From: Hyphomicrobiales bacterium
GTDB lineage: Bacteria; Pseudomonadota; Alphaproteobacteria; Rhizobiales; Beijerinckiaceae
Assembly (NCBI GenBank): GCA_947447895.1
Contig: CANFLM010000003.1
Coordinates: forward strand, 1-64,000
Direction: 5' to 3'
DNA length: 64,000 bases
The notes under the pieces are model-generated. The model searched no databases, was not told the DNA's origin, and saw only the letters and a program-made list of their open reading frames with translations. Made by a program: the position numbers and the translations under genes. Positions 1 to 64,000 of the stretch are shown piece after piece. How positions within the stretch are numbered: position 1 is the stretch's first letter; every line of letters starts with the position of its first letter.

Positions 1-924
1 CCCAAGGGCAAAATGCTGACCGTGCCGATGATGCGCGGCCGCATCACCGCGCTCAACGAGACCCGCGCCGAGAACATCAAGGCGCGCGACGACATTGCCT
101 GGGTTCTGGAAGGCGACCGCGGCATCACCTATTCGGCAACCCCGCCGGAGGGATCGGTGGTGGTTGAAGGGGAGTGGTGGCCCAAGGATTACGCAGGCCC
201 GCCTTTGCTGTCGTTTGACAGCGAGGCCGCCAAGGGCCTGGGGCTCCAGCTCGGCGACCGCATCACCGTGAACGTTCTGGGACGGTTGATCGAGGCCAAA
301 ATCGCCAATTTCCGTAGGATCGAATGGCAGTCCCTCGGGATCAATTTTGTGATGGTGTTCTCGCCCAACAGCTTTGCCGGCGCGCCCTACAACACGCTGG
401 CCACCCTGACCAATCCGCCCGAAGCCAGTGCGGTCGACGAAGCCAGGCTTTTGGCGAAAGTGGCGGCGCGCTTTCCCGGTATCACCTCTGTCCGGGTCAA
501 GGACGCTCTGGAAGCGATCGACGAACTGGTCGGCAAGCTGATTGCCGCCATTCGCGGCGCCAGCCTTGTAACGCTGTTCTCGGCTATCCTTGTGCTGGCC
601 GGTGCCCTAGGAGCGGGCCAGCAAGCGCGAATCTACGATGCCGTCATCCTGAAAACGCTGGGTGCAACCCGTGCAATGCTGATCCGCGCTTATGTGATAG
701 AATATGCGATGATCGCCGTATTCTCGGCGATTTTCGGGCTGATCGCAGGGGATATTCTCGCGCAAACCATCATCACCAAGCTGATGAAACTGGGCTATCA
801 CGGACTGACCAGACAGGCCTATGGCGTGGCGATATTGGGAGTGATCGGCACAATCGGGCTGGGCTTGATCGGCACCTGGCGCGTTTTAGGCCAAAAACCC
901 GCCCGACATCTGCATTCTTTATGA
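1..924 (+). CDS. FtsX-like ABC transporter permease, C-terminal part (5' partial)
   Basis: The frame is open from base 1, so the gene begins upstream of the window; 307 residues are visible. The first half is a soluble, periplasm-type region. It is followed by three hydrophobic segments (around residues 180-205, 230-255 and 275-300), the usual C-terminal membrane block of FtsX/MacB/YbbP permeases. The protein ends with a short basic tail after the last segment (KPARHLHSL). Proteins of this family pair with an ATPase (YbbA/LolD type) that would lie upstream and cannot be seen. They act in envelope processes such as lipoprotein or toxic lipid handling rather than classical import. The exact substrate cannot be inferred. 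Confidence 0.85.
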   Translation, partial: PKGKMLTVPMMRGRITALNETRAENIKARDDIAWVLEGDRGITYSATPPEGSVVVEGEWWPKDYAGPPLLSFDSEAAKGLGLQLGDRITVNVLGRLIEAKIANFRRIEWQSLGINFVMVFSPNSFAGAPYNTLATLTNPPEASAVDEARLLAKVAARFPGITSVRVKDALEAIDELVGKLIAAIRGASLVTLFSAILVLAGALGAGQQARIYDAVILKTLGATRAMLIRAYVIEYAMIAVFSAIFGLIAGDILAQTIITKLMKLGYHGLTRQAYGVAILGVIGTIGLGLIGTWRVLGQKPARHLHSL

Positions 925-1029
925 GAAACAAGCCAAACAAAATGTTTGACCTCTTGTAATTTGGTCACAATCTCCTCATATTTTCCATAAGCCGCCATCA
1001 AGGCGGGAGGGGAACTAAAGGATAAATCG

Positions 1030-1800
1030 ATGTCAAATTTCGATGGCAATGGATCAACCCCGTGGGGAGCTTATGCGGCGCCGATTGATCGCGCGACGTA
1101 TGATCAGGGCCTGCGGACCTACATGCTCGGTATCTACAACCATATGACACTGGCACTGGGGATTTCCGGTCTGGTGGCTTGGGGCACCTTCATGGCTGCC
1201 ACCCACGAGGTCAACGGCAAGCTCGCCCTGACACCGCTGGGTCAGGCGCTTTACATGAGCCCGCTGAAATGGCTGGTGATGCTGGCTCCTCTGGCTTTCA
1301 TCTTCGTGTTCTCGTTCCGCTTCGAACGGATGAGCTATCCGAGCCTGCTTGGCACCTTCTGGGCCTTTGCAGCCACCATGGGCCTGTCGATGTCCTCCAT
1401 CTTCCTCATCTACCAGATCGGTAGTGTGGTGCAGGTTTTTGCGATCACGGCGTTGATGTTTGCGGGTACCTCGCTCTATGGCTACACGACCAAGCGGTCG
1501 CTGTCGGCGATGGGCGGGTTTCTGGTGATGGGCCTGATCGGCCTGATGATTGCCAGCCTCGTCAACATCTTCATGCAGAGCTCGGCCATGCAGTTCGCCA
1601 TCTCGGTGGTCGGCGTGGTGATCTTTGCCGGCCTGACCGCCTGGGACACCCAGCGCCTGAAGGAAGAATACGACGCTGTGGCCTATGACCAGACCCTGAT
1701 TGCCAAGTGGTCGGTGATGGGTGCCCTGACACTCTATCTGGATTTCGTGAACATGTTCCAGTTCCTGTTGTCCCTGATGGGCAACCGCAACAACGACTAA
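1030..1800 (+). CDS. Bax inhibitor-1 / YccA family membrane protein
   Basis: A 256-residue, strongly hydrophobic protein with about seven membrane segments after a short cytoplasmic N-terminus. The C-terminal part carries the family-typical AWDTQRLKEEY stretch, followed by a final helix and a short polar tail. The BI-1/YccA family contains calcium-leak channels and, in E. coli, YccA modulates the FtsH protease; which role applies here is unknown. An AAGGA ribosome binding site lies 7 bases before the ATG. It is a single-gene unit ending in a strong intrinsic terminator. Confidence 0.93.
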   Translation: MSNFDGNGSTPWGAYAAPIDRATYDQGLRTYMLGIYNHMTLALGISGLVAWGTFMAATHEVNGKLALTPLGQALYMSPLKWLVMLAPLAFIFVFSFRFERMSYPSLLGTFWAFAATMGLSMSSIFLIYQIGSVVQVFAITALMFAGTSLYGYTTKRSLSAMGGFLVMGLIGLMIASLVNIFMQSSAMQFAISVVGVVIFAGLTAWDTQRLKEEYDAVAYDQTLIAKWSVMGALTLYLDFVNMFQFLLSLMGNRNND

Positions 1801-1822
1801 GCGTCACTCAACACTCTCGTGG

Positions 1823-1851
1823 AAAGGCCCCGTTCGCGGGGCCTTTTTTTT
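1823..1851 (+). terminator. Rho-independent terminator of the BI-1 gene
   Basis: A perfect 10-bp stem (1823-1832 with 1837-1846) closed by a TTCG tetraloop, with a run of eight T at 1844-1851. It starts 22 bases after the stop codon. This is a textbook intrinsic terminator. Confidence 0.95.
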
Positions 1852-1879
1852 GGCTGGATTACCGATCCGTCAAATCCGT

Positions 1880-2329
1880 CTAACCCACCACCAGTTTCAC
1901 CGGCTTGTCGAGAAACCGCAGCACCAGCGGTAGCTCGTGTCCGCGTTTGAGCACCTGCCCGGCCGCCCCTTTGAGCACATATTGTCCCTGCTTGCGGGCC
2001 AGCTTCGGGTTTTTCTCGATCCGGTAGAGCGGCACATCATGGGCGCGGCGGAAGACCGAGAATATCGCCAGTTCGGGGGTGAAATCCATGGCATAATCGC
2101 GCCACTCGCCAGCTGCCACCATACGACCATAGAGATTGAGCAGGTCGCGCAGCTCAAACCGGTCGAAGGCCACCACCGCAGGGGCTGCGGCCGATCCAAT
2201 GTGATTTCCGCTGACCGACGCACCGGCCCCATTCGGCAACGGCAGGGGCACAATCAGGGCAGGCTCTGAATGGTGCTGCGCCCGTTCGGGCCCCGAGCGG
2301 CCGACCTCCTCTTGTGCATCACCCATCAT
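1880..2329 (-). CDS. DUF2794 family protein
   Basis: A 149-residue soluble protein. The first 50 residues are variable and the conserved core starts near VAFDRFELRDLL and continues through YGRMVAAGEWRDYAMDF, FSVFRRAHDVPLYRIEK and VLKRGHELPLVLRFL. These blocks match DUF2794, a family restricted largely to alphaproteobacteria with no known function. Two adjacent ATG codons (2329 and 2326) are possible starts. It converges with the BI-1 gene, and nothing in the context suggests a role. Confidence 0.85.
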   Translation of the reverse strand: MMGDAQEEVGRSGPERAQHHSEPALIVPLPLPNGAGASVSGNHIGSAAAPAVVAFDRFELRDLLNLYGRMVAAGEWRDYAMDFTPELAIFSVFRRAHDVPLYRIEKNPKLARKQGQYVLKGAAGQVLKRGHELPLVLRFLDKPVKLVVG

Positions 2330-2491
2330 CCGCCCTGCTCACCTGATCCGATTCTTGCAAACCACCGACCCTCACATGATGGCGTGCGGATCGGCGTCCA
2401 ACAAGTCTTAAAAAAATCGTCCCAGATCAAAAAATCATGATTTCGCCTTGATCTGGCCCATCCATCGCCGCAGTGCGGCGTATAGTGATCA

Positions 2492-2649
2492 GTGTTGCCT
2501 CGGACCCGGTACTCGCCCCCGATAACAGCCCCCCCTAGCATCGGGGGTTTGAGAACCGGGTCCACCAACACCCGATCGATGACTTCTCTGATCGAGCTTC
2601 GTATCCTCCCAAGACTTCAAGAGCTGGCCCGAGGCCAGCTCTTTTTTTG
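2492..2649 (+). ncRNA. Candidate structured small RNA with intrinsic terminator
   Basis: This 324-bp gap (2330-2653) has no supportable coding sequence. A TATAGT box at 2481-2486 precedes a long rod: GTGTTG (2492-2497) pairs with CAACAC (2566-2571), GGACCCGGT with ACCGGGTCC inside it, and CCCCCGAT with ATCGGGGG near the tip. The 3' end is a 9-bp terminator stem (2621-2629 with 2633-2641) followed by seven T. That terminator points along the plus strand, where no protein gene lies upstream. No good -35 box is spaced for the TATAGT. The signature SRP RNA loop is absent and I cannot assign a family; 6S-like size and rod shape are suggestive only. Confidence 0.45.
2621..2648 (+). terminator. Rho-independent terminator without an upstream protein gene
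   Basis: Stem 2621-2629 with 2633-2641, loop CGA, then seven T at 2642-2648. Read on the minus strand, as needed for the neighbouring AhpD-like gene, it has no T-run, so it most likely ends a plus-strand non-coding transcript. Confidence 0.75.
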
Positions 2650-2653
2650 GCAC

Positions 2654-3268
2654 TCAACCGCGCGCCTGGCCGTGATAGGCCAGATTGGGCCGCATATCGA
2701 CGGCTGAGGCCATGCGGTTGGTCATGTTGTAGAAGGAGGCCACCGCTGCCACATCCCAGATATCGCGGTCACTCAGGCCCGTATCGCGCAAAGCCTGGCG
2801 GTCAGCCTCGGCGATCTCGAAGGAGGCACGGGTCATCTTGGTGGCGAAAGCCAGCATGGCATGATGGCGTGGTGACAGATCGGCGGCCCGCCAGTTCATC
2901 ACCAGCAATTCTCCCAGCACCGGATCGCCCGACAATTGCCGCACCGCCGCACCATGGGCTGTCAGGCAATAGAAGCAGCGGTTTTCCGAGGACACCGCCA
3001 CCGCAATCATCTCGCGTTCGAGTTTCGACAGGCCCGAAGGCGCCATCATCAGATCGTTATAAAAGAGCGTAAAGGCCTCGAGCTTGGCATTGTCATGCGC
3101 GTAAGAGGCCAGCACATTCGGAATGAAACCGAGTTTCTCGGTGCATTTATCGAATAATTCCTTGTTGTTGGCTGACAATTCGGCCGGCTCTATCGCCAGA
3201 GCCATGGTCTGTGGCTCGTGATCCTGTCGGCGCGGGATCTCCCCGCTGGTCTTTTTGACTGTGCTCAT
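2654..3268 (-). CDS. AhpD-like (carboxymuconolactone decarboxylase fold) peroxidase-related enzyme
   Basis: A 204-residue all-helical protein with the AhpD/CMD signature SSENRCFYCLTAHGAAVR: a CxxC pair followed by His four residues after the second Cys. In AhpD-type enzymes this dithiol reduces peroxides or adducts. The length matches the 'uncharacterized peroxidase-related' subfamily, which is longer than typical single-domain AhpD. A strong AAGGAGAG ribosome binding site precedes the ATG. It is transcribed after the kinase-like gene at 3320-4687, separated by about 50 bases. Whether it acts on alkyl hydroperoxides is unknown. Confidence 0.85.
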   Translation of the reverse strand: MSTVKKTSGEIPRRQDHEPQTMALAIEPAELSANNKELFDKCTEKLGFIPNVLASYAHDNAKLEAFTLFYNDLMMAPSGLSKLEREMIAVAVSSENRCFYCLTAHGAAVRQLSGDPVLGELLVMNWRAADLSPRHHAMLAFATKMTRASFEIAEADRQALRDTGLSDRDIWDVAAVASFYNMTNRMASAVDMRPNLAYHGQARG

Positions 3269-3319
3269 CTGGTCGCTCTCCTTGCAGGATCCCGAGCCTG
3301 AGCCGGGCGGGCCGCAAGG

Positions 3320-4687
3320 TCAAGCGGGGATCAGCCCGACCGCCTGCAAAGCCTGTGATTGGCGCGCTGTCACACTCTCCACGGAGAAATCCGCCATGGC
3401 CGTTTCAAACAATTGGTGGAAATTCAATTCGGCTGACAGATGCAGGAACACGCTGCCCAAACCGATAGCGGCGCGATCCATGAAGACGAATTCCTGCGGA
3501 ATGGTCACCGGTCCCTGCTTCTTCAAGGCCTGATGGACGGTAAAGGCCTCTTTGCGCCCATAAGCCGCCGGACTGACCCCATCGGCCACCGTACGCACCC
3601 GATCATCCAGCAAGGGGGCATAGATAAACCGCGCCCAGACATTGAGCACCTCAATCAAATCCTTCGTCAGCCCTTTGAACCCCCAGGTCTGATAGGCATG
3701 GGTAACCCGTTCGAGATCATTCTCTCGCAAGCCGCGATAGAGATCCACCACCCCGCCGACAAATTTCGGGGGGAAGATCCTGACACAGCCATAATCGAGC
3801 AGATTGATGCCGCCGGTCTCACTCCCCTCGTCGAACACCGTATAATTGCCCAGATGCGGATCGCCATGGATCACCCCGAAGCGGCTGAACGGCAACCACC
3901 AGGCCTGGAACATCGCCGTGGCGATGCGGTTGCGCACGGCGAGATCATGGCTCTTGAAACCCAGCAAAGGCTTGCCTTCCAGCCAGTTCAGCGCCAGCAA
4001 TCGATCGGTCGACAGGTCCTGATGCACTTTTGGTACCCGCACCAATGTCTCGTCTGCCAGCATGCGCTGATAGAGCGCGGCATGTTTGGCCTCGCGCCGA
4101 TAATCCAGTTCTTCGCGGATCCGTTCGGATATTTCCTTGGCAATCTCGCTGGTGTCGATGGCCGGATCCATCTGCCGGTGCATGGCGAACAGCACCGACA
4201 ACTGGTTGAGATCGGCCTCCACCGCCGATTGCATGTCCGGATATTGCAGCTTGCACGCCAGTGCCTCGCCTGCCAGCGAGGTCGCCCGATGCACCTGACC
4301 CAACGAGGCCGCCGCCGAGGGCTTGAGGTCGAACCGGGCAAAGCGGGTCAGCCAATCCGAACCCAATTCGGCCATCATCCGGCGTTTGACAAAAGCCGCG
4401 CCCATCGGCGGGGCGTCGTTCTGCAGCTTCTGCAATTCCTGGGCGTAATCGGGCGGCAGCAGATCGGGGATCGTGGCGACCAGTTGCGCCACCTTCATCA
4501 GGGGACCTTTGAGCCCGCCCAGAGCCTGCGTCAACAAGACCGCGTTGGTCTGGTCGCCAAAGCCGGTCCCGGTCAGCCGCGCGCCCGCCATGCGTGCCGC
4601 CACCCCGCCCACTTGCAGGCCGACCCGCATATAGCGGGCCGCGCGGGCCGATAAACGGTTCTGCTCATCATCGGATCGGGTCATCAT
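3320..4687 (-). CDS. ABC1/AarF/UbiB family atypical kinase
   Basis: The ATG at 4687 (455 aa) is preferred to an upstream GTG at 4708 because AGGG lies 5 bases before it. The family blocks are in order: a KxxQ-type N-terminal motif (LMKVAQLVAT), the alanine-rich loop AAASLGQVHRA that replaces the kinase P-loop, the ATP-binding Lys in ACKLQYPD, the catalytic block IHGDPHLGNY and the metal-binding LDYGCVR. UbiB/COQ8 proteins support ubiquinone synthesis or membrane lipid handling. This is one of the soluble-looking paralogues, not clearly UbiB itself: the canonical KxGQ reads KVAQ and no C-terminal membrane anchor is evident. Confidence 0.88.
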   Translation of the reverse strand: MMTRSDDEQNRLSARAARYMRVGLQVGGVAARMAGARLTGTGFGDQTNAVLLTQALGGLKGPLMKVAQLVATIPDLLPPDYAQELQKLQNDAPPMGAAFVKRRMMAELGSDWLTRFARFDLKPSAAASLGQVHRATSLAGEALACKLQYPDMQSAVEADLNQLSVLFAMHRQMDPAIDTSEIAKEISERIREELDYRREAKHAALYQRMLADETLVRVPKVHQDLSTDRLLALNWLEGKPLLGFKSHDLAVRNRIATAMFQAWWLPFSRFGVIHGDPHLGNYTVFDEGSETGGINLLDYGCVRIFPPKFVGGVVDLYRGLRENDLERVTHAYQTWGFKGLTKDLIEVLNVWARFIYAPLLDDRVRTVADGVSPAAYGRKEAFTVHQALKKQGPVTIPQEFVFMDRAAIGLGSVFLHLSAELNFHQLFETAMADFSVESVTARQSQALQAVGLIPA

Positions 4688-4755
4688 TGTCGCCCTATCG
4701 GGCACCACAACAGCCCATATGCTCTACACGGACACAAACCCGAACTGGATCAGCC

Positions 4756-6615
4756 TTAATCCATCTGTTCCAGCTCGATGATCATGTTCTCGATCACCCC
4801 GAGCCCGATCTGCCAGAATGCCGGATCCCGCGCATCGAGGCCGAAAGGCGCCAGCAATTCGGAATGGTGCTTGGTGCCGCCCGCCGACAGCATGGCAAAA
4901 TAGCGTTCGACAAAGCCGTCCGAGGCTTTTTCGTAGACGCCATACAGCGAATTCACCAGACAGTCCCCGAAGGCATAGGCATAGACATAGAAGGGCGAAT
5001 GGATGAAGTGCGGAATATAGGTCCAGAAGGTTTCATAACCCGGACCCAGCCGGATCGCCGGTCCCAGGCTCTCGTGCTGCACATCCATCCAGAGGGCACA
5101 AATATCATCGGCGGTCAGTTCGCCTTCCTTGCGCTTGAGGTGGACTTTGCGCTCGAAGCTGTAAAAGGCGATCTGGCGCACCACCGTATTGATCATATCC
5201 TCGACCTTGCCGGCCAGCATCGCCTTGCGGGCCAGCGGATCGGTGGTCTTGTCGAGCATGGAGCGGAAAGTCAGCATCTCGCCGAACACCGAGGCTGTTT
5301 CGGCCAGAGTGAGGGGTGTCGGCGCCATCAAAGCCCCGTTGGCACCGGCCAGCACCTGATGCACGCCATGGCCCAATTCATGGGCGAGGGTCATCACATC
5401 GCGCGGCTTGCCCTGATAATTGACCAGCACATAGGGGTGGGCCGAGGGCACGGTCCCATGGGCGAAAGCCCCCGGAGCCTTGCCCGGACGCACTGGCGCA
5501 TCGATCCAGCGTTCGTCAAAAAAACGTTGGGCCAGCCGGGCCATTTCGGGCGAGAACTGCCCGTAAGCTCCCAGCACCGTCTGTTTGGCCTCGTCCCACG
5601 GGATCACCTTCTGCTCGACCTTGGGCAGTGGCGCGTTGCGGTCCCAATGGTTGAGGGCTTCGACACCGAACCACTTGGCTTTCAGCTTGTAATAGCGGTG
5701 CGACAGGCGCGGATAGGCGGCCTGCACCGCCGAAACCAGCGCATCCACCACCTCGCGCTCGACCCGATTGGCCAGATGGCGGGAATCCGCAACATCGGAG
5801 AAACCGCGCCAGGTGTCGGAAATATCCTTGTCCTTGGCCAGCGTATTGGTGATCAGCGTGAAAACCCGCAAATTGTCCTTGAACGTATCGGCCAGAGCCT
5901 GCGAGGCCCGCTGGCGCAGGGCGCCGTCGGTATCCTGCATCTTGTTCAGAACCGGTTCGATGGTCAGCTCCTCGCCATCCAGCGAGAAACGCAAGGAGGA
6001 GATGGTTTCATCGAACAGGCGGTTCCAGGATGAATAGCCGGTCGCCGCCTTTTCATGGAACAGCTGTTCGAGTTTGTCCTCGAGCTGGTGGGGCTTTTCG
6101 CGGCGGATATCCTCGAGCCATGGCTTGTAATGGGCGAGCGGCGCCTGGCTTGCAGCCTGGTCGATCAGCGCATCGTCGATGCGGTTGAGTTCCAGCGTGA
6201 AAAACAGCAGGTCGGTTGAAATGCTTGTCAGATGGCCCTGCGCATCGCCGTAGAACTTGGCCCGCACCGGATCAGTCGTCTCGCCCGAATAGACCAGCCC
6301 GGCATAGGAGATGATCCGCCCCAGCCGGTCGTCGATATCCTCGTAGCGTTTGACGGCTTCGAACAAGGCTTCGGCAGCCTTCGCGCCTTTGGCGAGATCA
6401 GCCAGCTTGCCCTGATAATCGGCGGCAAAAGCTTTGGCCTGGCTGGCGGCCAGCGCCAGATCGGCCTGATAGGCCGCGCTGTCGATGCCGGGATAGAGAT
6501 CGTCAAGATTCCACTCCGGCAGAACCCCCAGATCCGTTTTGGCCGTTGCCGCCCCTGCATCGGCATGGGCTGCGGAATGATGGGGCAGATCGAAAGGATA
6601 GGACAGACTGGACAT
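4756..6615 (-). CDS. pepF: M3 family oligoendopeptidase F
   Basis: A 619-residue cytosolic metallopeptidase. The zinc motif HELGH is at residues 412-416, with H412 and H416 as ligands and E413 as catalytic base, and the downstream Glu ligand falls in the LAETASVFGEM block. The N-terminal two-thirds are the helical clan-MA(M3) scaffold, and length and order fit PepF/M3B proteins. The enzyme cleaves short peptides in the cytosol. No signal peptide is present. It is read from its own promoter region opposite the regulator gene at 6844, and the downstream kinase-like gene follows after about 70 bases. Confidence 0.93.
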   Translation of the reverse strand: MSSLSYPFDLPHHSAAHADAGAATAKTDLGVLPEWNLDDLYPGIDSAAYQADLALAASQAKAFAADYQGKLADLAKGAKAAEALFEAVKRYEDIDDRLGRIISYAGLVYSGETTDPVRAKFYGDAQGHLTSISTDLLFFTLELNRIDDALIDQAASQAPLAHYKPWLEDIRREKPHQLEDKLEQLFHEKAATGYSSWNRLFDETISSLRFSLDGEELTIEPVLNKMQDTDGALRQRASQALADTFKDNLRVFTLITNTLAKDKDISDTWRGFSDVADSRHLANRVEREVVDALVSAVQAAYPRLSHRYYKLKAKWFGVEALNHWDRNAPLPKVEQKVIPWDEAKQTVLGAYGQFSPEMARLAQRFFDERWIDAPVRPGKAPGAFAHGTVPSAHPYVLVNYQGKPRDVMTLAHELGHGVHQVLAGANGALMAPTPLTLAETASVFGEMLTFRSMLDKTTDPLARKAMLAGKVEDMINTVVRQIAFYSFERKVHLKRKEGELTADDICALWMDVQHESLGPAIRLGPGYETFWTYIPHFIHSPFYVYAYAFGDCLVNSLYGVYEKASDGFVERYFAMLSAGGTKHHSELLAPFGLDARDPAFWQIGLGVIENMIIELEQMD

Positions 6616-6776
6616 GCGTAACGGCTCCGGTAACCAGCACGATTGCTGCGTGTTGCTCCGGTTATGGCCGAGCGTGATGGCAGGATCAAGGCATCTCGTG
6701 ACCCAGTCTCCGGAAATCGGACATCAAAAAACCCTGCGGCGTTAAAGCCCCGTTTACCCTCATCAGGCATGGTGTG

Positions 6777-6807
6777 ATCCGAATCTTAACCATGATCGGA
6801 TTTTTTG
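6777..6807 (+). promoter_or_regulatory. Hairpin with T-run in the leader of the regulator gene
   Basis: ATCCGA (6777-6782) pairs with TCGGAT (6796-6801), followed by a run of T. It lies about 40 bases before the start of the regulator gene and no plus-strand gene precedes it. It could be an attenuator or chance; the 6-bp stem is weak. Confidence 0.25.
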
Positions 6808-6843
6808 AGGCCCGATCCTGTTGCCAGCGATGAAACGGAGCCG

Positions 6844-8340
6844 ATGCTGAAACGAGTGCTCATTGTTGATGATGACCCTGTCGAACGCCAGCGGCTGGAA
6901 GGCCTGCTGACGCGTTCGGGCTATCATCCTCTGGCTGTTGCAAGCGGTCTGGATGCCTTGTCGCTGCTCGACAATCCCGACGCACCGCGTATCGATGCGA
7001 TGATTCTCGATCTCGTGATGCCCGATCTCGATGGCATGGGCGTGCTGGCCCGCTTGAAAGACGTGCTGCAATCGCCGCCTGTCATCATGTCGATCACCGA
7101 AGGCAATATCGATCAGGTCGCCTCGACCATCCGCGCCGGTGCGCTGGATTTCATCGTGCGTCCGACGGGCATCGAACGGCTGACGCTGGCCCTCAGCAAC
7201 AGCATGCGCCGTCAGGTGCTCGAAGCCGCAATCCGGGATGTCAGCGAGGACGAGACCTCGCCCCAGCTCGCCGATCTGATCGGCACATCGCAGGTCATGG
7301 AGCGTCTGCGGGCCCAGGCCCAGCGGGCAGCCCGCTCCTCGATCCCGGTGCTGGTGACCGGTCCGAGCGGTTCGGGCAAAGCACGTCTGGCCCGCGCCAT
7401 CCACCGCGAATCCGATCGTTCGGGCAAAGCCTTGGTGACCCTGCATGCAGCCAACACCAATCCAGCCGATTTGCGGCAAGCGGTCGAAAACTGCCTGGCC
7501 CTCAAAAGCGCGCTGCTGATCACCCATGCCGACCTGCTGGATGACGCATGCCAGACCGTTTTGGCCGAGGCCTTCATGCGTGACTGCTTTGCCTTTACGC
7601 CGGGCGGGCCGAAGGCCGCACGCAAGATCAGGCTCTATGCCACCGCTTCCGCCGATCTGGCGGCGTTGAGCCGCGAAGGCCGCTTCCGGGCCGATCTGGC
7701 GATGCGGTTGGCTGTCCAGCCCTTGCGGATGCCCGCTTTGTGCGAGCGACGCGACGATATGCTGCCCTTGATCGACGATGTGCTGGCAAGGGTTTCCGCC
7801 TCACTCAAACGCGCGATTGCCGGCTTTTCCGCCGAGGCCCTGCAAGCCTTGCAACAACAGGAGTGGGCCGACAATATCCGTGGCCTGCGCAAGGTGATCC
7901 AGCAAGCCGCCATGCGGGCCGAAGGCCATCTGATTACCTTGCACGATTGTGCGCTTGATGGGAGCCAGGAGGCTCATGCCCAGCACGTGCGTGCACCGGC
8001 AAGTCACGTCACTAGCCCCGTTGCAAACCCTTTTGCAAATCTCCGGCGGTTGCCCGCGAGCGAATTGAGCGTCAGCCTGACAGGCGCAGACCGGCGGTTG
8101 CGTCCATTCGGAGAGATCGAGGCCGATATTCTACGCCATGCCTTGTCCCATTGCGACCACCATATCGGGCGGGCAGCCAGTGCCCTGGGCATCGGCCGGT
8201 CGACCTTCTACCGCAAGGCCCGGGATTTCGGATTGCTGGATGGCCCCGATCTGGGCGCAGGCTTGACCCGTCACGACGTTGCAACAACCCCCGCCCCCCG
8301 CCGCCCCGAGCCCCCCTCGCGTGCGGGAGAAGCGGCATGA
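6844..8340 (+). CDS. NtrC-type response regulator with degenerate AAA+ domain
   Basis: The ATG at 6844 (MLKRVLIVDDDP) has GGAG 4 bases upstream; an ORF extension from 6805 is unlikely. Domains: a receiver domain (about 1-120) with the acidic DDD pocket and phospho-acceptor Asp in MILDLVMPD; an AAA+ domain (about 150-385) with Walker A TGPSGSGKA and arginine-finger block GRFRADLAMRL; a C-terminal Fis-type helix-turn-helix (IGRAASALGIGRSTFYRKA). The sigma-54 contact loop GAFTGA is missing (FAFTPGGPKAA is there instead), and Walker B lacks its DE pair (LLITHADLL). It therefore probably does not open sigma-54 complexes in the usual way. Its stop overlaps the L,D-transpeptidase start by 4 bp, suggesting a cell-wall or envelope regulon. 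No partner histidine kinase is nearby. Confidence 0.85.
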   Translation: MLKRVLIVDDDPVERQRLEGLLTRSGYHPLAVASGLDALSLLDNPDAPRIDAMILDLVMPDLDGMGVLARLKDVLQSPPVIMSITEGNIDQVASTIRAGALDFIVRPTGIERLTLALSNSMRRQVLEAAIRDVSEDETSPQLADLIGTSQVMERLRAQAQRAARSSIPVLVTGPSGSGKARLARAIHRESDRSGKALVTLHAANTNPADLRQAVENCLALKSALLITHADLLDDACQTVLAEAFMRDCFAFTPGGPKAARKIRLYATASADLAALSREGRFRADLAMRLAVQPLRMPALCERRDDMLPLIDDVLARVSASLKRAIAGFSAEALQALQQQEWADNIRGLRKVIQQAAMRAEGHLITLHDCALDGSQEAHAQHVRAPASHVTSPVANPFANLRRLPASELSVSLTGADRRLRPFGEIEADILRHALSHCDHHIGRAASALGIGRSTFYRKARDFGLLDGPDLGAGLTRHDVATTPAPRRPEPPSRAGEAA

Positions 8341-9842
8341 GCACCCCATTCTGGACCCGCACCGCGGGGCTTTTGTCGCTGTCAGCCCTGTTATGGGCCG
8401 GCCATGGACAGGCCCAAACTCTGGATGCCTACCTGCCGTTACCCGATCCGGTCGGGATCACCCTGCCTGTCCCCGCCTATCCGGCGCTATGGGATGACCG
8501 GCTGACCGCGGTCCCACTCAATCCCCCTGTGGCGGCTTCCACCCTCCTGTCGCCGCTCGCGCAGTCGATCAGGGCCTTGCTCCAACCTGCGACCCAAGGC
8601 GTGGCTACCATCGAAGGCCATGACAAATCGGGGGTTTTACGCTTTTATGAAGCCCGCGATTTCACCCCGCTATGGGTCGATGCCCATGGCCTGACCGAGC
8701 ACGGGCAGGCTATGGTCAAACGGCTCGCGCTCGCCGATGAGGACGGGCTCGATACGCCTGCAACCCTGCTGGCCCTGATCCAGACCGGAGCGACACCGAC
8801 CGCCGCACTGGAAGTGGCGCTGTCGCGTGCCGCCGTCGCCTATGCCCGCGAGGCGCGAGGCAGCCGGATCGACCCGAGCAGGGTATCGAAATCCCTGACG
8901 CCCAAGCTCGACATCCCGGACGGACTGGGCGTGTTGCAGCATCTGGCACAAGCCGGCCATGCGGGAGATGCCCTTTGGCATTACAACCCCAAACATGCGG
9001 GCTATCTGGCCTTGCGGGCCAAACTGGCCGAATGGCGCGAAACGACCGCCAGTCTGGCCGAAACCGCAGCCGCCAGCCGGACGGCGGATGGCAAACCGGC
9101 CTTGCCGCTGCAACTCAACGATTTCCTGACCAATATGGAACGCTGGCGCTGGCTGCCTGCCAATGCCGGCGACAGTCGCATCGAGGTCAATATCCCCGAA
9201 TATACGATGCGGCTTTACGAGCATGGCACCCTCAAACACACCGGCCGCGTCGTGGTGGGCAAGACCAATACCCAGACCCCGGTGTTTTCCTCGGTGATGG
9301 ATCATGTCGTGATCAATCCGTCATGGGGTGTGCCGGATTCGATCCTGAAAAAGGAATTTCTGCCCAAAATTGCCGCCGATCCCGATTATGCCGAACGTCA
9401 CGGCTATCAAGTGATCCGCAAGAATGACCGGATTGTCGGCATCCGCCAGCCGCCGGGCGAGCGCAATGCGCTGGGTTTCATCAAGTTCATGTTCCCCAAC
9501 GAACACGCCGTCTATCTGCATGACACCCCGCAGCGCAATCTGTTTGCCCGCGATGAGCGGGCCTTCAGCCATGGCTGCGTGCGGGTCGACCAGCCTTTCG
9601 CCCTGGCCGATGCCCTGCTGGGCAGCATGGGCTTTGACGAGACGCGGCTGAAAGCGATGATCGGCAAAGGCGAGAAAACCGTCACCTTGCAGACCCGCCT
9701 GCCGGTCCACCTGACCTATTTCACGCTGAGTGTCGACGAAAGCGGTCATATCCGCCGCTTTACCGACATTTACGGACATGACGAGAAGCTCCGCGCCGCC
9801 TTCCTCAAAGCCCCCCAAAGGGTTTTGGCAACGCGGCGTTAA
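8337..9842 (+). CDS. YcbB-like murein L,D-transpeptidase
   Basis: The ATG at 8337 overlaps the upstream stop (ATGA), giving 501 residues; the open frame further upstream is a shadow of the regulator gene. An N-terminal hydrophobic stretch ending near HGQAQT looks like a signal peptide. A scaffold region covers about 60-300. The YkuD catalytic domain follows, with its signature His in VYLHDTPQRN and the SHGCVRV block carrying the nucleophilic Cys. These enzymes make 3-3 crosslinks in peptidoglycan or attach proteins to it in the periplasm. Overlap with the response regulator and proximity to the DUF882 gene support a murein-remodelling unit. Confidence 0.92.
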   Translation: MSTPFWTRTAGLLSLSALLWAGHGQAQTLDAYLPLPDPVGITLPVPAYPALWDDRLTAVPLNPPVAASTLLSPLAQSIRALLQPATQGVATIEGHDKSGVLRFYEARDFTPLWVDAHGLTEHGQAMVKRLALADEDGLDTPATLLALIQTGATPTAALEVALSRAAVAYAREARGSRIDPSRVSKSLTPKLDIPDGLGVLQHLAQAGHAGDALWHYNPKHAGYLALRAKLAEWRETTASLAETAAASRTADGKPALPLQLNDFLTNMERWRWLPANAGDSRIEVNIPEYTMRLYEHGTLKHTGRVVVGKTNTQTPVFSSVMDHVVINPSWGVPDSILKKEFLPKIAADPDYAERHGYQVIRKNDRIVGIRQPPGERNALGFIKFMFPNEHAVYLHDTPQRNLFARDERAFSHGCVRVDQPFALADALLGSMGFDETRLKAMIGKGEKTVTLQTRLPVHLTYFTLSVDESGHIRRFTDIYGHDEKLRAAFLKAPQRVLATRR

Positions 9843-9934
9843 TCTATTTCAACCACAATCGTGACTGTTCCCCGCTGTCCGGCCAACCGGAAACGGGGAC
9901 GGAACTGGTCACAATGCAGGATCGATAGAAGCGT

Positions 9935-11677
9935 ATGAGAGTTTTATCCGAGCTGATCCGGGCTGTTCCCGACACAGGCAAACGCAATGTGGTGCGGCAG
10001 GCGATTGCCGCAGGCGTGATGCTGTCGGCGACCTGCCTGGGATTTGAGGGCCTCGGCAATGCCGAAGCCAACGGGGAAACACGCGCGCTGACCATCCAGC
10101 ACATGCACACGCATGAAACAGCAACCATCACCTATAAATCCGGCGGACAATTCACCCGCGACGGTCTCGACAAACTCAACTGGATGCTGCGCGACTGGCG
10201 GCGCGACGAGCCGATCGCGATGGATCCGCGCCTGTTCGACGTTGTCTGGGAAGCCACCCGCGCCACCGGCAATACCGGGCCGATCCATGTTGTCTCGGGT
10301 TACCGCTCGCCCACCACCAATGCGATGCTGCGCCAGCGTTCCAATCTGGTGGCCAAAAATTCCCAGCATATGCTGGGCAAAGCCATGGATTTCTATCTGG
10401 GCGATGTCACAATGGACAAAGTCCGTGATGTCGGCATGCGGATGCAGCGCGGCGGTGTCGGCTATTACCCCACCAGCTATACGCCTTTCGTGCATCTCGA
10501 TGTTGGCAGTGTCCGCCACTGGCCGCGCATGAGCCATGACCAGCTGGCCCGTCTGTTCCCCGATGGCAAAACTGTGCATGTCGGCACCGATGGCAAGCAA
10601 TTCCCCCGCTATGCCGAAGCCTATGCCGAAGTGATCGCGGCGGGCGGATCGGTCGGCGGCTACAGCGGCGATGGCGAGGAAACCGCGATTGCCGATTCCT
10701 CCAGCGGATCAGGCAAGGGCTTCTTTGCGTGGCTGTTCGGCGTGTCCGACGAGGATACCAGCGCCAGCAAGAACCGCCGTACCACCACAACAGCGCGTCG
10801 CGGCACGGCGTCCGATGCGCCGGTCCGCCAGACCGATTACAACGACACCTCGCCGATTGCCGCCCTGCAGCAATATGAAGCCGCCCAGACGGCCGCCGCC
10901 AATGTGCCAAGCCGCTATCGCGGCCAGAGCATTGCCTCCAATTCGGTGGAAGACCGTGGCGAGAGTGTTGCCGCAGCGCGTCCCGCGCCGGTCGAGAAGG
11001 TGGCGCCAATTCCGGCTGTTGCACAGGCGGAACTGCGTCCGGTCACCCAGCCGCTTGACCGTTCCCCCAATGCTCTGGCTGTCTCGACCGGCCCGCAGCT
11101 GGTCTGGCAGAACGGCCCGACCCCGCTGCCGCCGCAAGCGCGCGGCAATGCCACCCCGATCGTGGTGGCCACTACCTTCTCGTCACTGGCCGGCTATAAG
11201 CGCGTCGACGTGCCGCTGCCACCGCAAGGCCGCAACAGTGTCAGCATCAATATGGCTGTGGCCAGCAATGCCCCGACGGGGGCCAAATCCGAACCTGTCG
11301 TGACAGGCTCGATCCGCGGCACGAGCACCCTGCCTGCTGTCATCACCGGCAACAAGTCCGCCTATGACGGTCCGGCTCTCGCCTATATGGACAATGGCGC
11401 AGGCAGAACAGCCTTCGTGCCGATGCCGCTGGCGCGCCCGCCCGAATTCGGCAAGGCCGCGCACATGCCTGCAGGCAAGCAGATGGCGTCCAGACAGCCG
11501 GAGCCCAAACCCAAAGACGCCCCACGCACGGAGCAGAAAACCGCCGGCAAAACGGCTCCGCATGGCGCGGCAACGGTGGGCGGAGCCAAGGATGACCCGC
11601 AGACAACAGCCGCGCTGTCGTCCGGTTTCAAGCCAGCGACGGCACAACCCTCGCCGTCAGGCTTCACCGTACGATAG
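9935..11677 (+). CDS. DUF882/YcbK-like (M15 family) murein peptidase with long disordered tail
   Basis: A 580-residue protein. A hydrophobic segment at about 20-45 (IAAGVMLSATCLGF) suggests export. The DUF882 domain (about 50-215) shows a VSGYRSPTTNAMLR block and the M15-type zinc residues in SQHMLGKAMDF and the later FVHLD. Characterised relatives such as E. coli MepK cut 3-3 crosslinks, the bonds made by L,D-transpeptidases such as the one just upstream. From about 240 to 580 the protein is rich in Ala, Pro, Thr and Ser without recognisable domains, much longer than the tail-less family average. The start codon is not certain. Confidence 0.85.
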   Translation: MRVLSELIRAVPDTGKRNVVRQAIAAGVMLSATCLGFEGLGNAEANGETRALTIQHMHTHETATITYKSGGQFTRDGLDKLNWMLRDWRRDEPIAMDPRLFDVVWEATRATGNTGPIHVVSGYRSPTTNAMLRQRSNLVAKNSQHMLGKAMDFYLGDVTMDKVRDVGMRMQRGGVGYYPTSYTPFVHLDVGSVRHWPRMSHDQLARLFPDGKTVHVGTDGKQFPRYAEAYAEVIAAGGSVGGYSGDGEETAIADSSSGSGKGFFAWLFGVSDEDTSASKNRRTTTTARRGTASDAPVRQTDYNDTSPIAALQQYEAAQTAAANVPSRYRGQSIASNSVEDRGESVAAARPAPVEKVAPIPAVAQAELRPVTQPLDRSPNALAVSTGPQLVWQNGPTPLPPQARGNATPIVVATTFSSLAGYKRVDVPLPPQGRNSVSINMAVASNAPTGAKSEPVVTGSIRGTSTLPAVITGNKSAYDGPALAYMDNGAGRTAFVPMPLARPPEFGKAAHMPAGKQMASRQPEPKPKDAPRTEQKTAGKTAPHGAATVGGAKDDPQTTAALSSGFKPATAQPSPSGFTVR

Positions 11678-11698
11678 GCTGCTCAAGCGACGGGTCGA

Positions 11699-11941
11699 TC
11701 AGGCCTGCATGCCCAGTGCTTGCAGGTAAAGCTCGAGAATGGCTTCTTCTTCCTGCCGTTCGGCATGGTTTTTCTTCCGGATACCCACCACTTTGCGCAG
11801 GATTTTGGTGTCGAAGCCGTTGGCTTTGGCTTCCGAATAAACGTCGCGGATATCGCTGGCCAGCGCCGATTTTTCTTCTTCAAGCCGTTCGATGCGTTCG
11901 ATCAACGCCTTCAGCTCGTCGGCCGCTACAGATGTTTGCAT
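11699..11941 (-). CDS. gapR: GapR / DUF2312 nucleoid-associated protein
   Basis: 80 residues, almost entirely a charged coiled coil, with the diagnostic blocks [26 protein letters not shown] and [17 protein letters not shown]. In Caulobacter, GapR is an essential protein that encircles overtwisted AT-rich DNA ahead of forks and RNA polymerase and stimulates topoisomerases. Length and residue conservation match closely. It converges with the DUF882 gene (21-bp gap) and is divergent from the DMT transporter gene. Confidence 0.94.
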
Positions 11942-12185
11942 GGTTGGACCCTTTCAGGCAGCTCGTAGAGGGGATAGATCTGTGGTCCCTGTGTCCAACA
12001 GCGCAGGCTCAGGGTCAAGACAAAGCACGCGGATCCCTCCATAGGCCTGTGGACGACGCCACAGTTCGCCCAGAAATCACTGCCAACCCATGATCCCGAC
12101 AGATGACGCATCCGCGCTCTTGCTCTAAACACGGGGTGAAAGTGCATTGCACCTTCCCGCCTGTCAGACCCGAGCCCCGTCTCCC
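11942..12185. other. Divergent intergenic region between gapR and the DMT transporter gene
   Basis: 244 bp holding the promoters of both neighbours. I see no open frame or structured RNA that can be supported, only short GC-rich inverted matches. Confidence 0.5.
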
Positions 12186-13121
12186 ATGACCGACCCAGCC
12201 ACTCCGGCCGCAACACCCGGCTCCACGATGTTGCCCGCTTATGCGGCTCTTGTGTTAGGAGCCTGTGGCATGGGCATGTCGCCGCTCTTTGTGCGCTTTG
12301 CCGCTGAAGCCGGGGTCGGGCCCTATGCCTCTGCCTTTTGGCGGGTATTTCTGGCTTTGCCGTTTTTATGGATCTGGGCACGGGTCGAGGAAGGGGGCGG
12401 TCCGGGCAGGCCGACCTTCCGCAAGCCGATGATCTGGGCGGGACTGCTGTTCAGTGGCGATCTTTTTTTCTGGCACCTGTCGATTCTAGGCACCAGCATT
12501 GCCAATGCGACCTTTCTGAGCACAACCGCGCCGGTCTGGGTGTTGCTGGTCTCGGTGGTTGTGCTGAAGGAACAGGTCAGACCCGCCACTCTGGGTGGAC
12601 TGGCCTTGTGCCTCTTGGGAGGGAGTTCGTTGATCGGCGACACCTTGTCGCTGGCTCCCGAACGGCTGTTGGGTGATCTGTTCGGACTGCTGACCGCCGT
12701 ATTTTTCGGACTTTATTTCTTCGGCATCAAATATGCGCGCGATCTGTCGGGGGCGGGACGTTCGACCTTTGCGGCCAGTGCGGTCGCATCTCTTGTGTTG
12801 CTGTTGGTGGCACTGGCCACCCGTGACCCGCTGATCCCAACAACCCTGAAAGGGGCAGCCTCGCTGCTGCTGATGGCCATGGTCTCGCAAGCCTTCGGAC
12901 AGGGTTTGCTGAGCGTCGCTCTGGGCCGCTTGCCGACCGTTTTCAGCGCATTGGTGATTTTTCTGGAAGCCGTTGCGGCAGCCGCACTGGGCTGGATTGT
13001 GCTGGACGAGGCCCTCTCGCCCTTGCAATGGCTGGGTGGCGGGCTCATTCTGTGCGGCATCTTCATTGCGCGCCCGCGCACCGCCGACACGCAACAAGAG
13101 AACGACCATGACCGACACTAA
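12186..13121 (+). CDS. DMT superfamily (EamA) transporter
   Basis: 311 residues from the ATG at 12186 (MTDPATPAATP), with about ten membrane helices arranged as two EamA repeats. The first repeat spans roughly 20-150 and the second 165-300. The inter-repeat region and the second EamA block (LGRLPTVFSALVIFLEAVAA) are typical. Family members export amino acids, metabolites or drugs by proton exchange; the substrate is not predictable. The stop overlaps the glycerate kinase start by 14 bp, so the two are co-transcribed. Confidence 0.9.
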   Translation: MTDPATPAATPGSTMLPAYAALVLGACGMGMSPLFVRFAAEAGVGPYASAFWRVFLALPFLWIWARVEEGGGPGRPTFRKPMIWAGLLFSGDLFFWHLSILGTSIANATFLSTTAPVWVLLVSVVVLKEQVRPATLGGLALCLLGGSSLIGDTLSLAPERLLGDLFGLLTAVFFGLYFFGIKYARDLSGAGRSTFAASAVASLVLLLVALATRDPLIPTTLKGAASLLLMAMVSQAFGQGLLSVALGRLPTVFSALVIFLEAVAAAALGWIVLDEALSPLQWLGGGLILCGIFIARPRTADTQQENDHDRH

Positions 13122-14391
13122 AACCTTCCTCGACGCGCTCTATCAGGCAGCCGTCACCTCGGCCCTGCCAAGCCATTGCCTGATTCCCCATCTGCCTGCA
13201 CCGCCCGAACACGGGCGCATCATCATTCTGGCAGGCGGCAAGGCGGCAGGCAGCATGAGCCTGGCCGCCGAACGCTTTTACCGCGAAGTCTACAAACTCG
13301 GGCCCGATCAATTGACCGGCATTGCCGTCACCCGTCAGGGCTATGGCGAGCCGACCGAACTGATCCGGATGATCGAGGCCGGACATCCCGTCCCCAACCA
13401 GGCGGGTCTGGATGGCACGCAAGGCGTGATGGAACTGGCGCGACAGGCGACCAAAGACGATCTGGTGCTGGTGCTGTTGTCGGGGGGCGGTTCGGCTAAC
13501 TGGATTGCCCCGGCAGGGGATCTGACACTGGCCGACAAGCAGGCCGTGACACGCGCCATGCTGCGTTCGGGCGCGCCGATTGACGCGATCAACACCGTGC
13601 GCAAGCGCCTGTCGGCGATCAAGGGTGGACGGCTGGCCGTGCTGGCAGCCCCCGCGCTTTTGCTGACTTTGGCGATATCCGATGTCCCGGGCGATGACCC
13701 GACCCATATTGCCTCCGGCCCGACTGTGCCCGATCCGACCACGCGGGCCGACGCACTCGCGGTTCTGGCGCAGTATCACGTCACCCTGCCTGCCCCCGCG
13801 CAAAAGCTGCTGGATGATCCGGCCAACGAGACCCCGCGCGCCGACCATCCCGCCTTTGCCACCGCGCGGTTCAGCCTGGTGGCGCGGCCGAGCGACGGGG
13901 TAGAGGCGGCAAGCCGTCTGGTGAAGAAGGCGGGCTACGAGGTCCTGTCATTGGGGGCCGACCTGGAAGGCGAGGCCCGCGAGGTGGCGTGCCACCATGC
14001 TGACCTTGCCCTGGAGGCAGCCAGAGCCGGCCGCAAACTGGCCATCCTGTCGGGCGGAGAACTGACCGTCACCATGACCGGCACGGGCCGTGGCGGACCG
14101 GGGCAGGAATATGCTTTGGCCCTGATGATTGCCCTTGGCGGCCATGCCGGCATTGCCGCTGTCGCAGGCGACACCGACGGCACCGATGGCGGTGGCGGCA
14201 ATCCCGATGATCCGGCGGGAGCTTTCGTGTTCCCCGATTCGCTGGCGCGCGCCAAAGCCAGGGGGCTCGACCCGCAAGCCTTCCTCGACAACAATGATTC
14301 CACAGGGTTCTTCGAACAGTTGGGTGACTTGCTGACCCCCGGCCCGACCGGCACAAACATCAACGACATCAGGGTGATCCTGATTGGCTGA
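13108..14391 (+). CDS. Glycerate 2-kinase (GckA/TtuD type, MOFRL family)
   Basis: 427 residues from the ATG at 13108 (MTDTKTFLDAL). The N-terminal DUF4147 domain includes IILAGGKAAGSM and LVLLSGGGSANW, nucleotide and substrate loops of this family. The C-terminal MOFRL domain includes LSGGELTVTMTG and a TDGTDG block. These enzymes phosphorylate D-glycerate to 2-phosphoglycerate, linking glyoxylate, tartrate or sugar-acid breakdown to glycolysis; older annotations call them hydroxypyruvate reductase. It overlaps the DMT exporter gene, whose substrate might be a related organic acid (inference). Confidence 0.9.
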   Translation: MTDTKTFLDALYQAAVTSALPSHCLIPHLPAPPEHGRIIILAGGKAAGSMSLAAERFYREVYKLGPDQLTGIAVTRQGYGEPTELIRMIEAGHPVPNQAGLDGTQGVMELARQATKDDLVLVLLSGGGSANWIAPAGDLTLADKQAVTRAMLRSGAPIDAINTVRKRLSAIKGGRLAVLAAPALLLTLAISDVPGDDPTHIASGPTVPDPTTRADALAVLAQYHVTLPAPAQKLLDDPANETPRADHPAFATARFSLVARPSDGVEAASRLVKKAGYEVLSLGADLEGEAREVACHHADLALEAARAGRKLAILSGGELTVTMTGTGRGGPGQEYALALMIALGGHAGIAAVAGDTDGTDGGGGNPDDPAGAFVFPDSLARAKARGLDPQAFLDNNDSTGFFEQLGDLLTPGPTGTNINDIRVILIG

Positions 14392-14419
14392 TCCTGCGAG
14401 ATGGTCTAGACTTGGTCCT

Positions 14420-14857
14420 ATGACAGTGTTCCGTGTAATCCCGATCCTCTGCGGCCTGATGCTGGGCAGCCTGTGGGCTGGTCCTGCCTCCGCCGATTTG
14501 CGCGTATGCAACAACACGCCAAGCCGGGTAGGCGTGGCCCTCGGCTATCGCGACAACCAGGGCTGGGTGAGCGAGGGCTGGTATCTGCTCAAGGCCAACA
14601 GTTGCGAAACCCTGCTCAAAGAGGATCTGATCGCGCGCTATTACTATATCTATGCGCAGGATTATGACCGGGGTGGCGAATGGACGGGCCGCACACCGAT
14701 GTGCACCCGCGACAAGGAATTCCAGATCCGCGGCATCGAAGAATGTCTGACGCGCGGGTTTGACCGCACCCGCTTTTTCGAAATCGACAGCGGCGAACAA
14801 AAAAGCTGGACTGTCCAGCTGGGCGAACCCGAACGCACCCCCATCCAACCGAAATAG
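14420..14857 (+). CDS. Exported DUF1036 family protein
   Basis: 145 residues from the ATG at 14420 (MTVFRVIPILC); an in-frame start at 14384 overlaps the kinase stop and would bury the signal peptide. A classical signal peptide ends near GPASA-DLRVCNN. The DUF1036 core has four conserved Cys (VCNNT, NSCETL, MCTRD, EECLTRGF) likely forming disulfides in the periplasm. The function of the family is unknown. It follows the kinase by 28 bp and may be read from the same message. Confidence 0.83.
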   Translation: MTVFRVIPILCGLMLGSLWAGPASADLRVCNNTPSRVGVALGYRDNQGWVSEGWYLLKANSCETLLKEDLIARYYYIYAQDYDRGGEWTGRTPMCTRDKEFQIRGIEECLTRGFDRTRFFEIDSGEQKSWTVQLGEPERTPIQPK

Positions 14858-14894
14858 TCGTGCGCCGGCTTAGGCTGATACAGGATCGAGAGCC

Positions 14895-16286
14895 ATGGCG
14901 GAGACGCAACACAGCCAGAACGATCCTGTTCAGACAAGCCCCGCGCCCGCCGCGGCTGGCATGCCCGGTTTCGGGGAGGCCGCATGGCTGTGGCTGAAAA
15001 TCGGCTGCCTGTCATTCGGCGGCCCGGCAGGCCAGATCGCCATGCTGCATCATGAAGTGGTCGATCGGCGCCGCTGGATCAGCAACAGGCGGTTTCTTCA
15101 TGCGCTCAATTTCTGCTCGCTGTTGCCCGGTCCCGAGGCGCAACAGCTGGCGACCTATCTGGGCTGGCTGATGCACGGGGCCAGAGGCGGTGTGGTTGCG
15201 GGCGGTTTGTTTGTGATTCCCGGCGCACTCGTCATGATGGTGCTTTCGGCCATCTATGCGCTGTATGGCACGGTCCCGGTGATTGCCGCGCTGTTTTTCG
15301 GTTTGAAATGCGCGGTTCTGGTCATGGTGGTCGAAGCCCTCATGCGGGTGGGCAAACGCGCCCTGAAAGGGCCCTCTGCCTATCTGCTGGCGACTTCGGC
15401 CTTTCTCGCATTGTTTATGCTGGGCCTGCCCTTCCCGCTCGTGGTCCTGCTGGCCGGATGCTGCGGACTGGTTACTCCGCGGGCTTTCAAAGCCGCAAGC
15501 CACGGACAGGCCGACAACGGCGAAGACGCGCTACTGGACCGGCTGATGCGGCATGATCCGGATCATGCAGACAAGCTCGCCCGCAGCGCCTATCGCGCCG
15601 GACTGGTCGCGCTTGCGCTTTGGGCCGTGCCGCTGGCCTTGCTGCTTCCACAAGGCGGCGTGTTTGCCGATATCGGCTGGTTTTTCTCGAAAATGGCGGT
15701 GGTGACCTTTGGCGGCGCCTATGCGGTGCTGGCCTATGTGGCGCAAGAGGCGGTCAATCTCTATCACTGGCTGTCGCCCAGCGAAATGCTGGCCGGCCTC
15801 GGGCTGGCGGAAACCACTCCCGGCCCGCTGATTCTGGTGCTGCAATTTGTCGGCTTTCTGGCCGGTTTCAGGGCCGAGACACTGTTTCAGGGACTCTGGG
15901 GCGGGGTGCTGGGCGCCTTGCTGACCCTATGGGTGACCTTTACGCCCTGCTTTGCCTTCGTGTTTTTGGGCGCCCCGATGATCGAAAAAGCCCAGAACAA
16001 TCCGCGGCTGACCGGTGCGCTTGCCGCCATCACCTGTGCGGTGGTCGGGGTGATTGCCAATCTGGCCCTGTGGTTCGGGCTGCGCGTGCTGTTTGGCGAG
16101 ATGGCCTTATGTCACTGGGGCATTGTATCGTTCGAGTGGCCCGTCCTCGCAAGCCTCAACCCTGCAGCCTTGCTGATTGCCGCTCTGTCTGCGGCCAGCC
16201 TGTTCGGCTTGAAGCTCGGCATCGTGCGGACATTGGCCCTCAGCAGCATCGCGGGCCTGATGCTGCATTGGGGCGGTTACGTCTGA
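14895..16286 (+). CDS. chrA: Chromate ion transporter (ChrA, CHR family)
   Basis: A 463-residue membrane protein built of two homologous CHR halves. The first carries GCLSFGGPAGQIAMLHHEVV and LLPGPEAQQLATYLGW. The second carries VVTFGGAYAVLAYVAQEAV and ETTPGPLILVLQFVGF. This is the long-chain bidomain form that exports chromate from the cytosol; many homologues have unknown natural substrates. No chrB regulator is next to it. It is the last gene of the plus-strand series and converges with the isochorismatase-fold gene two bases after its stop. Confidence 0.9.
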   Translation: MAETQHSQNDPVQTSPAPAAAGMPGFGEAAWLWLKIGCLSFGGPAGQIAMLHHEVVDRRRWISNRRFLHALNFCSLLPGPEAQQLATYLGWLMHGARGGVVAGGLFVIPGALVMMVLSAIYALYGTVPVIAALFFGLKCAVLVMVVEALMRVGKRALKGPSAYLLATSAFLALFMLGLPFPLVVLLAGCCGLVTPRAFKAASHGQADNGEDALLDRLMRHDPDHADKLARSAYRAGLVALALWAVPLALLLPQGGVFADIGWFFSKMAVVTFGGAYAVLAYVAQEAVNLYHWLSPSEMLAGLGLAETTPGPLILVLQFVGFLAGFRAETLFQGLWGGVLGALLTLWVTFTPCFAFVFLGAPMIEKAQNNPRLTGALAAITCAVVGVIANLALWFGLRVLFGEMALCHWGIVSFEWPVLASLNPAALLIAALSAASLFGLKLGIVRTLALSSIAGLMLHWGGYV

Positions 16287-16288
16287 GC

Positions 16289-16903
16289 TCAGGCCTGCTC
16301 GACATCCTGCAACGCCTCGGCAAGGCTGAGGACGGGAGCCACCGGACGCAGCGCGTCAATGGCGGTGCGGTGGGTCTCGGCTGAGAAGGCCGCGCAGCCG
16401 TCCTCCAGCACCCGCACGTCGAAATCGCGCACATGCGCATCGCGCACGGTCGAAGCCACGCCGCCATTGGTGACGATGCCGCAGACCAGCAGCGTCTCGA
16501 TGCCGGCCTTGCGCAACACCCATTCCATGCGCGTCATATAGAAGGCCGAATAGGCGACCTTCTCGACCGTCAGATCAGCCGGCTGCAGGACATCGACCAG
16601 TTGGTGTCCCCAGCCGCCTGGACAGAAATCGCCCTTGCCGAGAAACGGACGCAGCTGTTTCAGATGCGGCGAGATGATCGGTTCGCCGCCTTTGGCAGGC
16701 ACCAGCGTAAATTGGGTGGACACGACCCACCCGCCTTTGGCCCGCAACGCCTGCGCCAGCGGCAGAATTTTTTGCGGCAAAGCAGCAATGGCAGGGGCGG
16801 ATTGACCGGCGCGCCCATAGGCACCCCGGGGATCGAGAAAATCGTTTTGCAGATCGACGATCAGCAGGCCCGTGCGTGTGGCATCAAGAGTGTGATGGCT
16901 CAT
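16289..16903 (-). CDS. Isochorismatase-fold hydrolase lacking the usual catalytic Cys
   Basis: 204 residues with the isochorismatase/cysteine hydrolase fold: catalytic Asp in LLIVDLQNDFLDP and Lys in TVEKVAYSAFY. Where amidohydrolases of the family have Cys (TNxCV), this protein reads IVTNGGVAST, so the nucleophile is replaced by Gly; another Cys lies 5 residues earlier (LLVCGIV). True isochorismatases also work without the Cys, so the chemistry may be Asp-driven rather than amide hydrolysis by a thiolate. Its start overlaps the stop of the hydantoinase A gene by 4 bp, so it is the last gene of the lyase-HyuB-HyuA operon. Confidence 0.85.
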   Translation of the reverse strand: MSHHTLDATRTGLLIVDLQNDFLDPRGAYGRAGQSAPAIAALPQKILPLAQALRAKGGWVVSTQFTLVPAKGGEPIISPHLKQLRPFLGKGDFCPGGWGHQLVDVLQPADLTVEKVAYSAFYMTRMEWVLRKAGIETLLVCGIVTNGGVASTVRDAHVRDFDVRVLEDGCAAFSAETHRTAIDALRPVAPVLSLAEALQDVEQA

Positions 16904-18975
16904 GCTGTCCTCTCGATCACCACGTTGCCGAAGGAATCCACCCGCGCCGACAGATGCGGATCGACCACCGTGGTGGCATCCGCCTGTTCCAGAATGGCCG
17001 GTCCCTTGATGACGGTGCCGACCGGCAGATCAAGCCGCGACCAGACCGTCGTCTCGTGCCATGCCCCGTCAAACCACACCTGACGCGGCTCGCGTCTGGC
17101 GTTCTCAAGGGATGCTCCGTCGCGCGGGGCCAGCGAGGCCAGATCGAAAGCGGGACGCCGCCCGATTGCCGCAGTCCGCAAGGTCACGATGCGGATGGCA
17201 AGGCCGGGCAACAGACGGCTGAAAGAGGTCTGGTAGGCCTGTTCGAAAGCCTCGCGGACCAGCGCGGCCGTCACGCTTGTGCTCGCGCCCTGCAAGGTCA
17301 CGGGCAAAGGCACCGAAATGGTATGGGTCTGGCCGAGATAGTGCATATCCAGCTCGTAAACCACATCGATGGCTTCCACCTCGATGCCGGCCTGCTCCAC
17401 CACCGCCGTGGCCTTGCGGCCCAAGCGCACCATCAGCGCGTCGAAAGCGGCCTCGTCCAGTTCATCGACCACAGCATTGACGGTCTGCACCTCATCATGG
17501 CGCAGATCGGCAATGACGCAACCCAGTGCCGAGGTGATACCGGGGAAGCGCGGCACCAGAGCCGAGGAAAGCCCCACCTCATGCACAAGCGCACCGGCAT
17601 GAAGCGCACCGCCACCGCCGAATGGCATGATGGTAAAGCGGGTCGGATCGTGGCCGCGCTCGATCGACACCAGCCGGATGGCCCCTGCCATCCGCGCATT
17701 GGCGACCCGCACAATCGCTTCGGCAGCCGCCATCACGTCAATCGACAAGGGGTCGGCGACATGGCGGGCAATGGCGCGTTTGGCGGCTTCGACATCCAGC
17801 GAGGCCAGCTTGCCGCCGATCGGACGCGCCGCATTGATCCGCCCCAACACCACATTGGCATCGGTCAAAGTCGGACGGTCATTGCCCTGCCCGTAACAGA
17901 CCGGACCGGGCACCGATCCCGCGCTTTCGGGACCGACCTGCAACATACCGCCTTTGTCGACATGGGCGATCGACCCGCCGCCTGCGCCGATGGTGGAAAT
18001 CTCGATCATCGGGGTGCGGATCACCAGACCGAAATCGATGGTTGTCTGCGCGGCCAGCACCGACCGCCCTCCGGCGATCAGCGACACATCGAACGATGTC
18101 CCGCCCAAATCGCCGGTGATGACATTGTCGAAGCCCGCCGCCTTGGCAATCGCGCCAGCCGCAATCACCCCAGCCGCCGGACCCGACAGGGCCGTGCGGA
18201 TCGGCAGACGCCGTGCGGTCGCCGTCGACATCACGCCGCCATTGGATTGCACGATGTGGAAACTGCCGCCGAACCCGTCCTGATCCAGCGCGGATTGCAA
18301 CCGCGCCAGATAGGAGCCGACCACCGGTTGCAGATAGGCATTGAGTGCCGTTGTCGAGGCCCGTTCGAATTCGCGGATTTCGGGCAGGATTTCGCTTGAA
18401 GCAATCACATTGTCATTGGGCCAGAGGGCTCGCACCGCTTCCACTGCCGCCAATTCATTGTCCGCATTGGCATAGGCATTGATGAAAATCACCGCGACAG
18501 CTTCGGCTCCCTTGGATAACAGCTCCCGGGCTGCGTCGCGCACCTGTGCGAGATCGACCGGCTGGTGGATCGAGCCATCGGCCAGCACCCGCTCGGAGAC
18601 CTCAAGCCGCAAATCACGATCGGCAATCGGGGTAAAATCACCCCACAGCCCCCAGGTCTTAGGGCGGTCACGGCGGCGCATTTCCAGCACATCACGGAAG
18701 CCGCGCGTGGTGATCACGCCGATCCGCGCGCCTTTGCGCTCCAGAAGCGCATTGGTGCCCACCGTTGTGCCGTGGATGATGGAGGAAAAGCTGGCAATCG
18801 GTCCGAGGGTCTGCAAGCCCTCGACAAAGCCCACCGCCTCATTGCCGCGATTGGACGGCACTTTCGCGGTCTGGAAACGCCCCGTTTGCGCATCGAAGAA
18901 AAACAGATCGGTAAAGGTGCCGCCGACATCGACGCCGATCATCGGCCCGGCCTTTTTGTGATCATGGACGCTCAT
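16900..18975 (-). CDS. Hydantoinase/oxoprolinase subunit A (HyuA family)
   Basis: 691 residues. The N-terminal ATPase-like domain has phosphate loop 1 (GVDVGGTFTDLFFF) and phosphate loop 2 (TGDLGGTSFDVSLI) of the ASKHA fold, followed by the central hydantoinase_A domain and a C-terminal beta domain. With subunit B it forms ATP-dependent enzymes that open cyclic amides: N-methylhydantoinase, 5-oxoprolinase and caprolactamase; acetone carboxylase is a relative. The start shares one base with the HyuB stop (18975). The substrate cannot be read from sequence; the neighbouring lyase and hydro-lyase genes suggest a ring whose product becomes a dicarboxylate (inference). Confidence 0.93.
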   Translation of the reverse strand: MSVHDHKKAGPMIGVDVGGTFTDLFFFDAQTGRFQTAKVPSNRGNEAVGFVEGLQTLGPIASFSSIIHGTTVGTNALLERKGARIGVITTRGFRDVLEMRRRDRPKTWGLWGDFTPIADRDLRLEVSERVLADGSIHQPVDLAQVRDAARELLSKGAEAVAVIFINAYANADNELAAVEAVRALWPNDNVIASSEILPEIREFERASTTALNAYLQPVVGSYLARLQSALDQDGFGGSFHIVQSNGGVMSTATARRLPIRTALSGPAAGVIAAGAIAKAAGFDNVITGDLGGTSFDVSLIAGGRSVLAAQTTIDFGLVIRTPMIEISTIGAGGGSIAHVDKGGMLQVGPESAGSVPGPVCYGQGNDRPTLTDANVVLGRINAARPIGGKLASLDVEAAKRAIARHVADPLSIDVMAAAEAIVRVANARMAGAIRLVSIERGHDPTRFTIMPFGGGGALHAGALVHEVGLSSALVPRFPGITSALGCVIADLRHDEVQTVNAVVDELDEAAFDALMVRLGRKATAVVEQAGIEVEAIDVVYELDMHYLGQTHTISVPLPVTLQGASTSVTAALVREAFEQAYQTSFSRLLPGLAIRIVTLRTAAIGRRPAFDLASLAPRDGASLENARREPRQVWFDGAWHETTVWSRLDLPVGTVIKGPAILEQADATTVVDPHLSARVDSFGNVVIERTA

Positions 18976-20726
18976 CAGCGGGCTCCTTCGCGCAGGGACT
19001 TGGTCGCTTGGGCATCAAGCACGCCATCGGGCGAGACAACCACCTCATAGTCGCGCAAGGCACAAGCGGTGCTGACATAGCCAAGCCGCACATCGCGGGC
19101 CACCAATGCCGGATCTCGCTCGCCGGCTTTGCCCCACCCGCCGCCGCCGGGCGTTTCCAGCCGGACATGCCGGCCATGGGCCAGCTTCACATCGGTGATC
19201 TTGGAGGCCAGAGGCGGGGTCTGGTCGCCCGTTTCGCTCTGCCAGGTGAAGCGGTTGAGCGCGGCAGCCTGCCCCCCATTCACGCCAAACGGCGCAAACC
19301 GCCCGCGCTCACCCAGCAAGAACACATCGGACCCGTCAGGCGACAGGGTCTCGATTTCATAGATCGCCCCCAAACCGCCGCGATGGGTGCCCGCTCCCGC
19401 ACTGTCGGGCCGCAAGGCCCATTGCGTGAACATCACCGGATAGGAGGCTTCGAGAATTTCGGCTGGAGGAATGGTCGCCATCGAAATCGGATTGTTGCCA
19501 TGGCTCAGCCCGTCCGTTTCCGGATTGCCGCCAAGACCCCCGCCAAAAAAGGAGAACATCACATAACGCTGGCCATTGGCGCGATGTCCGGCCAGCGACA
19601 GTGCATTGATGGTGCCGAACGGCGCGGCCATGGCCTGATCGGGCATCGCCTTGGCGAGAGCCCCGAACACCGTTCCAATCACCCGGAGAATGGTTTCGGT
19701 ATAGCCGCCGACAGGCTTTGGGGCGGACACAGCCAGCAGCGTCGTATCGGGGATCACGAAGCGGATCGGAGCCAGACAGCCCGCATTGGCCGGCACATCG
19801 GTAAAGACATGTTTGAGCGCGACATAGCAGCACGCCACCGCCGTGGAATAGGCGATGTTGAGCGGGCCCGCACAGGGCTTGGAGGAGGCCGAGAAATCCA
19901 GCACCATCCCGTCGCCTTTGATCGTCAGGGTCAGGGCAATGGTCAGTCTGTCATCGGTCACGCCATCATTGTCGAGATAGTCCTCGAATGTATAATCGCC
20001 GTCCGGCAGGGCTTTGATGGTCTCGCGCATCATGGCTTCGGCCCGCGCGGTCAGCACATCGAGTGCGGCAGTGACCGTCTCATCGCTATAATCGTCCAGC
20101 AGGCCCCGCAACCGTTTCTCGCCGAGATCCAGCGCGTTCAGCTGTCCGTTGAGATCGCCGAAATTGGATTGCGGCACCCGGCTGTTGGCCGCCAGAATGG
20201 CCAGAATATCCTCGTTCATCCGGCCTGCGCTGATCAGCTTGACGGGAGGAAAGCGCACCCCTTCCTGAAAACTCTCGGTGGCGCGTGCATTGAAGCCACC
20301 GGGCACATTGCCTCCGATATCAAGCCAATGCCCGACCGAGGCCAGCCAGCAAAACAACCGCCCCTGGCGGAAGATCGGACGCACCAGCCGGAAATCGTTG
20401 AGATGTGTGCCGCCCTCGTAGGGATCGTTGAACAAGAAGGTATCGCCTTCCTGCAAGCCCCCCTCGCGCGCCACCTTGTCGATCACGGCCTTGACCGCAA
20501 AGGCCATGGCCCCGACAAAAATCGGCAGGCCCGTGGTGCCCTGCACAAGCGTCGCCCCTGTCTGGGCATGATAGAGCCCGTGACAGGCATCGCGGGCCTC
20601 GGCAATGATCGGGTTGAAGGCCGAACGATAGAGCGTCGCATCCATCTCGTCGGCGATCTGCTCCAGCCGCCCTTTAAGGACAGCCAGCGTAACCGGATCA
20701 AGCCCTGTCTTGGCCGCTGCACTCAT
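18975..20726 (-). CDS. Hydantoinase/oxoprolinase subunit B (HyuB family)
   Basis: 583 residues with the hydantoinase_B domain over almost the full length. Family blocks include LYRSAFNPIIAEARDACHGL, NDPYEGGTHLNDFRLV and the C-terminal Gly-rich TPGGGGWG near the end. It works as the partner of HyuA; the B subunit carries the amide hydrolysis part in characterised relatives. Its start overlaps the lyase stop by 4 bp. The order B then A is the reverse of many hyuAB operons but occurs in others. Confidence 0.93.
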   Translation of the reverse strand: MSAAAKTGLDPVTLAVLKGRLEQIADEMDATLYRSAFNPIIAEARDACHGLYHAQTGATLVQGTTGLPIFVGAMAFAVKAVIDKVAREGGLQEGDTFLFNDPYEGGTHLNDFRLVRPIFRQGRLFCWLASVGHWLDIGGNVPGGFNARATESFQEGVRFPPVKLISAGRMNEDILAILAANSRVPQSNFGDLNGQLNALDLGEKRLRGLLDDYSDETVTAALDVLTARAEAMMRETIKALPDGDYTFEDYLDNDGVTDDRLTIALTLTIKGDGMVLDFSASSKPCAGPLNIAYSTAVACCYVALKHVFTDVPANAGCLAPIRFVIPDTTLLAVSAPKPVGGYTETILRVIGTVFGALAKAMPDQAMAAPFGTINALSLAGHRANGQRYVMFSFFGGGLGGNPETDGLSHGNNPISMATIPPAEILEASYPVMFTQWALRPDSAGAGTHRGGLGAIYEIETLSPDGSDVFLLGERGRFAPFGVNGGQAAALNRFTWQSETGDQTPPLASKITDVKLAHGRHVRLETPGGGGWGKAGERDPALVARDVRLGYVSTACALRDYEVVVSPDGVLDAQATKSLREGAR

Positions 20727-21598
20727 CGTCCACCTGCTTCATACTGTTTGCCGCGCGCCAGAATGGCCTTGGTCTCGAGCATCTCGTTGAGACCGTCGAA
20801 ATCGAACATCCGGTCGCGCATCGCATCCGTCGTGCCGTCACGATGCAGGGTCCGGTAGAAATCCTGCGCGGTGCGCGCCAGAGCCCGCACAATCGCCCCG
20901 GGGAAGATCACCAATGCAAAGCCCATGGCTTCCAGCTTGTCGGCCGGCAGGATCGGTGTCTGCCCGCCCTCCACCATATTGGCCAGCAAAGGCAGCGTGC
21001 CGCCCAGAGCCTTGCTCAACCGGGCCAGATCCGCCTCGCTTTTGGGGGCTTCGACAAACAGCACATCCGCCCCTGCCTCGCGGTAGCGCAAGGCGCGCTC
21101 AATGGCCGCATCGAACCCTTCGACAGCCACCGCATCGGTGCGCGCAATGATCACGGTCTCGGACGAATGGCGGCTATCCACCGCCGCCTTGATCTTGCCG
21201 ACCATTTCGGTGGTGCCGATCAGGCTTTTATCCGCCAGATGACCGCAACGCTTGGGGAACGTCTGGTCCTCGAGTTGCAGGGCACTGGCACCCGCCCGCT
21301 CGAACAGCCGCACTGTACGTTCCACATTCAGCGCATTGCCGAAACCGGTATCGGCATCGACAATGACCGCGGTCGGCACCCGTTCGCGGATCAGCGACAG
21401 CGTATCGGCCACTTCCGTCACCGAGACCAGCCCGATATCGGGCCGTCCGAGCTTGGTATAGGCGATGCCCGCTCCGGTCAGGTAAAGGGCTTCGAAACCC
21501 GCGGAGGAGGCAATGGCCGCGGTCAAGGCATCGGTGACCCCGGGGGCGACAAGGATTGGCTTCTGCTGGAGACGCTGGCGCAGGCTCATCTCGGACAC
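20723..21598 (-). CDS. Isocitrate lyase / PEP mutase family C-C lyase (2-methylisocitrate or dimethylmalate lyase-like)
   Basis: 291 residues, a TIM barrel with the Mg-binding VDADTGFGN block and the lyase signature PKRCGH, whose Cys is the catalytic acid in isocitrate and 2-methylisocitrate lyases. The C-terminal helix is of the swapped type. Members of this subgroup cleave (methyl)isocitrate, 2,3-dimethylmalate or decarboxylate oxaloacetate. It heads the minus-strand operon with HyuB, HyuA and the isochorismatase-fold gene and is divergent from a LeuCD-like hydro-lyase. That pairing resembles dimethylmaleate hydratase plus dimethylmalate lyase in Eubacterium barkeri nicotinate breakdown (established pathway; its application here is inference). 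Confidence 0.88.
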   Translation of the reverse strand: MSEMSLRQRLQQKPILVAPGVTDALTAAIASSAGFEALYLTGAGIAYTKLGRPDIGLVSVTEVADTLSLIRERVPTAVIVDADTGFGNALNVERTVRLFERAGASALQLEDQTFPKRCGHLADKSLIGTTEMVGKIKAAVDSRHSSETVIIARTDAVAVEGFDAAIERALRYREAGADVLFVEAPKSEADLARLSKALGGTLPLLANMVEGGQTPILPADKLEAMGFALVIFPGAIVRALARTAQDFYRTLHRDGTTDAMRDRMFDFDGLNEMLETKAILARGKQYEAGGR

Positions 21599-21756
21599 TT
21601 CCTGACTGTTGGCACTTCAAGTCTGATTGATCACTCATCTTGCTTTAACATCTTGACGGGTCGGCGCAAATCTTCTCAAACAGCTTATACCCCGCTTCCC
21701 GAACGACCTGTCCACTCGCACGCCTTATTCGCACAACCTCCTCGATTGGATGCCCC
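21599..21756. promoter_or_regulatory. Divergent promoter region between the lyase operon and the leuCD-like operon
   Basis: 158 bp separating two divergent operons that probably form one pathway. It is AT-richer than its surroundings (for example TTGATTGATCACTCATCTTG near 21622-21641, which contains the palindrome TGATCA). No regulator gene is adjacent, so control must come from elsewhere. I cannot place -35/-10 boxes with confidence. Confidence 0.4.
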
Positions 21757-23187
21757 ATGACCGAGCGCGCCGGATCATTATCGTCACGCCCCAAAACCCT
21801 GATCGGCAAGATCTGGGATGCCCATGTGATTGTCGACCGCGAGGATGGCCAGTCGCTGCTCTGGGTCGACCGGCATTTGCTGCATGAAGGCTCGTTCCAT
21901 GCGTTCGACCAACTCGCCAGACGGCAGGCGCGGCTGCACCGTCCCGATCTGACCTTCGGCATTGCCGACCATTATGTGCCGACCCGGAACCGTGACACTC
22001 TCGCCCCCGAGATCAAGCGGATGGTCGACCAGCTGTCGGATAATTGCGCCAGCCATGATGTCACACTGTTCGGGCTGGATGATCCGAGACAGGGCATTGT
22101 CCATGTCACCATTCCCGCACAGGGCCTGACCCTGCCGGGCAATATCATGGTATGCGGCGACAGCCACACCTCCACGCACGGGGCGTTCGGCGCCTATGCG
22201 TTCGGCATCGGCGCGTCCGAGGTTGCCCATGTGATGATGACGCAAACCATCTGGCAGAAACGGCCCAGGGCCATGCGCGTCACCGTGGAAGGGCTCCTGC
22301 CCGAAGGCACCAGCGCCAAGGACATCGCCCTGCATCTGATTGCCACCATCGGAGCCGACGGCGCGCAGGGCCATGCCGTCGAATATGCCGGCTCGACCAT
22401 CCGCGCTCTGTCGATGGAAGGGCGGCTGACCCTGTGCAACCTGTCGATCGAGGCCGGTGCGCGGCTCGGCCTGATCGCGCCGGATGACACGACCTTCGCC
22501 TTTTTGCGCGGCAAGCCCTTTGCCCCCAAGGATGAGGCTTTCGAGGCGGCCGTGCGGGCATGGCGAAGCCTGCGCAGTGACGATCGCGCCGTGTTCGACC
22601 GCGAGGTCACGATCGATGCCGGCAGTCTGGCGCCGACCCTGACATGGGGCACCACTCCGGAACAGGCCTTGCCGATCACCGCAACCACGCCCGATCCCGC
22701 AACAATTCTGGATCCGGCGCGCGCCCGCAGCATCAGCGATGCGCTCGATTATATGGGTCTCGCACCCAACCAGCGGCTTGACAGCATCAGCATTGACCGC
22801 GTGTTCATCGGTTCGTGCACCAACAGCCGGATCGAGGATTTGCGTGCGGCTGCGGCCATTTTGGAAGGCCACCGCGCCAAAGTGCCGGGACTGGTTTCAC
22901 CGGGTTCCACGTCCGTCAAACTGCAGGCGGAAGCCGAAGGGCTCGACCGGATTTTCACCGGAGCCGGGCTGGAATGGGTGGATGCCGGTTGCTCGATGTG
23001 TGTCGGCATGAATGGCGACCTGGTCCCCGCAGGCGAACGCTGTGCATCCACCACCAACCGCAACTTCAAGGGCCGTCAGGGACCCGGCTCGCGCACGCAT
23101 CTGATGTCGCCCGTGATGGTGGCGGCCGCCGCGCTGACCGGCCGTCTCACCGACGTCCGCACCCTTGCCAGAGGATCACGCCCATGA
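21757..23187 (+). CDS. leuC: LeuC-like aconitase-family hydro-lyase, large subunit
   Basis: 476 residues. The 4Fe-4S ligands are C354 (GSCTNSR), C412 and C415 (GCSMCVGMN), spaced as in LeuC, and the CGDSHTSTHGAFGAYAFGIG block is present. Overall it is very close to bacterial 3-isopropylmalate dehydratase large subunits. However, a normally conserved loop (TGYVIEF in LeuC) reads QGHAVEY here. No leuA or leuB is nearby and it is divergent from a lyase/hydantoinase operon, so it may be a paralogue acting on another malate or maleate derivative. The N-terminus starts at MTERAGSLSSRP; a later start is possible. Confidence 0.85.
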   Translation: MTERAGSLSSRPKTLIGKIWDAHVIVDREDGQSLLWVDRHLLHEGSFHAFDQLARRQARLHRPDLTFGIADHYVPTRNRDTLAPEIKRMVDQLSDNCASHDVTLFGLDDPRQGIVHVTIPAQGLTLPGNIMVCGDSHTSTHGAFGAYAFGIGASEVAHVMMTQTIWQKRPRAMRVTVEGLLPEGTSAKDIALHLIATIGADGAQGHAVEYAGSTIRALSMEGRLTLCNLSIEAGARLGLIAPDDTTFAFLRGKPFAPKDEAFEAAVRAWRSLRSDDRAVFDREVTIDAGSLAPTLTWGTTPEQALPITATTPDPATILDPARARSISDALDYMGLAPNQRLDSISIDRVFIGSCTNSRIEDLRAAAAILEGHRAKVPGLVSPGSTSVKLQAEAEGLDRIFTGAGLEWVDAGCSMCVGMNGDLVPAGERCASTTNRNFKGRQGPGSRTHLMSPVMVAAAALTGRLTDVRTLARGSRP

Positions 23188-23801
23188 CCCCGCTGATTGT
23201 ACTCGAGGCCGGTGCCTGTCCGCTGCCGCTCGACAATGTCGATACCGACCAGCTGATCCCGGCCCGTTTCATGAAGCGTCCGCGCAGTGACGGTTACGGA
23301 CAGTTCCTGTTGCATGATCTGCGGCAAGATGCGGCCAATCCGGCTTGTGCACTGGATCAGGACCGGTTCAAGGGCTGCCAGATCCTGATTGCCGGGCGCA
23401 ATTTCGGATGCGGCTCGTCGCGCGAAGCCGCCGTCTATGCGCTGGCGGATTTCGGGTTCCGCTGCGTGATTGCCTCCAGCTTCGGCGATATTTTTGCCTC
23501 CAACGCCGTCAAGAACGGCGTTCTGCCCGCGCTTGTCAGCCCCGAACAGGCCGAAATCCTGCTCGCGCATCAAGGCATCGCCCAAGGCGAGCCGGTCCAT
23601 ATCGATCTGCCCGACCAGCAGATCCGCTTCGGCAATCACAGCGTGGATTTTTCGATTGATCCGGTGTGGAAAACCCAATTGCTGAATGGCTGGGACGATA
23701 TCGATATGACGGTGTCCTATGCCAGCGAGATTGCCCGTTTCAACCAATCCGACGCGGTCGCCCGCCCCTGGGCCCTTCCATCCCGCTCACCCGCGCAATG
23801 A
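23184..23801 (+). CDS. leuD: LeuD-like aconitase-family hydro-lyase, small subunit
   Basis: 205 residues from the ATG at 23184, which overlaps the leuC-like stop as ATGA; the longer open frame upstream is a shadow. It shows [15 protein letters not shown] at the N-terminus and [20 protein letters not shown]. In canonical LeuD the latter reads SSREHAPWAL; replacement of His-Ala-Pro by Ala-Ala-Val in this substrate-side loop suggests a different substrate. It forms the swivel domain of the heterodimer. Its 3' end overlaps the convergent pgi gene by 15 bp. Confidence 0.85.
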
Positions 23802-25427
23802 CTGGATATAGCTGAACAGGCCGCCGGTTGAGGCCGGCAGTTCCGAACCGGCGCGCTCGCCATTGACGAAGGGCAACAGATCGGTCGCCAGTTCCTTGCC
23901 GAGCTCGACACCCCATTGGTCAAAGGCATTGATACCCCAAATCGCCGCTTCGACAAAGACGCGGTGTTCATAAAGCGCGATCAGCCGTCCGAAAGTGAAG
24001 GGGTCGAGCGTGCGGTAGACAATCGTCACCGATGGCCGGTTGCCCGCAAAGGCCTTGAACGGGGCAAGCCGTTTGGCCTCCTCCGCCCCCACGGCCTTGG
24101 CCAGCATCTGCGCTTCGGCCTCCTCGGCCGTGCGACCCTTCATCAGGGCTTGCGACTGGGCCAGCACATTGGCCAGCAGAAGGGCTTGATGCTGCGGCAT
24201 GCCCGGCTCGTGGCTATGGGCGCCGATGATGAATTCGACAGGAATGACATCCGTGCCCTGATGCAGCAACTGGAAAAACGCATGTTGCGCATTGGTGCCC
24301 GGCTCTCCCCAGACCAGCGGGCCGGACGGACGTTGCAGGGCATGGCCGTGCCGATCGACCGATTTGCCATTCGACTCCATATCGAGTTGCTGCAGATAGG
24401 CGGGAAGCCGCGACAGACGCTGGTCATAAGGAATGACGGCACGGGCCGGATAATGGCAGATATTGCGGTGCCAGAGGCCCACAAGCGCCATCATCACCGG
24501 CGCATTCTGTGCGAGGGGCGCATGGCGGAAATGCTCGTCCATCGCATGGCCACCCGCCAGAAAGGCTTCAAAATCTGTCCGGCCGATCGCCAGCATCAGG
24601 GGCAGTCCGATCGCCGACCACAGGGAATAACGGCCGCCGACCCAATCCCAAAAACCGAAGGTCCGCTCCGGCCTGATGCCGAAGGCAGCCACTTTCGCCA
24701 AGGCGGTCGAGACCGCCGCAAAATGATCTGCCACTGCCTGCTCGCCCAAAGCGGCCACCAACCAGGCCCGCGCCGACAGCGCATTGGTCATGGTCTCGAT
24801 GGTGGTAAAGGTCTTGGACGCGGCAATCACCAATGTCACGGCCGGATCAAGCAGCTTCAGCGTATCGGCCAGATGCGCGCTGTCGATATTGGAGACAAAA
24901 TGCAAACGCGGCCCGTCATGGTAGGGCGCCAGCGCGAGACTCGCCATCACCGGACCGAGGTCGGAACCGCCGATACCGATATTGACGACATCGCGGATCG
25001 GCTTGCCGGTCGCCCCGACAATCGTGCCCGCCCGCACACCATCGACAAAGGCAAATAGCTTGGCCAATTCACCATGAACATCGCCAACCACATCATGCCC
25101 GTCAAGCAGCACCGGGGCGGCGCGCGGTTGCCGCAAGGCGGTATGCAGCACCGCCCGATCCTCGGAATTGTTGATGCGCTGGGCGGCAAACATACGGTCG
25201 CGCTGCTCCTCGACACGGGTGGCCCGCGCCAGAGCCAGCAACTCATCGCGGACGCTTTCGGTGATGGTGGTCTTGGAATAGTCGACCAGCAGATCCTCGC
25301 AGGAGACCGAGAACTGCGCGAACCTGTCGGGATGCATTGCGAACAGGTTTTCCATCAGGATGGCATGATGGCTCTGGCGGGCATGGGCCAGAGCCTCCCA
25401 ATGTGTCTTGATCTGATGAGCGGGCAT
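23787..25427 (-). CDS. pgi: Glucose-6-phosphate isomerase
   Basis: 546 residues from the ATG at 25427 ([13 protein letters not shown]); the open frame to 25532 would overlap the kinase gene and lacks homology. SIS domains are clear: [15 protein letters not shown], the signature region [13 protein letters not shown], and [18 protein letters not shown] with the catalytic residues. It interconverts glucose-6-phosphate and fructose-6-phosphate in the cytosol. It follows the fructokinase-like gene by 23 bases, a natural pairing for sugar entry. Confidence 0.95.
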
Positions 25428-25450
25428 GAACGCGTTTCCTGTAATCGTGA

Positions 25451-26410
25451 CTAACAAACAGCAAGGGGATCGTGAATGGTCAAAGGGGCGCAACCGTCCA
25501 GAACCGTAACGCAAGCGCCTCTGACCGTGCACAAGCGGGCCGAGACGGTGACGGCATAGGCCATGGCCTGCGTGATATCATTGGCTGACCAAGCCGGCAG
25601 GGCAGCCAATGACAGGCGGTTGCGAGCATGGAACCAGCCCAGAAAAGCCGCATGGAACGCGTCTCCGGCCCCCACAGTATCGACAACTTCGACAGACTGG
25701 CCCTTGGCCGTCAACACCTGCCCCTGATAGAAGGCCAATGCGCCTTGTGCACCAAGTGTGACCAACACCAGGGAAACACCGCGCCCGATCCACTGGCGTG
25801 CGATGGCCGCGGGGTCCACATCCGGCCCGAAGGCCAGTTGCAGATCTTCCAGACTGGCTTTGACAATATGGGCATGGGTCAGCGCATGATCGAACTGCGC
25901 CTGCCATTGCGCCAGCTGTCCGACAATCGAGGGACGGTAATTGAGATCGATGCTGATCAGCCGCGCCTCATATTCACGCGCCAGCAAATGGGCCAGCGTT
26001 TTCCCGATCGGCGGCGTCACCAGGGCATAGGAACCCATCACCAGACTTGTAACGGCATCGGGAAAACGGTCTTGCAGATCAGGGATGCCGACATGCAGAT
26101 CGGCCCCGTCACCGTAAAAACTGAAACTGTGCCCGCCGGACTGGTCCTGTTGCACGATCGCCAGCGTGGTGCGCTGGTCACGCGACACCGCATGCGCGAG
26201 ATCCACGCCCTCGCGGGTCAGAAGATCGCGCAGATAGAGACCGAAACGATCAGATGACAGGCCAGCCAGCAGAGAGACCGGCTGACCCAAAGCGGCAAGA
26301 ACGCGGGCCGTATTGAAGGCGGATCCGCCTGCCACCAGCTCGGTGTCGAGCCGGTCGGCGCGGTGGGCGACAAAGACATCCATCAATGCTTCGCCACACA
26401 CCACAATCAT
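25451..26410 (-). CDS. PfkB-family carbohydrate kinase, fructokinase-like
   Basis: 319 residues of the ribokinase fold. N-terminal [12 protein letters not shown] and the [16 protein letters not shown] block bind sugar; the C-terminal [17 protein letters not shown] holds the anion hole and catalytic Asp. The direct link to pgi favours fructokinase (fructose to fructose-6-phosphate), though another hexose or pentose kinase is possible. It starts 27 bases after the DUF3830 gene ends, so the three likely form one operon. Confidence 0.88.
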
Positions 26411-26437
26411 GGCGAGCGTCCCGACATGCCGTCCCGC

Positions 26438-26851
26438 TCAGACGCGTTCGAAGCGGATGTTCTGGGCACCCTTCCACAAGGTCGATTTGCCAAGGGCCGC
26501 AACATTCTCGTTGCCCTCGATGATGGTCAGGAAGTGGTTGCCGGCCAGTTGGCCCATCTTGCTGGCGAAATGCACGCCGCCATAGGCCAGCAGAATTTCG
26601 GTCTCGCTGATGCCGCCGGGATAGAGGATGAACTGGCCGGGGGCCGGATAGCTGGTGTGGTTTTCGTAATCGACACCGAAATCATAATCACCCAAAGGGA
26701 TCCAGACGCCTTCACCGCTCCAGCGGACATGAACGACCTGGCTTTCGAACGGCAGGCGCGACAGAAACGCCGCACAGGTCTTGGGAGCGGCTTCTTCCTC
26801 GAGCTTGCCGATAAAAGTATAGGGTCCGGCCGTAATCTTCAATTTGGTCAT
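26438..26851 (-). CDS. DUF3830 family cyclophilin-like protein
   Basis: 137 residues from the ATG at 26851 (MTKLKITAGPY), chosen because AAGGA lies 8 bases upstream; an ATG at 26860 sits directly on that site. It is a compact beta-rich protein with blocks FIGKLEEEAAPKTCAAFL and ILYPGGISETEILLAYG, recalling the cyclophilin-like DUF3830 fold. Its function is unknown; homologues often neighbour transport or catabolic genes. It probably heads the DUF3830-fructokinase-pgi operon. Confidence 0.8.
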   Translation of the reverse strand: MTKLKITAGPYTFIGKLEEEAAPKTCAAFLSRLPFESQVVHVRWSGEGVWIPLGDYDFGVDYENHTSYPAPGQFILYPGGISETEILLAYGGVHFASKMGQLAGNHFLTIIEGNENVAALGKSTLWKGAQNIRFERV

Positions 26852-26937
26852 TTCAGACATCCTTGGCGGTGGGAACAGAGACAGATCATATTCGTTCTGG
26901 CTGGTTTTTGCGGTTTTTTCAATGGCAGGAGCGACAA

Positions 26938-27267
26938 TCAGCTTTTCAGGCAATAATCGCCGCTCTGGTGATAGCCGGACGGGCAGGAGCCCGATTTGGG
27001 CATGGCAGGTTTGGAGCTGCTGCTGCTGGCCAGACAATAATCCCCGCTCTGGTGATAACCCGAGGGGCAAGAACCGATTTTTTGCAAAGCCGGGAGCGAA
27101 CTGCCCGATGACGGCGTGCAGTAATTGCCGCTCTGGTGATAGCCGGACGGGCAAGAGCCGTGCTTTTCCATTGGCATCTGGGCCCGGGCAAGCTGAGGCA
27201 CAACAAGCTGTGCCGCCAGCATGCCGATCGCGGCCAAGCACACTCTCAAACGCGCAATACGCATCAC
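26938..27267 (-). CDS. Small secreted protein with three Cys-containing tandem repeats
   Basis: 109 residues. A signal peptide (MMRIARLRVCLAAIGMLA onward) ends at the likely cleavage site ARA-Q. The mature 79-residue part consists of three copies of SCPSGYHQSGxYC joined by Ser/Pro/Ala/Lys-rich linkers of about 14 residues. Each copy has two Cys 11 residues apart, ideal for one disulfide per unit. The repeats are also nearly identical in DNA, so they may be recent duplications. I do not recognise a function; a periplasmic or extracellular binding peptide is possible. It lies upstream of the DUF3830 gene with a 86-base gap. Confidence 0.75.
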   Translation of the reverse strand: MMRIARLRVCLAAIGMLAAQLVVPQLARAQMPMEKHGSCPSGYHQSGNYCTPSSGSSLPALQKIGSCPSGYHQSGDYCLASSSSSKPAMPKSGSCPSGYHQSGDYCLKS

Positions 27268-27495
27268 GAAACGCCTCCCTGATGATCAATCCTCGAACCC
27301 ATTGTGGCAGCATCGCGGTATGTTGCAACTCCCCCCTGTCGGGGTCGTTCCATGCACATCACAACGCTGCGCCGATGATAAGACGCAGCACAAATGCAGG
27401 CTTGGGGGTTCAAATCCATCGCTTGAGCCCGTAGAGTATGCGACATAAGACTGAGAACACTCTGAAAAACCACCTAAATCCCCAAGGAAAAAGCA
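27268..27495. other. Divergent intergenic region
   Basis: 228 bp between the Cys-repeat gene and the aldehyde dehydrogenase gene, holding promoters for both. It includes a short stretch resembling a tRNA T-arm near 27405-27415 that does not complete a tRNA fold. AAGGAAAAAGCAATG supplies the dehydrogenase ribosome binding site. Confidence 0.5.
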
Positions 27496-28944
27496 ATGTC
27501 AGCGCAATTCAAGAACCATATCGGCGGCCAATGGGTCGACGGCACCAGCATCAACGACAATATCAACCCGTCCAACACCACGGATGTGGTCGGCCATTAT
27601 GCCCGCGCCTCGCGCGCACAGGCCGAAGAAGCCATTGCCGCCGCCAAGGCGGCTTTTCCGGCCTGGTCGCGCACCACGCCGCAGGAACGCTACGAAATCC
27701 TGAAAAAGGCCTCCGATGAAATTCTCGCCCGCAAGGACGAGCTGGGTCGTCTGCTGGCCCGCGAGGAAGGCAAGACCCTGCCCGAAGGGATCGGCGAGGC
27801 CGGCCGCGCAGGTCAGATCTTTGCGTTCTTTGCCGGTGAATGTCTGCGCCTGACAGGCGAGGCCGTGCCGAGCGTGCGTCCGGGGGTCGGTGTCGAAATC
27901 ACCCGTGATCCGTTGGGCGTGATCGGCATGATCACCCCGTGGAACTTCCCGATTGCCATTCCGGCCTGGAAGATTGCGCCCGCTCTGGCCTATGGCAACA
28001 CGATCGTGTTCAAACCGGCTGATCTGGTCCCCGGTTCGGCTTGGGCGCTGGTGGATATTCTGGTCCGCGCCGGTCTGCCTGCCGGTGTCCTCAATCTGGT
28101 CATGGGTCGCGGCTCGGAAGTCGGACAGGCTTTGCTGGAACACAAGGATGTCACCGCCATCACCTTTACCGGCTCGGTCTCGACCGGCCGCAAGGTTGCC
28201 GCGGCTTGCGTCAACGCCATGCCCATGAAGAAAGTCCAGCTGGAAATGGGCGGCAAGAACCCGCTGATCGTGCTGGACGATGCCGATCTGAAAACCGCCG
28301 TGGAAGCCGCCGTCAATGGCGCGTTTTTCTCGACCGGACAGCGTTGCACCGCCTCCTCGCGTTTCATCGTCACCGCCGGTATCCATGATGCCTTCGTCGA
28401 TGCCGTGACCGAACGCCTCAAGGGTCTGGTCATTGATGATGCCCTGAAGGCCGGCACCCATATCGGCCCCGTGGTCGACCAGAGCCAGCTTGATCAGGAT
28501 CTGAAATATCTGCAGATCGGCCGCGATGAAGGGGCGACCCTGCATTGGGGCGGCGAGGTGTTGAAGCGCGACAATCCCGGCTTCTATCTGCAACCGGCCC
28601 TGTTTACCAATGTCGGCCAGACGATGCGCGTCGCCCGCGAAGAAATTTTCGGACCCATCGCCACCGTGCAGCGCGTCGCCACTTACGAGGAAGCCCTGGC
28701 TTTGTCCAATGACACCGAATTCGGTCTGTCGGCAGGCATCTGCACATCAAGCCTCAAATATGCCACCCATTTCAAGCGCAATGCCGAAGCCGGCATGGTG
28801 ATGGTCAATCTGCCGACCGCCGGCGTCGATTACCATGTGCCGTTCGGAGGCCGCAAAGGCTCGAGCTACGGCCCGCGCGAGCAAGGTGCCTATGCGAAGG
28901 AATTCTTCACGACGGTGAAAACCTCCTACAGCTTTGCTGGTTGA
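27496..28944 (+). CDS. NAD(P)-dependent aldehyde dehydrogenase (ketoglutarate-semialdehyde/benzaldehyde DH-like)
   Basis: 482 residues of the ALDH superfamily. General base E250 (VQLEMGGKN) and nucleophile C284 (STGQRCTASSR) are in place, and the Rossmann part has FTGSVSTGRKVA. The N-terminus (KNHIGGQWVDG) and C-terminal VPFGGRKGSSYGPREQG resemble alpha-ketoglutaric semialdehyde dehydrogenases, which finish non-phosphorylated pentose or sugar-acid pathways; substrate assignment within ALDHs is unreliable. It is a stand-alone gene with its own terminator. Confidence 0.88.
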   Translation: MSAQFKNHIGGQWVDGTSINDNINPSNTTDVVGHYARASRAQAEEAIAAAKAAFPAWSRTTPQERYEILKKASDEILARKDELGRLLAREEGKTLPEGIGEAGRAGQIFAFFAGECLRLTGEAVPSVRPGVGVEITRDPLGVIGMITPWNFPIAIPAWKIAPALAYGNTIVFKPADLVPGSAWALVDILVRAGLPAGVLNLVMGRGSEVGQALLEHKDVTAITFTGSVSTGRKVAAACVNAMPMKKVQLEMGGKNPLIVLDDADLKTAVEAAVNGAFFSTGQRCTASSRFIVTAGIHDAFVDAVTERLKGLVIDDALKAGTHIGPVVDQSQLDQDLKYLQIGRDEGATLHWGGEVLKRDNPGFYLQPALFTNVGQTMRVAREEIFGPIATVQRVATYEEALALSNDTEFGLSAGICTSSLKYATHFKRNAEAGMVMVNLPTAGVDYHVPFGGRKGSSYGPREQGAYAKEFFTTVKTSYSFAG

Positions 28945-28965
28945 GAATTTCAGGCCGCCAACACG

Positions 28966-28994
28966 AAAACAGCGCCGTTTCGGCGCTGTTTTTT
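28966..28994 (+). terminator. Rho-independent terminator of the aldehyde dehydrogenase gene
   Basis: A 12-bp stem (28966-28977 with 28981-28992), TTT loop and six T. The flanking A-run makes it potentially bidirectional, serving the converging esterase gene too. Confidence 0.93.
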
Positions 28995-29010
28995 ATGGAT
29001 CAAGGCCAGA

Positions 29011-29958
29011 TTAAAGCCCGAAATGCTGGCGGAGCCATTCACCGGCTTTTTGCTGGGCCTCGCGCGCCTGCACCAGTTCGGCACTCATCTGCATGAAGCC
29101 ATGCACCACATTGGGAATGACATCGAAGCGGAACGGAATACCGACATGGGCCAGACGGGTGGCCAGCAACAGGCTGTCATCCAGCAAGGGATCGAGGCCT
29201 GCAGCATTCATATAGACCGGCGGCAGGCCGGACAGATCCTCGTCCGACGCGTAGAGCGGGGCGGCAAGACCGGGATTGTCATGGCTTTCCTGCCCCAGAA
29301 AATTCGACCAGAACCAGCGCATCCGCTCGGTGCTCAGCAAGTAGCTGCCGTCCCCGAAGCGGCGATGGCTGGCGGTTTCATGGTCGGGCGCATAGCAGCC
29401 ATAGAGCAAAGCGGCGGTGCCGATCTGCGGCAAGCCCTTGAGCGGACGGGCCATCATCGCCCCCAAAGCCAGATTGGCACCGGCTGAATCACCCGACAGG
29501 GCAATGTGGCTGGCGGGAACCGTCCGGCCCAGGCCGCCGTTTTCGACAAAGCGGATGGTTTCGAGCACATCGGTATGGCCCGCGGGAAAGGCATGTTCGG
29601 GCGCCAGACGGTAATCGATGCTGAGAATATGGATGCGGGATTCGACCGCCAGACGGCGCACCGCGTTATCATGGGTCTCGACCGAACCGAATGTCCAACC
29701 GCCGCCATGGATATAGATCAGCACCGGACCATCGGCTTGTGCGCCTTCAGGCGTGTAAAGACGGGCGGGAATGGCACATTCGGGCGTCTGGATCAGCAGA
29801 TCCTCGACCTGCGCCATCGGCTCGGGTGACTGGTTCCAATATCCGGCCAGACGGATAAACGTCGTCCGCGCCTCGTTGATCGGCATGGTTTGATAGGACG
29901 GAACCGGATTGTTTTTCGCCCGTTCCAGAATTGCCGTCATTGCCGCATCAAGTGCCAT
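29011..29958 (-). CDS. Alpha/beta hydrolase, hormone-sensitive-lipase-type esterase
   Basis: 315 residues from the ATG at 29958 (MALDAAMTAILERA). The oxyanion motif YIHGGGWTFG and nucleophile elbow ISLSGDSAGANLA-type (read here as LSGDSAGANLA) define the HSL/bacterial family IV esterases; the His of the triad is in NVVHGFMQM. Such enzymes hydrolyse short-chain or aryl esters in the cytosol. It is the last gene of the Liv system 1 operon, so a carboxylate ester or lactone could be the imported compound (inference). Confidence 0.88.
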   Translation of the reverse strand: MALDAAMTAILERAKNNPVPSYQTMPINEARTTFIRLAGYWNQSPEPMAQVEDLLIQTPECAIPARLYTPEGAQADGPVLIYIHGGGWTFGSVETHDNAVRRLAVESRIHILSIDYRLAPEHAFPAGHTDVLETIRFVENGGLGRTVPASHIALSGDSAGANLALGAMMARPLKGLPQIGTAALLYGCYAPDHETASHRRFGDGSYLLSTERMRWFWSNFLGQESHDNPGLAAPLYASDEDLSGLPPVYMNAAGLDPLLDDSLLLATRLAHVGIPFRFDVIPNVVHGFMQMSAELVQAREAQQKAGEWLRQHFGL

Positions 29959-29986
29959 GTCCGAGCCCCGTTGTATGAATATCTGC

Positions 29987-30559
29987 CTATGGATACCGAT
30001 CTCCGGACGCAGGCGCAAGCATGCCCATCATCGCAGTCAGGCAGGCTACGCTGATGGCATTGACCTGCCAGAGCGAGGCCACGGCTTCGCCCCCGAACTG
30101 GCCGGCCTGTCCGGCCAGCCTTTGTACCGCAAAAAACAACAAGAAAGGCACCGCACACAAGGCCCAGGCCAACAGCCGCTGGCGGGCAGGAAAGAGCAAG
30201 GCCGTCAGCAGAATACAAGGCAGGAAAAACAGCTCGAAACCCGCCCCCTGCCCCATCAGCATCACATAGCCCGCCGTATGCAGGCTGGCATAGAGGCTTA
30301 AGAAGAGCTTTGCCGCCAAACCATTGGAGCGGGCAACCAGTGGCACCGCACAAAAGACCAATGTCGAGACCATCCCCCACAGGCTCGGGCGGGCGGCGTC
30401 TCCCAACACAAAATAAAGCGTCAGCGGAAACAGGGGCTGATTGGAGCCAACCAGAACCGCAACCAGATTGCCATAGGCCATGCGTGGATCACGATGGCCG
30501 ACAAATCCGCTGATAGCGGAGCTGATCCGCTTGAGCCAGCCAGAAAAACGTTGGGTCAT
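29987..30559 (-). CDS. Multi-pass membrane protein of unknown function
   Basis: 190 residues with about five or six hydrophobic segments after a short N-terminal region (MTQRFSGWLKRI). I recognise no family with certainty; the architecture resembles small MASE-like or YgjV-like membrane domains without an effector. No clear Shine-Dalgarno sequence precedes the ATG. It lies 21 bases after the SDR gene and 28 bases before the esterase gene in the same direction, so it is probably co-transcribed. Confidence 0.65.
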   Translation of the reverse strand: MTQRFSGWLKRISSAISGFVGHRDPRMAYGNLVAVLVGSNQPLFPLTLYFVLGDAARPSLWGMVSTLVFCAVPLVARSNGLAAKLFLSLYASLHTAGYVMLMGQGAGFELFFLPCILLTALLFPARQRLLAWALCAVPFLLFFAVQRLAGQAGQFGGEAVASLWQVNAISVACLTAMMGMLAPASGDRYP

Positions 30560-30580
30560 GGGGCGGATGATCCGTGAGCG

Positions 30581-31393
30581 TCAGGAAGACCAGTTCTGCT
30601 TGAACTCGCCATACAGGGTCAAGCCGCCGCAGGCATAAAGCGTCTGCCCGGTCACATAAACCGCCTCTTGCGAGGCCAGAAAGGCGTAAAGCGGCGCAAT
30701 CTGGGCTGCATCGGCGGCAAAGCCCATCGGGATATGGCGCTCCACATCGGCGCGGGCTTTTGGATCGTCGATCCAGGCCGCATTGATGTCGGTGGTGACC
30801 GCACCGGGAGCCACCGCATTCACCCGGATGCCGCGATCGGCATATTCAAGGGCCAATGTGCGCACCATCTGCCCCAGAGCCCCCTTGCTGGCCGCATAGG
30901 CCAGATAGGTCGGCTTCGGAATCAGCTGGTGGACGCTGGACGTGGCAATCACCGAACCACCGCCCTCGCGGGTCAGGAAATGGGCAATCGCCTCGCGCGC
31001 GCAATAGGCCGCGCCATTCAGGTTGACATCGAGTATCCGCTGGAAAGTCGCGGCATCGAAATCATGCCCCTGCGTGACACTCTGGATACCGGCATTGCAG
31101 ACCATGCAATCGAGCCGGCCCCATTGGCCGACGGCCTGTCTGACCATCGCAGCCACTGCGTGCTCATCGGCCACATCGGCCTTGATGGCGAGATGGTCGC
31201 GCCGGTTGCGGCCTGCCGCGGCATCGATGGCATGCAAGGCGGCGAGTGTCGCCTCGGCCGCCTGCTCGTCACCGGGATGGTTGATCGCCACCACGGCGCC
31301 TTCGGCCACGAAGCGTTCGGCCACGGCCCGCCCGATGCCGCGCGAGCCACCCGTTACAACCGCAGTGCGGTTGTGCAACCGGTCACGATCCAT
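30581..31393 (-). CDS. Short-chain dehydrogenase/reductase
   Basis: 270 residues from the ATG at 31393 (MDRDRLHNRTAVVTGG) with GAGGAA 8 bases upstream. Classical SDR: TGGSRGIGRA cofactor loop, NAG segment (VCNAGIQS) and the catalytic Ser and YLAYAASK (YxxxK). It resembles glucose 1-dehydrogenase/3-oxoacyl reductase-like SDRs, and cofactor choice is unclear. It follows livF of system 1 by 36 bases and belongs to that catabolic-transport operon. Confidence 0.88.
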   Translation of the reverse strand: MDRDRLHNRTAVVTGGSRGIGRAVAERFVAEGAVVAINHPGDEQAAEATLAALHAIDAAAGRNRRDHLAIKADVADEHAVAAMVRQAVGQWGRLDCMVCNAGIQSVTQGHDFDAATFQRILDVNLNGAAYCAREAIAHFLTREGGGSVIATSSVHQLIPKPTYLAYAASKGALGQMVRTLALEYADRGIRVNAVAPGAVTTDINAAWIDDPKARADVERHIPMGFAADAAQIAPLYAFLASQEAVYVTGQTLYACGGLTLYGEFKQNWSS

Positions 31394-31429
31394 CCGTTCA
31401 TTTCCTCTTCCGCAAGACCGGGCAGACAA

Positions 31430-32176
31430 TCAGGCTTTGGCCGCCGCACGGGCATGACCGCCCAGATAGGCGGCGCGCACATCCTCGTTGTTCCACAACT
31501 CGTCCGGCTTGCCTGTCACAACCAGCCGCCCTGTTTCGAGCACATAGCCGCGATCGGCAACCGACAGGCCCATGCGGGCATTCTGCTCGACCAGCAACAC
31601 GGTCGTGCCGCGCCGCCGGATCTCCTTGATGATCTCGAACACTTTGGAGACGATTACCGGTGCAAGACCAAGCGACGGCTCGTCCAGCAGCAGGAGTTTC
31701 GGCTTGGCCATCAGGCCGCGCGCAACGGCCACCATCTGCTGCTGTCCGCCCGACAGGGTCCAACCCAGCACGTGCTGGAACGGACGGATGTCGGAGAACA
31801 GATCGAACATCGCGTCCGCTTCCTGATCGATCTGGGTTTTGGACACGCCACTGCGGTTGGAGGCACCGAGCATGATGTTCTCATGCGCTGTCAGGCCGGG
31901 AAACACCCGCCGCCCTTCCGGCACATGGGCAATCCCCATGCGGACAATCTCTTCCGGACCCAATCCGGCCAGCGATTTGCCCTCGAACAGGATCTCGCCG
32001 GACGCCGGCTTGGTCAGGCCCGAGATGGCCCGCAAGGTCGTGGATTTTCCGGCTCCGTTACCGCCCAGCAGCGTCACCACCTCGCCTGCTTCCACAGACA
32101 GAGAGACCCCGCGCAAGGCTTCGATTTCGCCATAGCGAACAGAGACATTTTTAAGCTCAATGAGCGGCATTGGCAT
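31430..32176 (-). CDS. livF: Liv system 1 ATP-binding protein (LivF)
   Basis: 248 residues. Walker A LLGGNGAGKSTT, signature LSGGQQQMVAVARG and Walker B KLLLLDEPSLGLAP identify the LivF branch of HAAT-family ATPases. The start overlaps the upstream livMG stop by 20 bp; the internal Met at 32170 is an alternative. It powers uptake with LivH and the LivMG fusion. Confidence 0.92.
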   Translation of the reverse strand: MPMPLIELKNVSVRYGEIEALRGVSLSVEAGEVVTLLGGNGAGKSTTLRAISGLTKPASGEILFEGKSLAGLGPEEIVRMGIAHVPEGRRVFPGLTAHENIMLGASNRSGVSKTQIDQEADAMFDLFSDIRPFQHVLGWTLSGGQQQMVAVARGLMAKPKLLLLDEPSLGLAPVIVSKVFEIIKEIRRRGTTVLLVEQNARMGLSVADRGYVLETGRLVVTGKPDELWNNEDVRAAYLGGHARAAAKA

Positions 32177-33932
32177 CGCTCCCCAAATAGGCGGTCACAA
32201 CATCGGGATGGTTGAGCACCGAAACGGGATCGCCATCCGCGATGCGGCGACCAAAATTGAGCACGGTAATATGCTCGGCGACTTCGCTGACCAGCGTCAT
32301 GTCATGGTCGATGATCAGGATGGTCAGACCCTTGGCGGCAATCCGTTTCAGGAGATCGCGCAACTCCATCTTTTCGGTGGAATTGAGACCGGCGGCCGGC
32401 TCGTCCAGCAACAGCAAGGTCGGATTGCCGGCCAAGGCGCGGGCAATTTCGATCAGGCGCTGGTGGCCATAGGAGAAGGAGGTCACCAATTCATCGGCAC
32501 GATCGCCGAGACCGACGAAATTGAGGGCCGAACGGGCGCGGGCTTCCAGTGCGATCGGTGCATGGTCAACCGGATTGCCCGGACGCTCCACACCGATGAT
32601 GACATTTTCAAGTGCCGTCATCGACCGGAACAGACGGATGTTCTGGAAGGTGCGACCCAATCCAGATGCCGTGCGCTCATGCGGGGCGAAATGGGTGATG
32701 TCCTGGCCGTCAAGCTGCACCGCACCCGCCGTCGGGGTATAGAGCCCCGAAAGCACGTTGAGTGTGGTGGTCTTGCCGGAGCCGTTCGGCCCGATCAGCG
32801 CATGCACACTGCCGCGTTTGACAACGAACGAAATATCATCCACCGCCTTCAAGCCGCCGAAATGCTTGGCCAGATTGTTGACCACCAGCACATCATCGGC
32901 ATGGGCCTGGGTCTGCACCAAAGTCAGTTCGGGCAATTCCGCCGACAGCCGCAAGGCCCCGCGCAGATTCTTGAACCGCTGCACCACAAAGCCCCAGATC
33001 CCGTCGGGCATGAACAGCACGATCAGGATCACCGCCAGCCCGTAAATGGCCAGGTAGAGACCCGGGATGGATTTCAGAAATCGCAACCATTCCGGAATGA
33101 GGATCAGAAGGCCGGTCCCGATCACCGCGCCGATCGGCGAGGCAACCCCGCCCAGCAGCACCATGGTCAGGAAGACAATGGATTCCGCGAAGGAAAACTG
33201 GTCTGGACTGACATAGGAGAAGCCGCCGGCAAACAGGCCGCCGCCCAGTCCACCAAGCAAAGCGCAAATGGCGAAAGCCGTGACTTTGGTGCGCTGGATA
33301 TCGATGCCGGTCACACCGGCGGCCAGCTCGTTGTCACGCACGGCACGCATGGCGCGGCCCAGCTTGGTCGAGGGCAATTGCCAGACCAGATAGCCCACCA
33401 CAGCCAGCACCACCACACAGAATGCCAGATAGCTTTGCGGCGTGTTGAACAGGCTCGGTTTCAGAATACGCGACACACCGTCCGGACCATGGGTCACCGG
33501 AATCCAGTTGATCATGACCAGTGTCAGGATCTGCTGGAAGGAGATCGTCACCATCGCCAGATAATGCCCGCCGAGACGGATGGTCGAGGTGCCCAGAAAT
33601 GCCCCGAAGGCCAACACCACGGCCAGACCAAGACCCATACAGATCCAGTAGGACAGGCCGTAATCAACAGTCCCAAGCCCGACCGCATAGGCACCGAGTC
33701 CGAAAAAGGCGGCTTGCGCGAGGTTGATCTGTCCGCACAGGCCCAGCACAACCGTCAGGCCCATCACCGCCACCGAATAGGTGACAGCCTGCATCAGGAT
33801 ATTGGTCACATATCCGTCGAATGTGGTGGTCGCGGCCACATAGACCAGCACCGCAATCAACGCGATATAAGCGAGAAGTCCACGCTGCTTCCTTTGAGCG
33901 GAAGCGCGATAAATATCAATCATGCTGCTCAT
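32157..33932 (-). CDS. Liv system 1 fused permease-ATPase (LivM-LivG)
   Basis: 591 residues joining two normally separate subunits. Residues about 1-330 are a LivM permease with eight to ten helices and the family block VTGIDIQRTKVTAFAICALLGG. A linker is followed by a LivG ATPase (about 350-591) with LIGPNGSGKTTTLN, SYGHQRLIEIARAL (signature variant) and LLLLDEPAAGLNSTE. The frame is uninterrupted, so this is a true fusion. It overlaps livH by 4 bp upstream. Fused LivMG proteins are known in alphaproteobacteria. Confidence 0.93.
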   Translation of the reverse strand: MSSMIDIYRASAQRKQRGLLAYIALIAVLVYVAATTTFDGYVTNILMQAVTYSVAVMGLTVVLGLCGQINLAQAAFFGLGAYAVGLGTVDYGLSYWICMGLGLAVVLAFGAFLGTSTIRLGGHYLAMVTISFQQILTLVMINWIPVTHGPDGVSRILKPSLFNTPQSYLAFCVVVLAVVGYLVWQLPSTKLGRAMRAVRDNELAAGVTGIDIQRTKVTAFAICALLGGLGGGLFAGGFSYVSPDQFSFAESIVFLTMVLLGGVASPIGAVIGTGLLILIPEWLRFLKSIPGLYLAIYGLAVILIVLFMPDGIWGFVVQRFKNLRGALRLSAELPELTLVQTQAHADDVLVVNNLAKHFGGLKAVDDISFVVKRGSVHALIGPNGSGKTTTLNVLSGLYTPTAGAVQLDGQDITHFAPHERTASGLGRTFQNIRLFRSMTALENVIIGVERPGNPVDHAPIALEARARSALNFVGLGDRADELVTSFSYGHQRLIEIARALAGNPTLLLLDEPAAGLNSTEKMELRDLLKRIAAKGLTILIIDHDMTLVSEVAEHITVLNFGRRIADGDPVSVLNHPDVVTAYLGSDANAAH

Positions 33933-34804
33933 GCTTTTTCCGCCACACGTTCGCCAAAAATGCCCTGGGGCCGGAACACAAGGAAGGCCACCAATACGAG
34001 GAAGGCAAAACCGTCCTTATAGGGAACCGACACATAGGCCGCCCCGAACGTTTCGATCACCCCCAGAGCCAAACCACCGATAATCGCCCCCGCCACATCG
34101 CCGAAGCCACCGATAATGGTGGCTGCGAAGGCTTTCAGGGCGATGGTCCCGCCCATATGGATCGACACGAACAGGATGGGAGCAACCATGATCCCCGCCA
34201 GACCGCCGATCATCGCGCTGTAGACAAAGGTCAGCATGATCATGGTGGCCACAGGAATGCCCAGCAGAGAGGCCATTTCCTTGTCCTGCGATGTGGCTTG
34301 CAGCTTCTTACCCAGCAAAGTGTGTTCAAAAAACCAGTATTGGAACGCTACCAGCACGACCGTCACACCGATAATCAGCAGATACTGGGCATCCAGATAG
34401 ACAGTACCGATGTTGAAGCCGGGAAAATCAAGCAGGGGCTGAAGCACCTGGGGCTGCGGTCCGTAAAGAGCCAGCGTCGAATTGGACACCAGAATCGAGG
34501 CCCCGATTGTGGAAATGATCACCGGCAGATAGGTGCGATGGCGCAGAGGGAAATAGACACCCAGATTGAACAGGGCCCCGTAGATCGCCATGCCGCCGAG
34601 CGACAGGAGAAACGAGATCCAGTATGGCCATTCCAGATCGACGGAAAAGATCACCATCAAGAACGCCGCCACCATCGAGAATTCGCCTTGTGCGAAATTG
34701 ACGACATTGGTGGCCCGAAAAATCAGCACAAAGCCCAGCGCCACTAGCGCATAGACAGAGCCAATGCCAATCCCCTGAAAGAGGAGCTGAAAAACAATGT
34801 CCAT
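33929..34804 (-). CDS. livH: Liv system 1 permease (LivH)
   Basis: 291 residues, about eight membrane helices, with the LivH start pattern FQGIGIGSVYALVALGFVLIF and NFAQGEFSM, and the C-terminal VLVAFLVFRPQGIFGE. It forms the channel with the LivM half of the fusion. Confidence 0.92.
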   Translation of the reverse strand: MDIVFQLLFQGIGIGSVYALVALGFVLIFRATNVVNFAQGEFSMVAAFLMVIFSVDLEWPYWISFLLSLGGMAIYGALFNLGVYFPLRHRTYLPVIISTIGASILVSNSTLALYGPQPQVLQPLLDFPGFNIGTVYLDAQYLLIIGVTVVLVAFQYWFFEHTLLGKKLQATSQDKEMASLLGIPVATMIMLTFVYSAMIGGLAGIMVAPILFVSIHMGGTIALKAFAATIIGGFGDVAGAIIGGLALGVIETFGAAYVSVPYKDGFAFLVLVAFLVFRPQGIFGERVAEKA

Positions 34805-34866
34805 AAGATCACCGGAAGGTCAGAAAAACAGGCTGGAAACAGACAAAAGCTGAAACCGGAGGAAAA

Positions 34867-34897
34867 CGCCCCACTTGCCTGGACGACAAGCGGGGCG
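34867..34897 (-). terminator. Hairpin with T-run after the Liv system 1 binding-protein gene (attenuator)
   Basis: Read on the minus strand, an 11-bp stem (one G-U pair) with a 9-base loop is followed by GTTTT. It lies between the binding-protein gene and livH and probably lets the binding protein be made in excess over the membrane subunits. Confidence 0.7.
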
Positions 34898-34919
34898 GCC
34901 CTTTGCTCACGAAACCGGG

Positions 34920-36068
34920 TCAGGCCGGGAATTCGATATGCTTGGCAAATTCGATCTTGCCGCCGACATTCTTCACGACATTGTAGCCGTGCAGACCGTC
35001 GCCATTGGCATCGAAATTATATTCGCCTTCGGCACCCTTGTACCCCTTGATCGACAGCATCGCGGCGCGCACGGCATCGGGATCGGTCTTGCCGGCCTTG
35101 TTGAACGCCAGAGCCAGCAAATGCATGCCATCATAGGTCCAGGAGGACTGGTTGTCGGGCGCCACCTTCATCATCGCGCGGTAGCTGTCGGCAAACGCCT
35201 TGGCTTCTGGCGAGGATTCTTCGGCGTAGTCAGCCACGCCATAGGTGTTGTTGAGCGCAGGTCCCGCCAGCTTGATCGCTGTGGTGTTGACGATCGAAGG
35301 CGAGCCGACCCAAGGCGCATTCACGCCAAGCTGGCGCAACTGGCGGGCAAAGATGCCCAGATCATTCTCGAAGGTGAAATAGGACGAGATGATATCGATG
35401 CCGGCCTGCTTCAAAGCGAGGACGACGGGCGTGAAGTCCTGAGACTGGTTAGCATAGCCCTGAATGGCCACTGGGGTCACACCCAAAGCCAGCAGGGACG
35501 CCTCAAGGGCCTTCATGCCGTTGGTGCCGAACGCGTCGGTGGAGTGGACAATGCCCCACTTCTTCAGACCCAGTTCCTTCACGCCGAATTCGGCGATGAC
35601 TTTGCCGGAGAAAGTATCATTCGGACGGCAGCGGAACAGCCAGGGATTGCCGAGTTTGGTCAGTGTCGGATCGGTTCCACCAAACATGGTCGGCTTGGCG
35701 ATCTTGGCAATATCAGGTGCCATCGCATGCACCTGTGTCGACCGGATAGAGGTCACGAAGGCGACGATTTCAGGATTGGTGGCCAACTTCGAAAACGCCA
35801 GCACCGCGCCGGGATTGGTCGTCTGGTCATCTTCGGTGATGATTTCGACCTGTTTGCCGAGGATGCCACCTTTTTTATTGATCTCGTCAAGCGCGATCTT
35901 TGCGCCGGCCATGGCATATTTGCCTGCCTCTGCGGCCGGTCCCGTAATGGGAACAACCTGACCGATTTTGATGGTCGGGGATTGTGCCGAGGCATTCCGC
36001 AAGAAAGCAGGAGCTGCAACACCCAAAGCCAAAGCAGATGTAAAACTGCGCCGTGTAAAATTCGTCAT
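34920..36068 (-). CDS. Liv system 1 substrate-binding protein (LivK-like, Tat-type signal)
   Basis: 382 residues from the ATG at 36068, with GGAGG 6 bases upstream; an ATG at 36071 and a GTG at 36080 are less well placed. The signal peptide carries a twin-arginine motif (FTRRSFTSALAL) and ends near ASAQ. The mature part is a peripheral-binding-protein type 1 fold (IKIGQVVPITGPAAEAGKY). Location opposite pobA suggests an aromatic acid as ligand (inference). Highest expression in its operon is likely because of the downstream hairpin. Confidence 0.9.
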   Translation of the reverse strand: MTNFTRRSFTSALALGVAAPAFLRNASAQSPTIKIGQVVPITGPAAEAGKYAMAGAKIALDEINKKGGILGKQVEIITEDDQTTNPGAVLAFSKLATNPEIVAFVTSIRSTQVHAMAPDIAKIAKPTMFGGTDPTLTKLGNPWLFRCRPNDTFSGKVIAEFGVKELGLKKWGIVHSTDAFGTNGMKALEASLLALGVTPVAIQGYANQSQDFTPVVLALKQAGIDIISSYFTFENDLGIFARQLRQLGVNAPWVGSPSIVNTTAIKLAGPALNNTYGVADYAEESSPEAKAFADSYRAMMKVAPDNQSSWTYDGMHLLALAFNKAGKTDPDAVRAAMLSIKGYKGAEGEYNFDANGDGLHGYNVVKNVGGKIEFAKHIEFPA

Positions 36069-36080
36069 CATTTCCTCCAC

Positions 36081-37492
<1,412 letters not shown>

Positions 37493-37516
37493 ACGGCAGA
37501 CACAAGGACAGACGAG

Positions 37517-38371
37517 ATGGCCAATCACAAGCAGCACAAACAGCAACGGCAGATCACGGCACGCGAGCCGTCGGTCGAACTGCCTGCCTCCGCCCATTCT
37601 CCGCTGTCATCGGACAAGCAGATGGCCTCCCCCAGCTATCGCCTGCCGATACTGGACCAGGATTTCCTGCTCAGTGATTCCCAGCGCGGCATGCGGTTCA
37701 TGCTCGAATACGAGAAAACCGAGGAGATCATGCGGGCATGGAAAATCATGTCCACCGTGGTGGTGTTCGGCAGCGCGCGTGTGCGCGAGGACGGGCCGGG
37801 CCGCCAGCCCTTCTGGTATCACGAAGCCCGCCGCTTTGCCCGCATGTGCTCGGCCCATGGCACGAGTCCGGATCCGGTGACCGGAGAGCGCCACAATGTG
37901 ATCTGCACGGGTGGCGGACCGGGCATCATGGAAGCGGCCAATCGCGGAGCATTCGAGGTCGGGGCCCCTTCGATCGGGCTCAACATCACCTTGCCGCACG
38001 AGCAATGTCCCAATCCCTATATGACGCCGGAACTGACAATGAATTTCCATTATTTCGCCATGCGCAAAATGCATTTTGCCATGCGGGCCTGTGCCATTGT
38101 TGCCTTTCCCGGCGGGTTCGGGACCTTTGATGAATTGTTCGAATTGCTCACCCTGAGCCAGACCGGAAAATCCACCAAAAGCCGTTTTGTGCTGTTCGAC
38201 AGAGCCTATTGGTCCAGCGTCGTCAATTTCGATGCCTTGGTCAGCAATGGCATGATCAGCCAAACCGATCTCGATATGATCCACTATGCCGAGACCGCCG
38301 AGCAGGCCTGGGAGATGATCGAACAAGACCAGCTCAAAAAAGAAGCGAAAACAAACCTTAATTCCGGCTGA
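37517..38371 (+). CDS. LOG family protein (lysine decarboxylase-like, nucleotide phosphoribohydrolase-type)
   Basis: 284 residues. A Rossmann-like domain shows VVVFGSARV, ICTGGGPGIMEAANRGAF and the LOG signature PGGFGTFDELFE (about residues 197-208) that binds the phosphoribosyl group. Cytokinin-activating LOG and bacterial PpnN-type enzymes hydrolyse nucleotide monophosphates to base and ribose 5-phosphate. The first 80 residues are a family-specific extension. It follows pobA by 24 bases, possibly co-transcribed but with no obvious functional tie. Confidence 0.87.
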   Translation: MANHKQHKQQRQITAREPSVELPASAHSPLSSDKQMASPSYRLPILDQDFLLSDSQRGMRFMLEYEKTEEIMRAWKIMSTVVVFGSARVREDGPGRQPFWYHEARRFARMCSAHGTSPDPVTGERHNVICTGGGPGIMEAANRGAFEVGAPSIGLNITLPHEQCPNPYMTPELTMNFHYFAMRKMHFAMRACAIVAFPGGFGTFDELFELLTLSQTGKSTKSRFVLFDRAYWSSVVNFDALVSNGMISQTDLDMIHYAETAEQAWEMIEQDQLKKEAKTNLNSG

Positions 38372-38447
38372 AAACAGCCGAAATATCTTGCAATGATCGG
38401 TATTTATCCGATGATTTGACAGTCTATTCTACAGGGGAGAGGCTTTG

Positions 38448-39872
38448 ATGGATGATTTCGATGTCGTGGTCAGGGGTGGCACGGTGGTGACAGCCTCCGA
38501 CGTGATGCAATGCGATATCGGCATCAGGGACGGCCGCATCGCCGCTCTCGCCGACCACATCAGCGGAGCCAAAACCGAAATCGACGCGACCGGACTGCTG
38601 GTCATGCCCGGCGGCATCGATAGCCATGTGCATCTGTGCCAGAACAGTCCCGGCATCAGAATGGCCGATGATTTTGTCTCCGGTTCGATGGCGGCGGTGG
38701 CGGGCGGCAATACCACCATCATTCCCTTTGCCACCCAACCGCGCGGAGCTTCGCTGCGCGACAGCGTCACGCAATACCAGAAACTCGCCGAGGGCAACTG
38801 CATTGCCGATTACGGCATCCACCTGATCATCACCGATCCCACCCCCTCGATTCTGGGTCAGGAATTGCCTGCGCTGGTGGCCGATGGCTACACCTCGTTC
38901 AAGGTGTTCATGACCTATGACGATATGGTGCTCAACGACCGCCAGCTGCTCGATGTGTTCGATGTGGCTCGGCGCGAGAAGGCCTTGGTAATGGTCCATT
39001 GCGAAGGCTATGATTCCATCAAGTTCATGACCGAACGGCTCGAAGCGGCAGGCCGCACCGCCCCCTATTATCATGGCAAATCGCGCCCCGAACTGGTCGA
39101 GCGCGAAGCCGCCCACCGCGCCATCAGCCATGCCGAACTGGTCGATGTGCCGATCATGATCGTGCATGTGTCGGGCCGCCAGGCGATGGAGCAAATCCGC
39201 TGGGCCCAACAGCGTGGCCTCAAAGTCTATGGCGAGACCTGCCCGCAATATATCTCGCTGACCGAGGAGGATATGAAGGGCACCAATTTCGACGAGACAG
39301 GCGGCAAATATGTCTGTTCCCCTCCGCCGCGCGACCGCGACGGCTGGGAGGCCATCTGGGAAGGCTTGCGCACCGGCGTGTTCCAGACCTTCTCCTCCGA
39401 CCATTGCCCGTTTGTCTATGACAGTGCCGAGGGAAAGCTGAACCCCAAGGGCAAGCAATCGTTCCGCTATGTGCCCAACGGCATTCCGGGGGTTGAGACG
39501 CGGCTGCCGATTCTCTTCTCGGAAGGGGTCTCGAAAGGCCGCATCACGCTGGAACAGTTTGTGGCCTTGACCTCGACCAACCATGCCAAGATTTACGGCC
39601 TCTATCCGCAAAAGGGCTCGATTGCGGTCGGCGCGGATGCCGACCTGGTGCTGTGGGATGCCAATCGCACGGTGACCATCTCGCAAAGCCTGTTGCATCA
39701 CGGCTCGGACTACACGCCCTGGGAGGGTTATGAGGTCAAAGGCTGGCCGGTCAAAACCATCCTGCGCGGCGATGTGGTGTTTGATGACGGCAAGGTGGTC
39801 GGCAAGCCAGGCTCGGGCCGTTTCCTCAAACGCGCCTTGTCACCCTATGCAGTGCCGAACGGCATCGACTGA
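38448..39872 (+). CDS. hydA: Dihydropyrimidinase / D-hydantoinase family amidohydrolase
   Basis: 474 residues from the ATG at 38448; TTG at 38445 is possible but GGGGAGAG fits the ATG. All metal-centre residues of cyclic amidohydrolases are present: H60 and H62 (SHVHL), K152 as carboxylated lysine (SFKVFM), H184 (VHCEG), H240 (VHVSG) and D318 (SSDHCPF). It hydrolyses dihydropyrimidines or 5-substituted hydantoins. No PydA/PydB or carbamoylase gene is in the cluster, so the natural substrate may be another cyclic amide. It precedes the Liv system 2 genes. Confidence 0.9.
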   Translation: MDDFDVVVRGGTVVTASDVMQCDIGIRDGRIAALADHISGAKTEIDATGLLVMPGGIDSHVHLCQNSPGIRMADDFVSGSMAAVAGGNTTIIPFATQPRGASLRDSVTQYQKLAEGNCIADYGIHLIITDPTPSILGQELPALVADGYTSFKVFMTYDDMVLNDRQLLDVFDVARREKALVMVHCEGYDSIKFMTERLEAAGRTAPYYHGKSRPELVEREAAHRAISHAELVDVPIMIVHVSGRQAMEQIRWAQQRGLKVYGETCPQYISLTEEDMKGTNFDETGGKYVCSPPPRDRDGWEAIWEGLRTGVFQTFSSDHCPFVYDSAEGKLNPKGKQSFRYVPNGIPGVETRLPILFSEGVSKGRITLEQFVALTSTNHAKIYGLYPQKGSIAVGADADLVLWDANRTVTISQSLLHHGSDYTPWEGYEVKGWPVKTILRGDVVFDDGKVVGKPGSGRFLKRALSPYAVPNGID

Positions 39873-40037
39873 AGCTGAATCGTCAAAAGGCAGGCACAAC
39901 ACGTCCTGTTGCGTGCAAGCACTGAGGCACTCGCCTTGACGCTTGTGCCATCAAGACGGTAAAATGTTCGCAATATGAAAAAACGTTCGCATGGTGAACA
40001 AATCCCATGAAGAACCGATCACAAGAGAGGGACACCG

Positions 40038-41240
40038 ATGAGCAACCATCCATTTTCCAAACGCGTCTGGCTGACCGCCCCCGTGCTGGCCGGTCTGAGC
40101 CTGCTGGCTCCACAGTTCCCGCAGCCGGCCGCAGCGCAAGACACCGTTAAGATCGGCGTGATCCTGCCGATGACCGGCCCGTCCAGTTCAACCGGACGCC
40201 AGCAGGAAGCAGCCGCCAAACTGTTCATCCAGCAGAATGGCGCAACCGTGGCCGGCAAGAAAATCGAGTTGATCATCAAGGACGATACCGGCGCACCCGA
40301 CGTTACCAAGCGTCTTGCCCAGGAACTGGTTGTCAATGACAAGGTCAGCGTGCTGCTCGGCTTCGGCTTGACGCCTCTCGCGCTCTCGGTGGCCCCGCTG
40401 GCGACCCAGGCCAAGGTGCCGCAGATCGTCACCGCCGCTGCAACCGCGATGATCACCGAACAGTCACCCTTCATCGTCCGCACCAGCTTCACCCTGCCGC
40501 AAGCCTCTGTGCCGATGGCGGAATGGAGCCTGAAAAACAACATCAAGAAAGTCGTGACACTGGTCACCGATTACGGCCCGGGTCTGGATGCTGAAAAATG
40601 GTTCAGCGATACCATGACCAAAGGCGGCGGCACGGTGGTCGAAAATCTGCGCGTGCCCTTGCGCAACCCCGATTTTGCTCCCTTCCTGCAGCGCGTGAAG
40701 GATGCCTCGCCTGATGCGGTGTTCGTGTTTGTGCCATCGGGCTTCGGTGCGGCCTTCATGAAACAGTTTGTCGAGCGCGGCTTTGACAAAGCAGGCATCA
40801 AGCTGATTGCCACAGGCGATGTCACCGATGACGATCTGTTGCAGGAAATCGGCGATCCGGCGCTTGGCGTGGTGAACACCCATCACTATTCGGCATCGCA
40901 TAACTCGCCCGAAAACAAGGCATTTGTCGAAGCCTTCCGCAAAGCCAACAACAATATGCGCCCGAACTTCATGGCTGTCGGCGCCTATGACGGCATGCAA
41001 CTGGTCTACAAGGCCCTGGAAAAGACCAAAGGCAATACGGATGGCGAAGCCCTGATGGCCGCGATGAAAGGCATGAGCTGGACCTCGGTCCGCGGTCCTG
41101 TCTCGATTGATCCCGACACCCGCGACATTGTGCAGAACATCTATGTGCGCAAGGTCGAAAAAGTCGGCAACGAGCTCTACAATCAGGAATTTGCCACCAT
41201 CGAGGCGGTCAAGGACCCTTTCAAGGCTGCCAAGAAATAA
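40038..41240 (+). CDS. Liv system 2 substrate-binding protein
   Basis: 400 residues with GAGAGGG ribosome binding site. A Sec signal peptide (VWLTAPVLAGLSLLA) ends near PAAAQ-DTVKIG. The type 1 periplasmic binding fold starts with KIGVILPMTGPSSSTGRQQEA. The neighbouring hydA suggests a cyclic ureide, hydantoin or pyrimidine-like ligand, or a related amino acid (inference). A strong hairpin follows the gene. Confidence 0.9.
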   Translation: MSNHPFSKRVWLTAPVLAGLSLLAPQFPQPAAAQDTVKIGVILPMTGPSSSTGRQQEAAAKLFIQQNGATVAGKKIELIIKDDTGAPDVTKRLAQELVVNDKVSVLLGFGLTPLALSVAPLATQAKVPQIVTAAATAMITEQSPFIVRTSFTLPQASVPMAEWSLKNNIKKVVTLVTDYGPGLDAEKWFSDTMTKGGGTVVENLRVPLRNPDFAPFLQRVKDASPDAVFVFVPSGFGAAFMKQFVERGFDKAGIKLIATGDVTDDDLLQEIGDPALGVVNTHHYSASHNSPENKAFVEAFRKANNNMRPNFMAVGAYDGMQLVYKALEKTKGNTDGEALMAAMKGMSWTSVRGPVSIDPDTRDIVQNIYVRKVEKVGNELYNQEFATIEAVKDPFKAAKK

Positions 41241-41278
41241 GACCCGCTTCACATCAACGAAGCATCACTGCATCACAA

Positions 41279-41320
41279 GGGGGCGCGAACGGTTGACGAA
41301 AACCGTTTCGCCCCCACTTT
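41279..41320 (+). terminator. Strong hairpin after the Liv system 2 binding-protein gene (attenuator)
   Basis: GGGGGCG pairs with CGCCCCC and GAACGGTT with AACCGTTT (41279-41294 with 41301-41315), followed by a short ACTTTAT. The weak T-run suggests partial termination or 3' stabilisation of the binding-protein message before livH. Confidence 0.7.
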
Positions 41321-41385
41321 ATGCGATAGACTATTGTTCTTGGTTATTGTGATCCCGAAGCCGGCGACAGGAAAAGACCCCTTCC

Positions 41386-42246
41386 ATGCTGACGATCCTC
41401 TTTGATGGCATAGCTTACGGGATGCTGCTGTTCGTGCTGGCTTGCGGACTGAGCGTCACCATGGGCCTGATGAATTTCATCAACCTGTCGCATGGCGTGT
41501 TTTCGATGGCAGGCGGCTATATCACCGCTTTTCTCATCAACCGCTGGGGCGTGCCGTTTCTGCTCTGTCTGCCTTTGGCATTTCTGTTTTCTGCCGCCCT
41601 CGGCATGGTGCTGGAACGTACGCTGTATCGCAGGCTTTATGCCCGCAGCCATCTTGACCAGGTCCTGTTCACCATCGGCATTGTGTTCATGGCGGTGGCC
41701 GCTGTTGATTATGTGATCGGCTCGCAGCAGCAAACTGTCAAATTGCCCGACCTCCTGAAAGGCCGCGTCGACATTCTGGGCGGCAGCATCGGTCTCTACC
41801 GTGTCTTCATCATCGCCTTGTGCGGCTGTCTGGCCGTGACCATCCAGATGCTGCTGGTCAAGACGCGGTTCGGCAGCCAGTTGCGTGCCGCCGTGGATGA
41901 TCCGCGCGTGGCGCGCGGCATGGGCATCAATGTCAACACGGTGTTCGCCATCACCTTTGCCGTCGGCTCCGGTCTGGCGGGATTGGGTGGCGCGCTGGGC
42001 ACCGACATTCTCGGGATGGATCCGACCTTTCCGATCAAATTCATGATCTATTTTCTGATCGTCGTGACGGTGGGCGGCACCAGCGGCATCACCGGTGCCT
42101 TTTTCGCATCGCTGATCCTCGGCATCGCCGATGTCGGCGGCAAATATTATGTGCCGCAAATCGGCGCCTTTATCATCTATGCCCTGATGGTGGTGGTGCT
42201 GATCATCCGTCCGCAAGGACTGTTCAGCCGCAGCAGGGGGAAATGA
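41386..42246 (+). CDS. livH: Liv system 2 permease (LivH)
   Basis: 286 residues, about eight helices, with MLLFVLACGLSVTMGLMNFI near the start, a LivH-type MNFINLSHGVFSM block and the VLIIRPQGLFSR C-terminus. The stop overlaps livM as ATGA. Confidence 0.92.
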   Translation: MLTILFDGIAYGMLLFVLACGLSVTMGLMNFINLSHGVFSMAGGYITAFLINRWGVPFLLCLPLAFLFSAALGMVLERTLYRRLYARSHLDQVLFTIGIVFMAVAAVDYVIGSQQQTVKLPDLLKGRVDILGGSIGLYRVFIIALCGCLAVTIQMLLVKTRFGSQLRAAVDDPRVARGMGINVNTVFAITFAVGSGLAGLGGALGTDILGMDPTFPIKFMIYFLIVVTVGGTSGITGAFFASLILGIADVGGKYYVPQIGAFIIYALMVVVLIIRPQGLFSRSRGK

Positions 42247-43235
42247 GCATGACCCCGACCGCCCACCAGATGATGCTTGATCAGGCGCGCTGGCGCTGGA
42301 GCGAAAGCCTGTTCTGGCTGTTGAGCCTTGGCGTGCTGTTTGCCTTCCCGTCCAAAGCCCTGCTGTTCAGCCAGATTGCGATTATGGGTCTGTTCGCTTT
42401 GTCGCTGGATCTGATCCTCGGCTATGGCGGCATTGTCTCGCTTGGCCATGCCGCCTTTTTCGGGGTGGGAGCCTATGCGGCAGGCCTGATGGCCAAGCAT
42501 GGTTTGGGCGATCCCCTGCTCGGGCTGGCGGTGGCGGCCGCTGTGGCCGCCTGCGTCGGGTGGCTGACCAGTTTTCTCCTGTTGCGCGGAAGCGATCTGA
42601 CGCGGCTGATGGTGACGCTGGGCATCGCGCTGATGCTGTTCGAACTGGCCAACCGCATGGCCTCGATCACCGGCGGGGCCGATGGCTTGCAGGGCATGAT
42701 GGTGGGGCCGGTGCTCGGCCTGTTCAGCTTCGATCTGTTCGGCAAGACGGCCTATCTTTATGCGCTGTCGGTGCTGTTCGTGCTGTTTCTGTTGGCCCGG
42801 AAAATTGTGCACTCGACCTTTGGCCTGTCTTTGCGCGCGGTCAAGGGCAATGCCCTGCGCGCCGGCGCGATCGGCATTTCAGCCTCGAGCCGGCTGGTCG
42901 CCATCTATACGCTGTCAGCGGCCTTTGCAGGCATTGCCGGCGCGCTGTCGGCACAGACGACCCAGCTTGTGTCACTGGATGTGCTGGATTTCCACCGCTC
43001 GGCCGATGTGATGCTGGTGCTGGTGATCGGCGGTGTCGGCTGGCTCTATGGCGGCATCATCGGCGCGATCATGTTTACCCTGATGCAGGATTGGCTGGCG
43101 GGTATAACACCTCAATATTGGGAGTTCTGGATCGGGCTGGTGCTGGTCTGCCTGGTTCTGGTCGGCCATGACCGGATCGGCGCAGGCGTAAAATCCATGG
43201 TCGCCCGTATCAGCGGCAAAGGGAGTGCGGCATGA
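42243..43235 (+). CDS. livM: Liv system 2 permease (LivM)
   Basis: 330 residues with the LivM pattern LGYGGIVSLGHAAFFGVGAY and AIGISASSRLVAIYTLSAAF, eight or more helices, and a cytoplasmic C-terminal tail. Overlaps both neighbours by 4 bp. Confidence 0.92.
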   Translation: MSMTPTAHQMMLDQARWRWSESLFWLLSLGVLFAFPSKALLFSQIAIMGLFALSLDLILGYGGIVSLGHAAFFGVGAYAAGLMAKHGLGDPLLGLAVAAAVAACVGWLTSFLLLRGSDLTRLMVTLGIALMLFELANRMASITGGADGLQGMMVGPVLGLFSFDLFGKTAYLYALSVLFVLFLLARKIVHSTFGLSLRAVKGNALRAGAIGISASSRLVAIYTLSAAFAGIAGALSAQTTQLVSLDVLDFHRSADVMLVLVIGGVGWLYGGIIGAIMFTLMQDWLAGITPQYWEFWIGLVLVCLVLVGHDRIGAGVKSMVARISGKGSAA

Positions 43236-43984
43236 GCATCGCACTGGCAACCCATGACCTCGTCAAGAATTTCGGCGGCTTGCGGGCCACCGACCACGTC
43301 TCGCTCACCATCAATACCGGTGCGCGCCACGCGCTGATCGGGCCGAACGGGGCGGGCAAGACCACGCTGATCAATCTGCTGACCGGCGTGTTGACCCCCT
43401 CGCAGGGCAGTATCACGCTGGAAGGCGACAACATCACCCGCCTCAGCCAGCATGCGCGGGTGCAGCGCGGGCTGGTCCGCACTTTCCAGATCAACCAGCT
43501 GTTTGCCGATATGAGCCCGCTGCAGTCGCTCTGTCTGGCAGTCTCGGAGCGCCACCATCAGGGCCGCGACTGGTGGCGTGTGGCGGGGTCCAGCAAGGCC
43601 TATGTCGACGAGGCCGAAGACATTCTCGCCCGCTTCGGCTTGCGCGATGTCATGATGCAACAGACCCGCTTGTTGCCCTATGGCAAACAGCGCCTGCTTG
43701 AAATTGCTTTGGCCATTGCCTGCAAGCCGCGCGTGTTGCTGCTCGACGAACCGGCCGCAGGCGTGCCGGAAGAGGAACGCCACGAGATCATCGATATTCT
43801 CGCCGACCTGCCCAAGGATGTCACCGTGGTGCTGATCGAACATGATATGGATCTGGTGTTCAGCTTTGCCGACCGCATCTCGGTGCTGGTCAATGGCGCT
43901 TTGCTGACCGAGGGCGGGGTTGACGAGATCGCCCGCGATCCGCAGGTGCGCGCGGTCTATCTGGGAGAATCCGGACATGAGTGA
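43232..43984 (+). CDS. livG: Liv system 2 ATP-binding protein (LivG)
   Basis: 250 residues: Walker A IGPNGAGKTTLIN, the LivG-type RTFQINQLF Q-loop region, a degenerate signature (LPYGKQRLLEIALAI) typical of LivG, and Walker B RVLLLDEPAAGVPEEE. Overlaps livM by 4 bp and livF by 8 bp. Confidence 0.92.
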   Translation: MSIALATHDLVKNFGGLRATDHVSLTINTGARHALIGPNGAGKTTLINLLTGVLTPSQGSITLEGDNITRLSQHARVQRGLVRTFQINQLFADMSPLQSLCLAVSERHHQGRDWWRVAGSSKAYVDEAEDILARFGLRDVMMQQTRLLPYGKQRLLEIALAIACKPRVLLLDEPAAGVPEEERHEIIDILADLPKDVTVVLIEHDMDLVFSFADRISVLVNGALLTEGGVDEIARDPQVRAVYLGESGHE

Positions 43985-44726
43985 GCCTGCACAACCCGAC
44001 CTCCTCACGCTCGAGCATCTGGCTGCCGGCTATGGCGAGGCGCGCGTGCTCAACGGCCTGTCGCTGTCGCTGAAAGACGGCCGCTCGCTGGCTTTGCTGG
44101 GTCGCAACGGCACCGGCAAAACCACGCTGATCAATTCGCTGATCGGCCTGACCACATGGCAGGGCGGGCGGATCCGTTTCGGCGGGCAGGACATCACCAC
44201 AATGCCGGCCGAACAGCGCGCCCATAGCGGCATCGGCTGGGTGCCGCAGGAGCGCAATATCTTCAAATCGCTCACAGTCGAGGAAAACATGACGGCCGTG
44301 GCTTGCGCCGGACCATGGACCGTGGCGCGCGTCTACGACATGTTTCCGCGCCTCAAAGAACGCCGGCGCAATCTCGGCAACCAGCTTTCGGGTGGCGAGC
44401 AGCAGATGCTGGCGATCGGCCGCGCGCTGGTGCTCAACCCGCGCCTGCTGCTACTGGACGAGCCGACCGAGGGGCTGGCGCCGATCATTGTCGACGAGGT
44501 GTTGCGGGCCTTGCGCCGGCTGGCCCAGGACGAGGGCCTGTCGATGATCATTGTCGAGCAAAAGGCCCAGAAAATTCTCGGCTTCACCGATGACGCGATC
44601 ATTCTGGATCGCGGTAGCATCGTGCATCATGCCCCGAGCGCCGAACTGCTCAAGGATCAGGCCATTCTCGACCAGCATCTGGGCGCTGTCGGCAAGACCG
44701 CACCCCAACCGTCACAACCGCAATAA
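43977..44726 (+). CDS. livF: Liv system 2 ATP-binding protein (LivF)
   Basis: 249 residues from the ATG at 43977 (MSEPAQPDLLTLEHL), overlapping livG by 8 bp. Walker A LGRNGTGKTTLIN, signature LSGGEQQMLAIGRAL and Walker B RLLLLDEPTEGLAP are complete. The C-terminal VEQKAQKILGFTDDA block is typical for LivF. Confidence 0.92.
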   Translation: MSEPAQPDLLTLEHLAAGYGEARVLNGLSLSLKDGRSLALLGRNGTGKTTLINSLIGLTTWQGGRIRFGGQDITTMPAEQRAHSGIGWVPQERNIFKSLTVEENMTAVACAGPWTVARVYDMFPRLKERRRNLGNQLSGGEQQMLAIGRALVLNPRLLLLDEPTEGLAPIIVDEVLRALRRLAQDEGLSMIIVEQKAQKILGFTDDAIILDRGSIVHHAPSAELLKDQAILDQHLGAVGKTAPQPSQPQ

Positions 44727-44737
44727 AGGAATACGCC

Positions 44738-45838
44738 ATGCAACGCACCAAGCCACCCTTCCGCGCCGATCAGGTTGGCAGCCTCCTGCGCAGCGAACCG
44801 CTCAAGAAAGCCCGCACGGATTTCGCCAATGGCCAATTGGATGCCGCCGGCCTGAAGGCTGTGGAAGATCAGGAAATTCTGGCGCTGGTCAAAAAGCAGG
44901 AGAGCATCGGACTGGACAGCGTCACCGACGGCGAATTCCGTCGGGCCTTCTGGCATTTCGATTTTCTCGGTGGTTTGGGCGGCGTTGAAACCTTCGAATC
45001 CGATCAGGGAATCCAGTTCAAAGGTGTGCAGACCAAAGCCACCGGCGTGCGGGTGACCGGCAAGGTCCATTACAAGCCGCATCCGATGGTCGAGCATTTC
45101 CGCTATCTCAAAAGCGTGACCAGCAAGACCGCCAAAATGACCATCCCCTCGCCCTCGATGCTGCACTATCGCGGCGGCCGCAAGGTGATCAATATGGGTG
45201 TCTATCCGGAGATGGACGGCTTCTATGACGATCTGGGCACGGCCTATGCCGGAGCGGTCAAAGACTTTGCCGATGCCGGTTGCCGCTATCTGCAGCTCGA
45301 CGATGTCAGCTTTGCATATCTGTGCGACCCGGAACAACGCCAGATGCTGACCGAGCGCGGCGACGATCCGGTCAAACAGCCGCATATCTATGCGGGCATG
45401 ATCAACCGGGCGATCCGCGACCGTCCGTCCGACATGGTGATTTCGATGCATCTGTGCCGTGGCAATTTCCGCTCGACCTTTATCGCATCGGGCGGTTACG
45501 AGCCGATCGCAGAATTGCTGTTCAACGAGGTCAATGTCGATGCCTATTTCATGGAGTGGGACAGCGATCGCGCGGGCGGCTTCGAACCGCTGCGTTTCCT
45601 GCCCAAGGGCAAGTCGGTGGTGCTGGGTCTGGTGACCTCGAAAACCGGCGTGCTGGAAAGCCGCGACGCCTTGCTGCGCCGGATCGAGGAAGCGGCCAAA
45701 TTCGCTCCGCTCGACCAGCTGTGCCTGTCGCCGCAATGCGGCTTCGCCTCGACCGAGGAAGGCAATGTGCTGGCCGGTGACGAACAATGGGCCAAACTGG
45801 AGATGATTGTCTCGGTGGCCAAAGAATTCTGGGGCTAA
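44738..45838 (+). CDS. MetE-like cobalamin-independent methionine synthase family protein
   Basis: 366 residues corresponding to the C-terminal catalytic half of MetE only. Zinc ligands align as H238 and C240 (SMHLCRGN) and C334 (SPQCGF), and the N-terminal RADQVGSLLR block matches the family. Stand-alone members use S-, Se- or other methyl or alkyl donors and are poorly characterised; methionine synthesis from folate would need the missing N-terminal half. Its place 11 bases after livF in the hydA-Liv operon suggests a catabolic (demethylating or thiol-transfer) job. The stop codon lies inside a 15-bp tandem repeat. Confidence 0.86.
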   Translation: MQRTKPPFRADQVGSLLRSEPLKKARTDFANGQLDAAGLKAVEDQEILALVKKQESIGLDSVTDGEFRRAFWHFDFLGGLGGVETFESDQGIQFKGVQTKATGVRVTGKVHYKPHPMVEHFRYLKSVTSKTAKMTIPSPSMLHYRGGRKVINMGVYPEMDGFYDDLGTAYAGAVKDFADAGCRYLQLDDVSFAYLCDPEQRQMLTERGDDPVKQPHIYAGMINRAIRDRPSDMVISMHLCRGNFRSTFIASGGYEPIAELLFNEVNVDAYFMEWDSDRAGGFEPLRFLPKGKSVVLGLVTSKTGVLESRDALLRRIEEAAKFAPLDQLCLSPQCGFASTEEGNVLAGDEQWAKLEMIVSVAKEFWG

Positions 45839-45863
45839 GAAGTCCGGTGCTAAGAAGTCCGGG
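45834..45863 (+). repeat. 15-bp tandem duplication at the stop codon of the MetE-like gene
   Basis: GCTAAGAAGTCCGG occurs at 45834-45847 and 45849-45862. The first copy contains the TAA stop, so the gene end has been duplicated into the 3' region. Confidence 0.85.
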
Positions 45864-45882
45864 GCTCGTTCAGGCCCCGGAC
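45857..45882. terminator. GC-rich hairpin between convergent genes
   Basis: A 9-bp stem GTCCGGGGC with GCCCCGGAC (45857-45865 with 45874-45882). There is no T-run on either strand, so it is more likely a 3' stabiliser or factor-assisted terminator for both converging operons. Confidence 0.5.
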
Positions 45883-45889
45883 CCAATCT

Positions 45890-47110
45890 TCATCCGATCG
45901 GGCGTTCATCGGCAATCACCTTGCCGTCATTGGGCAGCGAGCCGATCGGGTGCCATTCGATCACCGCGCCCAATTTGGTGATCTCCCGGACCGTGTTGGC
46001 AAGCCGGTCATCGGGCGCGGCCGCTTCGGCCATCACGATCATCTGGTCCTGCTCGTTGTCACGCCGCACCACCACCCGCAAGCGGGCAATCGCGGGATGG
46101 CGACCGGCCATTTCGGCCACCTGTTCGGGCCGCACAAACATGCCTTTGATCTTGGCCGTCTGGTCGGCACGCCCCATCCAGCCCTTGATGCGCTGGTTGG
46201 TGCGCCCGCAAGGTGATGGCGTGTCCATGACGGCGGTCAAATCGCCCAGAGCCAGACGGATCACCGGATGGTGGGGATCAAGCGAGGTGATGACAATTTC
46301 GCCGACCTCGCCGGCAGCGACCGGATTGCCGGTGCCGACCCGCACCACCTCGAGAATGACATCCTCGCTGACCACCAGGCCCTCTCGCGCCGGCGTTTCA
46401 TAAGCAATGACCCCAAAATCGGCAACCGCGAAAGCCTGATAGGCCGCCACACCGCGGCGCAACAACTCGTCGCGCAAGGAGGGCGGAAAAGCCGCGCCCG
46501 ACACCAGTGCTTTTTTGATGGACGAGACATCGCGGCCCAACTCGCTGGCCTTGTCGAGAATGATCTTCAGAAAATCCGGCGTGCCTGTATAGGCGACGGG
46601 GCGCAAATGCTCGATCACATCGAGCTGCTGCTCGGTTTGTCCGGGGCCGGCGGGAATGGCCACACCACCAAGGGCACGAATACCGGAATCCATAATGAAG
46701 CCACCGGGCGTCAGGTGGTAGCTGAAGGTGTTCAGCACCACGTCACCGGCGCGAAAGCCTGCGGCGAACATCGCGCGCGCCGCGTGCCAGACATCGTCGC
46801 CACGCCGTTCGGGTTCGAAAATCGGACCGGGAGAGGTAAAAAAACGGCCGAAGAGGGCCGGATCACCGGCGACCAGTCCCGCAAACGGCGCCTCGGCCTT
46901 CTGCATCACCGGCAATTGCGCCTTGCGCAGCACCGGCAGCTGCGCCAAAGCCTCCAGCGAGGCGATGCTGGCAGGATCCACCGCCCCCAGATGCTGACGC
47001 CACGCCGGCAAAGCCAGCGCCGCTTCGATCACCTTCGGCAATGCGGCCAACTGCGCCTGCCGGCGTGCGTCGGAGGAGCGCGTTTCCAGCGCGTCGAAAT
47101 GATCAGCCAT
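45890..47110 (-). CDS. Phenylacetate-CoA ligase-like protein (PaaK family) with altered P-loop
   Basis: 406 residues. It aligns with the PaaK branch of adenylate-forming enzymes: an N-terminal helical region, VLNTFSYHLTPGG, the AYTGTPDFLK region, and a C-terminal domain with GRADQTAKIKGMFVRPEQV. The usual Ser/Thr/Gly P-loop (SSGTTGKP) is replaced by FTSPGPIFEPE. This form seems to be a subfamily tied to Liv clusters; it may still make acyl-CoA or have another role. It is the last gene of the Liv system 3 operon, 35 bases after livF. Confidence 0.83.
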   Translation of the reverse strand: MADHFDALETRSSDARRQAQLAALPKVIEAALALPAWRQHLGAVDPASIASLEALAQLPVLRKAQLPVMQKAEAPFAGLVAGDPALFGRFFTSPGPIFEPERRGDDVWHAARAMFAAGFRAGDVVLNTFSYHLTPGGFIMDSGIRALGGVAIPAGPGQTEQQLDVIEHLRPVAYTGTPDFLKIILDKASELGRDVSSIKKALVSGAAFPPSLRDELLRRGVAAYQAFAVADFGVIAYETPAREGLVVSEDVILEVVRVGTGNPVAAGEVGEIVITSLDPHHPVIRLALGDLTAVMDTPSPCGRTNQRIKGWMGRADQTAKIKGMFVRPEQVAEMAGRHPAIARLRVVVRRDNEQDQMIVMAEAAAPDDRLANTVREITKLGAVIEWHPIGSLPNDGKVIADERPIG

Positions 47111-47145
47111 CGGTGTGTCCTTCAGTGATTAAGCCTTGAGCGGGA

Positions 47146-48006
47146 TCAGGAAAGCCAGCGTTTGCGGCGCTTGTAGCTTTTGACATCCTTGAAACTCTTG
47201 CGGTCGGCCCCTGCGACACCGAGATAGAATTCCTTCACATCCTCGTTCTCGCGCAGCGCCTTGGCCTCGCCATCCATCACCACGCGACCGGTTTCGAGAA
47301 TATAACCATAGGTGGCATATTTGAGCGCGATATTGGTGTTCTGCTCGGCCAGCAGAAACGACACGCCCTCTTTCTGGTTGAGGTCGCGCACAATATCGAA
47401 AATTTCTTCTGTCACCTGCGGGGCCAGTCCCATCGACGGCTCGTCCAGCAGGATCATGCGCGGGCGCGACATCATGGCACGGCCGATGGCGCACATCTGC
47501 TGCTCGCCGCCCGATGTATAGCCCGCCATCGAATTCTTGCGCTGCCGCAAGCGGGGGAAATAGTTGTAGATGATCTCCATATCGCGCTTGATCGCCGCCG
47601 ATCCGTCGCGGCGGGTGAAGGCACCGGTCAGCAGATTTTCCTCGATGGTCAGGTGGCCGAAACAATGGCGCCCCTCCATCACCTGGATGCAGCCGCGCCG
47701 CACCAACTCGCTGGGTGAAAGCTGGTCGATCCGGTCACCGGCAAAATGGATCGAGCCTTTGGTGACATCGCCGCGCTCGGCGCGCAGCAGATTGGAAATG
47801 GCTTTCAGCGTGGTGGTCTTGCCCGCGCCATTGGCTCCGAGCAAAGCGACAATACCGCCTTTGGGCACCGTCAGCGAGACGCCCTTGAGCACAAGAATGA
47901 CGTGATCATAGATCACCTCGATATTGTTGACCGACAGGATCGTCTGGGCGGCTGCGGCCTCCGCGGGCAGGTCTGCCGTTTCCAGTGTGACACCGACTGC
48001 GCTCAT
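47146..48006 (-). CDS. livF: Liv system 3 ATP-binding protein (LivF)
   Basis: 286 residues, about 35 longer than system 1 and 2 LivF, because of an N-terminal extension of about 25 residues and a basic C-terminal tail (SYKRRKRWLS). Walker A LLGANGAGKTTTLK, signature TSGGEQQMCAIGRA and Walker B RMILLDEPSMGLAP are complete. Confidence 0.92.
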   Translation of the reverse strand: MSAVGVTLETADLPAEAAAAQTILSVNNIEVIYDHVILVLKGVSLTVPKGGIVALLGANGAGKTTTLKAISNLLRAERGDVTKGSIHFAGDRIDQLSPSELVRRGCIQVMEGRHCFGHLTIEENLLTGAFTRRDGSAAIKRDMEIIYNYFPRLRQRKNSMAGYTSGGEQQMCAIGRAMMSRPRMILLDEPSMGLAPQVTEEIFDIVRDLNQKEGVSFLLAEQNTNIALKYATYGYILETGRVVMDGEAKALRENEDVKEFYLGVAGADRKSFKDVKSYKRRKRWLS

Positions 48007-48044
48007 TGTGCTGATCTCCTACCCGGGCCTTGCCCCTGCCGTAG

Positions 48045-48068
48045 CGGACCGCCCCGCAGGGCGGTCCG
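48045..48068. other. Perfect 10-bp hairpin after the Liv system 3 binding-protein gene
   Basis: CGGACCGCCC (48045-48054) and GGGCGGTCCG (48059-48068) with a CGCA loop, no T-run on the coding strand. As in systems 1 and 2, it follows the binding-protein gene and may protect its message. Confidence 0.65.
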
Positions 48069-48086
48069 TCGTTTATTGATCCGTGA

Positions 48087-49412
48087 TCAGGATTTGTCGC
48101 AGGCTTCTGAACGCTTGGGCCAGCCCGCATTCTTTTCGCCATATTCCCTGGCCGCTTCATCCAGTGCCGGCTTGACCTTTTCAGGCATCGGCTCGATGAA
48201 ATCGGTGATCTTCACCCATTTGGCACCATCCCATTGCTGGATGAAGGCCGAACGGTGGCCGTTGTGGTCCTTGCAGGTCAGCTGCAGGTTGCCCGCAAAA
48301 GCCGGCAGGCCGATGGCTTTGAAACGGGCCTCGTCCAGCGTGATGTTTTCGAGGCCACGGCGGACGTCCGACCCGTCAACCACCTTCTTGCCGGTGATCT
48401 TCTGTGCCTGCGCAATCCCCTCGGCAATCAGAACCGCGTTATAGACACCGCGGTTGTAGAGCAATTCACCGACCTTCTCTTTGGGCGACTTGCTCAGGCC
48501 CTTGTCGACAACCAGCTTCTGGATGTCCTTGAGGGCGGGGTAATCGGTGCCGATGCCGTGCCAGTTGAGCATCTTGAAGCCCTTGGCGCCTTCGGTGCCA
48601 TTGACGTCGTTTTCACCGGGCCACCAGATCGAGACAAATTTATCCATCGGATAGTTGATCTTGACCGCTTCCTTGACCGCGGTCGGGTTCATCGCACCCC
48701 AGCCATACATGACCATGAAGTCCGGACGGTCGCGGCGCACCGACAGCCATTGCGAGGACTGGTTCTGCATTTCACCCGGCGGCACCGGATAGAGCTTCAA
48801 CTCGAAGCCCATGTCTTTGGCCATCTGCTCGAACAGCGGGATCGGCTCCTTGCCGAAGCCGCCATCGAAATAGAGATAGCCGATCTTCTTGCCCTTCAGC
48901 TTGTCAAGACCACCGGATTCGGTGCCGAGATAGCGGATGATCATGGCGAGGCCGTCCCAATAGGTGGCAGGCGGATTGAACACCCACGGGAAAATATCGC
49001 CGCGGGCCGAAGCCGACAGGCCATAGGCCATCGACAGGACCGGGATCTTGTCCACAGAGGCCTTGGGGATCAGCGACAGCGAAATGCCGGTCGACCAAGG
49101 ATTGACCATCACCGGATTTTTCGGCTTGACCGCATCATAGCATTCAAGACCCTTTTTGGTGTCATAGCCGGTTTCGCATTCATCCAGCGCGATCTTGACA
49201 CCGCCGATGCCGCCATCACGCTCGTTCAGCATTTGCAGGTAGTCGTGCATCCCGTCGGCAATGGGGATCCCCGATCCGGCAAACGGGCCGGTGCGATAGG
49301 TAAAGAGCGGCACATAGACGGACTCCTGGGCCACCGCCTCCGGTGCCGCCATCATCAGGGATGACGCCAATATGCTGGCTGCCAATCCCAAAACCGTCAA
49401 ACGTTTGGACAT
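48087..49412 (-). CDS. Liv system 3 substrate-binding protein
   Basis: 441 residues from the ATG at 49412 (MSKRLTVLGLAAS) with a GGAGG ribosome binding site; the longer open frame is not coding. A Sec signal peptide ends near AVAQ-ESVYVP. The mature protein (VPLFTYRTGPFAGSGIP) is longer than classical LivJ and belongs to the subgroup found with acyl-CoA ligase and PaaK-like genes. The ligand is probably a carboxylate linked to the ligases of this operon (inference). Confidence 0.9.
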   Translation of the reverse strand: MSKRLTVLGLAASILASSLMMAAPEAVAQESVYVPLFTYRTGPFAGSGIPIADGMHDYLQMLNERDGGIGGVKIALDECETGYDTKKGLECYDAVKPKNPVMVNPWSTGISLSLIPKASVDKIPVLSMAYGLSASARGDIFPWVFNPPATYWDGLAMIIRYLGTESGGLDKLKGKKIGYLYFDGGFGKEPIPLFEQMAKDMGFELKLYPVPPGEMQNQSSQWLSVRRDRPDFMVMYGWGAMNPTAVKEAVKINYPMDKFVSIWWPGENDVNGTEGAKGFKMLNWHGIGTDYPALKDIQKLVVDKGLSKSPKEKVGELLYNRGVYNAVLIAEGIAQAQKITGKKVVDGSDVRRGLENITLDEARFKAIGLPAFAGNLQLTCKDHNGHRSAFIQQWDGAKWVKITDFIEPMPEKVKPALDEAAREYGEKNAGWPKRSEACDKS

Positions 49413-49522
49413 CTGTCTTTCCTCCGGTGTGATGGCCCGCCGCAACATGCTCCGCGTTCGGGCCGTGATGCTTGATAAAACCGTGCGCGGACGGACCTCC
49501 GCGAACGGAACCTGTCCGGCCC

Positions 49523-50602
49523 TCAATAGGGGAAGGGCCACATGCGCAGTTTCTGTTTGCCGATCTGCCACAAGCGCGCCAGGCCATGCGGTTCGACAAT
49601 CAGGAAGAAGATGATCAGCGCCCCGACCAGAATATAGGTGAGATGTTCCGCCGTGGCGCCGGCCAGCGGAATCCCCAAAGCGGGCAAGCCGAATTTCAGC
49701 ATTGTCGGCAGCATCGAAATGAAGGCCGCGCCGAAAAACGAACCGATCATCGAGCCGAGCCCGCCGATGATCACCATGAACAGGATCAGGAAGCTCTGGT
49801 TGATGTTGAACGCATCATTGGCCTCGCCGCCGCCATACCACAGGAACATCATCGCCGCACCCGCCACACCCGCATAGAAAGACGAGACGGCGAAGGCGAG
49901 CAGCTTGGTTTTCAACAGATCGATGCCCATCAGTTCGGCGGCGATATCCATGTCGCGCACCGCCATGAACGAACGGCCGATGCGGCCATGCATCAGATTG
50001 GAGGCCACCCATGTCAGCACCGTGACCAGCGTCAGCAACACCATGTAGCGGGCTTCGAGCGAGGCTTTCGGCCCGGTCACATCGATGCCGAACAGGGTGC
50101 GCTGGCCGACCTCGATCGCCCCCGACGTGTTGTAGTTGTAAAGCCACGGGATGCGCGTGAAACACCATTGCAGGAAGAACTGTGCCGCCAGTGTGGCGAC
50201 CGCCAGATAGAAGCCCTTGATCCGCAAGCTCGGCAGACCGAACAGCACCCCGACAAGCGACGAGAAGAAACCCGAAGCCACAATCCAGACAACGATGTTC
50301 ACCTCGGGAAACAGCGTGGTCAACTTATAGCAGGCATAGGCCCCCACCCCCATGAAGGCACCGGTGCCGAGCGAGATCAGGCCGGTATAGCCGGTCAGGA
50401 TGTTGAGGCCGATCGAGGCCAGTGAAAACACCAGAAACGGGATCATCACCGAGGACAGCAAAAAGTTGCTGCCTGTGAGCGGAATAAGCACAAAGGCCAC
50501 CGCAAGAATCAGGGCAATGCCGAGCCTGTCCTGCAGGATCGGGAAGACCGCCATGTCATCGGCGTAATTGGTTTTGAACTGGCCTGTCTCGCGGTAAAAC
50601 AC
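49523..50602 (-). CDS. livM: Liv system 3 permease (LivM), GTG start
   Basis: 359 residues from a GTG at 50602, giving the N-terminus (f)MFYRETGQFKTNYADD seen in this LivM subgroup; GAAAGGG lies upstream and the gap to the livH stop is 16 bp. The open frame to 50719 is a shadow inside livH. The permease core begins with LGIALILAVAFVLIPL, and contains TGYTGLISLGTGAFMGVGAY and about ten helices. Confidence 0.9.
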   Translation of the reverse strand: MFYRETGQFKTNYADDMAVFPILQDRLGIALILAVAFVLIPLTGSNFLLSSVMIPFLVFSLASIGLNILTGYTGLISLGTGAFMGVGAYACYKLTTLFPEVNIVVWIVASGFFSSLVGVLFGLPSLRIKGFYLAVATLAAQFFLQWCFTRIPWLYNYNTSGAIEVGQRTLFGIDVTGPKASLEARYMVLLTLVTVLTWVASNLMHGRIGRSFMAVRDMDIAAELMGIDLLKTKLLAFAVSSFYAGVAGAAMMFLWYGGGEANDAFNINQSFLILFMVIIGGLGSMIGSFFGAAFISMLPTMLKFGLPALGIPLAGATAEHLTYILVGALIIFFLIVEPHGLARLWQIGKQKLRMWPFPY

Positions 50603-50618
50603 GATTGCGCACCCTTTC

Positions 50619-51575
50619 TCAAATTCGCTCGATGATTTTGTCGCCGAACAGCCCCTGGGGCCGGAACAACAAAAATCCCAAGGCGATGCAATAGGCCAGC
50701 CAGCTTTCGATCCCGCCACCCACCAGCGGGCCCCAATAGAACTCGCCGAGCTTTTCGCCGATGCCGATGATCAATCCGCCGACAATCGCGCCCGGCACCG
50801 AGGTAAAACCACCCAGAATGAGAACCGGCAAAGCCTTCAGCGCGATGACCTGCAGACCGAACGACACATCCGACCGCGCCCCCCACATGATACCTGTGAC
50901 CAGCGCGACGATGCCTGCGGTAAACCACACGATCACCCAGATCTGGTTGAGCGAGATCCCGACCGACAGTGCCGCCTTGTGGCTGTCGGCCACCGCACGC
51001 AAAGCACGGCCGATGCGGGTTTTCTGGAAAAAGACAGCCAGCGCGACAATCATCACCACGGCAATCACGGCAGCCGCGATGTCGATTTTCTGAAACTGGA
51101 CAAAGCCGCCAAGCATTTTCACTTCGATCGCGCCACGCGGCAAAAACAGCTGGTCGGTAATCATCTGTTTGGGATTGCCGCCAAAGATCAATTCACCCAG
51201 ACCGATCAGGAAATAGGTGATCCCGAAAGTGGCCATGAACAGGATAATATCGGGCTGGTTGACCAGCGGCCGCAACACCACCCGCTCGATCGCGACCGCG
51301 AGCACGAACATCACACCCAAAGTGACCAGCACGGCCAGCGGGGCGGGCAAGCCCATTTCATAGAGGCCCACCAGCGTGAGGCCGGCAAACACCACCATGA
51401 TGCCTTGCGCGAAATTGAACACGCCCGAGGCCTTGAAAATCAGCACGAAGCCCAGCGCGATCAGCGCATAGAGCACCCCTGTGACGAAGCCGTCCCAAAT
51501 GGTCTGCACGAACAGGTCCGGCATCGCTCCCATTTGCAGAAACGGATCAATCAGGACTTTGAACAGGATGTCCAT
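50619..51575 (-). CDS. livH: Liv system 3 permease (LivH)
   Basis: 318 residues from the ATG at 51575 (MDILFKVLIDPF), spaced 6 bases from GAGGGA; ATG codons at 51581 and 51611 are worse placed. LivH blocks: GVLYALIALGFVLIFKASGV, NFAQGIMVVF, and C-terminal GFLLFRPQGLFG. About eight helices. Confidence 0.91.
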   Translation of the reverse strand: MDILFKVLIDPFLQMGAMPDLFVQTIWDGFVTGVLYALIALGFVLIFKASGVFNFAQGIMVVFAGLTLVGLYEMGLPAPLAVLVTLGVMFVLAVAIERVVLRPLVNQPDIILFMATFGITYFLIGLGELIFGGNPKQMITDQLFLPRGAIEVKMLGGFVQFQKIDIAAAVIAVVMIVALAVFFQKTRIGRALRAVADSHKAALSVGISLNQIWVIVWFTAGIVALVTGIMWGARSDVSFGLQVIALKALPVLILGGFTSVPGAIVGGLIIGIGEKLGEFYWGPLVGGGIESWLAYCIALGFLLFRPQGLFGDKIIERI

Positions 51576-51585
51576 CACCATTCCC

Positions 51586-52383
51586 TCAATGTGCCACGCC
51601 AAGATAGGCATCGATCACGTTCTGATCGGCCTTCACCTCATCGGGCGTGCCGTCGGCGAGTTTGCGTCCGTATTCGAGCACCACAACGCGGTCGGACAGA
51701 TCCATCACCACGCCCATGTCATGTTCGATCAGCGCAATAGTTGTGCCGTATTGGGTATTCACGTCGATGATGAAGCGCGACATGTCTTCTTTTTCTTCCA
51801 GATTCATGCCCGCCATCGGCTCGTCGAGCAGCAGCAGATCCGGTTCCATCGCCAGAGCGCGGCCGAGTTCGACCCGCTTTTGCAGGCCATAAGGCAGCTT
51901 GCCGACCGGCACTTTGCGGATCGCCTGGATTTCGAGAAAATCGATAATGTCCTCGACAAATTCGCGGTGGCGGATTTCTTCGGCCATCGCCGGACCGTGC
52001 CGCAGGCATTGCCAGAAAAAGTTCGAATTCATCTTCAGGGTGCGGCCCGACATGATGTTGTCGAGCGTGCTCATGCCCTTGAACAAGGCGACATTCTGGA
52101 AGGTGCGCGCAATCCCCTGGCTGGCGGCAACCGAAGGCCGCATTTTGGAGCGCGTCTGCCCCTTGAACGTGATCCTGCCCTGCTGGGGATGGTAGAAACC
52201 GTTGATGACATTGAGCATCGAGGTTTTGCCCGCACCATTGGGCCCGATAATGGCGCGGATTTCGCCCTTGCGGATATCGAAAGACACATCGGTGATGGCC
52301 TTGACCCCGCCGAATGACAGCGAGACCTGATCCACCGCCAGCAGCACCTCGCCCTTCCGGATTGAGTGATCTGTCGCGCTCAT
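51586..52383 (-). CDS. livG: Liv system 3 ATP-binding protein (LivG)
   Basis: 265 residues from the ATG at 52383, overlapping the stop of the acyl-CoA synthetase gene as ATGA. Walker A IGPNGAGKTSMLN, LivG-type signature region LPYGLQKRVELGRAL and Walker B LLLLDEPMAGMNLEE are present. The LivG gene preceding LivH is the usual order in this ligase-linked subtype. Confidence 0.92.
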   Translation of the reverse strand: MSATDHSIRKGEVLLAVDQVSLSFGGVKAITDVSFDIRKGEIRAIIGPNGAGKTSMLNVINGFYHPQQGRITFKGQTRSKMRPSVAASQGIARTFQNVALFKGMSTLDNIMSGRTLKMNSNFFWQCLRHGPAMAEEIRHREFVEDIIDFLEIQAIRKVPVGKLPYGLQKRVELGRALAMEPDLLLLDEPMAGMNLEEKEDMSRFIIDVNTQYGTTIALIEHDMGVVMDLSDRVVVLEYGRKLADGTPDEVKADQNVIDAYLGVAH

Positions 52384-54350
52384 GCCGCTTTTCCGATGTT
52401 GGGAGTAAAAACAGGGCAATCGCTGATCCTGACGCGGGCGGAAATCGACCCCTTGCGTCCATCCTCGAAGGTCACCTCGGTGGTGATGTCGGCCAGTTCT
52501 GTGCCGTTGTACAAAGCCCCGATCAACGGGGCGTAGCGTTCGGCGATAAAGCCGCGCCGGACTTTTTGAGTGCGCGTCAATTCGCCGTCATCGGCATCCA
52601 GTTCCTTGTGCAGGATCAGGAAGCGTTTGATCTGCGCGCCGGCCATCAAGGGCTCGCGTGCCAGCGACCGGTTGGTCTCGGTGACGTGATCGGCGATCAT
52701 CGCATAGACATCGGGATGCCCGGCCAGTTCCTGATAGGAGGCATAGGAGACATTGTTGCGCTCGGCCCAATTGCCCACCGCGGTCAGATCGATATTGATA
52801 AAACAGGTGGCATAGTCCTGTCCGTCACCGAACAGCACGGCTTCCTTGATGTTGGGGAAGAATTTGAGTTTGTTCTCGACATATTTGGGCGGGAACAGCG
52901 CGCCGGATTTGAGCTTTCCGACATCCTTGGCGCGGTCGATGATTTTCAGGTGACCCGATTCCGGCTCGAAAAAGCCGGCGTCCCCCGTCTTGATAAATCC
53001 GTCATCGGTGAGGGTTTCGGCGGTGCGCTCGTCATCCTTGAAATAGCCCAAAAACATCCCGGGTGACTTGAACAGCACCTCACCGCTTTCGGTCAGCTTG
53101 ATCTCGACATGCGGGGCCAGCGGGCCGACGGTGTCCGCCCTGATCTCGCCGTCGGGCTGGACTGTGACATACAGAAACGCCTCGGTCTGGCCATAGAGCT
53201 GTTTGAGATTCATGCCGAGCGAACGGTAGAAGGAAAACAGCTCCGGCCCGATGGCTTCACCCGCCGTATAACCGACCCTGATCCGCGAGAAACCCAGCAC
53301 GTTTTTCAACGGCGCATAGACCAGAAGATTGCCCAGCGCATAAAGCAGCCGCCCGCCAAGCGGCACGGACTTGCCGTTGAGAATGTCCTCGCCATAGCGC
53401 TTGGCGATACCGATAAACGTGTTGAACAACCAGCGTTTGAACGATCCCGCATCCTCCATGCGGATGGTGACGCGGGTCAGCAGGTTCTCGAACACGCGGG
53501 GCGGCGCGAAATAGAAACTCGGTCCGATCTCGCGCAAATCCTGTTCGACCGTATCGGTGCTTTCGGGGCAGGCCATGCAGAAACCCGCCACCAGACCCTG
53601 CGCATAATTCATGTAGTGGTCACCGACCCAGGCCAAAGGCAGATAGGCCAGAACCTGGTCGTTCTCGTCGAGATGGTCGAAGGCCACGCTGTCATCGGCC
53701 GCAGCAATGCAGCGTTCGGCCGACAGCATCACGCCCTTCGAGCGGCCCGTGGTGCCCGATGTGTAAAGGATGACCGAGACATCCGAGCCCTTGCCCTGAT
53801 CGATCAGGTCATTGAGCGCGGTCACGCTGCGCGGGTCTTTCTGGAAATGCGTCCGGCCTTCGATGATCAGGCTGTCGATGGAATGAAGGCGGTCATCCTC
53901 GTAGTCGCGCAGGCCGCGCCCCCAATCATATAGAACGGCTTTGAGTGCGGGCAGCCGGTCGGCCACCGAGAAAATCTTGTCGACCTGTTCCTGGTCCTGC
54001 ACGGCGGCCATGGTGACACCGGCATGTTCGAGCACATAGACCATCTCCTCGGCCACGGAATCGGCATAGACCGGCACAGGGATCGCGCCAAGGCACTGCG
54101 CCGCCATCATCGACCAATAGAGCTTGGGACGGTTGGTGCCGATAATGGCAATGGTGTCGCCATGGCGCAGTCCCAGATCATGCAGGCCCTGCGCATAAGC
54201 GCGCACGATCTCGGCCACTTCGGCCCAAGTCCATGTCTGCCAGATCCCGAGATATTTATGGCGCAAGGCTGGCAGATCTCCATAGAGAACCGCATTGCGC
54301 ATCAGCAATTTCGGAAATGTATCTGCGCGTGCTGACGATGAGGCCACCAA
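52380..54350 (-). CDS. Long-chain acyl-CoA synthetase-type AMP ligase (FAA1 family)
   Basis: 656 residues. The adenylation P-loop VILYTSGTTGRSKGVML, the LKQLYGQTEAF block and the KTGDAGFF/DRAKDVGKLKSG region of the hinge and C-terminal domain are complete. It activates a carboxylate to acyl-CoA in the cytosol. Overlap with livG couples activation of the imported acid to its transport. The chain type (fatty, branched or aryl-alkyl) cannot be told from the sequence. Confidence 0.92.
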   Translation of the reverse strand: MVASSSARADTFPKLLMRNAVLYGDLPALRHKYLGIWQTWTWAEVAEIVRAYAQGLHDLGLRHGDTIAIIGTNRPKLYWSMMAAQCLGAIPVPVYADSVAEEMVYVLEHAGVTMAAVQDQEQVDKIFSVADRLPALKAVLYDWGRGLRDYEDDRLHSIDSLIIEGRTHFQKDPRSVTALNDLIDQGKGSDVSVILYTSGTTGRSKGVMLSAERCIAAADDSVAFDHLDENDQVLAYLPLAWVGDHYMNYAQGLVAGFCMACPESTDTVEQDLREIGPSFYFAPPRVFENLLTRVTIRMEDAGSFKRWLFNTFIGIAKRYGEDILNGKSVPLGGRLLYALGNLLVYAPLKNVLGFSRIRVGYTAGEAIGPELFSFYRSLGMNLKQLYGQTEAFLYVTVQPDGEIRADTVGPLAPHVEIKLTESGEVLFKSPGMFLGYFKDDERTAETLTDDGFIKTGDAGFFEPESGHLKIIDRAKDVGKLKSGALFPPKYVENKLKFFPNIKEAVLFGDGQDYATCFINIDLTAVGNWAERNNVSYASYQELAGHPDVYAMIADHVTETNRSLAREPLMAGAQIKRFLILHKELDADDGELTRTQKVRRGFIAERYAPLIGALYNGTELADITTEVTFEDGRKGSISARVRISDCPVFTPNIGKAA

Positions 54351-54516
54351 GCGTCTCCCCTTCCCTCAGCCCGACGGATCAGGCTTTTGATGATTGCAGG
54401 CCATTCAGGCTCTTTGATCGGATCACCCGCAACCGCAGCTGATCTGACCATCGCAATCTATCGGAAGTCGGGAGCGTCTCACAACCAACACCTTAGACGA
54501 AGATGGGCCCCACACC

Positions 54517-57500
54517 CTATTCGGCGGCTTGCGGCAGCACGAAGCGGGGACGGCCTTTCAATTCCTTCAGCAATTCCTGCTCCTGCTGCTTGGCAACCTC
54601 GATATGGCGCAAACGGACGTGACCAAAACCGCGGATGTGATCAGGCAGGCTGGCCAGTTTCACGGCCACCCCATGATTGTCCGCGCTCAACTGTCCCAAC
54701 AGATCAGTCAGGCCGGTGCAGTACTCTTTGAGCAGACGCCGTTCCATCCGCCGTTCCTGTGTGAAGCCGAACAGATCGAGCGGCGTGCCGCGCAGCCAGC
54801 GCAGGGCCGACAACAGCCGGAAGCCCCACATCATCTTCGGCCCGTAACTGGTTTTGACGGGATGGCCGTTGTGGTCCTTGCGCCCCAGCAGAGGCGGGGC
54901 CAGATGGAATTCGTAGCTGATTTTCCCCTCGAAATCCCGCGCGACCTGTTGCTTGAACCGTCCGTCCGAGAACAGGCGCCCGACCTCGTATTCGTCCTTG
55001 ATCGCCATCAGCTTGAACAGGCCGCGGACGACGGCCTCGGTCAACTCGGTCGAACCCGGTTTGATTCTCTGTTCGGCCTGCCGCACGGTTGCGACGAGAT
55101 CGGTAAACCGGCGGGCATAACGAGCCGACTGGTAGGATGCCAGAAAGGCGGCGCGCCGTTCGATCCGCTCGTCCAGTGTCGTCGAAAGCACCCGATGCGA
55201 GGCAGGCTCGCCGGCTTTTGACATGGCGGGGATTGCGCCCGCAGCCAAAACGGCTTGCGGATCGACGACGGCCCGCCGCCCCCATTCGAAAGCCGCCACA
55301 TTCATCGCCACCGCCTCGCCATTCAGCCGGATCGCCTCGATCAGTGAGGCCGAGGACAGCGGCACCTTGCCGCGCTGGAACGCATAGCCGAGCATGAACA
55401 TGTTGGCGGCAATGGCATTGCCGAGCAACCGCGTGGCAATGCTGGTGGCGTCGATCAGTTCGGTCCCTTGCGGGCCGGTCGCCTCGCGCAAAGCCCGTTT
55501 GATGGTTTCGGCAGGCAACAGAAAATCGGCATTGCGGGTAAAATCGCCGGGAATCACCTCGGCCGTATTGGCAAGCACGAATGTGCCGTCCTGCCGGATG
55601 CCCGCGAGGACTTTTTTGCTGCCCGTCACAACCAAATCGCAGCCGAGCACCAGATCGGCCTCGCCAGCCGCCACGCGGATGGCATGGATATCGTCAGGAC
55701 GCGGAGCCAGTTTGACATGGCTGAACACCGCCCCGCCTTTTTGCGCCAGTCCGGCCATGTCGATCATGCCGCAGCCTTTGCCTTCGAGATGCGCGGCCAT
55801 GCCGATGATCGCCCCGATGGTGACCACGCCCGTGCCGCCGACCCCCGTGACGATGATGGCATAATTGCGCGTCAGCGGCGGATAGGCGGGTTCTGGCAGC
55901 TCGATTGCGGAGCTGCCAGACACCAGTGGTGCGGATTTTCTGATGCTGGCTCCGTGCAATGTGACAAAGGAGGGGCAAAACCCTTCCAGACAGGAGAAAT
56001 CCTTGTTGCAGCTGGACTGGTCGATTACCCGCTTGCGGCCGAATTCGGTCTCCAGCGGCTGGATGGCGATGCAGTTGGAGGCCACGCCGCAATCGCCGCA
56101 CCCCTCGCAGACCAGCTCGTTGATGACCACACGCTTGTCGGGATCGGGGAACTGGCCGCGTTTGCGCCGCCTGCGCTTTTCGGCCGCACAGGTCTGGTCA
56201 TAGATCAGCACGCTCACACCGGGCACATCGGCCATCATCCGCTGAACCGCATCCAGCTCGGAGCGATGGTGGATGGTGAGGCCGAGGGGCCAGTCGGTCG
56301 CCGGATCATATTTATACGGCTCGTCGGTCACCACCACCACTTTGCTGACACCTTCGGCGGCGACCTGACGGGCGATCATGTCCACCGTCAGATTGCCCTC
56401 GTGATGCTGCCCCCCTGTCATGGCCACCGCATCATTGAACAGGATTTTATAGGTCATGTGGGTTTTGGCCGAGACGGCAAAGCGGATCGCCAGCAAGCCG
56501 GAATGGTTATAGGTCCCGTCCCCCAAATTCTGGAACACATGGGTGCGATGGGAGAAGGCGGCTTCGCCGACCCAATTCGCCCCCTCACCGCCCATCTGGG
56601 TGAAGCCCTCGGTCTCGCGGTCCATCCACTGCACCATGTAATGGCACCCGATGCCCGCATAAGCGCGCATCCCCTCGGGCACTTTGGTGGATGAATTATG
56701 CGGACAACCCGCGCAGAAATGCGGCACGCGGCTCGCCACATCCTGCACCTCGGACAGATAGGCCTGCAACTGTTTGAGCCGCTGCACCCTTGCGCGCAAA
56801 TCCTCGCTCTCCTGATAGCGCAACAGCCGCTCGCCGATGGCAATGCCGATGTCATTGGGATCAAGCGCGCCCTTGACCGGAAACAGCCATTCGCCCTGCT
56901 CGTCACGCTTGCCGATGCAGACCGGCTGATGCGGCTGGCCATACAGCTCCTCGCGCAGTTGCACCTCGATCAGCGACCGTTTCTCCTCGACCACGATGAC
57001 CAGTTCGAGACCGCGCACAAATTCGGCCAGACCCACCGGTTCGAGGGGCCAGGCACACCCGATTTTATAGAGGCGCAAGCCGATGCTGTTGGCCCGCGCC
57101 TCGTCTATGCCCAAATCATCGAGAGCCTGGCGCACATCCAGATAGCTTTTGCCGACGGTGATAATGCCGATGCGCGGCGCGGCGCCGCCCGACATGACAA
57201 TGCGGTTGATCGGATTGGCCCGCAAAAAGGCCAGCATGGCATCGCGCTTGTAATCCTGCAGCCGCTCTTCCATCGCCAGAATACCGTCGCGCGGACGGAT
57301 ATTGAGGCCGCCTTTCGGCATCACGAAGTCCCGCGGCTGGCGGATGGTCACGCGGTCAATCGAGCCATCCACGACGGCCGTCGATTCAACCGTGTCTTTC
57401 ACTCCCTTCAAAGCCACCCAAGCCCCGGAGTAGCGGCTCATGGCAAAGCCGTAGAGTCCGTAATCGAGGATCTCCTGCACGCCGGCAGGGTTGAGGATCG

Positions 57501-58056
57501 GCATCATCACATCGACAAAATGGAACTCCGACTGATGGGCCGTGGTCGAGCTTTCGGCCGTGTGGTCATCCCCCATCAGAGCCAGCACGCCGCCCCAGGG
57601 CGAGGTGCCTGCCATATTGGCATGGCGGAACACATCGCCAGAACGGTCAACGCCGGGGCCCTTGCCGTACCAGAGCGAAAACACGCCGTCATATTTGCCC
57701 TCGCCGCGCATCTCGGCCTGCTGGGTGCCCCAACAAGCGGTAGCGGCCAGCTCCTCGTTGATGCCGGGTGTAAACACGATATGGGCGGCACCGAGCGGCT
57801 TGCGGAACCGGTGCAATTGCTGATCCAGAGCGCCAAGCGGTGAACCCCGATAGCCCGAAATAAAACCGGCCGTGTTGCGGCCTTCCAGCCTGTCGCGCTC
57901 ATGCTGCATCAGCATCATACGGATCACGGCTTGTGTGCCGGTCATGAAAACGCGCTGTTTGGACAGATCGAACTTGTCATCCAGCGATACGCGGACGTCG
58001 TTCGCCAGACCCGTGCCGCCGGATGCCGATTGGGTGCCTTGTGTGTCGCCCGCCAT
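54517..58056 (-). CDS. Fused indolepyruvate ferredoxin oxidoreductase family protein
   Basis: 1179 residues from the ATG at 58056 (MAGDTQGTQSASGG) with GGGGAG upstream; ATG at 58089 is an alternative. It joins the alpha and gamma parts of 2-oxoacid:ferredoxin oxidoreductase in one chain. The N-terminal pyrimidine/TPP region has TGTQAVIRMMLMQ and SGYRGSPLGALD. A cysteine cluster (CEGCGDCG, around residue 650, with more Cys following) binds an iron-sulfur centre. The gamma domain has TGVGGTGVVTIGAIIG. Such proteins oxidise aryl- or branched-chain 2-oxoacids to acyl-CoA and occur in aerobes. It is 166 bp upstream of the acyl-CoA synthetase gene, on the same strand. Confidence 0.9.
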   Translation of the reverse strand: MAGDTQGTQSASGGTGLANDVRVSLDDKFDLSKQRVFMTGTQAVIRMMLMQHERDRLEGRNTAGFISGYRGSPLGALDQQLHRFRKPLGAAHIVFTPGINEELAATACWGTQQAEMRGEGKYDGVFSLWYGKGPGVDRSGDVFRHANMAGTSPWGGVLALMGDDHTAESSTTAHQSEFHFVDVMMPILNPAGVQEILDYGLYGFAMSRYSGAWVALKGVKDTVESTAVVDGSIDRVTIRQPRDFVMPKGGLNIRPRDGILAMEERLQDYKRDAMLAFLRANPINRIVMSGGAAPRIGIITVGKSYLDVRQALDDLGIDEARANSIGLRLYKIGCAWPLEPVGLAEFVRGLELVIVVEEKRSLIEVQLREELYGQPHQPVCIGKRDEQGEWLFPVKGALDPNDIGIAIGERLLRYQESEDLRARVQRLKQLQAYLSEVQDVASRVPHFCAGCPHNSSTKVPEGMRAYAGIGCHYMVQWMDRETEGFTQMGGEGANWVGEAAFSHRTHVFQNLGDGTYNHSGLLAIRFAVSAKTHMTYKILFNDAVAMTGGQHHEGNLTVDMIARQVAAEGVSKVVVVTDEPYKYDPATDWPLGLTIHHRSELDAVQRMMADVPGVSVLIYDQTCAAEKRRRRKRGQFPDPDKRVVINELVCEGCGDCGVASNCIAIQPLETEFGRKRVIDQSSCNKDFSCLEGFCPSFVTLHGASIRKSAPLVSGSSAIELPEPAYPPLTRNYAIIVTGVGGTGVVTIGAIIGMAAHLEGKGCGMIDMAGLAQKGGAVFSHVKLAPRPDDIHAIRVAAGEADLVLGCDLVVTGSKKVLAGIRQDGTFVLANTAEVIPGDFTRNADFLLPAETIKRALREATGPQGTELIDATSIATRLLGNAIAANMFMLGYAFQRGKVPLSSASLIEAIRLNGEAVAMNVAAFEWGRRAVVDPQAVLAAGAIPAMSKAGEPASHRVLSTTLDERIERRAAFLASYQSARYARRFTDLVATVRQAEQRIKPGSTELTEAVVRGLFKLMAIKDEYEVGRLFSDGRFKQQVARDFEGKISYEFHLAPPLLGRKDHNGHPVKTSYGPKMMWGFRLLSALRWLRGTPLDLFGFTQERRMERRLLKEYCTGLTDLLGQLSADNHGVAVKLASLPDHIRGFGHVRLRHIEVAKQQEQELLKELKGRPRFVLPQAAE

Positions 58057-58095
58057 AACATCTCCCCGCACGAATGCCCGCTGAACCATCCTCTG

Positions 58096-58129
58096 ACGGG
58101 ATGTTTTATTTTACGGGATGTTTTATTTT
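58096..58129. repeat. Perfect 17-bp tandem duplication
   Basis: ACGGGATGTTTTATTTT occurs twice head to tail (58096-58112 and 58113-58129), just upstream of the IOR gene on the minus strand. Confidence 0.9.
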
Positions 58130-58131
58130 AG

Positions 58132-58146
58132 GTCAGCAAGGCTGAC
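58132..58146. promoter_or_regulatory. Palindrome GTCAGC-AAG-GCTGAC, candidate operator
   Basis: A perfect 6-bp inverted repeat with a 3-base spacer, lying about 75 bases upstream of the IOR start and next to the tandem duplication. It could be a regulator site for the IOR/Liv system 3 genes or simply a short hairpin. Confidence 0.4.
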
Positions 58147-58206
58147 ATAATGCACGCATTCCGTCAAGCACTCCGTTCGAGCCCTTCGACATAAACCCAA
58201 GTCACG

Positions 58207-58234
58207 AAAGAAAGCCATTGTAAAGAAAGCCATT
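58207..58234. repeat. 13-bp direct repeat in the promoter region of the DUF1007 gene
   Basis: AAAGAAAGCCATT occurs at 58207-58219 and 58222-58234, a 15-base period that could be two binding sites. Confidence 0.8.
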
Positions 58235-58314
58235 CTCTTGCCTCACTTGCCCACTAGCAGATACTGGCTTGCGAAGATTGGTTTGGTGATTCGGTTGGCT
58301 GCCGGGGAGATTGA

Positions 58315-58968
58315 ATGCGCAAATTATGGTGGATCTATGCCCTGTGCTGGACTGCTGTTGCCCTGTGCCTGAACGCATCACAGGCTGTTGCGCATCCGCA
58401 TGTGCAGGTGCAAGCCAGTGCCAATCTGCTGTTCTCCGAGACGGGCCAGGTGACCGGCATCCAGCACCACTGGCAATTCGACGAAGCCTATTCGGCCTTT
58501 GCCGTGCAGGGCCTCGATGCCAATGGCGACGGCAAGTTCAGCCGCGAGGAACTCGCCGATCTGGCCAAGGAAAACACCGAGTCGCTCAGCGAATTCGACT
58601 ATTTCACCAAGTTGAAGGTCGACGGCAAAAAGCTCGATTTCGGCAATCCGGTCGATTACTGGCTGGATTACAACAAGGGCACACTGACCCTGCATTTTAC
58701 GCTGCCGCTGAAGGCACCAGCCAGATTGGCGCGCACCAGCGGGATCGAGCTGTATGATCCGACCTATTTCGTGGCCTTCACGTTCCACGAGGGCGATCAG
58801 GCCTTCTCCATGACATCCGCCCCCAGTGGCTGCGTGGCCTCCATCACGCGCCCCAAGACCGATATCCAGACCAGCCAGACCCTCAACGAGAGTTTTTTCA
58901 ACAGCCTGTCAGCCAAGGGTGATTTCGGTGCGCAATATGCCAATCGCGTTCTGGTTGTCTGCCCGTAA
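58315..58968 (+). CDS. DUF1007 periplasmic protein, partner of Ni/Co transporter
   Basis: 217 residues with an N-terminal signal peptide (ALCWTAVALCLNASQAVA) directly before an AHPHV start of the mature chain. It has an EF-hand-like loop DANGDGKFSREE (about 68-79). DUF1007 proteins are commonly paired with NicO-family transporters and have been proposed to be periplasmic metal-handling partners. Here the transporter gene follows after 12 bases. Confidence 0.88.
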   Translation: MRKLWWIYALCWTAVALCLNASQAVAHPHVQVQASANLLFSETGQVTGIQHHWQFDEAYSAFAVQGLDANGDGKFSREELADLAKENTESLSEFDYFTKLKVDGKKLDFGNPVDYWLDYNKGTLTLHFTLPLKAPARLARTSGIELYDPTYFVAFTFHEGDQAFSMTSAPSGCVASITRPKTDIQTSQTLNESFFNSLSAKGDFGAQYANRVLVVCP

Positions 58969-58980
58969 GGGGACGTTGCC

Positions 58981-60048
58981 ATGACAGACCATCACGCCCA
59001 TCACCACGCCCATGACCCTCTTCAAGAGGTCCTTCATGGCCAACATGGCTATCGCCGAACCGTCCTGTGGCGGCAGATCGCGCTGTTTGTCCTGACTCTG
59101 GCGCTGGTGACCGGTTTGGGCATCGTGGCGGCACAACTGTTCGCAACGATGATCCCGCCTGCAGGCAAAAATCCCTTCGGTGCGGGACTGCGTGAAGGAG
59201 CGGGTGCGGCAGGCGGCATTGCGGGGATGATCGCGACACTGCAAAGCCTGTTCTCGGCCCGCATCATTGCCGGCCTGAAAGAATTCGCTCAATCCAGCCA
59301 AGCGGTGTGGGGCGTGCTGGGGGTCAGCTTCATCTATGGGGTGATCCATGCCGCGGGTCCCGGACATGGCAAGGCGGTGATTGCGGCCTATGTGCTGGCC
59401 AGCCAGACGGCGCTGAAGCGCGGTATCGGCATGGCCATGGCAGCCGCTTTGCTGCAAGCCCTTGTCGCCATCGCACTGGTCGGCCTGTTCTCGATCATCC
59501 TGCATGCGACCGCCGCAAACCTGTCCGCGATGGCAGGGCAAATCGAGCGGGTCAGTTTTGCCGCCGTCGCTCTGGTCGGGGTCTGGTTGCTCTGGCGCAA
59601 AGCCGGACGGCTGGCCGCGCTCGTCGCACCCCAGCAGATCCACCACCATATCCACCACCTTCACGCCCACCACCATCACGACGAGACCTGCGGGTGCGGC
59701 CATAGCCATGCACCGGTTGTGCCGCAAGAAGCGGGGTTGCGGGAGATGGCTCTGGCCGTTCTGGCCGCGGGCATCCGGCCCTGCTCGGGCGCCATTCTGG
59801 TGCTGGTGTTTGCCCTGGCGCAGGGATTGTTCGGTGTCGGGGTTGCCTCGGCGCTGGTGATGGCACTGGGCACGGCCCTCACCACCAGTGTGCTGGCCTG
59901 CCTGTCGGTGCTGGCCCGCCACACGGCCAGCCGGTTGAGCGGCGGCCCAGACAGCCTCACGGGCCAGCGCGTCCTCACCGGACTGGAAATGCTGGCAGCT
60001 GCCTTTGTCGCATGGCTGGGCGCGGCCTTCCTGACCGTCGGCCTATGA
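58981..60048 (+). CDS. NicO-family nickel/cobalt transporter (RcnA-like)
   Basis: 355 residues. The short His-rich N-terminus (HHAHHHAHD) is followed by six to seven helices with the family metal block VIHAAGPGHGKAVIAAYVLA and the second AAGIRPCSGAILVLVF. Between them a His-rich cytoplasmic or periplasmic loop (from residue 221, HHHIHHLHAHHHH with CGCGHSHAP) probably senses or loads metal. RcnA exports Ni and Co; NicO members can also import. The nearby cobalt-type nitrile hydratase suggests cobalt is the relevant metal. Convergent with the nitrile hydratase accessory gene, overlapping by 6 bp. Confidence 0.9.
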   Translation: MTDHHAHHHAHDPLQEVLHGQHGYRRTVLWRQIALFVLTLALVTGLGIVAAQLFATMIPPAGKNPFGAGLREGAGAAGGIAGMIATLQSLFSARIIAGLKEFAQSSQAVWGVLGVSFIYGVIHAAGPGHGKAVIAAYVLASQTALKRGIGMAMAAALLQALVAIALVGLFSIILHATAANLSAMAGQIERVSFAAVALVGVWLLWRKAGRLAALVAPQQIHHHIHHLHAHHHHDETCGCGHSHAPVVPQEAGLREMALAVLAAGIRPCSGAILVLVFALAQGLFGVGVASALVMALGTALTTSVLACLSVLARHTASRLSGGPDSLTGQRVLTGLEMLAAAFVAWLGAAFLTVGL

Positions 60049-60417
60049 GGCGAGCGGATCGTTCTCCAGCACGATCGGCTGGCCATGTGGAGTGGCTCTG
60101 GCTGCCCTGTCCCAGGCCGATTGCACCTGTTTGAGCTGGTCAAGGCTGGTGGCGCCTTTGCTGACAGTCAAACCTTCCAGCGTGGCCAGCCAGTGCTGGT
60201 AATAGGTTTCGCCGGTATCGGGATCGCCCGCCAGTTGCGCAGCCTTGATCTGGGCCGACAGGGCTGCAGCCCATTCGCTCCAGGTGAACAGACCCTTGGC
60301 ATGGGCGTCGACCGCGAGGGCGAAGGCTTGCGCCTCCCATGGCTCGCGGAACACCGGCCCCTCGACATCGCAAGGCAGGGCCGGGATCAGTTTCAGCATG
60401 TCGGACGGAAGGGTCAT
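60043..60417 (-). CDS. Nitrile hydratase accessory protein (P14K/NhlE-like)
   Basis: 124 residues from the ATG at 60417, overlapping the beta-subunit stop as ATGA. It is homologous to the N-terminal domain of the beta subunit (PVFREPWEAQAFALAVDAH, FTWSEWAAAL), as expected for the small activator that loads cobalt by subunit swapping. Ends convergently with the NicO gene. Confidence 0.88.
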   Translation of the reverse strand: MTLPSDMLKLIPALPCDVEGPVFREPWEAQAFALAVDAHAKGLFTWSEWAAALSAQIKAAQLAGDPDTGETYYQHWLATLEGLTVSKGATSLDQLKQVQSAWDRAARATPHGQPIVLENDPLAS

Positions 60418-61082
60418 GCGGCGCGGTCCTGCAAATAGGGTTCCCAACAATCGACAATCACTTCGAGGCTGGCATCGGCGTCAGCCCCCCATAATTCCCG
60501 ACCGGAAAACTTGACGCCATAGCACCAATGCGGCTGCTCGCCCAAGCCATGCGCATGGCTGTCGGGAAACACGAAAGCCCCGTGCACCGCCACGATCTCG
60601 CCGGTCTTGCCGCGTGCATAGCGGGGCAGCCGGGTATGGGTGGATGGATGGATGACTTTGGTCACGATCCGCTCGCCAAGCGCGAAACGGGCGGGCTGAT
60701 CGACCGCCCGGTCATAGGGGCTGCCTTTTGCCAAAGCGGCCGCCACCTGAGACCTATCGGCCTTCGGCTTTTTGGTGGGAACAGCGGGCACCAGCATGCG
60801 GGCCTCTTCAAGCTCGTCAGGCGTCACCATGCCGCGCTCCGCCAGCATATTGGCCAGCGCCCGCGTCCAGATTTCGTAATAGGAAACCGACAGATAGACC
60901 GCAGGCGGCAGGCTTTCGCGCGCATGCCGCCCCATATCAAGATTCCATTCGCCCAACGCGGCGCATGCCAGCGTGAGGGCCAAAGCGCGTTTTTCCCATT
61001 CGGCATGGAAGACCGGTTCATCCACCTCGGGACACACCGGCCCGAAACCCATCATGCCGCCCAGATCCTGCGGCCCGTTCAT
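60414..61082 (-). CDS. nthB: Nitrile hydratase beta subunit
   Basis: 222 residues. Starts [16 protein letters not shown] as in NHase beta chains, with [15 protein letters not shown], and the C-terminal SH3-like barrel with [10 protein letters not shown] and YLQDRAA end. It pairs with the alpha subunit and overlaps it by 4 bp. No missing region is apparent. Confidence 0.94.
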
Positions 61083-61792
61083 GCACCCGCTCCTGCGGGA
61101 TGTGGCAGGCCGGTACCGATCATGCTGTCACGGGTGACCAGTTCGGCAAGGCGTTCCTCGCTCCAGCCCTCGGTGCCGGCGGGACGCTGCGGCAGAACAA
61201 GATAGCGCATTTCCGCGGTTGAATCCCACACGCGGATGGTCTTGTCCCTGGGCAGGGTCACGCCGAAATCGGCCAGCACGCCACGCGGATCGATGACGGC
61301 TCTGGAGCGGTAGGGCGCGGATTTGTACCAGACCGGCGGCAGGCCCAGAACCGGCCAAGGATAGCACGAGCAGAGCGTGCAAACGACGAGGTTGTGGACC
61401 TGTCCGGTGTTTTCGACCACTTTCAGATGCTCGCCCTGGCGTCCCGAAAAAGACAGTTCCGCGACGGCCGCTGTGCCGTCTGCCAGCAGGCGTTGCCTAT
61501 AGGCGGGATCAACCCAAGCCTTGGCCACCACCTGCGCCCCGCAACGCGGGCCGATTTTGGTCTCGTAGGTCTCGACAATCAGATCGAGCGCAGCGGGATC
61601 GACATAGCCTTTGGCCAACAGAACGGTTTCGAGTGCGCGCACCCGAATGGCCGCCTCCGACAATTCCGAACCGTGATCATGATCATGGTCGTGATCATGG
61701 TGGTGGTGGTGGGAATGCCCGTGATGGTGATCATGGGAATGGGAGTGGGGGTGATCATGGTCATGATCGTGGTCGTGATTATGCGTGCTCAT
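61079..61792 (-). CDS. nthA: Cobalt-type nitrile hydratase alpha subunit with N-terminal His/Asp tail
   Basis: 237 residues from the ATG at 61792. The catalytic metal claw is C138-T-L-C141-S-C143; Thr in the second position marks the cobalt type (iron types have Ser). It hydrates nitriles to amides in the cytosol. Unusually, residues 4-40 are almost only His and Asp, with 22 His in the first 40 residues, before a normal alpha chain starts at about residue 43. The tail resembles metal-storage stretches of HypB and CooJ. It is followed by the beta and accessory genes in one operon and faces a NicO Ni/Co transporter. Confidence 0.93.
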
Positions 61793-61907
61793 GGATCTAT
61801 CATGGCGCGAAGTGAGCGTGCTTGCAAGCAATCCCGATATGATGAAATCCACTAGCGCAAGCGGCGCGCAGCCGTCATAATAAGAGCAATCATGGCACTG
61901 AAACGGG

Positions 61908-62687
61908 ATGGACAGGATGGCGGCTCCGGCTTTGTTCGATTTGCAAGGGAAAGTAGCGGTCGTGACCGGTGCCTCGTCCGGCCTCGGGGTGCAGTTTGCC
62001 AGGGCTCTGGCCAGTCATGGCGCCAGAACCGTGCTGGTAGCCAGACGCAAGGACCAGCTCGACCGGCATGTGGATGAGCTGACGGCCCGAGGCCTCCACG
62101 CCATGGCGGTTGCCGCAGACCTGACCGAGCCCGAGGCCATTGCCCGGCTGTTTGATACGGTCGAGCGCGAATGGGGCACGCCGACCATTCTGGTCAACAA
62201 TGCAGGGCTGGCCCAAGCCGCCAAACTGGCCGAAATCAGCCGGCAGGAATGGGCCACAACGATGGCACTCAATCTCGATGCCGTGCTGTTCACCGCCCAG
62301 ATGGCGGCCCAGCACATGATGGCTGCGAAACGGGAAGGCAGCATCATCAACATCGCCTCGATCCTCGGCCTCCAGGTGCAGAAGGGTGTGGGGGCCTATT
62401 GCACCTCGAAAGCCGGAGTGATCCAGCTCACCCGCGCGATGGCGCTGGAATGGGCGGGGCGCGGGATCAGGGTCAATGCGCTGGCTCCGGGCTATGCGGT
62501 CACCGACATCAACCGCGCCTATCTCGAATCGCCTGCCGGACAGGCCATGCTGCCCAATATTCCGTTGCGGCGGTTCGGCGGCGAGGGCGATTTCGACGGA
62601 GCCCTGCTGCTGTTGGCTTCCGATGCCGGCCGCTATATCACCGGAACAACCCTGACCATTGATGGCGGCCATACGCTGGCGCTGTAA
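61908..62687 (+). CDS. Short-chain dehydrogenase/reductase
   Basis: 259 residues from the ATG at 61908; an ATG at 61917 ([12 protein letters not shown]) is also plausible. SDR motifs: [14 protein letters not shown], the NNAGLAQ block, and catalytic Ser with YCTSKAG (YxxxK). The C-terminal [19 protein letters not shown] is typical. The role may be beta-oxidation or alcohol oxidation with the adjacent acyl-CoA dehydrogenase; it starts divergently from the nitrile hydratase operon with 115 bases between. Confidence 0.9.
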
Positions 62688-62719
62688 TCCTCCCGACGAA
62701 ACACAGAAAGACCATCCCG

Positions 62720-63919
62720 ATGGATTTTACCCTGCTGCCAGATCTTGAAGCGATCCGCAAGGCCACGCGGTCATTCGTGTCGGAGCATATCCTGCCCATC
62801 GAAGCCGACCGCAGCCATTGGGATGCGCATGACAATATCAGGCATGAACCGCTTGCGGCCCTGCGCGACAAGGCCAAGGCTGCGGGCCTGTGGGCCCCGC
62901 AAGCCCCCAAGGCCTGGGGAGGCATGGGCCTGCCGATGGTGGGCTGGGCCGCCATGTACGAGGAGGCCAACCGCTCGATTTTCGGCCCGGTGACCTTCAA
63001 CTGCGCGGCACCCGACGACGGCAACATGAATGTCCTGTCCAAAATCGCCACTGATGACCAGAAACAACGCTGGCTGAAGCCGATTGTCGACGGACAGGTG
63101 CGCTCGGCCTTTGTGATGACCGAACCGCATCCCGGTGGCGGCTCCGATCCCGGCATGATCCGCACCCGCGCCGAACGACATGGCAAGGGCTGGAAAATCT
63201 ACGGCCACAAATGGTTCATCACCGGCGCGGAGGAAGCCGAACATTTCATTGTCATGGCGCGCACCTCCGACGATCCGCGCAAAGGCCTGACCGCCTTTCT
63301 GTATCACCGCGACCAGCCGGGCTGGAAGATCCTGCGGCGCATCGAGATCATGGGGCCGGAAGAACATGGCGGCCATTGCGAATTGTCCTATGACGGCCTG
63401 GAAATCGCAGACGAGAATGTGCTGGGACAGGTCGGCGACGGATTGAAAATCACCCAGATCAGGCTCGGCCCGGCCCGCCTGACCCATTGCATGCGCTGGC
63501 TCGGCCTGTCCAAACGCTGCATGGAAATCGGGGCGGCCTATGCCAATGAGCGGACCGGCTTCGGCATCCGGCTGGCGGATCGGGAATCGACCCGCATGAA
63601 ACTGGGTTCGCTGGCGATGGATATCGACATCGGCCGCCTGCTGGTGATGCGCGCCGCATGGATGCTCGATCAGGGCGATTTTTCCCGCAAGGCCATTTCG
63701 ATGGCCAAGGTGCATGTAGCCGACACCCTTCACAAGGCAGCCGATATTGCGATCCAGATCAATGGCGCGCGCGGCTATTCCAAAGACACCGTGCTGGAAT
63801 GGATCTACCGCTATGCCCGTCAGGCCCGCCTGGTGGACGGGGCCACCGAGGTGCATCAGATGGTGCTATCGGATGCCTATGCCAAGGAGGCCGACGACTT
63901 CTGGCATTGGGGCGTCTGA
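62720..63919 (+). CDS. Acyl-CoA dehydrogenase
   Basis: 399 residues with the three-domain ACAD layout: N-terminal helices, central beta domain (VMTEPHPGGGSDPGMIRT), and C-terminal four-helix bundle (INGARGYSKDTVLEWIYRYAR). The usual catalytic Glu of short- and medium-chain ACADs falls in the RLVDGATEVHQM block; longer or branched-chain forms vary. FAD-dependent oxidation of acyl-CoA to enoyl-CoA in the cytosol. It follows the SDR gene by 32 bases and ends before a terminator. Confidence 0.92.
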   Translation: MDFTLLPDLEAIRKATRSFVSEHILPIEADRSHWDAHDNIRHEPLAALRDKAKAAGLWAPQAPKAWGGMGLPMVGWAAMYEEANRSIFGPVTFNCAAPDDGNMNVLSKIATDDQKQRWLKPIVDGQVRSAFVMTEPHPGGGSDPGMIRTRAERHGKGWKIYGHKWFITGAEEAEHFIVMARTSDDPRKGLTAFLYHRDQPGWKILRRIEIMGPEEHGGHCELSYDGLEIADENVLGQVGDGLKITQIRLGPARLTHCMRWLGLSKRCMEIGAAYANERTGFGIRLADRESTRMKLGSLAMDIDIGRLLVMRAAWMLDQGDFSRKAISMAKVHVADTLHKAADIAIQINGARGYSKDTVLEWIYRYARQARLVDGATEVHQMVLSDAYAKEADDFWHWGV

Positions 63920-63965
63920 CCCCAAACGATTAACAAGAATGAATGGCAACAAGACTGGATAGAAA

Positions 63966-64000
63966 GCCGGACGGGCAGAGCATCTCCCCGTCCGGCATTT
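63966..64000 (+). terminator. Rho-independent terminator at the window end
   Basis: A perfect 10-bp stem GCCGGACGGG with CCCGTCCGGC (63966-63975 with 63987-63996), 11-base loop, then ATTT running into the window end. Confidence 0.85.

Follow-up and report, generated by a model that had tools for sequence, protein, structure and literature searches.

How cells provide a protein with cobalt rather than zinc or nickel is an open question, and nitrile hydratase (NHase), which serves as an industrial catalyst, is one of the few non-corrin cobalt enzymes. His-rich metal tails are well known on maturation proteins such as UreE, UreG, HypB and the COG0523 proteins. CbiX(L), which to our knowledge has no relation to NHase, is a cobalt-inserting protein that also has a long His-rich end, but it is a chelatase acting on a tetrapyrrole and its tail is C-terminal. 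Closer to the locus described here is the gamma subunit of thiocyanate hydrolase (PDB 2DD4), a cobalt enzyme of the same family that uses another substrate and carries DHDHDHK near the N-terminus of its chain, a shorter tail than that of our alpha subunit. The chain of PDB 3QXE, which we take to be a P. putida-like cobalt-type alpha subunit, reads SHTHDHHHD before the core. The His-rich insert of the NHase of Monosiga brevicollis was reportedly studied by Yang, Bennett and Holz in 2018, and the enzyme is said to have remained cobalt-loaded in the (His)17 deletion work. In the eukaryotic beta-alpha fusion NHases of M. brevicollis and its allies, the published description places a His stretch between beta and alpha, with 17 His in M. 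brevicollis, 12 in T. trahens, 11 in S. arctica, and 5 and 2 in two others (PMC3323583). The His-rich C-terminal region of CbiX(L) has been proposed to serve storage and delivery, and its deletion left the insertion reaction unaffected (PMC7689651). A His stretch on UreG was suggested to make up for the absence of UreE (PMC2770081).

The described system with the same gene order, cobalt claw and activator as our cluster is the NHase of Pseudomonas putida NRRL-18668 (alpha-beta-P14K), and its published description contains several results bearing on a tail. N-terminal sequencing of the alpha chain gave GQSHTHD for the enzyme and for the alpha(P14K)2 complex alike (PMC3511329), so P. putida makes a short tail that is retained and is already there while the enzyme matures. 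The enzyme held 0.88 Co per alpha-beta (PMC3511329), which is no more than the claw metal and therefore indicates no stable or tight store in this species. Cobalt insertion depended on the activator, and when a His-T7 tag was placed on the native alpha N-terminus, holo-enzyme activity was about unchanged (396 vs. 439 U/mg) and cobalt ion alone gave no significant activation of the tagged apo-enzyme (PMC3511329). The tail is therefore no inserter there, and the tag results mean that extra His residues did not suffice, and brought no clear benefit, in E. coli supplied with cobalt.

The locus analysed here lies at the right end of the window, by which we mean the whole stretch of 64,000 nucleotides, where the minus strand carries the NHase genes for alpha, beta and the accessory protein in that order. 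The alpha gene (61079..61792, ATG at 61792) encodes 237 aa and matches PF02979 (E 2.7e-89, 297.9 bits) and the equivalog model TIGR01323 (308.2 bits vs. a cut-off of 249.9); the beta gene (60414..61082; 222 aa) matches PF21006 and PF02211 and exceeds the cut-off of TIGR03888; and the gene for the accessory protein (activator, epsilon; 60043..60450) reaches 94.6 bits with TIGR03889 against a cut-off of 46, which bears out the first-pass annotation in listing such a gene. Published claw motifs are CTLCSCY for cobalt and CSLCSCT for iron (PMC2770081, PMC2667541), and the claw of the window's alpha subunit reads CTLCSCY, not CSLCSCT, with CTLCSC at residues 138–143 (61364..61381, minus strand) falling in the invariant alignment columns C138, T139, L140, C141, S142 and C143. 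The same annotation had called the chain an otherwise normal cobalt-type alpha subunit, with which the PF02979, TIGR01323 and claw results agree, and the alpha domain, the claw and the neighbouring genes for a beta subunit and a self-subunit-swapping type of activator together mark the cluster as a predicted cobalt-type NHase.

The tail occupies residues 1–40 (61673..61792, minus strand), with His spread over residues 4–40, and is followed by the normal alpha domain (PF02979 match at residues 46–227). The figure of 22 His in the first 40 residues, with Asp among them, was exact: translation gives 22 His and 9 Asp. Twenty first-order Markov copies of the window contained at most 7–8 His per 40-residue open stretch, never more than 8, which rules out chance composition as the origin of the tail. 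A DNA pattern for HDHDH occurs 10 times in the 2.54-Mb genome, six of them inside the alpha gene, against three for the reversed-pattern control. AlphaFold returned a confident alpha core and a tail lacking secondary structure (block pLDDT 49–53), so that the tail is predicted to be a disordered terminal extension, dense in His with Asp, like the tails of the UreE, HypB and UreG type. Those tails and those of the COG0523 proteins sit on chaperones, whereas here, by domain matches, the carrier is the metal-receiving client enzyme subunit itself and not a metallochaperone or GTPase; the translated activator has no His-rich end. Another contig of the genome (C8; L333:1066-1785) carries a UreE gene whose product has a very long C-terminal tail rich in His and Asp. 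The P. putida stretch has 5 His as opposed to the 22 of the window. As in the eukaryotic fusions, the His residues stand at the N-terminal edge of the alpha domain, but there they link fused subunits, while the window's alpha and beta are separate genes sharing 4 overlapping bases, with no fused chain. A search of the window against Rfam gave no riboswitch or other known RNA at the gathering threshold.

Convergent with the NHase genes lies a gene encoding a NicO-family nickel/cobalt permease with a His-rich N-terminus and loop (58981..60048, plus strand; PF03824, E 9.3e-29), accompanied by that of its partner, a DUF1007 protein (58315..58968, plus strand; PF06226, E 6.6e-63). With these two proteins as queries, a search that misses distant homologues, a NicO homologue was found within 5 kb of 33 of 225 cobalt-type alphas and a DUF1007 homologue near 28; the NicO homologues lay on the strand opposite to alpha in 31 of the 33 cases and downstream of it in 32. 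This convergent arrangement of DUF1007 and a His-rich NicO permease recurs in other loci, several of them from Hyphomicrobiales. Among 19 annotated plasmid clusters, ten had a cobalt or nickel/cobalt transporter nearby (HoxN, CbiM-type, HupE or CbtAB) and nine had none. Several of these ten clusters are untailed, so the transporters speak for cobalt and not for the tail. According to one study, predicted cobalt permease genes sit in B12 operons or near cobalt NHase genes (PMC7689651).

For the census, a tail was defined as three or more His before the alpha core. A first scan of one genome per species (84,980 species) supplied the best 80 loci (L001–L080), and 79 of their 80 distinct alphas had at least three His before the core, typically as a short run such as MSHDHDHDHSELSETELRV. 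One of the six patterns used in that scan, HNHDHDHD, came from the tail, and the census was therefore repeated with the Pfam family alone, with L001–L080 counted apart. The repeated survey found matches in 80 of 150 genomes of the window's order and in 61 of 398 genomes of its phylum, and 118 of the 129 distinct alphas with a cobalt motif (CTLCSCY/W), the window included, were tailed. The first-pass annotation had stated that typical NHase alpha subunits lack such a tail; this is false for the cobalt-type enzymes of the phylum, and a tail unique to the window gene was rejected. The presence of a tail is usual in cobalt-type alphas and only its length in the window is unusual: its His count ranks fourth among 239 distinct alphas from all sources, behind three relatives with 92–93% identical cores (L001, L003 and L002, with 29, 25 and 25 His). 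Among the papers listed by open-access searches, with subscription papers mostly outside their reach and the absence hence of little weight as evidence, none described the bacterial alpha His tail as such. The window gene therefore represents a long version of a feature that is widespread but, as far as these searches show, little discussed.

Identical alpha cores were counted once, and the tree was built from 183 of 248 cores after removal of near copies. Three rows were dropped before counting (L027, whose contig begins within the tail; L179, with no N-terminus; and L330, a short match), and twelve partial or weak matches of the Pfam survey and two further weak ones (L246, L248) stayed outside the counts. 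Plasmid loci were added as 20 hand-picked clusters of 60 among the matches listed (180 records matched).

Tails follow the claw motif. They were present on 204 of 225 alphas with CTLCSCY/W and on none of eight with CSLCSCT, three with CTLCSCT or three paralogues lacking the claw cysteines; with the plasmid loci added and the CTLCSCT alphas grouped as iron-like by their final Thr alone, the counts became 209 of 233 cobalt-motif and 0 of 12 iron-like alphas. Both kinds occur 2.2 kb apart in one genome (G619), where a cobalt-type alpha begins with MTDAHHDH and an iron-type alpha has no His. The iron-like alphas form one fully supported clade of seven tips in the tree of 183 cores, with a single genome family contributing 11 of the 12, so that this contrast, although a strong pattern, amounts to one evolutionary event. 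The three alpha-like proteins with neither a CxxCSC claw nor a His tail (L185, L187 and L188) are possibly non-catalytic paralogues; L185 reads SSLGVSYPR in place of CTLCSCYPR.

Cobalt-type clusters whose alpha lacks a tail differ in their neighbours. A CobW-like GTPase gene lay within 5 kb of 10 of 24 untailed cobalt-type alphas vs. 2 of 209 tailed ones, and of 9 of 12 iron-like alphas, where it is expected as the iron-type activator; in the survey loci alone it adjoined 4 of 11 untailed and none of 118 tailed alphas. These CobW-like G3E GTPases are located in L224 (2096-3115) and L229 (1652-2626) and also in L323, L324, L331, L169, L208, L210, L212 and L312, with PF02492 and PF07683 confirmed on two of the CobW-like proteins. 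The tailed exceptions are L074 and L310, and in the latter the GTPase gene stands between an iron-type and a cobalt-type alpha, on their strand, where the activator of the iron enzyme would be expected. The untailed GTPase-linked clusters are cyanobacterial and proteobacterial, and often have the order GTPase, beta, alpha, activator and cobalt transporter. A 2009 paper describes the GTPase Nha3 as clustering only with iron-type enzymes (PMC2770081), which makes a homologous GTPase beside cobalt-motif enzymes noteworthy.

The His residues may also be found on the activator. With a threshold of five or more His in 25 residues near its C-terminus, a His-rich end was present in 5 of 22 untailed clusters with an identified activator (L279, L302, L223, L311 and L225, at the 3′ end of the activator gene, all with fewer than three N-terminal His on alpha) vs. 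5 of 177 tailed ones. One close pair displays the exchange of positions directly: in L311 alpha has two His and the activator end nine, in L163 eight and two. The five tailed loci with His at both places (L309, L310, L293, L317 and L227, the last from Pantoea) are, among the loci analysed, those most like the P. putida system, and the cluster on their activators is small. Of the 10 GTPase-linked cases 5 come from the plasmid loci, as do 2 of the 5 with an activator tail. For the 11 untailed alphas of the survey, two had a His-rich activator end, four the GTPase within 5 kb and five neither by the rule used; of these five, two alphas carry two His each, a third cluster shows HHHH in the activator, the fourth is a fusion whose linker contains His, and the last (L189) has no alpha tail, activator tail or GTPase, and no identifiable activator. 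A His-rich beta subunit was rejected as another carrier: a density of 6 His per 20 aa is attained in 4 of 226 cobalt-type beta ORFs, and in none of these does the stretch look like a terminal tail. On the tree, the untailed GTPase-linked cobalt types form one clade just as the iron-like alphas form another, so the contrasts represent few independent events; given that single clade and the independent-pairs tests, which were not significant, the CobW association is used as support only. That the tail is confined to the cobalt type in our sample, and stands on alpha or activator or is accompanied by a CobW-like GTPase nearby, may be a new observation. A broader proposal, tentative and in our judgement doubtful, is that cobalt-type maturation requires a His-rich antenna in the alpha-activator complex, mostly at the alpha N-terminus and in other cases at the activator C-terminus, or else a CobW-like GTPase replacing it, and that loss of the antenna accompanied a switch from cobalt to iron.

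The reading that we prefer, with a probability of about 0.6, is that the tail is a disordered Co(II)-binding arm of the cobalt-type alpha subunit. Such an arm would catch Co(II) weakly and reversibly and thereby raise the local metal concentration at the alpha-activator (alpha-epsilon2) complex; the activator would then insert cobalt and oxidise the claw cysteines, after which alpha would swap into the alpha2-beta2 enzyme. The arm would act like the His tails of UreE, UreG, HypB or CbiX(L), but on the client enzyme; selectivity would then lie with the activator and the supply of cobalt instead of the tail. For the window's own tail, Co(II) binding, the antenna role and a benefit at low cobalt are what we infer. 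In favour of this reading stand the contrast between cobalt-motif and iron-like alphas, the selection on tail residues, the stability of tail presence on the tree, the His-rich activator ends and CobW-like GTPases of untailed clusters, and the tailed UreE of the genome; against it stand the tag results in P. putida, the loci with His on both alpha and activator, the five survey alphas with neither tail nor substitute by the rule used, and the M. brevicollis deletion work. In one study, the peptide HDHDHDHDH had Kd values of 8.4e-5, 6.3e-6 and 1.8e-7 M, which we read as those for Mn, Fe and Zn, and the Irving-Williams order would put Co beyond Fe and weaker than Ni or Cu (PMC11938343). By analogy, these affinities would suit a weak, exchangeable antenna and would confer no cobalt selectivity by themselves. 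The first-pass annotation had proposed that the tail may store cobalt or deliver it to the claw; a metal role fits best, given the distribution of tails over cobalt-motif and iron-like alphas, but storage proper is unsupported in the short-tailed P. putida enzyme, given its cobalt content. If the tail is a cobalt-catching arm, it would constitute a portable device on the enzyme itself that could be tuned for cobalt loading in production strains, with the iron-type enzymes as a natural control.

The best-surviving alternative, which we nevertheless regard as unlikely, is buffering or detoxification, in which the tails of an abundant enzyme sequester surplus Zn, Ni, Cu or Co and shield the claw from wrong metals. 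The peptide data lend themselves to it, presumed Zn being bound far better than Fe or Mn and Co being expected to bind more weakly than Ni or Cu (PMC11938343), as does the NicO protein encoded next to the cluster, whose sole NCBIfam match is to an efflux-transporter model at 40.5 bits, far under that model's cut-off of 195. Buffering leaves unexplained, however, why iron-like alphas are untailed, including the one that shares a genome with a tailed alpha, and why His-rich activator ends recur in untailed clusters.

It is decidedly unlikely that the tail is not a metal device at all but a hydrophilic, charged N-terminus that aids solubility, subunit assembly (alpha-beta or alpha-epsilon) or translation of the operon's first gene. 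Tails do go with the order alpha-beta (181 alpha-beta and 22 beta-alpha arrangements among 209 tailed alphas, as compared with 5 and 18 among 24 untailed cobalt types), yet those 22 tailed alphas lie behind beta, and all 12 iron-like alphas precede beta and are untailed. Tail composition is also dominated by His and Asp (53% and 26% of the segments bounded by the first and last His in 209 tails) and is not one of generic charge.

The window's 40-residue tail reads as a lengthened form of the MSxHDHDHDH start that is usual in its relatives, and this raises the question of slippage, in which CAYGAY repeats grow and shrink neutrally and the long tail arose passively from a short, functional start. 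The His number does vary among the window and three relatives at 92–93% core identity (22, 25, 25 and 29 in the window, L002, L003 and L001), and tails of at least 12 His require about 12 changes on the tree for 15 rows, near the values for shuffled labels (at least 13, mean 14.7); the presence of a tail, on the other hand, requires about 10 changes on the tree of 183 cores as against at least 25 in 100 shuffles. Within the 209 tails, His is encoded by 824 CAC and 590 CAT codons, both being used in 192 of the 209 genes, and Asp by 364 GAC and 323 GAT, while residues that a single first- or second-position transition would produce from His are rare (5 Tyr and 31 Arg vs. 1414 His). With third positions mixed and Tyr and Arg rare, the DNA has had time to change and His has been held by selection, the added residues also being kept. 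For Asp (687), the neighbours are 25 Asn and 112 Gly, and Gly, one transition away, is not rare, so the argument is stronger for His than for Asp. Fresh neutral slippage was rejected as the whole story on this codon and residue pattern, and passive expansion is accordingly a very unlikely account of the long tail, although slippage may have supplied the length variation. The overall pattern is a conserved short tail that has been repeatedly lengthened.

Translation from a later start, at the TTG of Leu44 or the GTG of Val51 after the His stretch, is hardly credible: these are the only start-like codons between tail and core in the window, and codons of this kind follow the tail in many of the 209 tailed alphas (63 with ATG, 107 with GTG/TTG only, 39 with none), but an ATG stands just before the His-rich stretch in 195 of 209 tailed cobalt-type relatives under a start-calling rule that favours ATG and His, the P. 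putida homologue has the sequenced N-terminus GQSHTHD, and the tail is under residue-level selection. A start-codon artefact was thus rejected on the window's codons, the selection on the tail and the P. putida N-terminal sequence, and, given the ATG in relatives and that N-terminus, the annotated start of the window's alpha gene is very likely right.

Bacterial fusions of the beta N-terminal domain (PF21006) with alpha (PF02979), 327–349 aa in length, were found in L191, L192, L193, L194, L178 and L182, both domains being Pfam-confirmed on L191 and L182. Immediately ahead of their alpha domain they carry a stretch that contains His, as the eukaryotic fusions do, and four of the six come from small genomes (1.3–1.4 Mb) of the window's order. 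The "no tail" call for L194, whose frame is such a fusion with a His-containing linker, is an artefact of the tail-start rule, which rewards His. Finally, one locus (L062) contains two alpha genes with different His tails, of 8 and 9 His.
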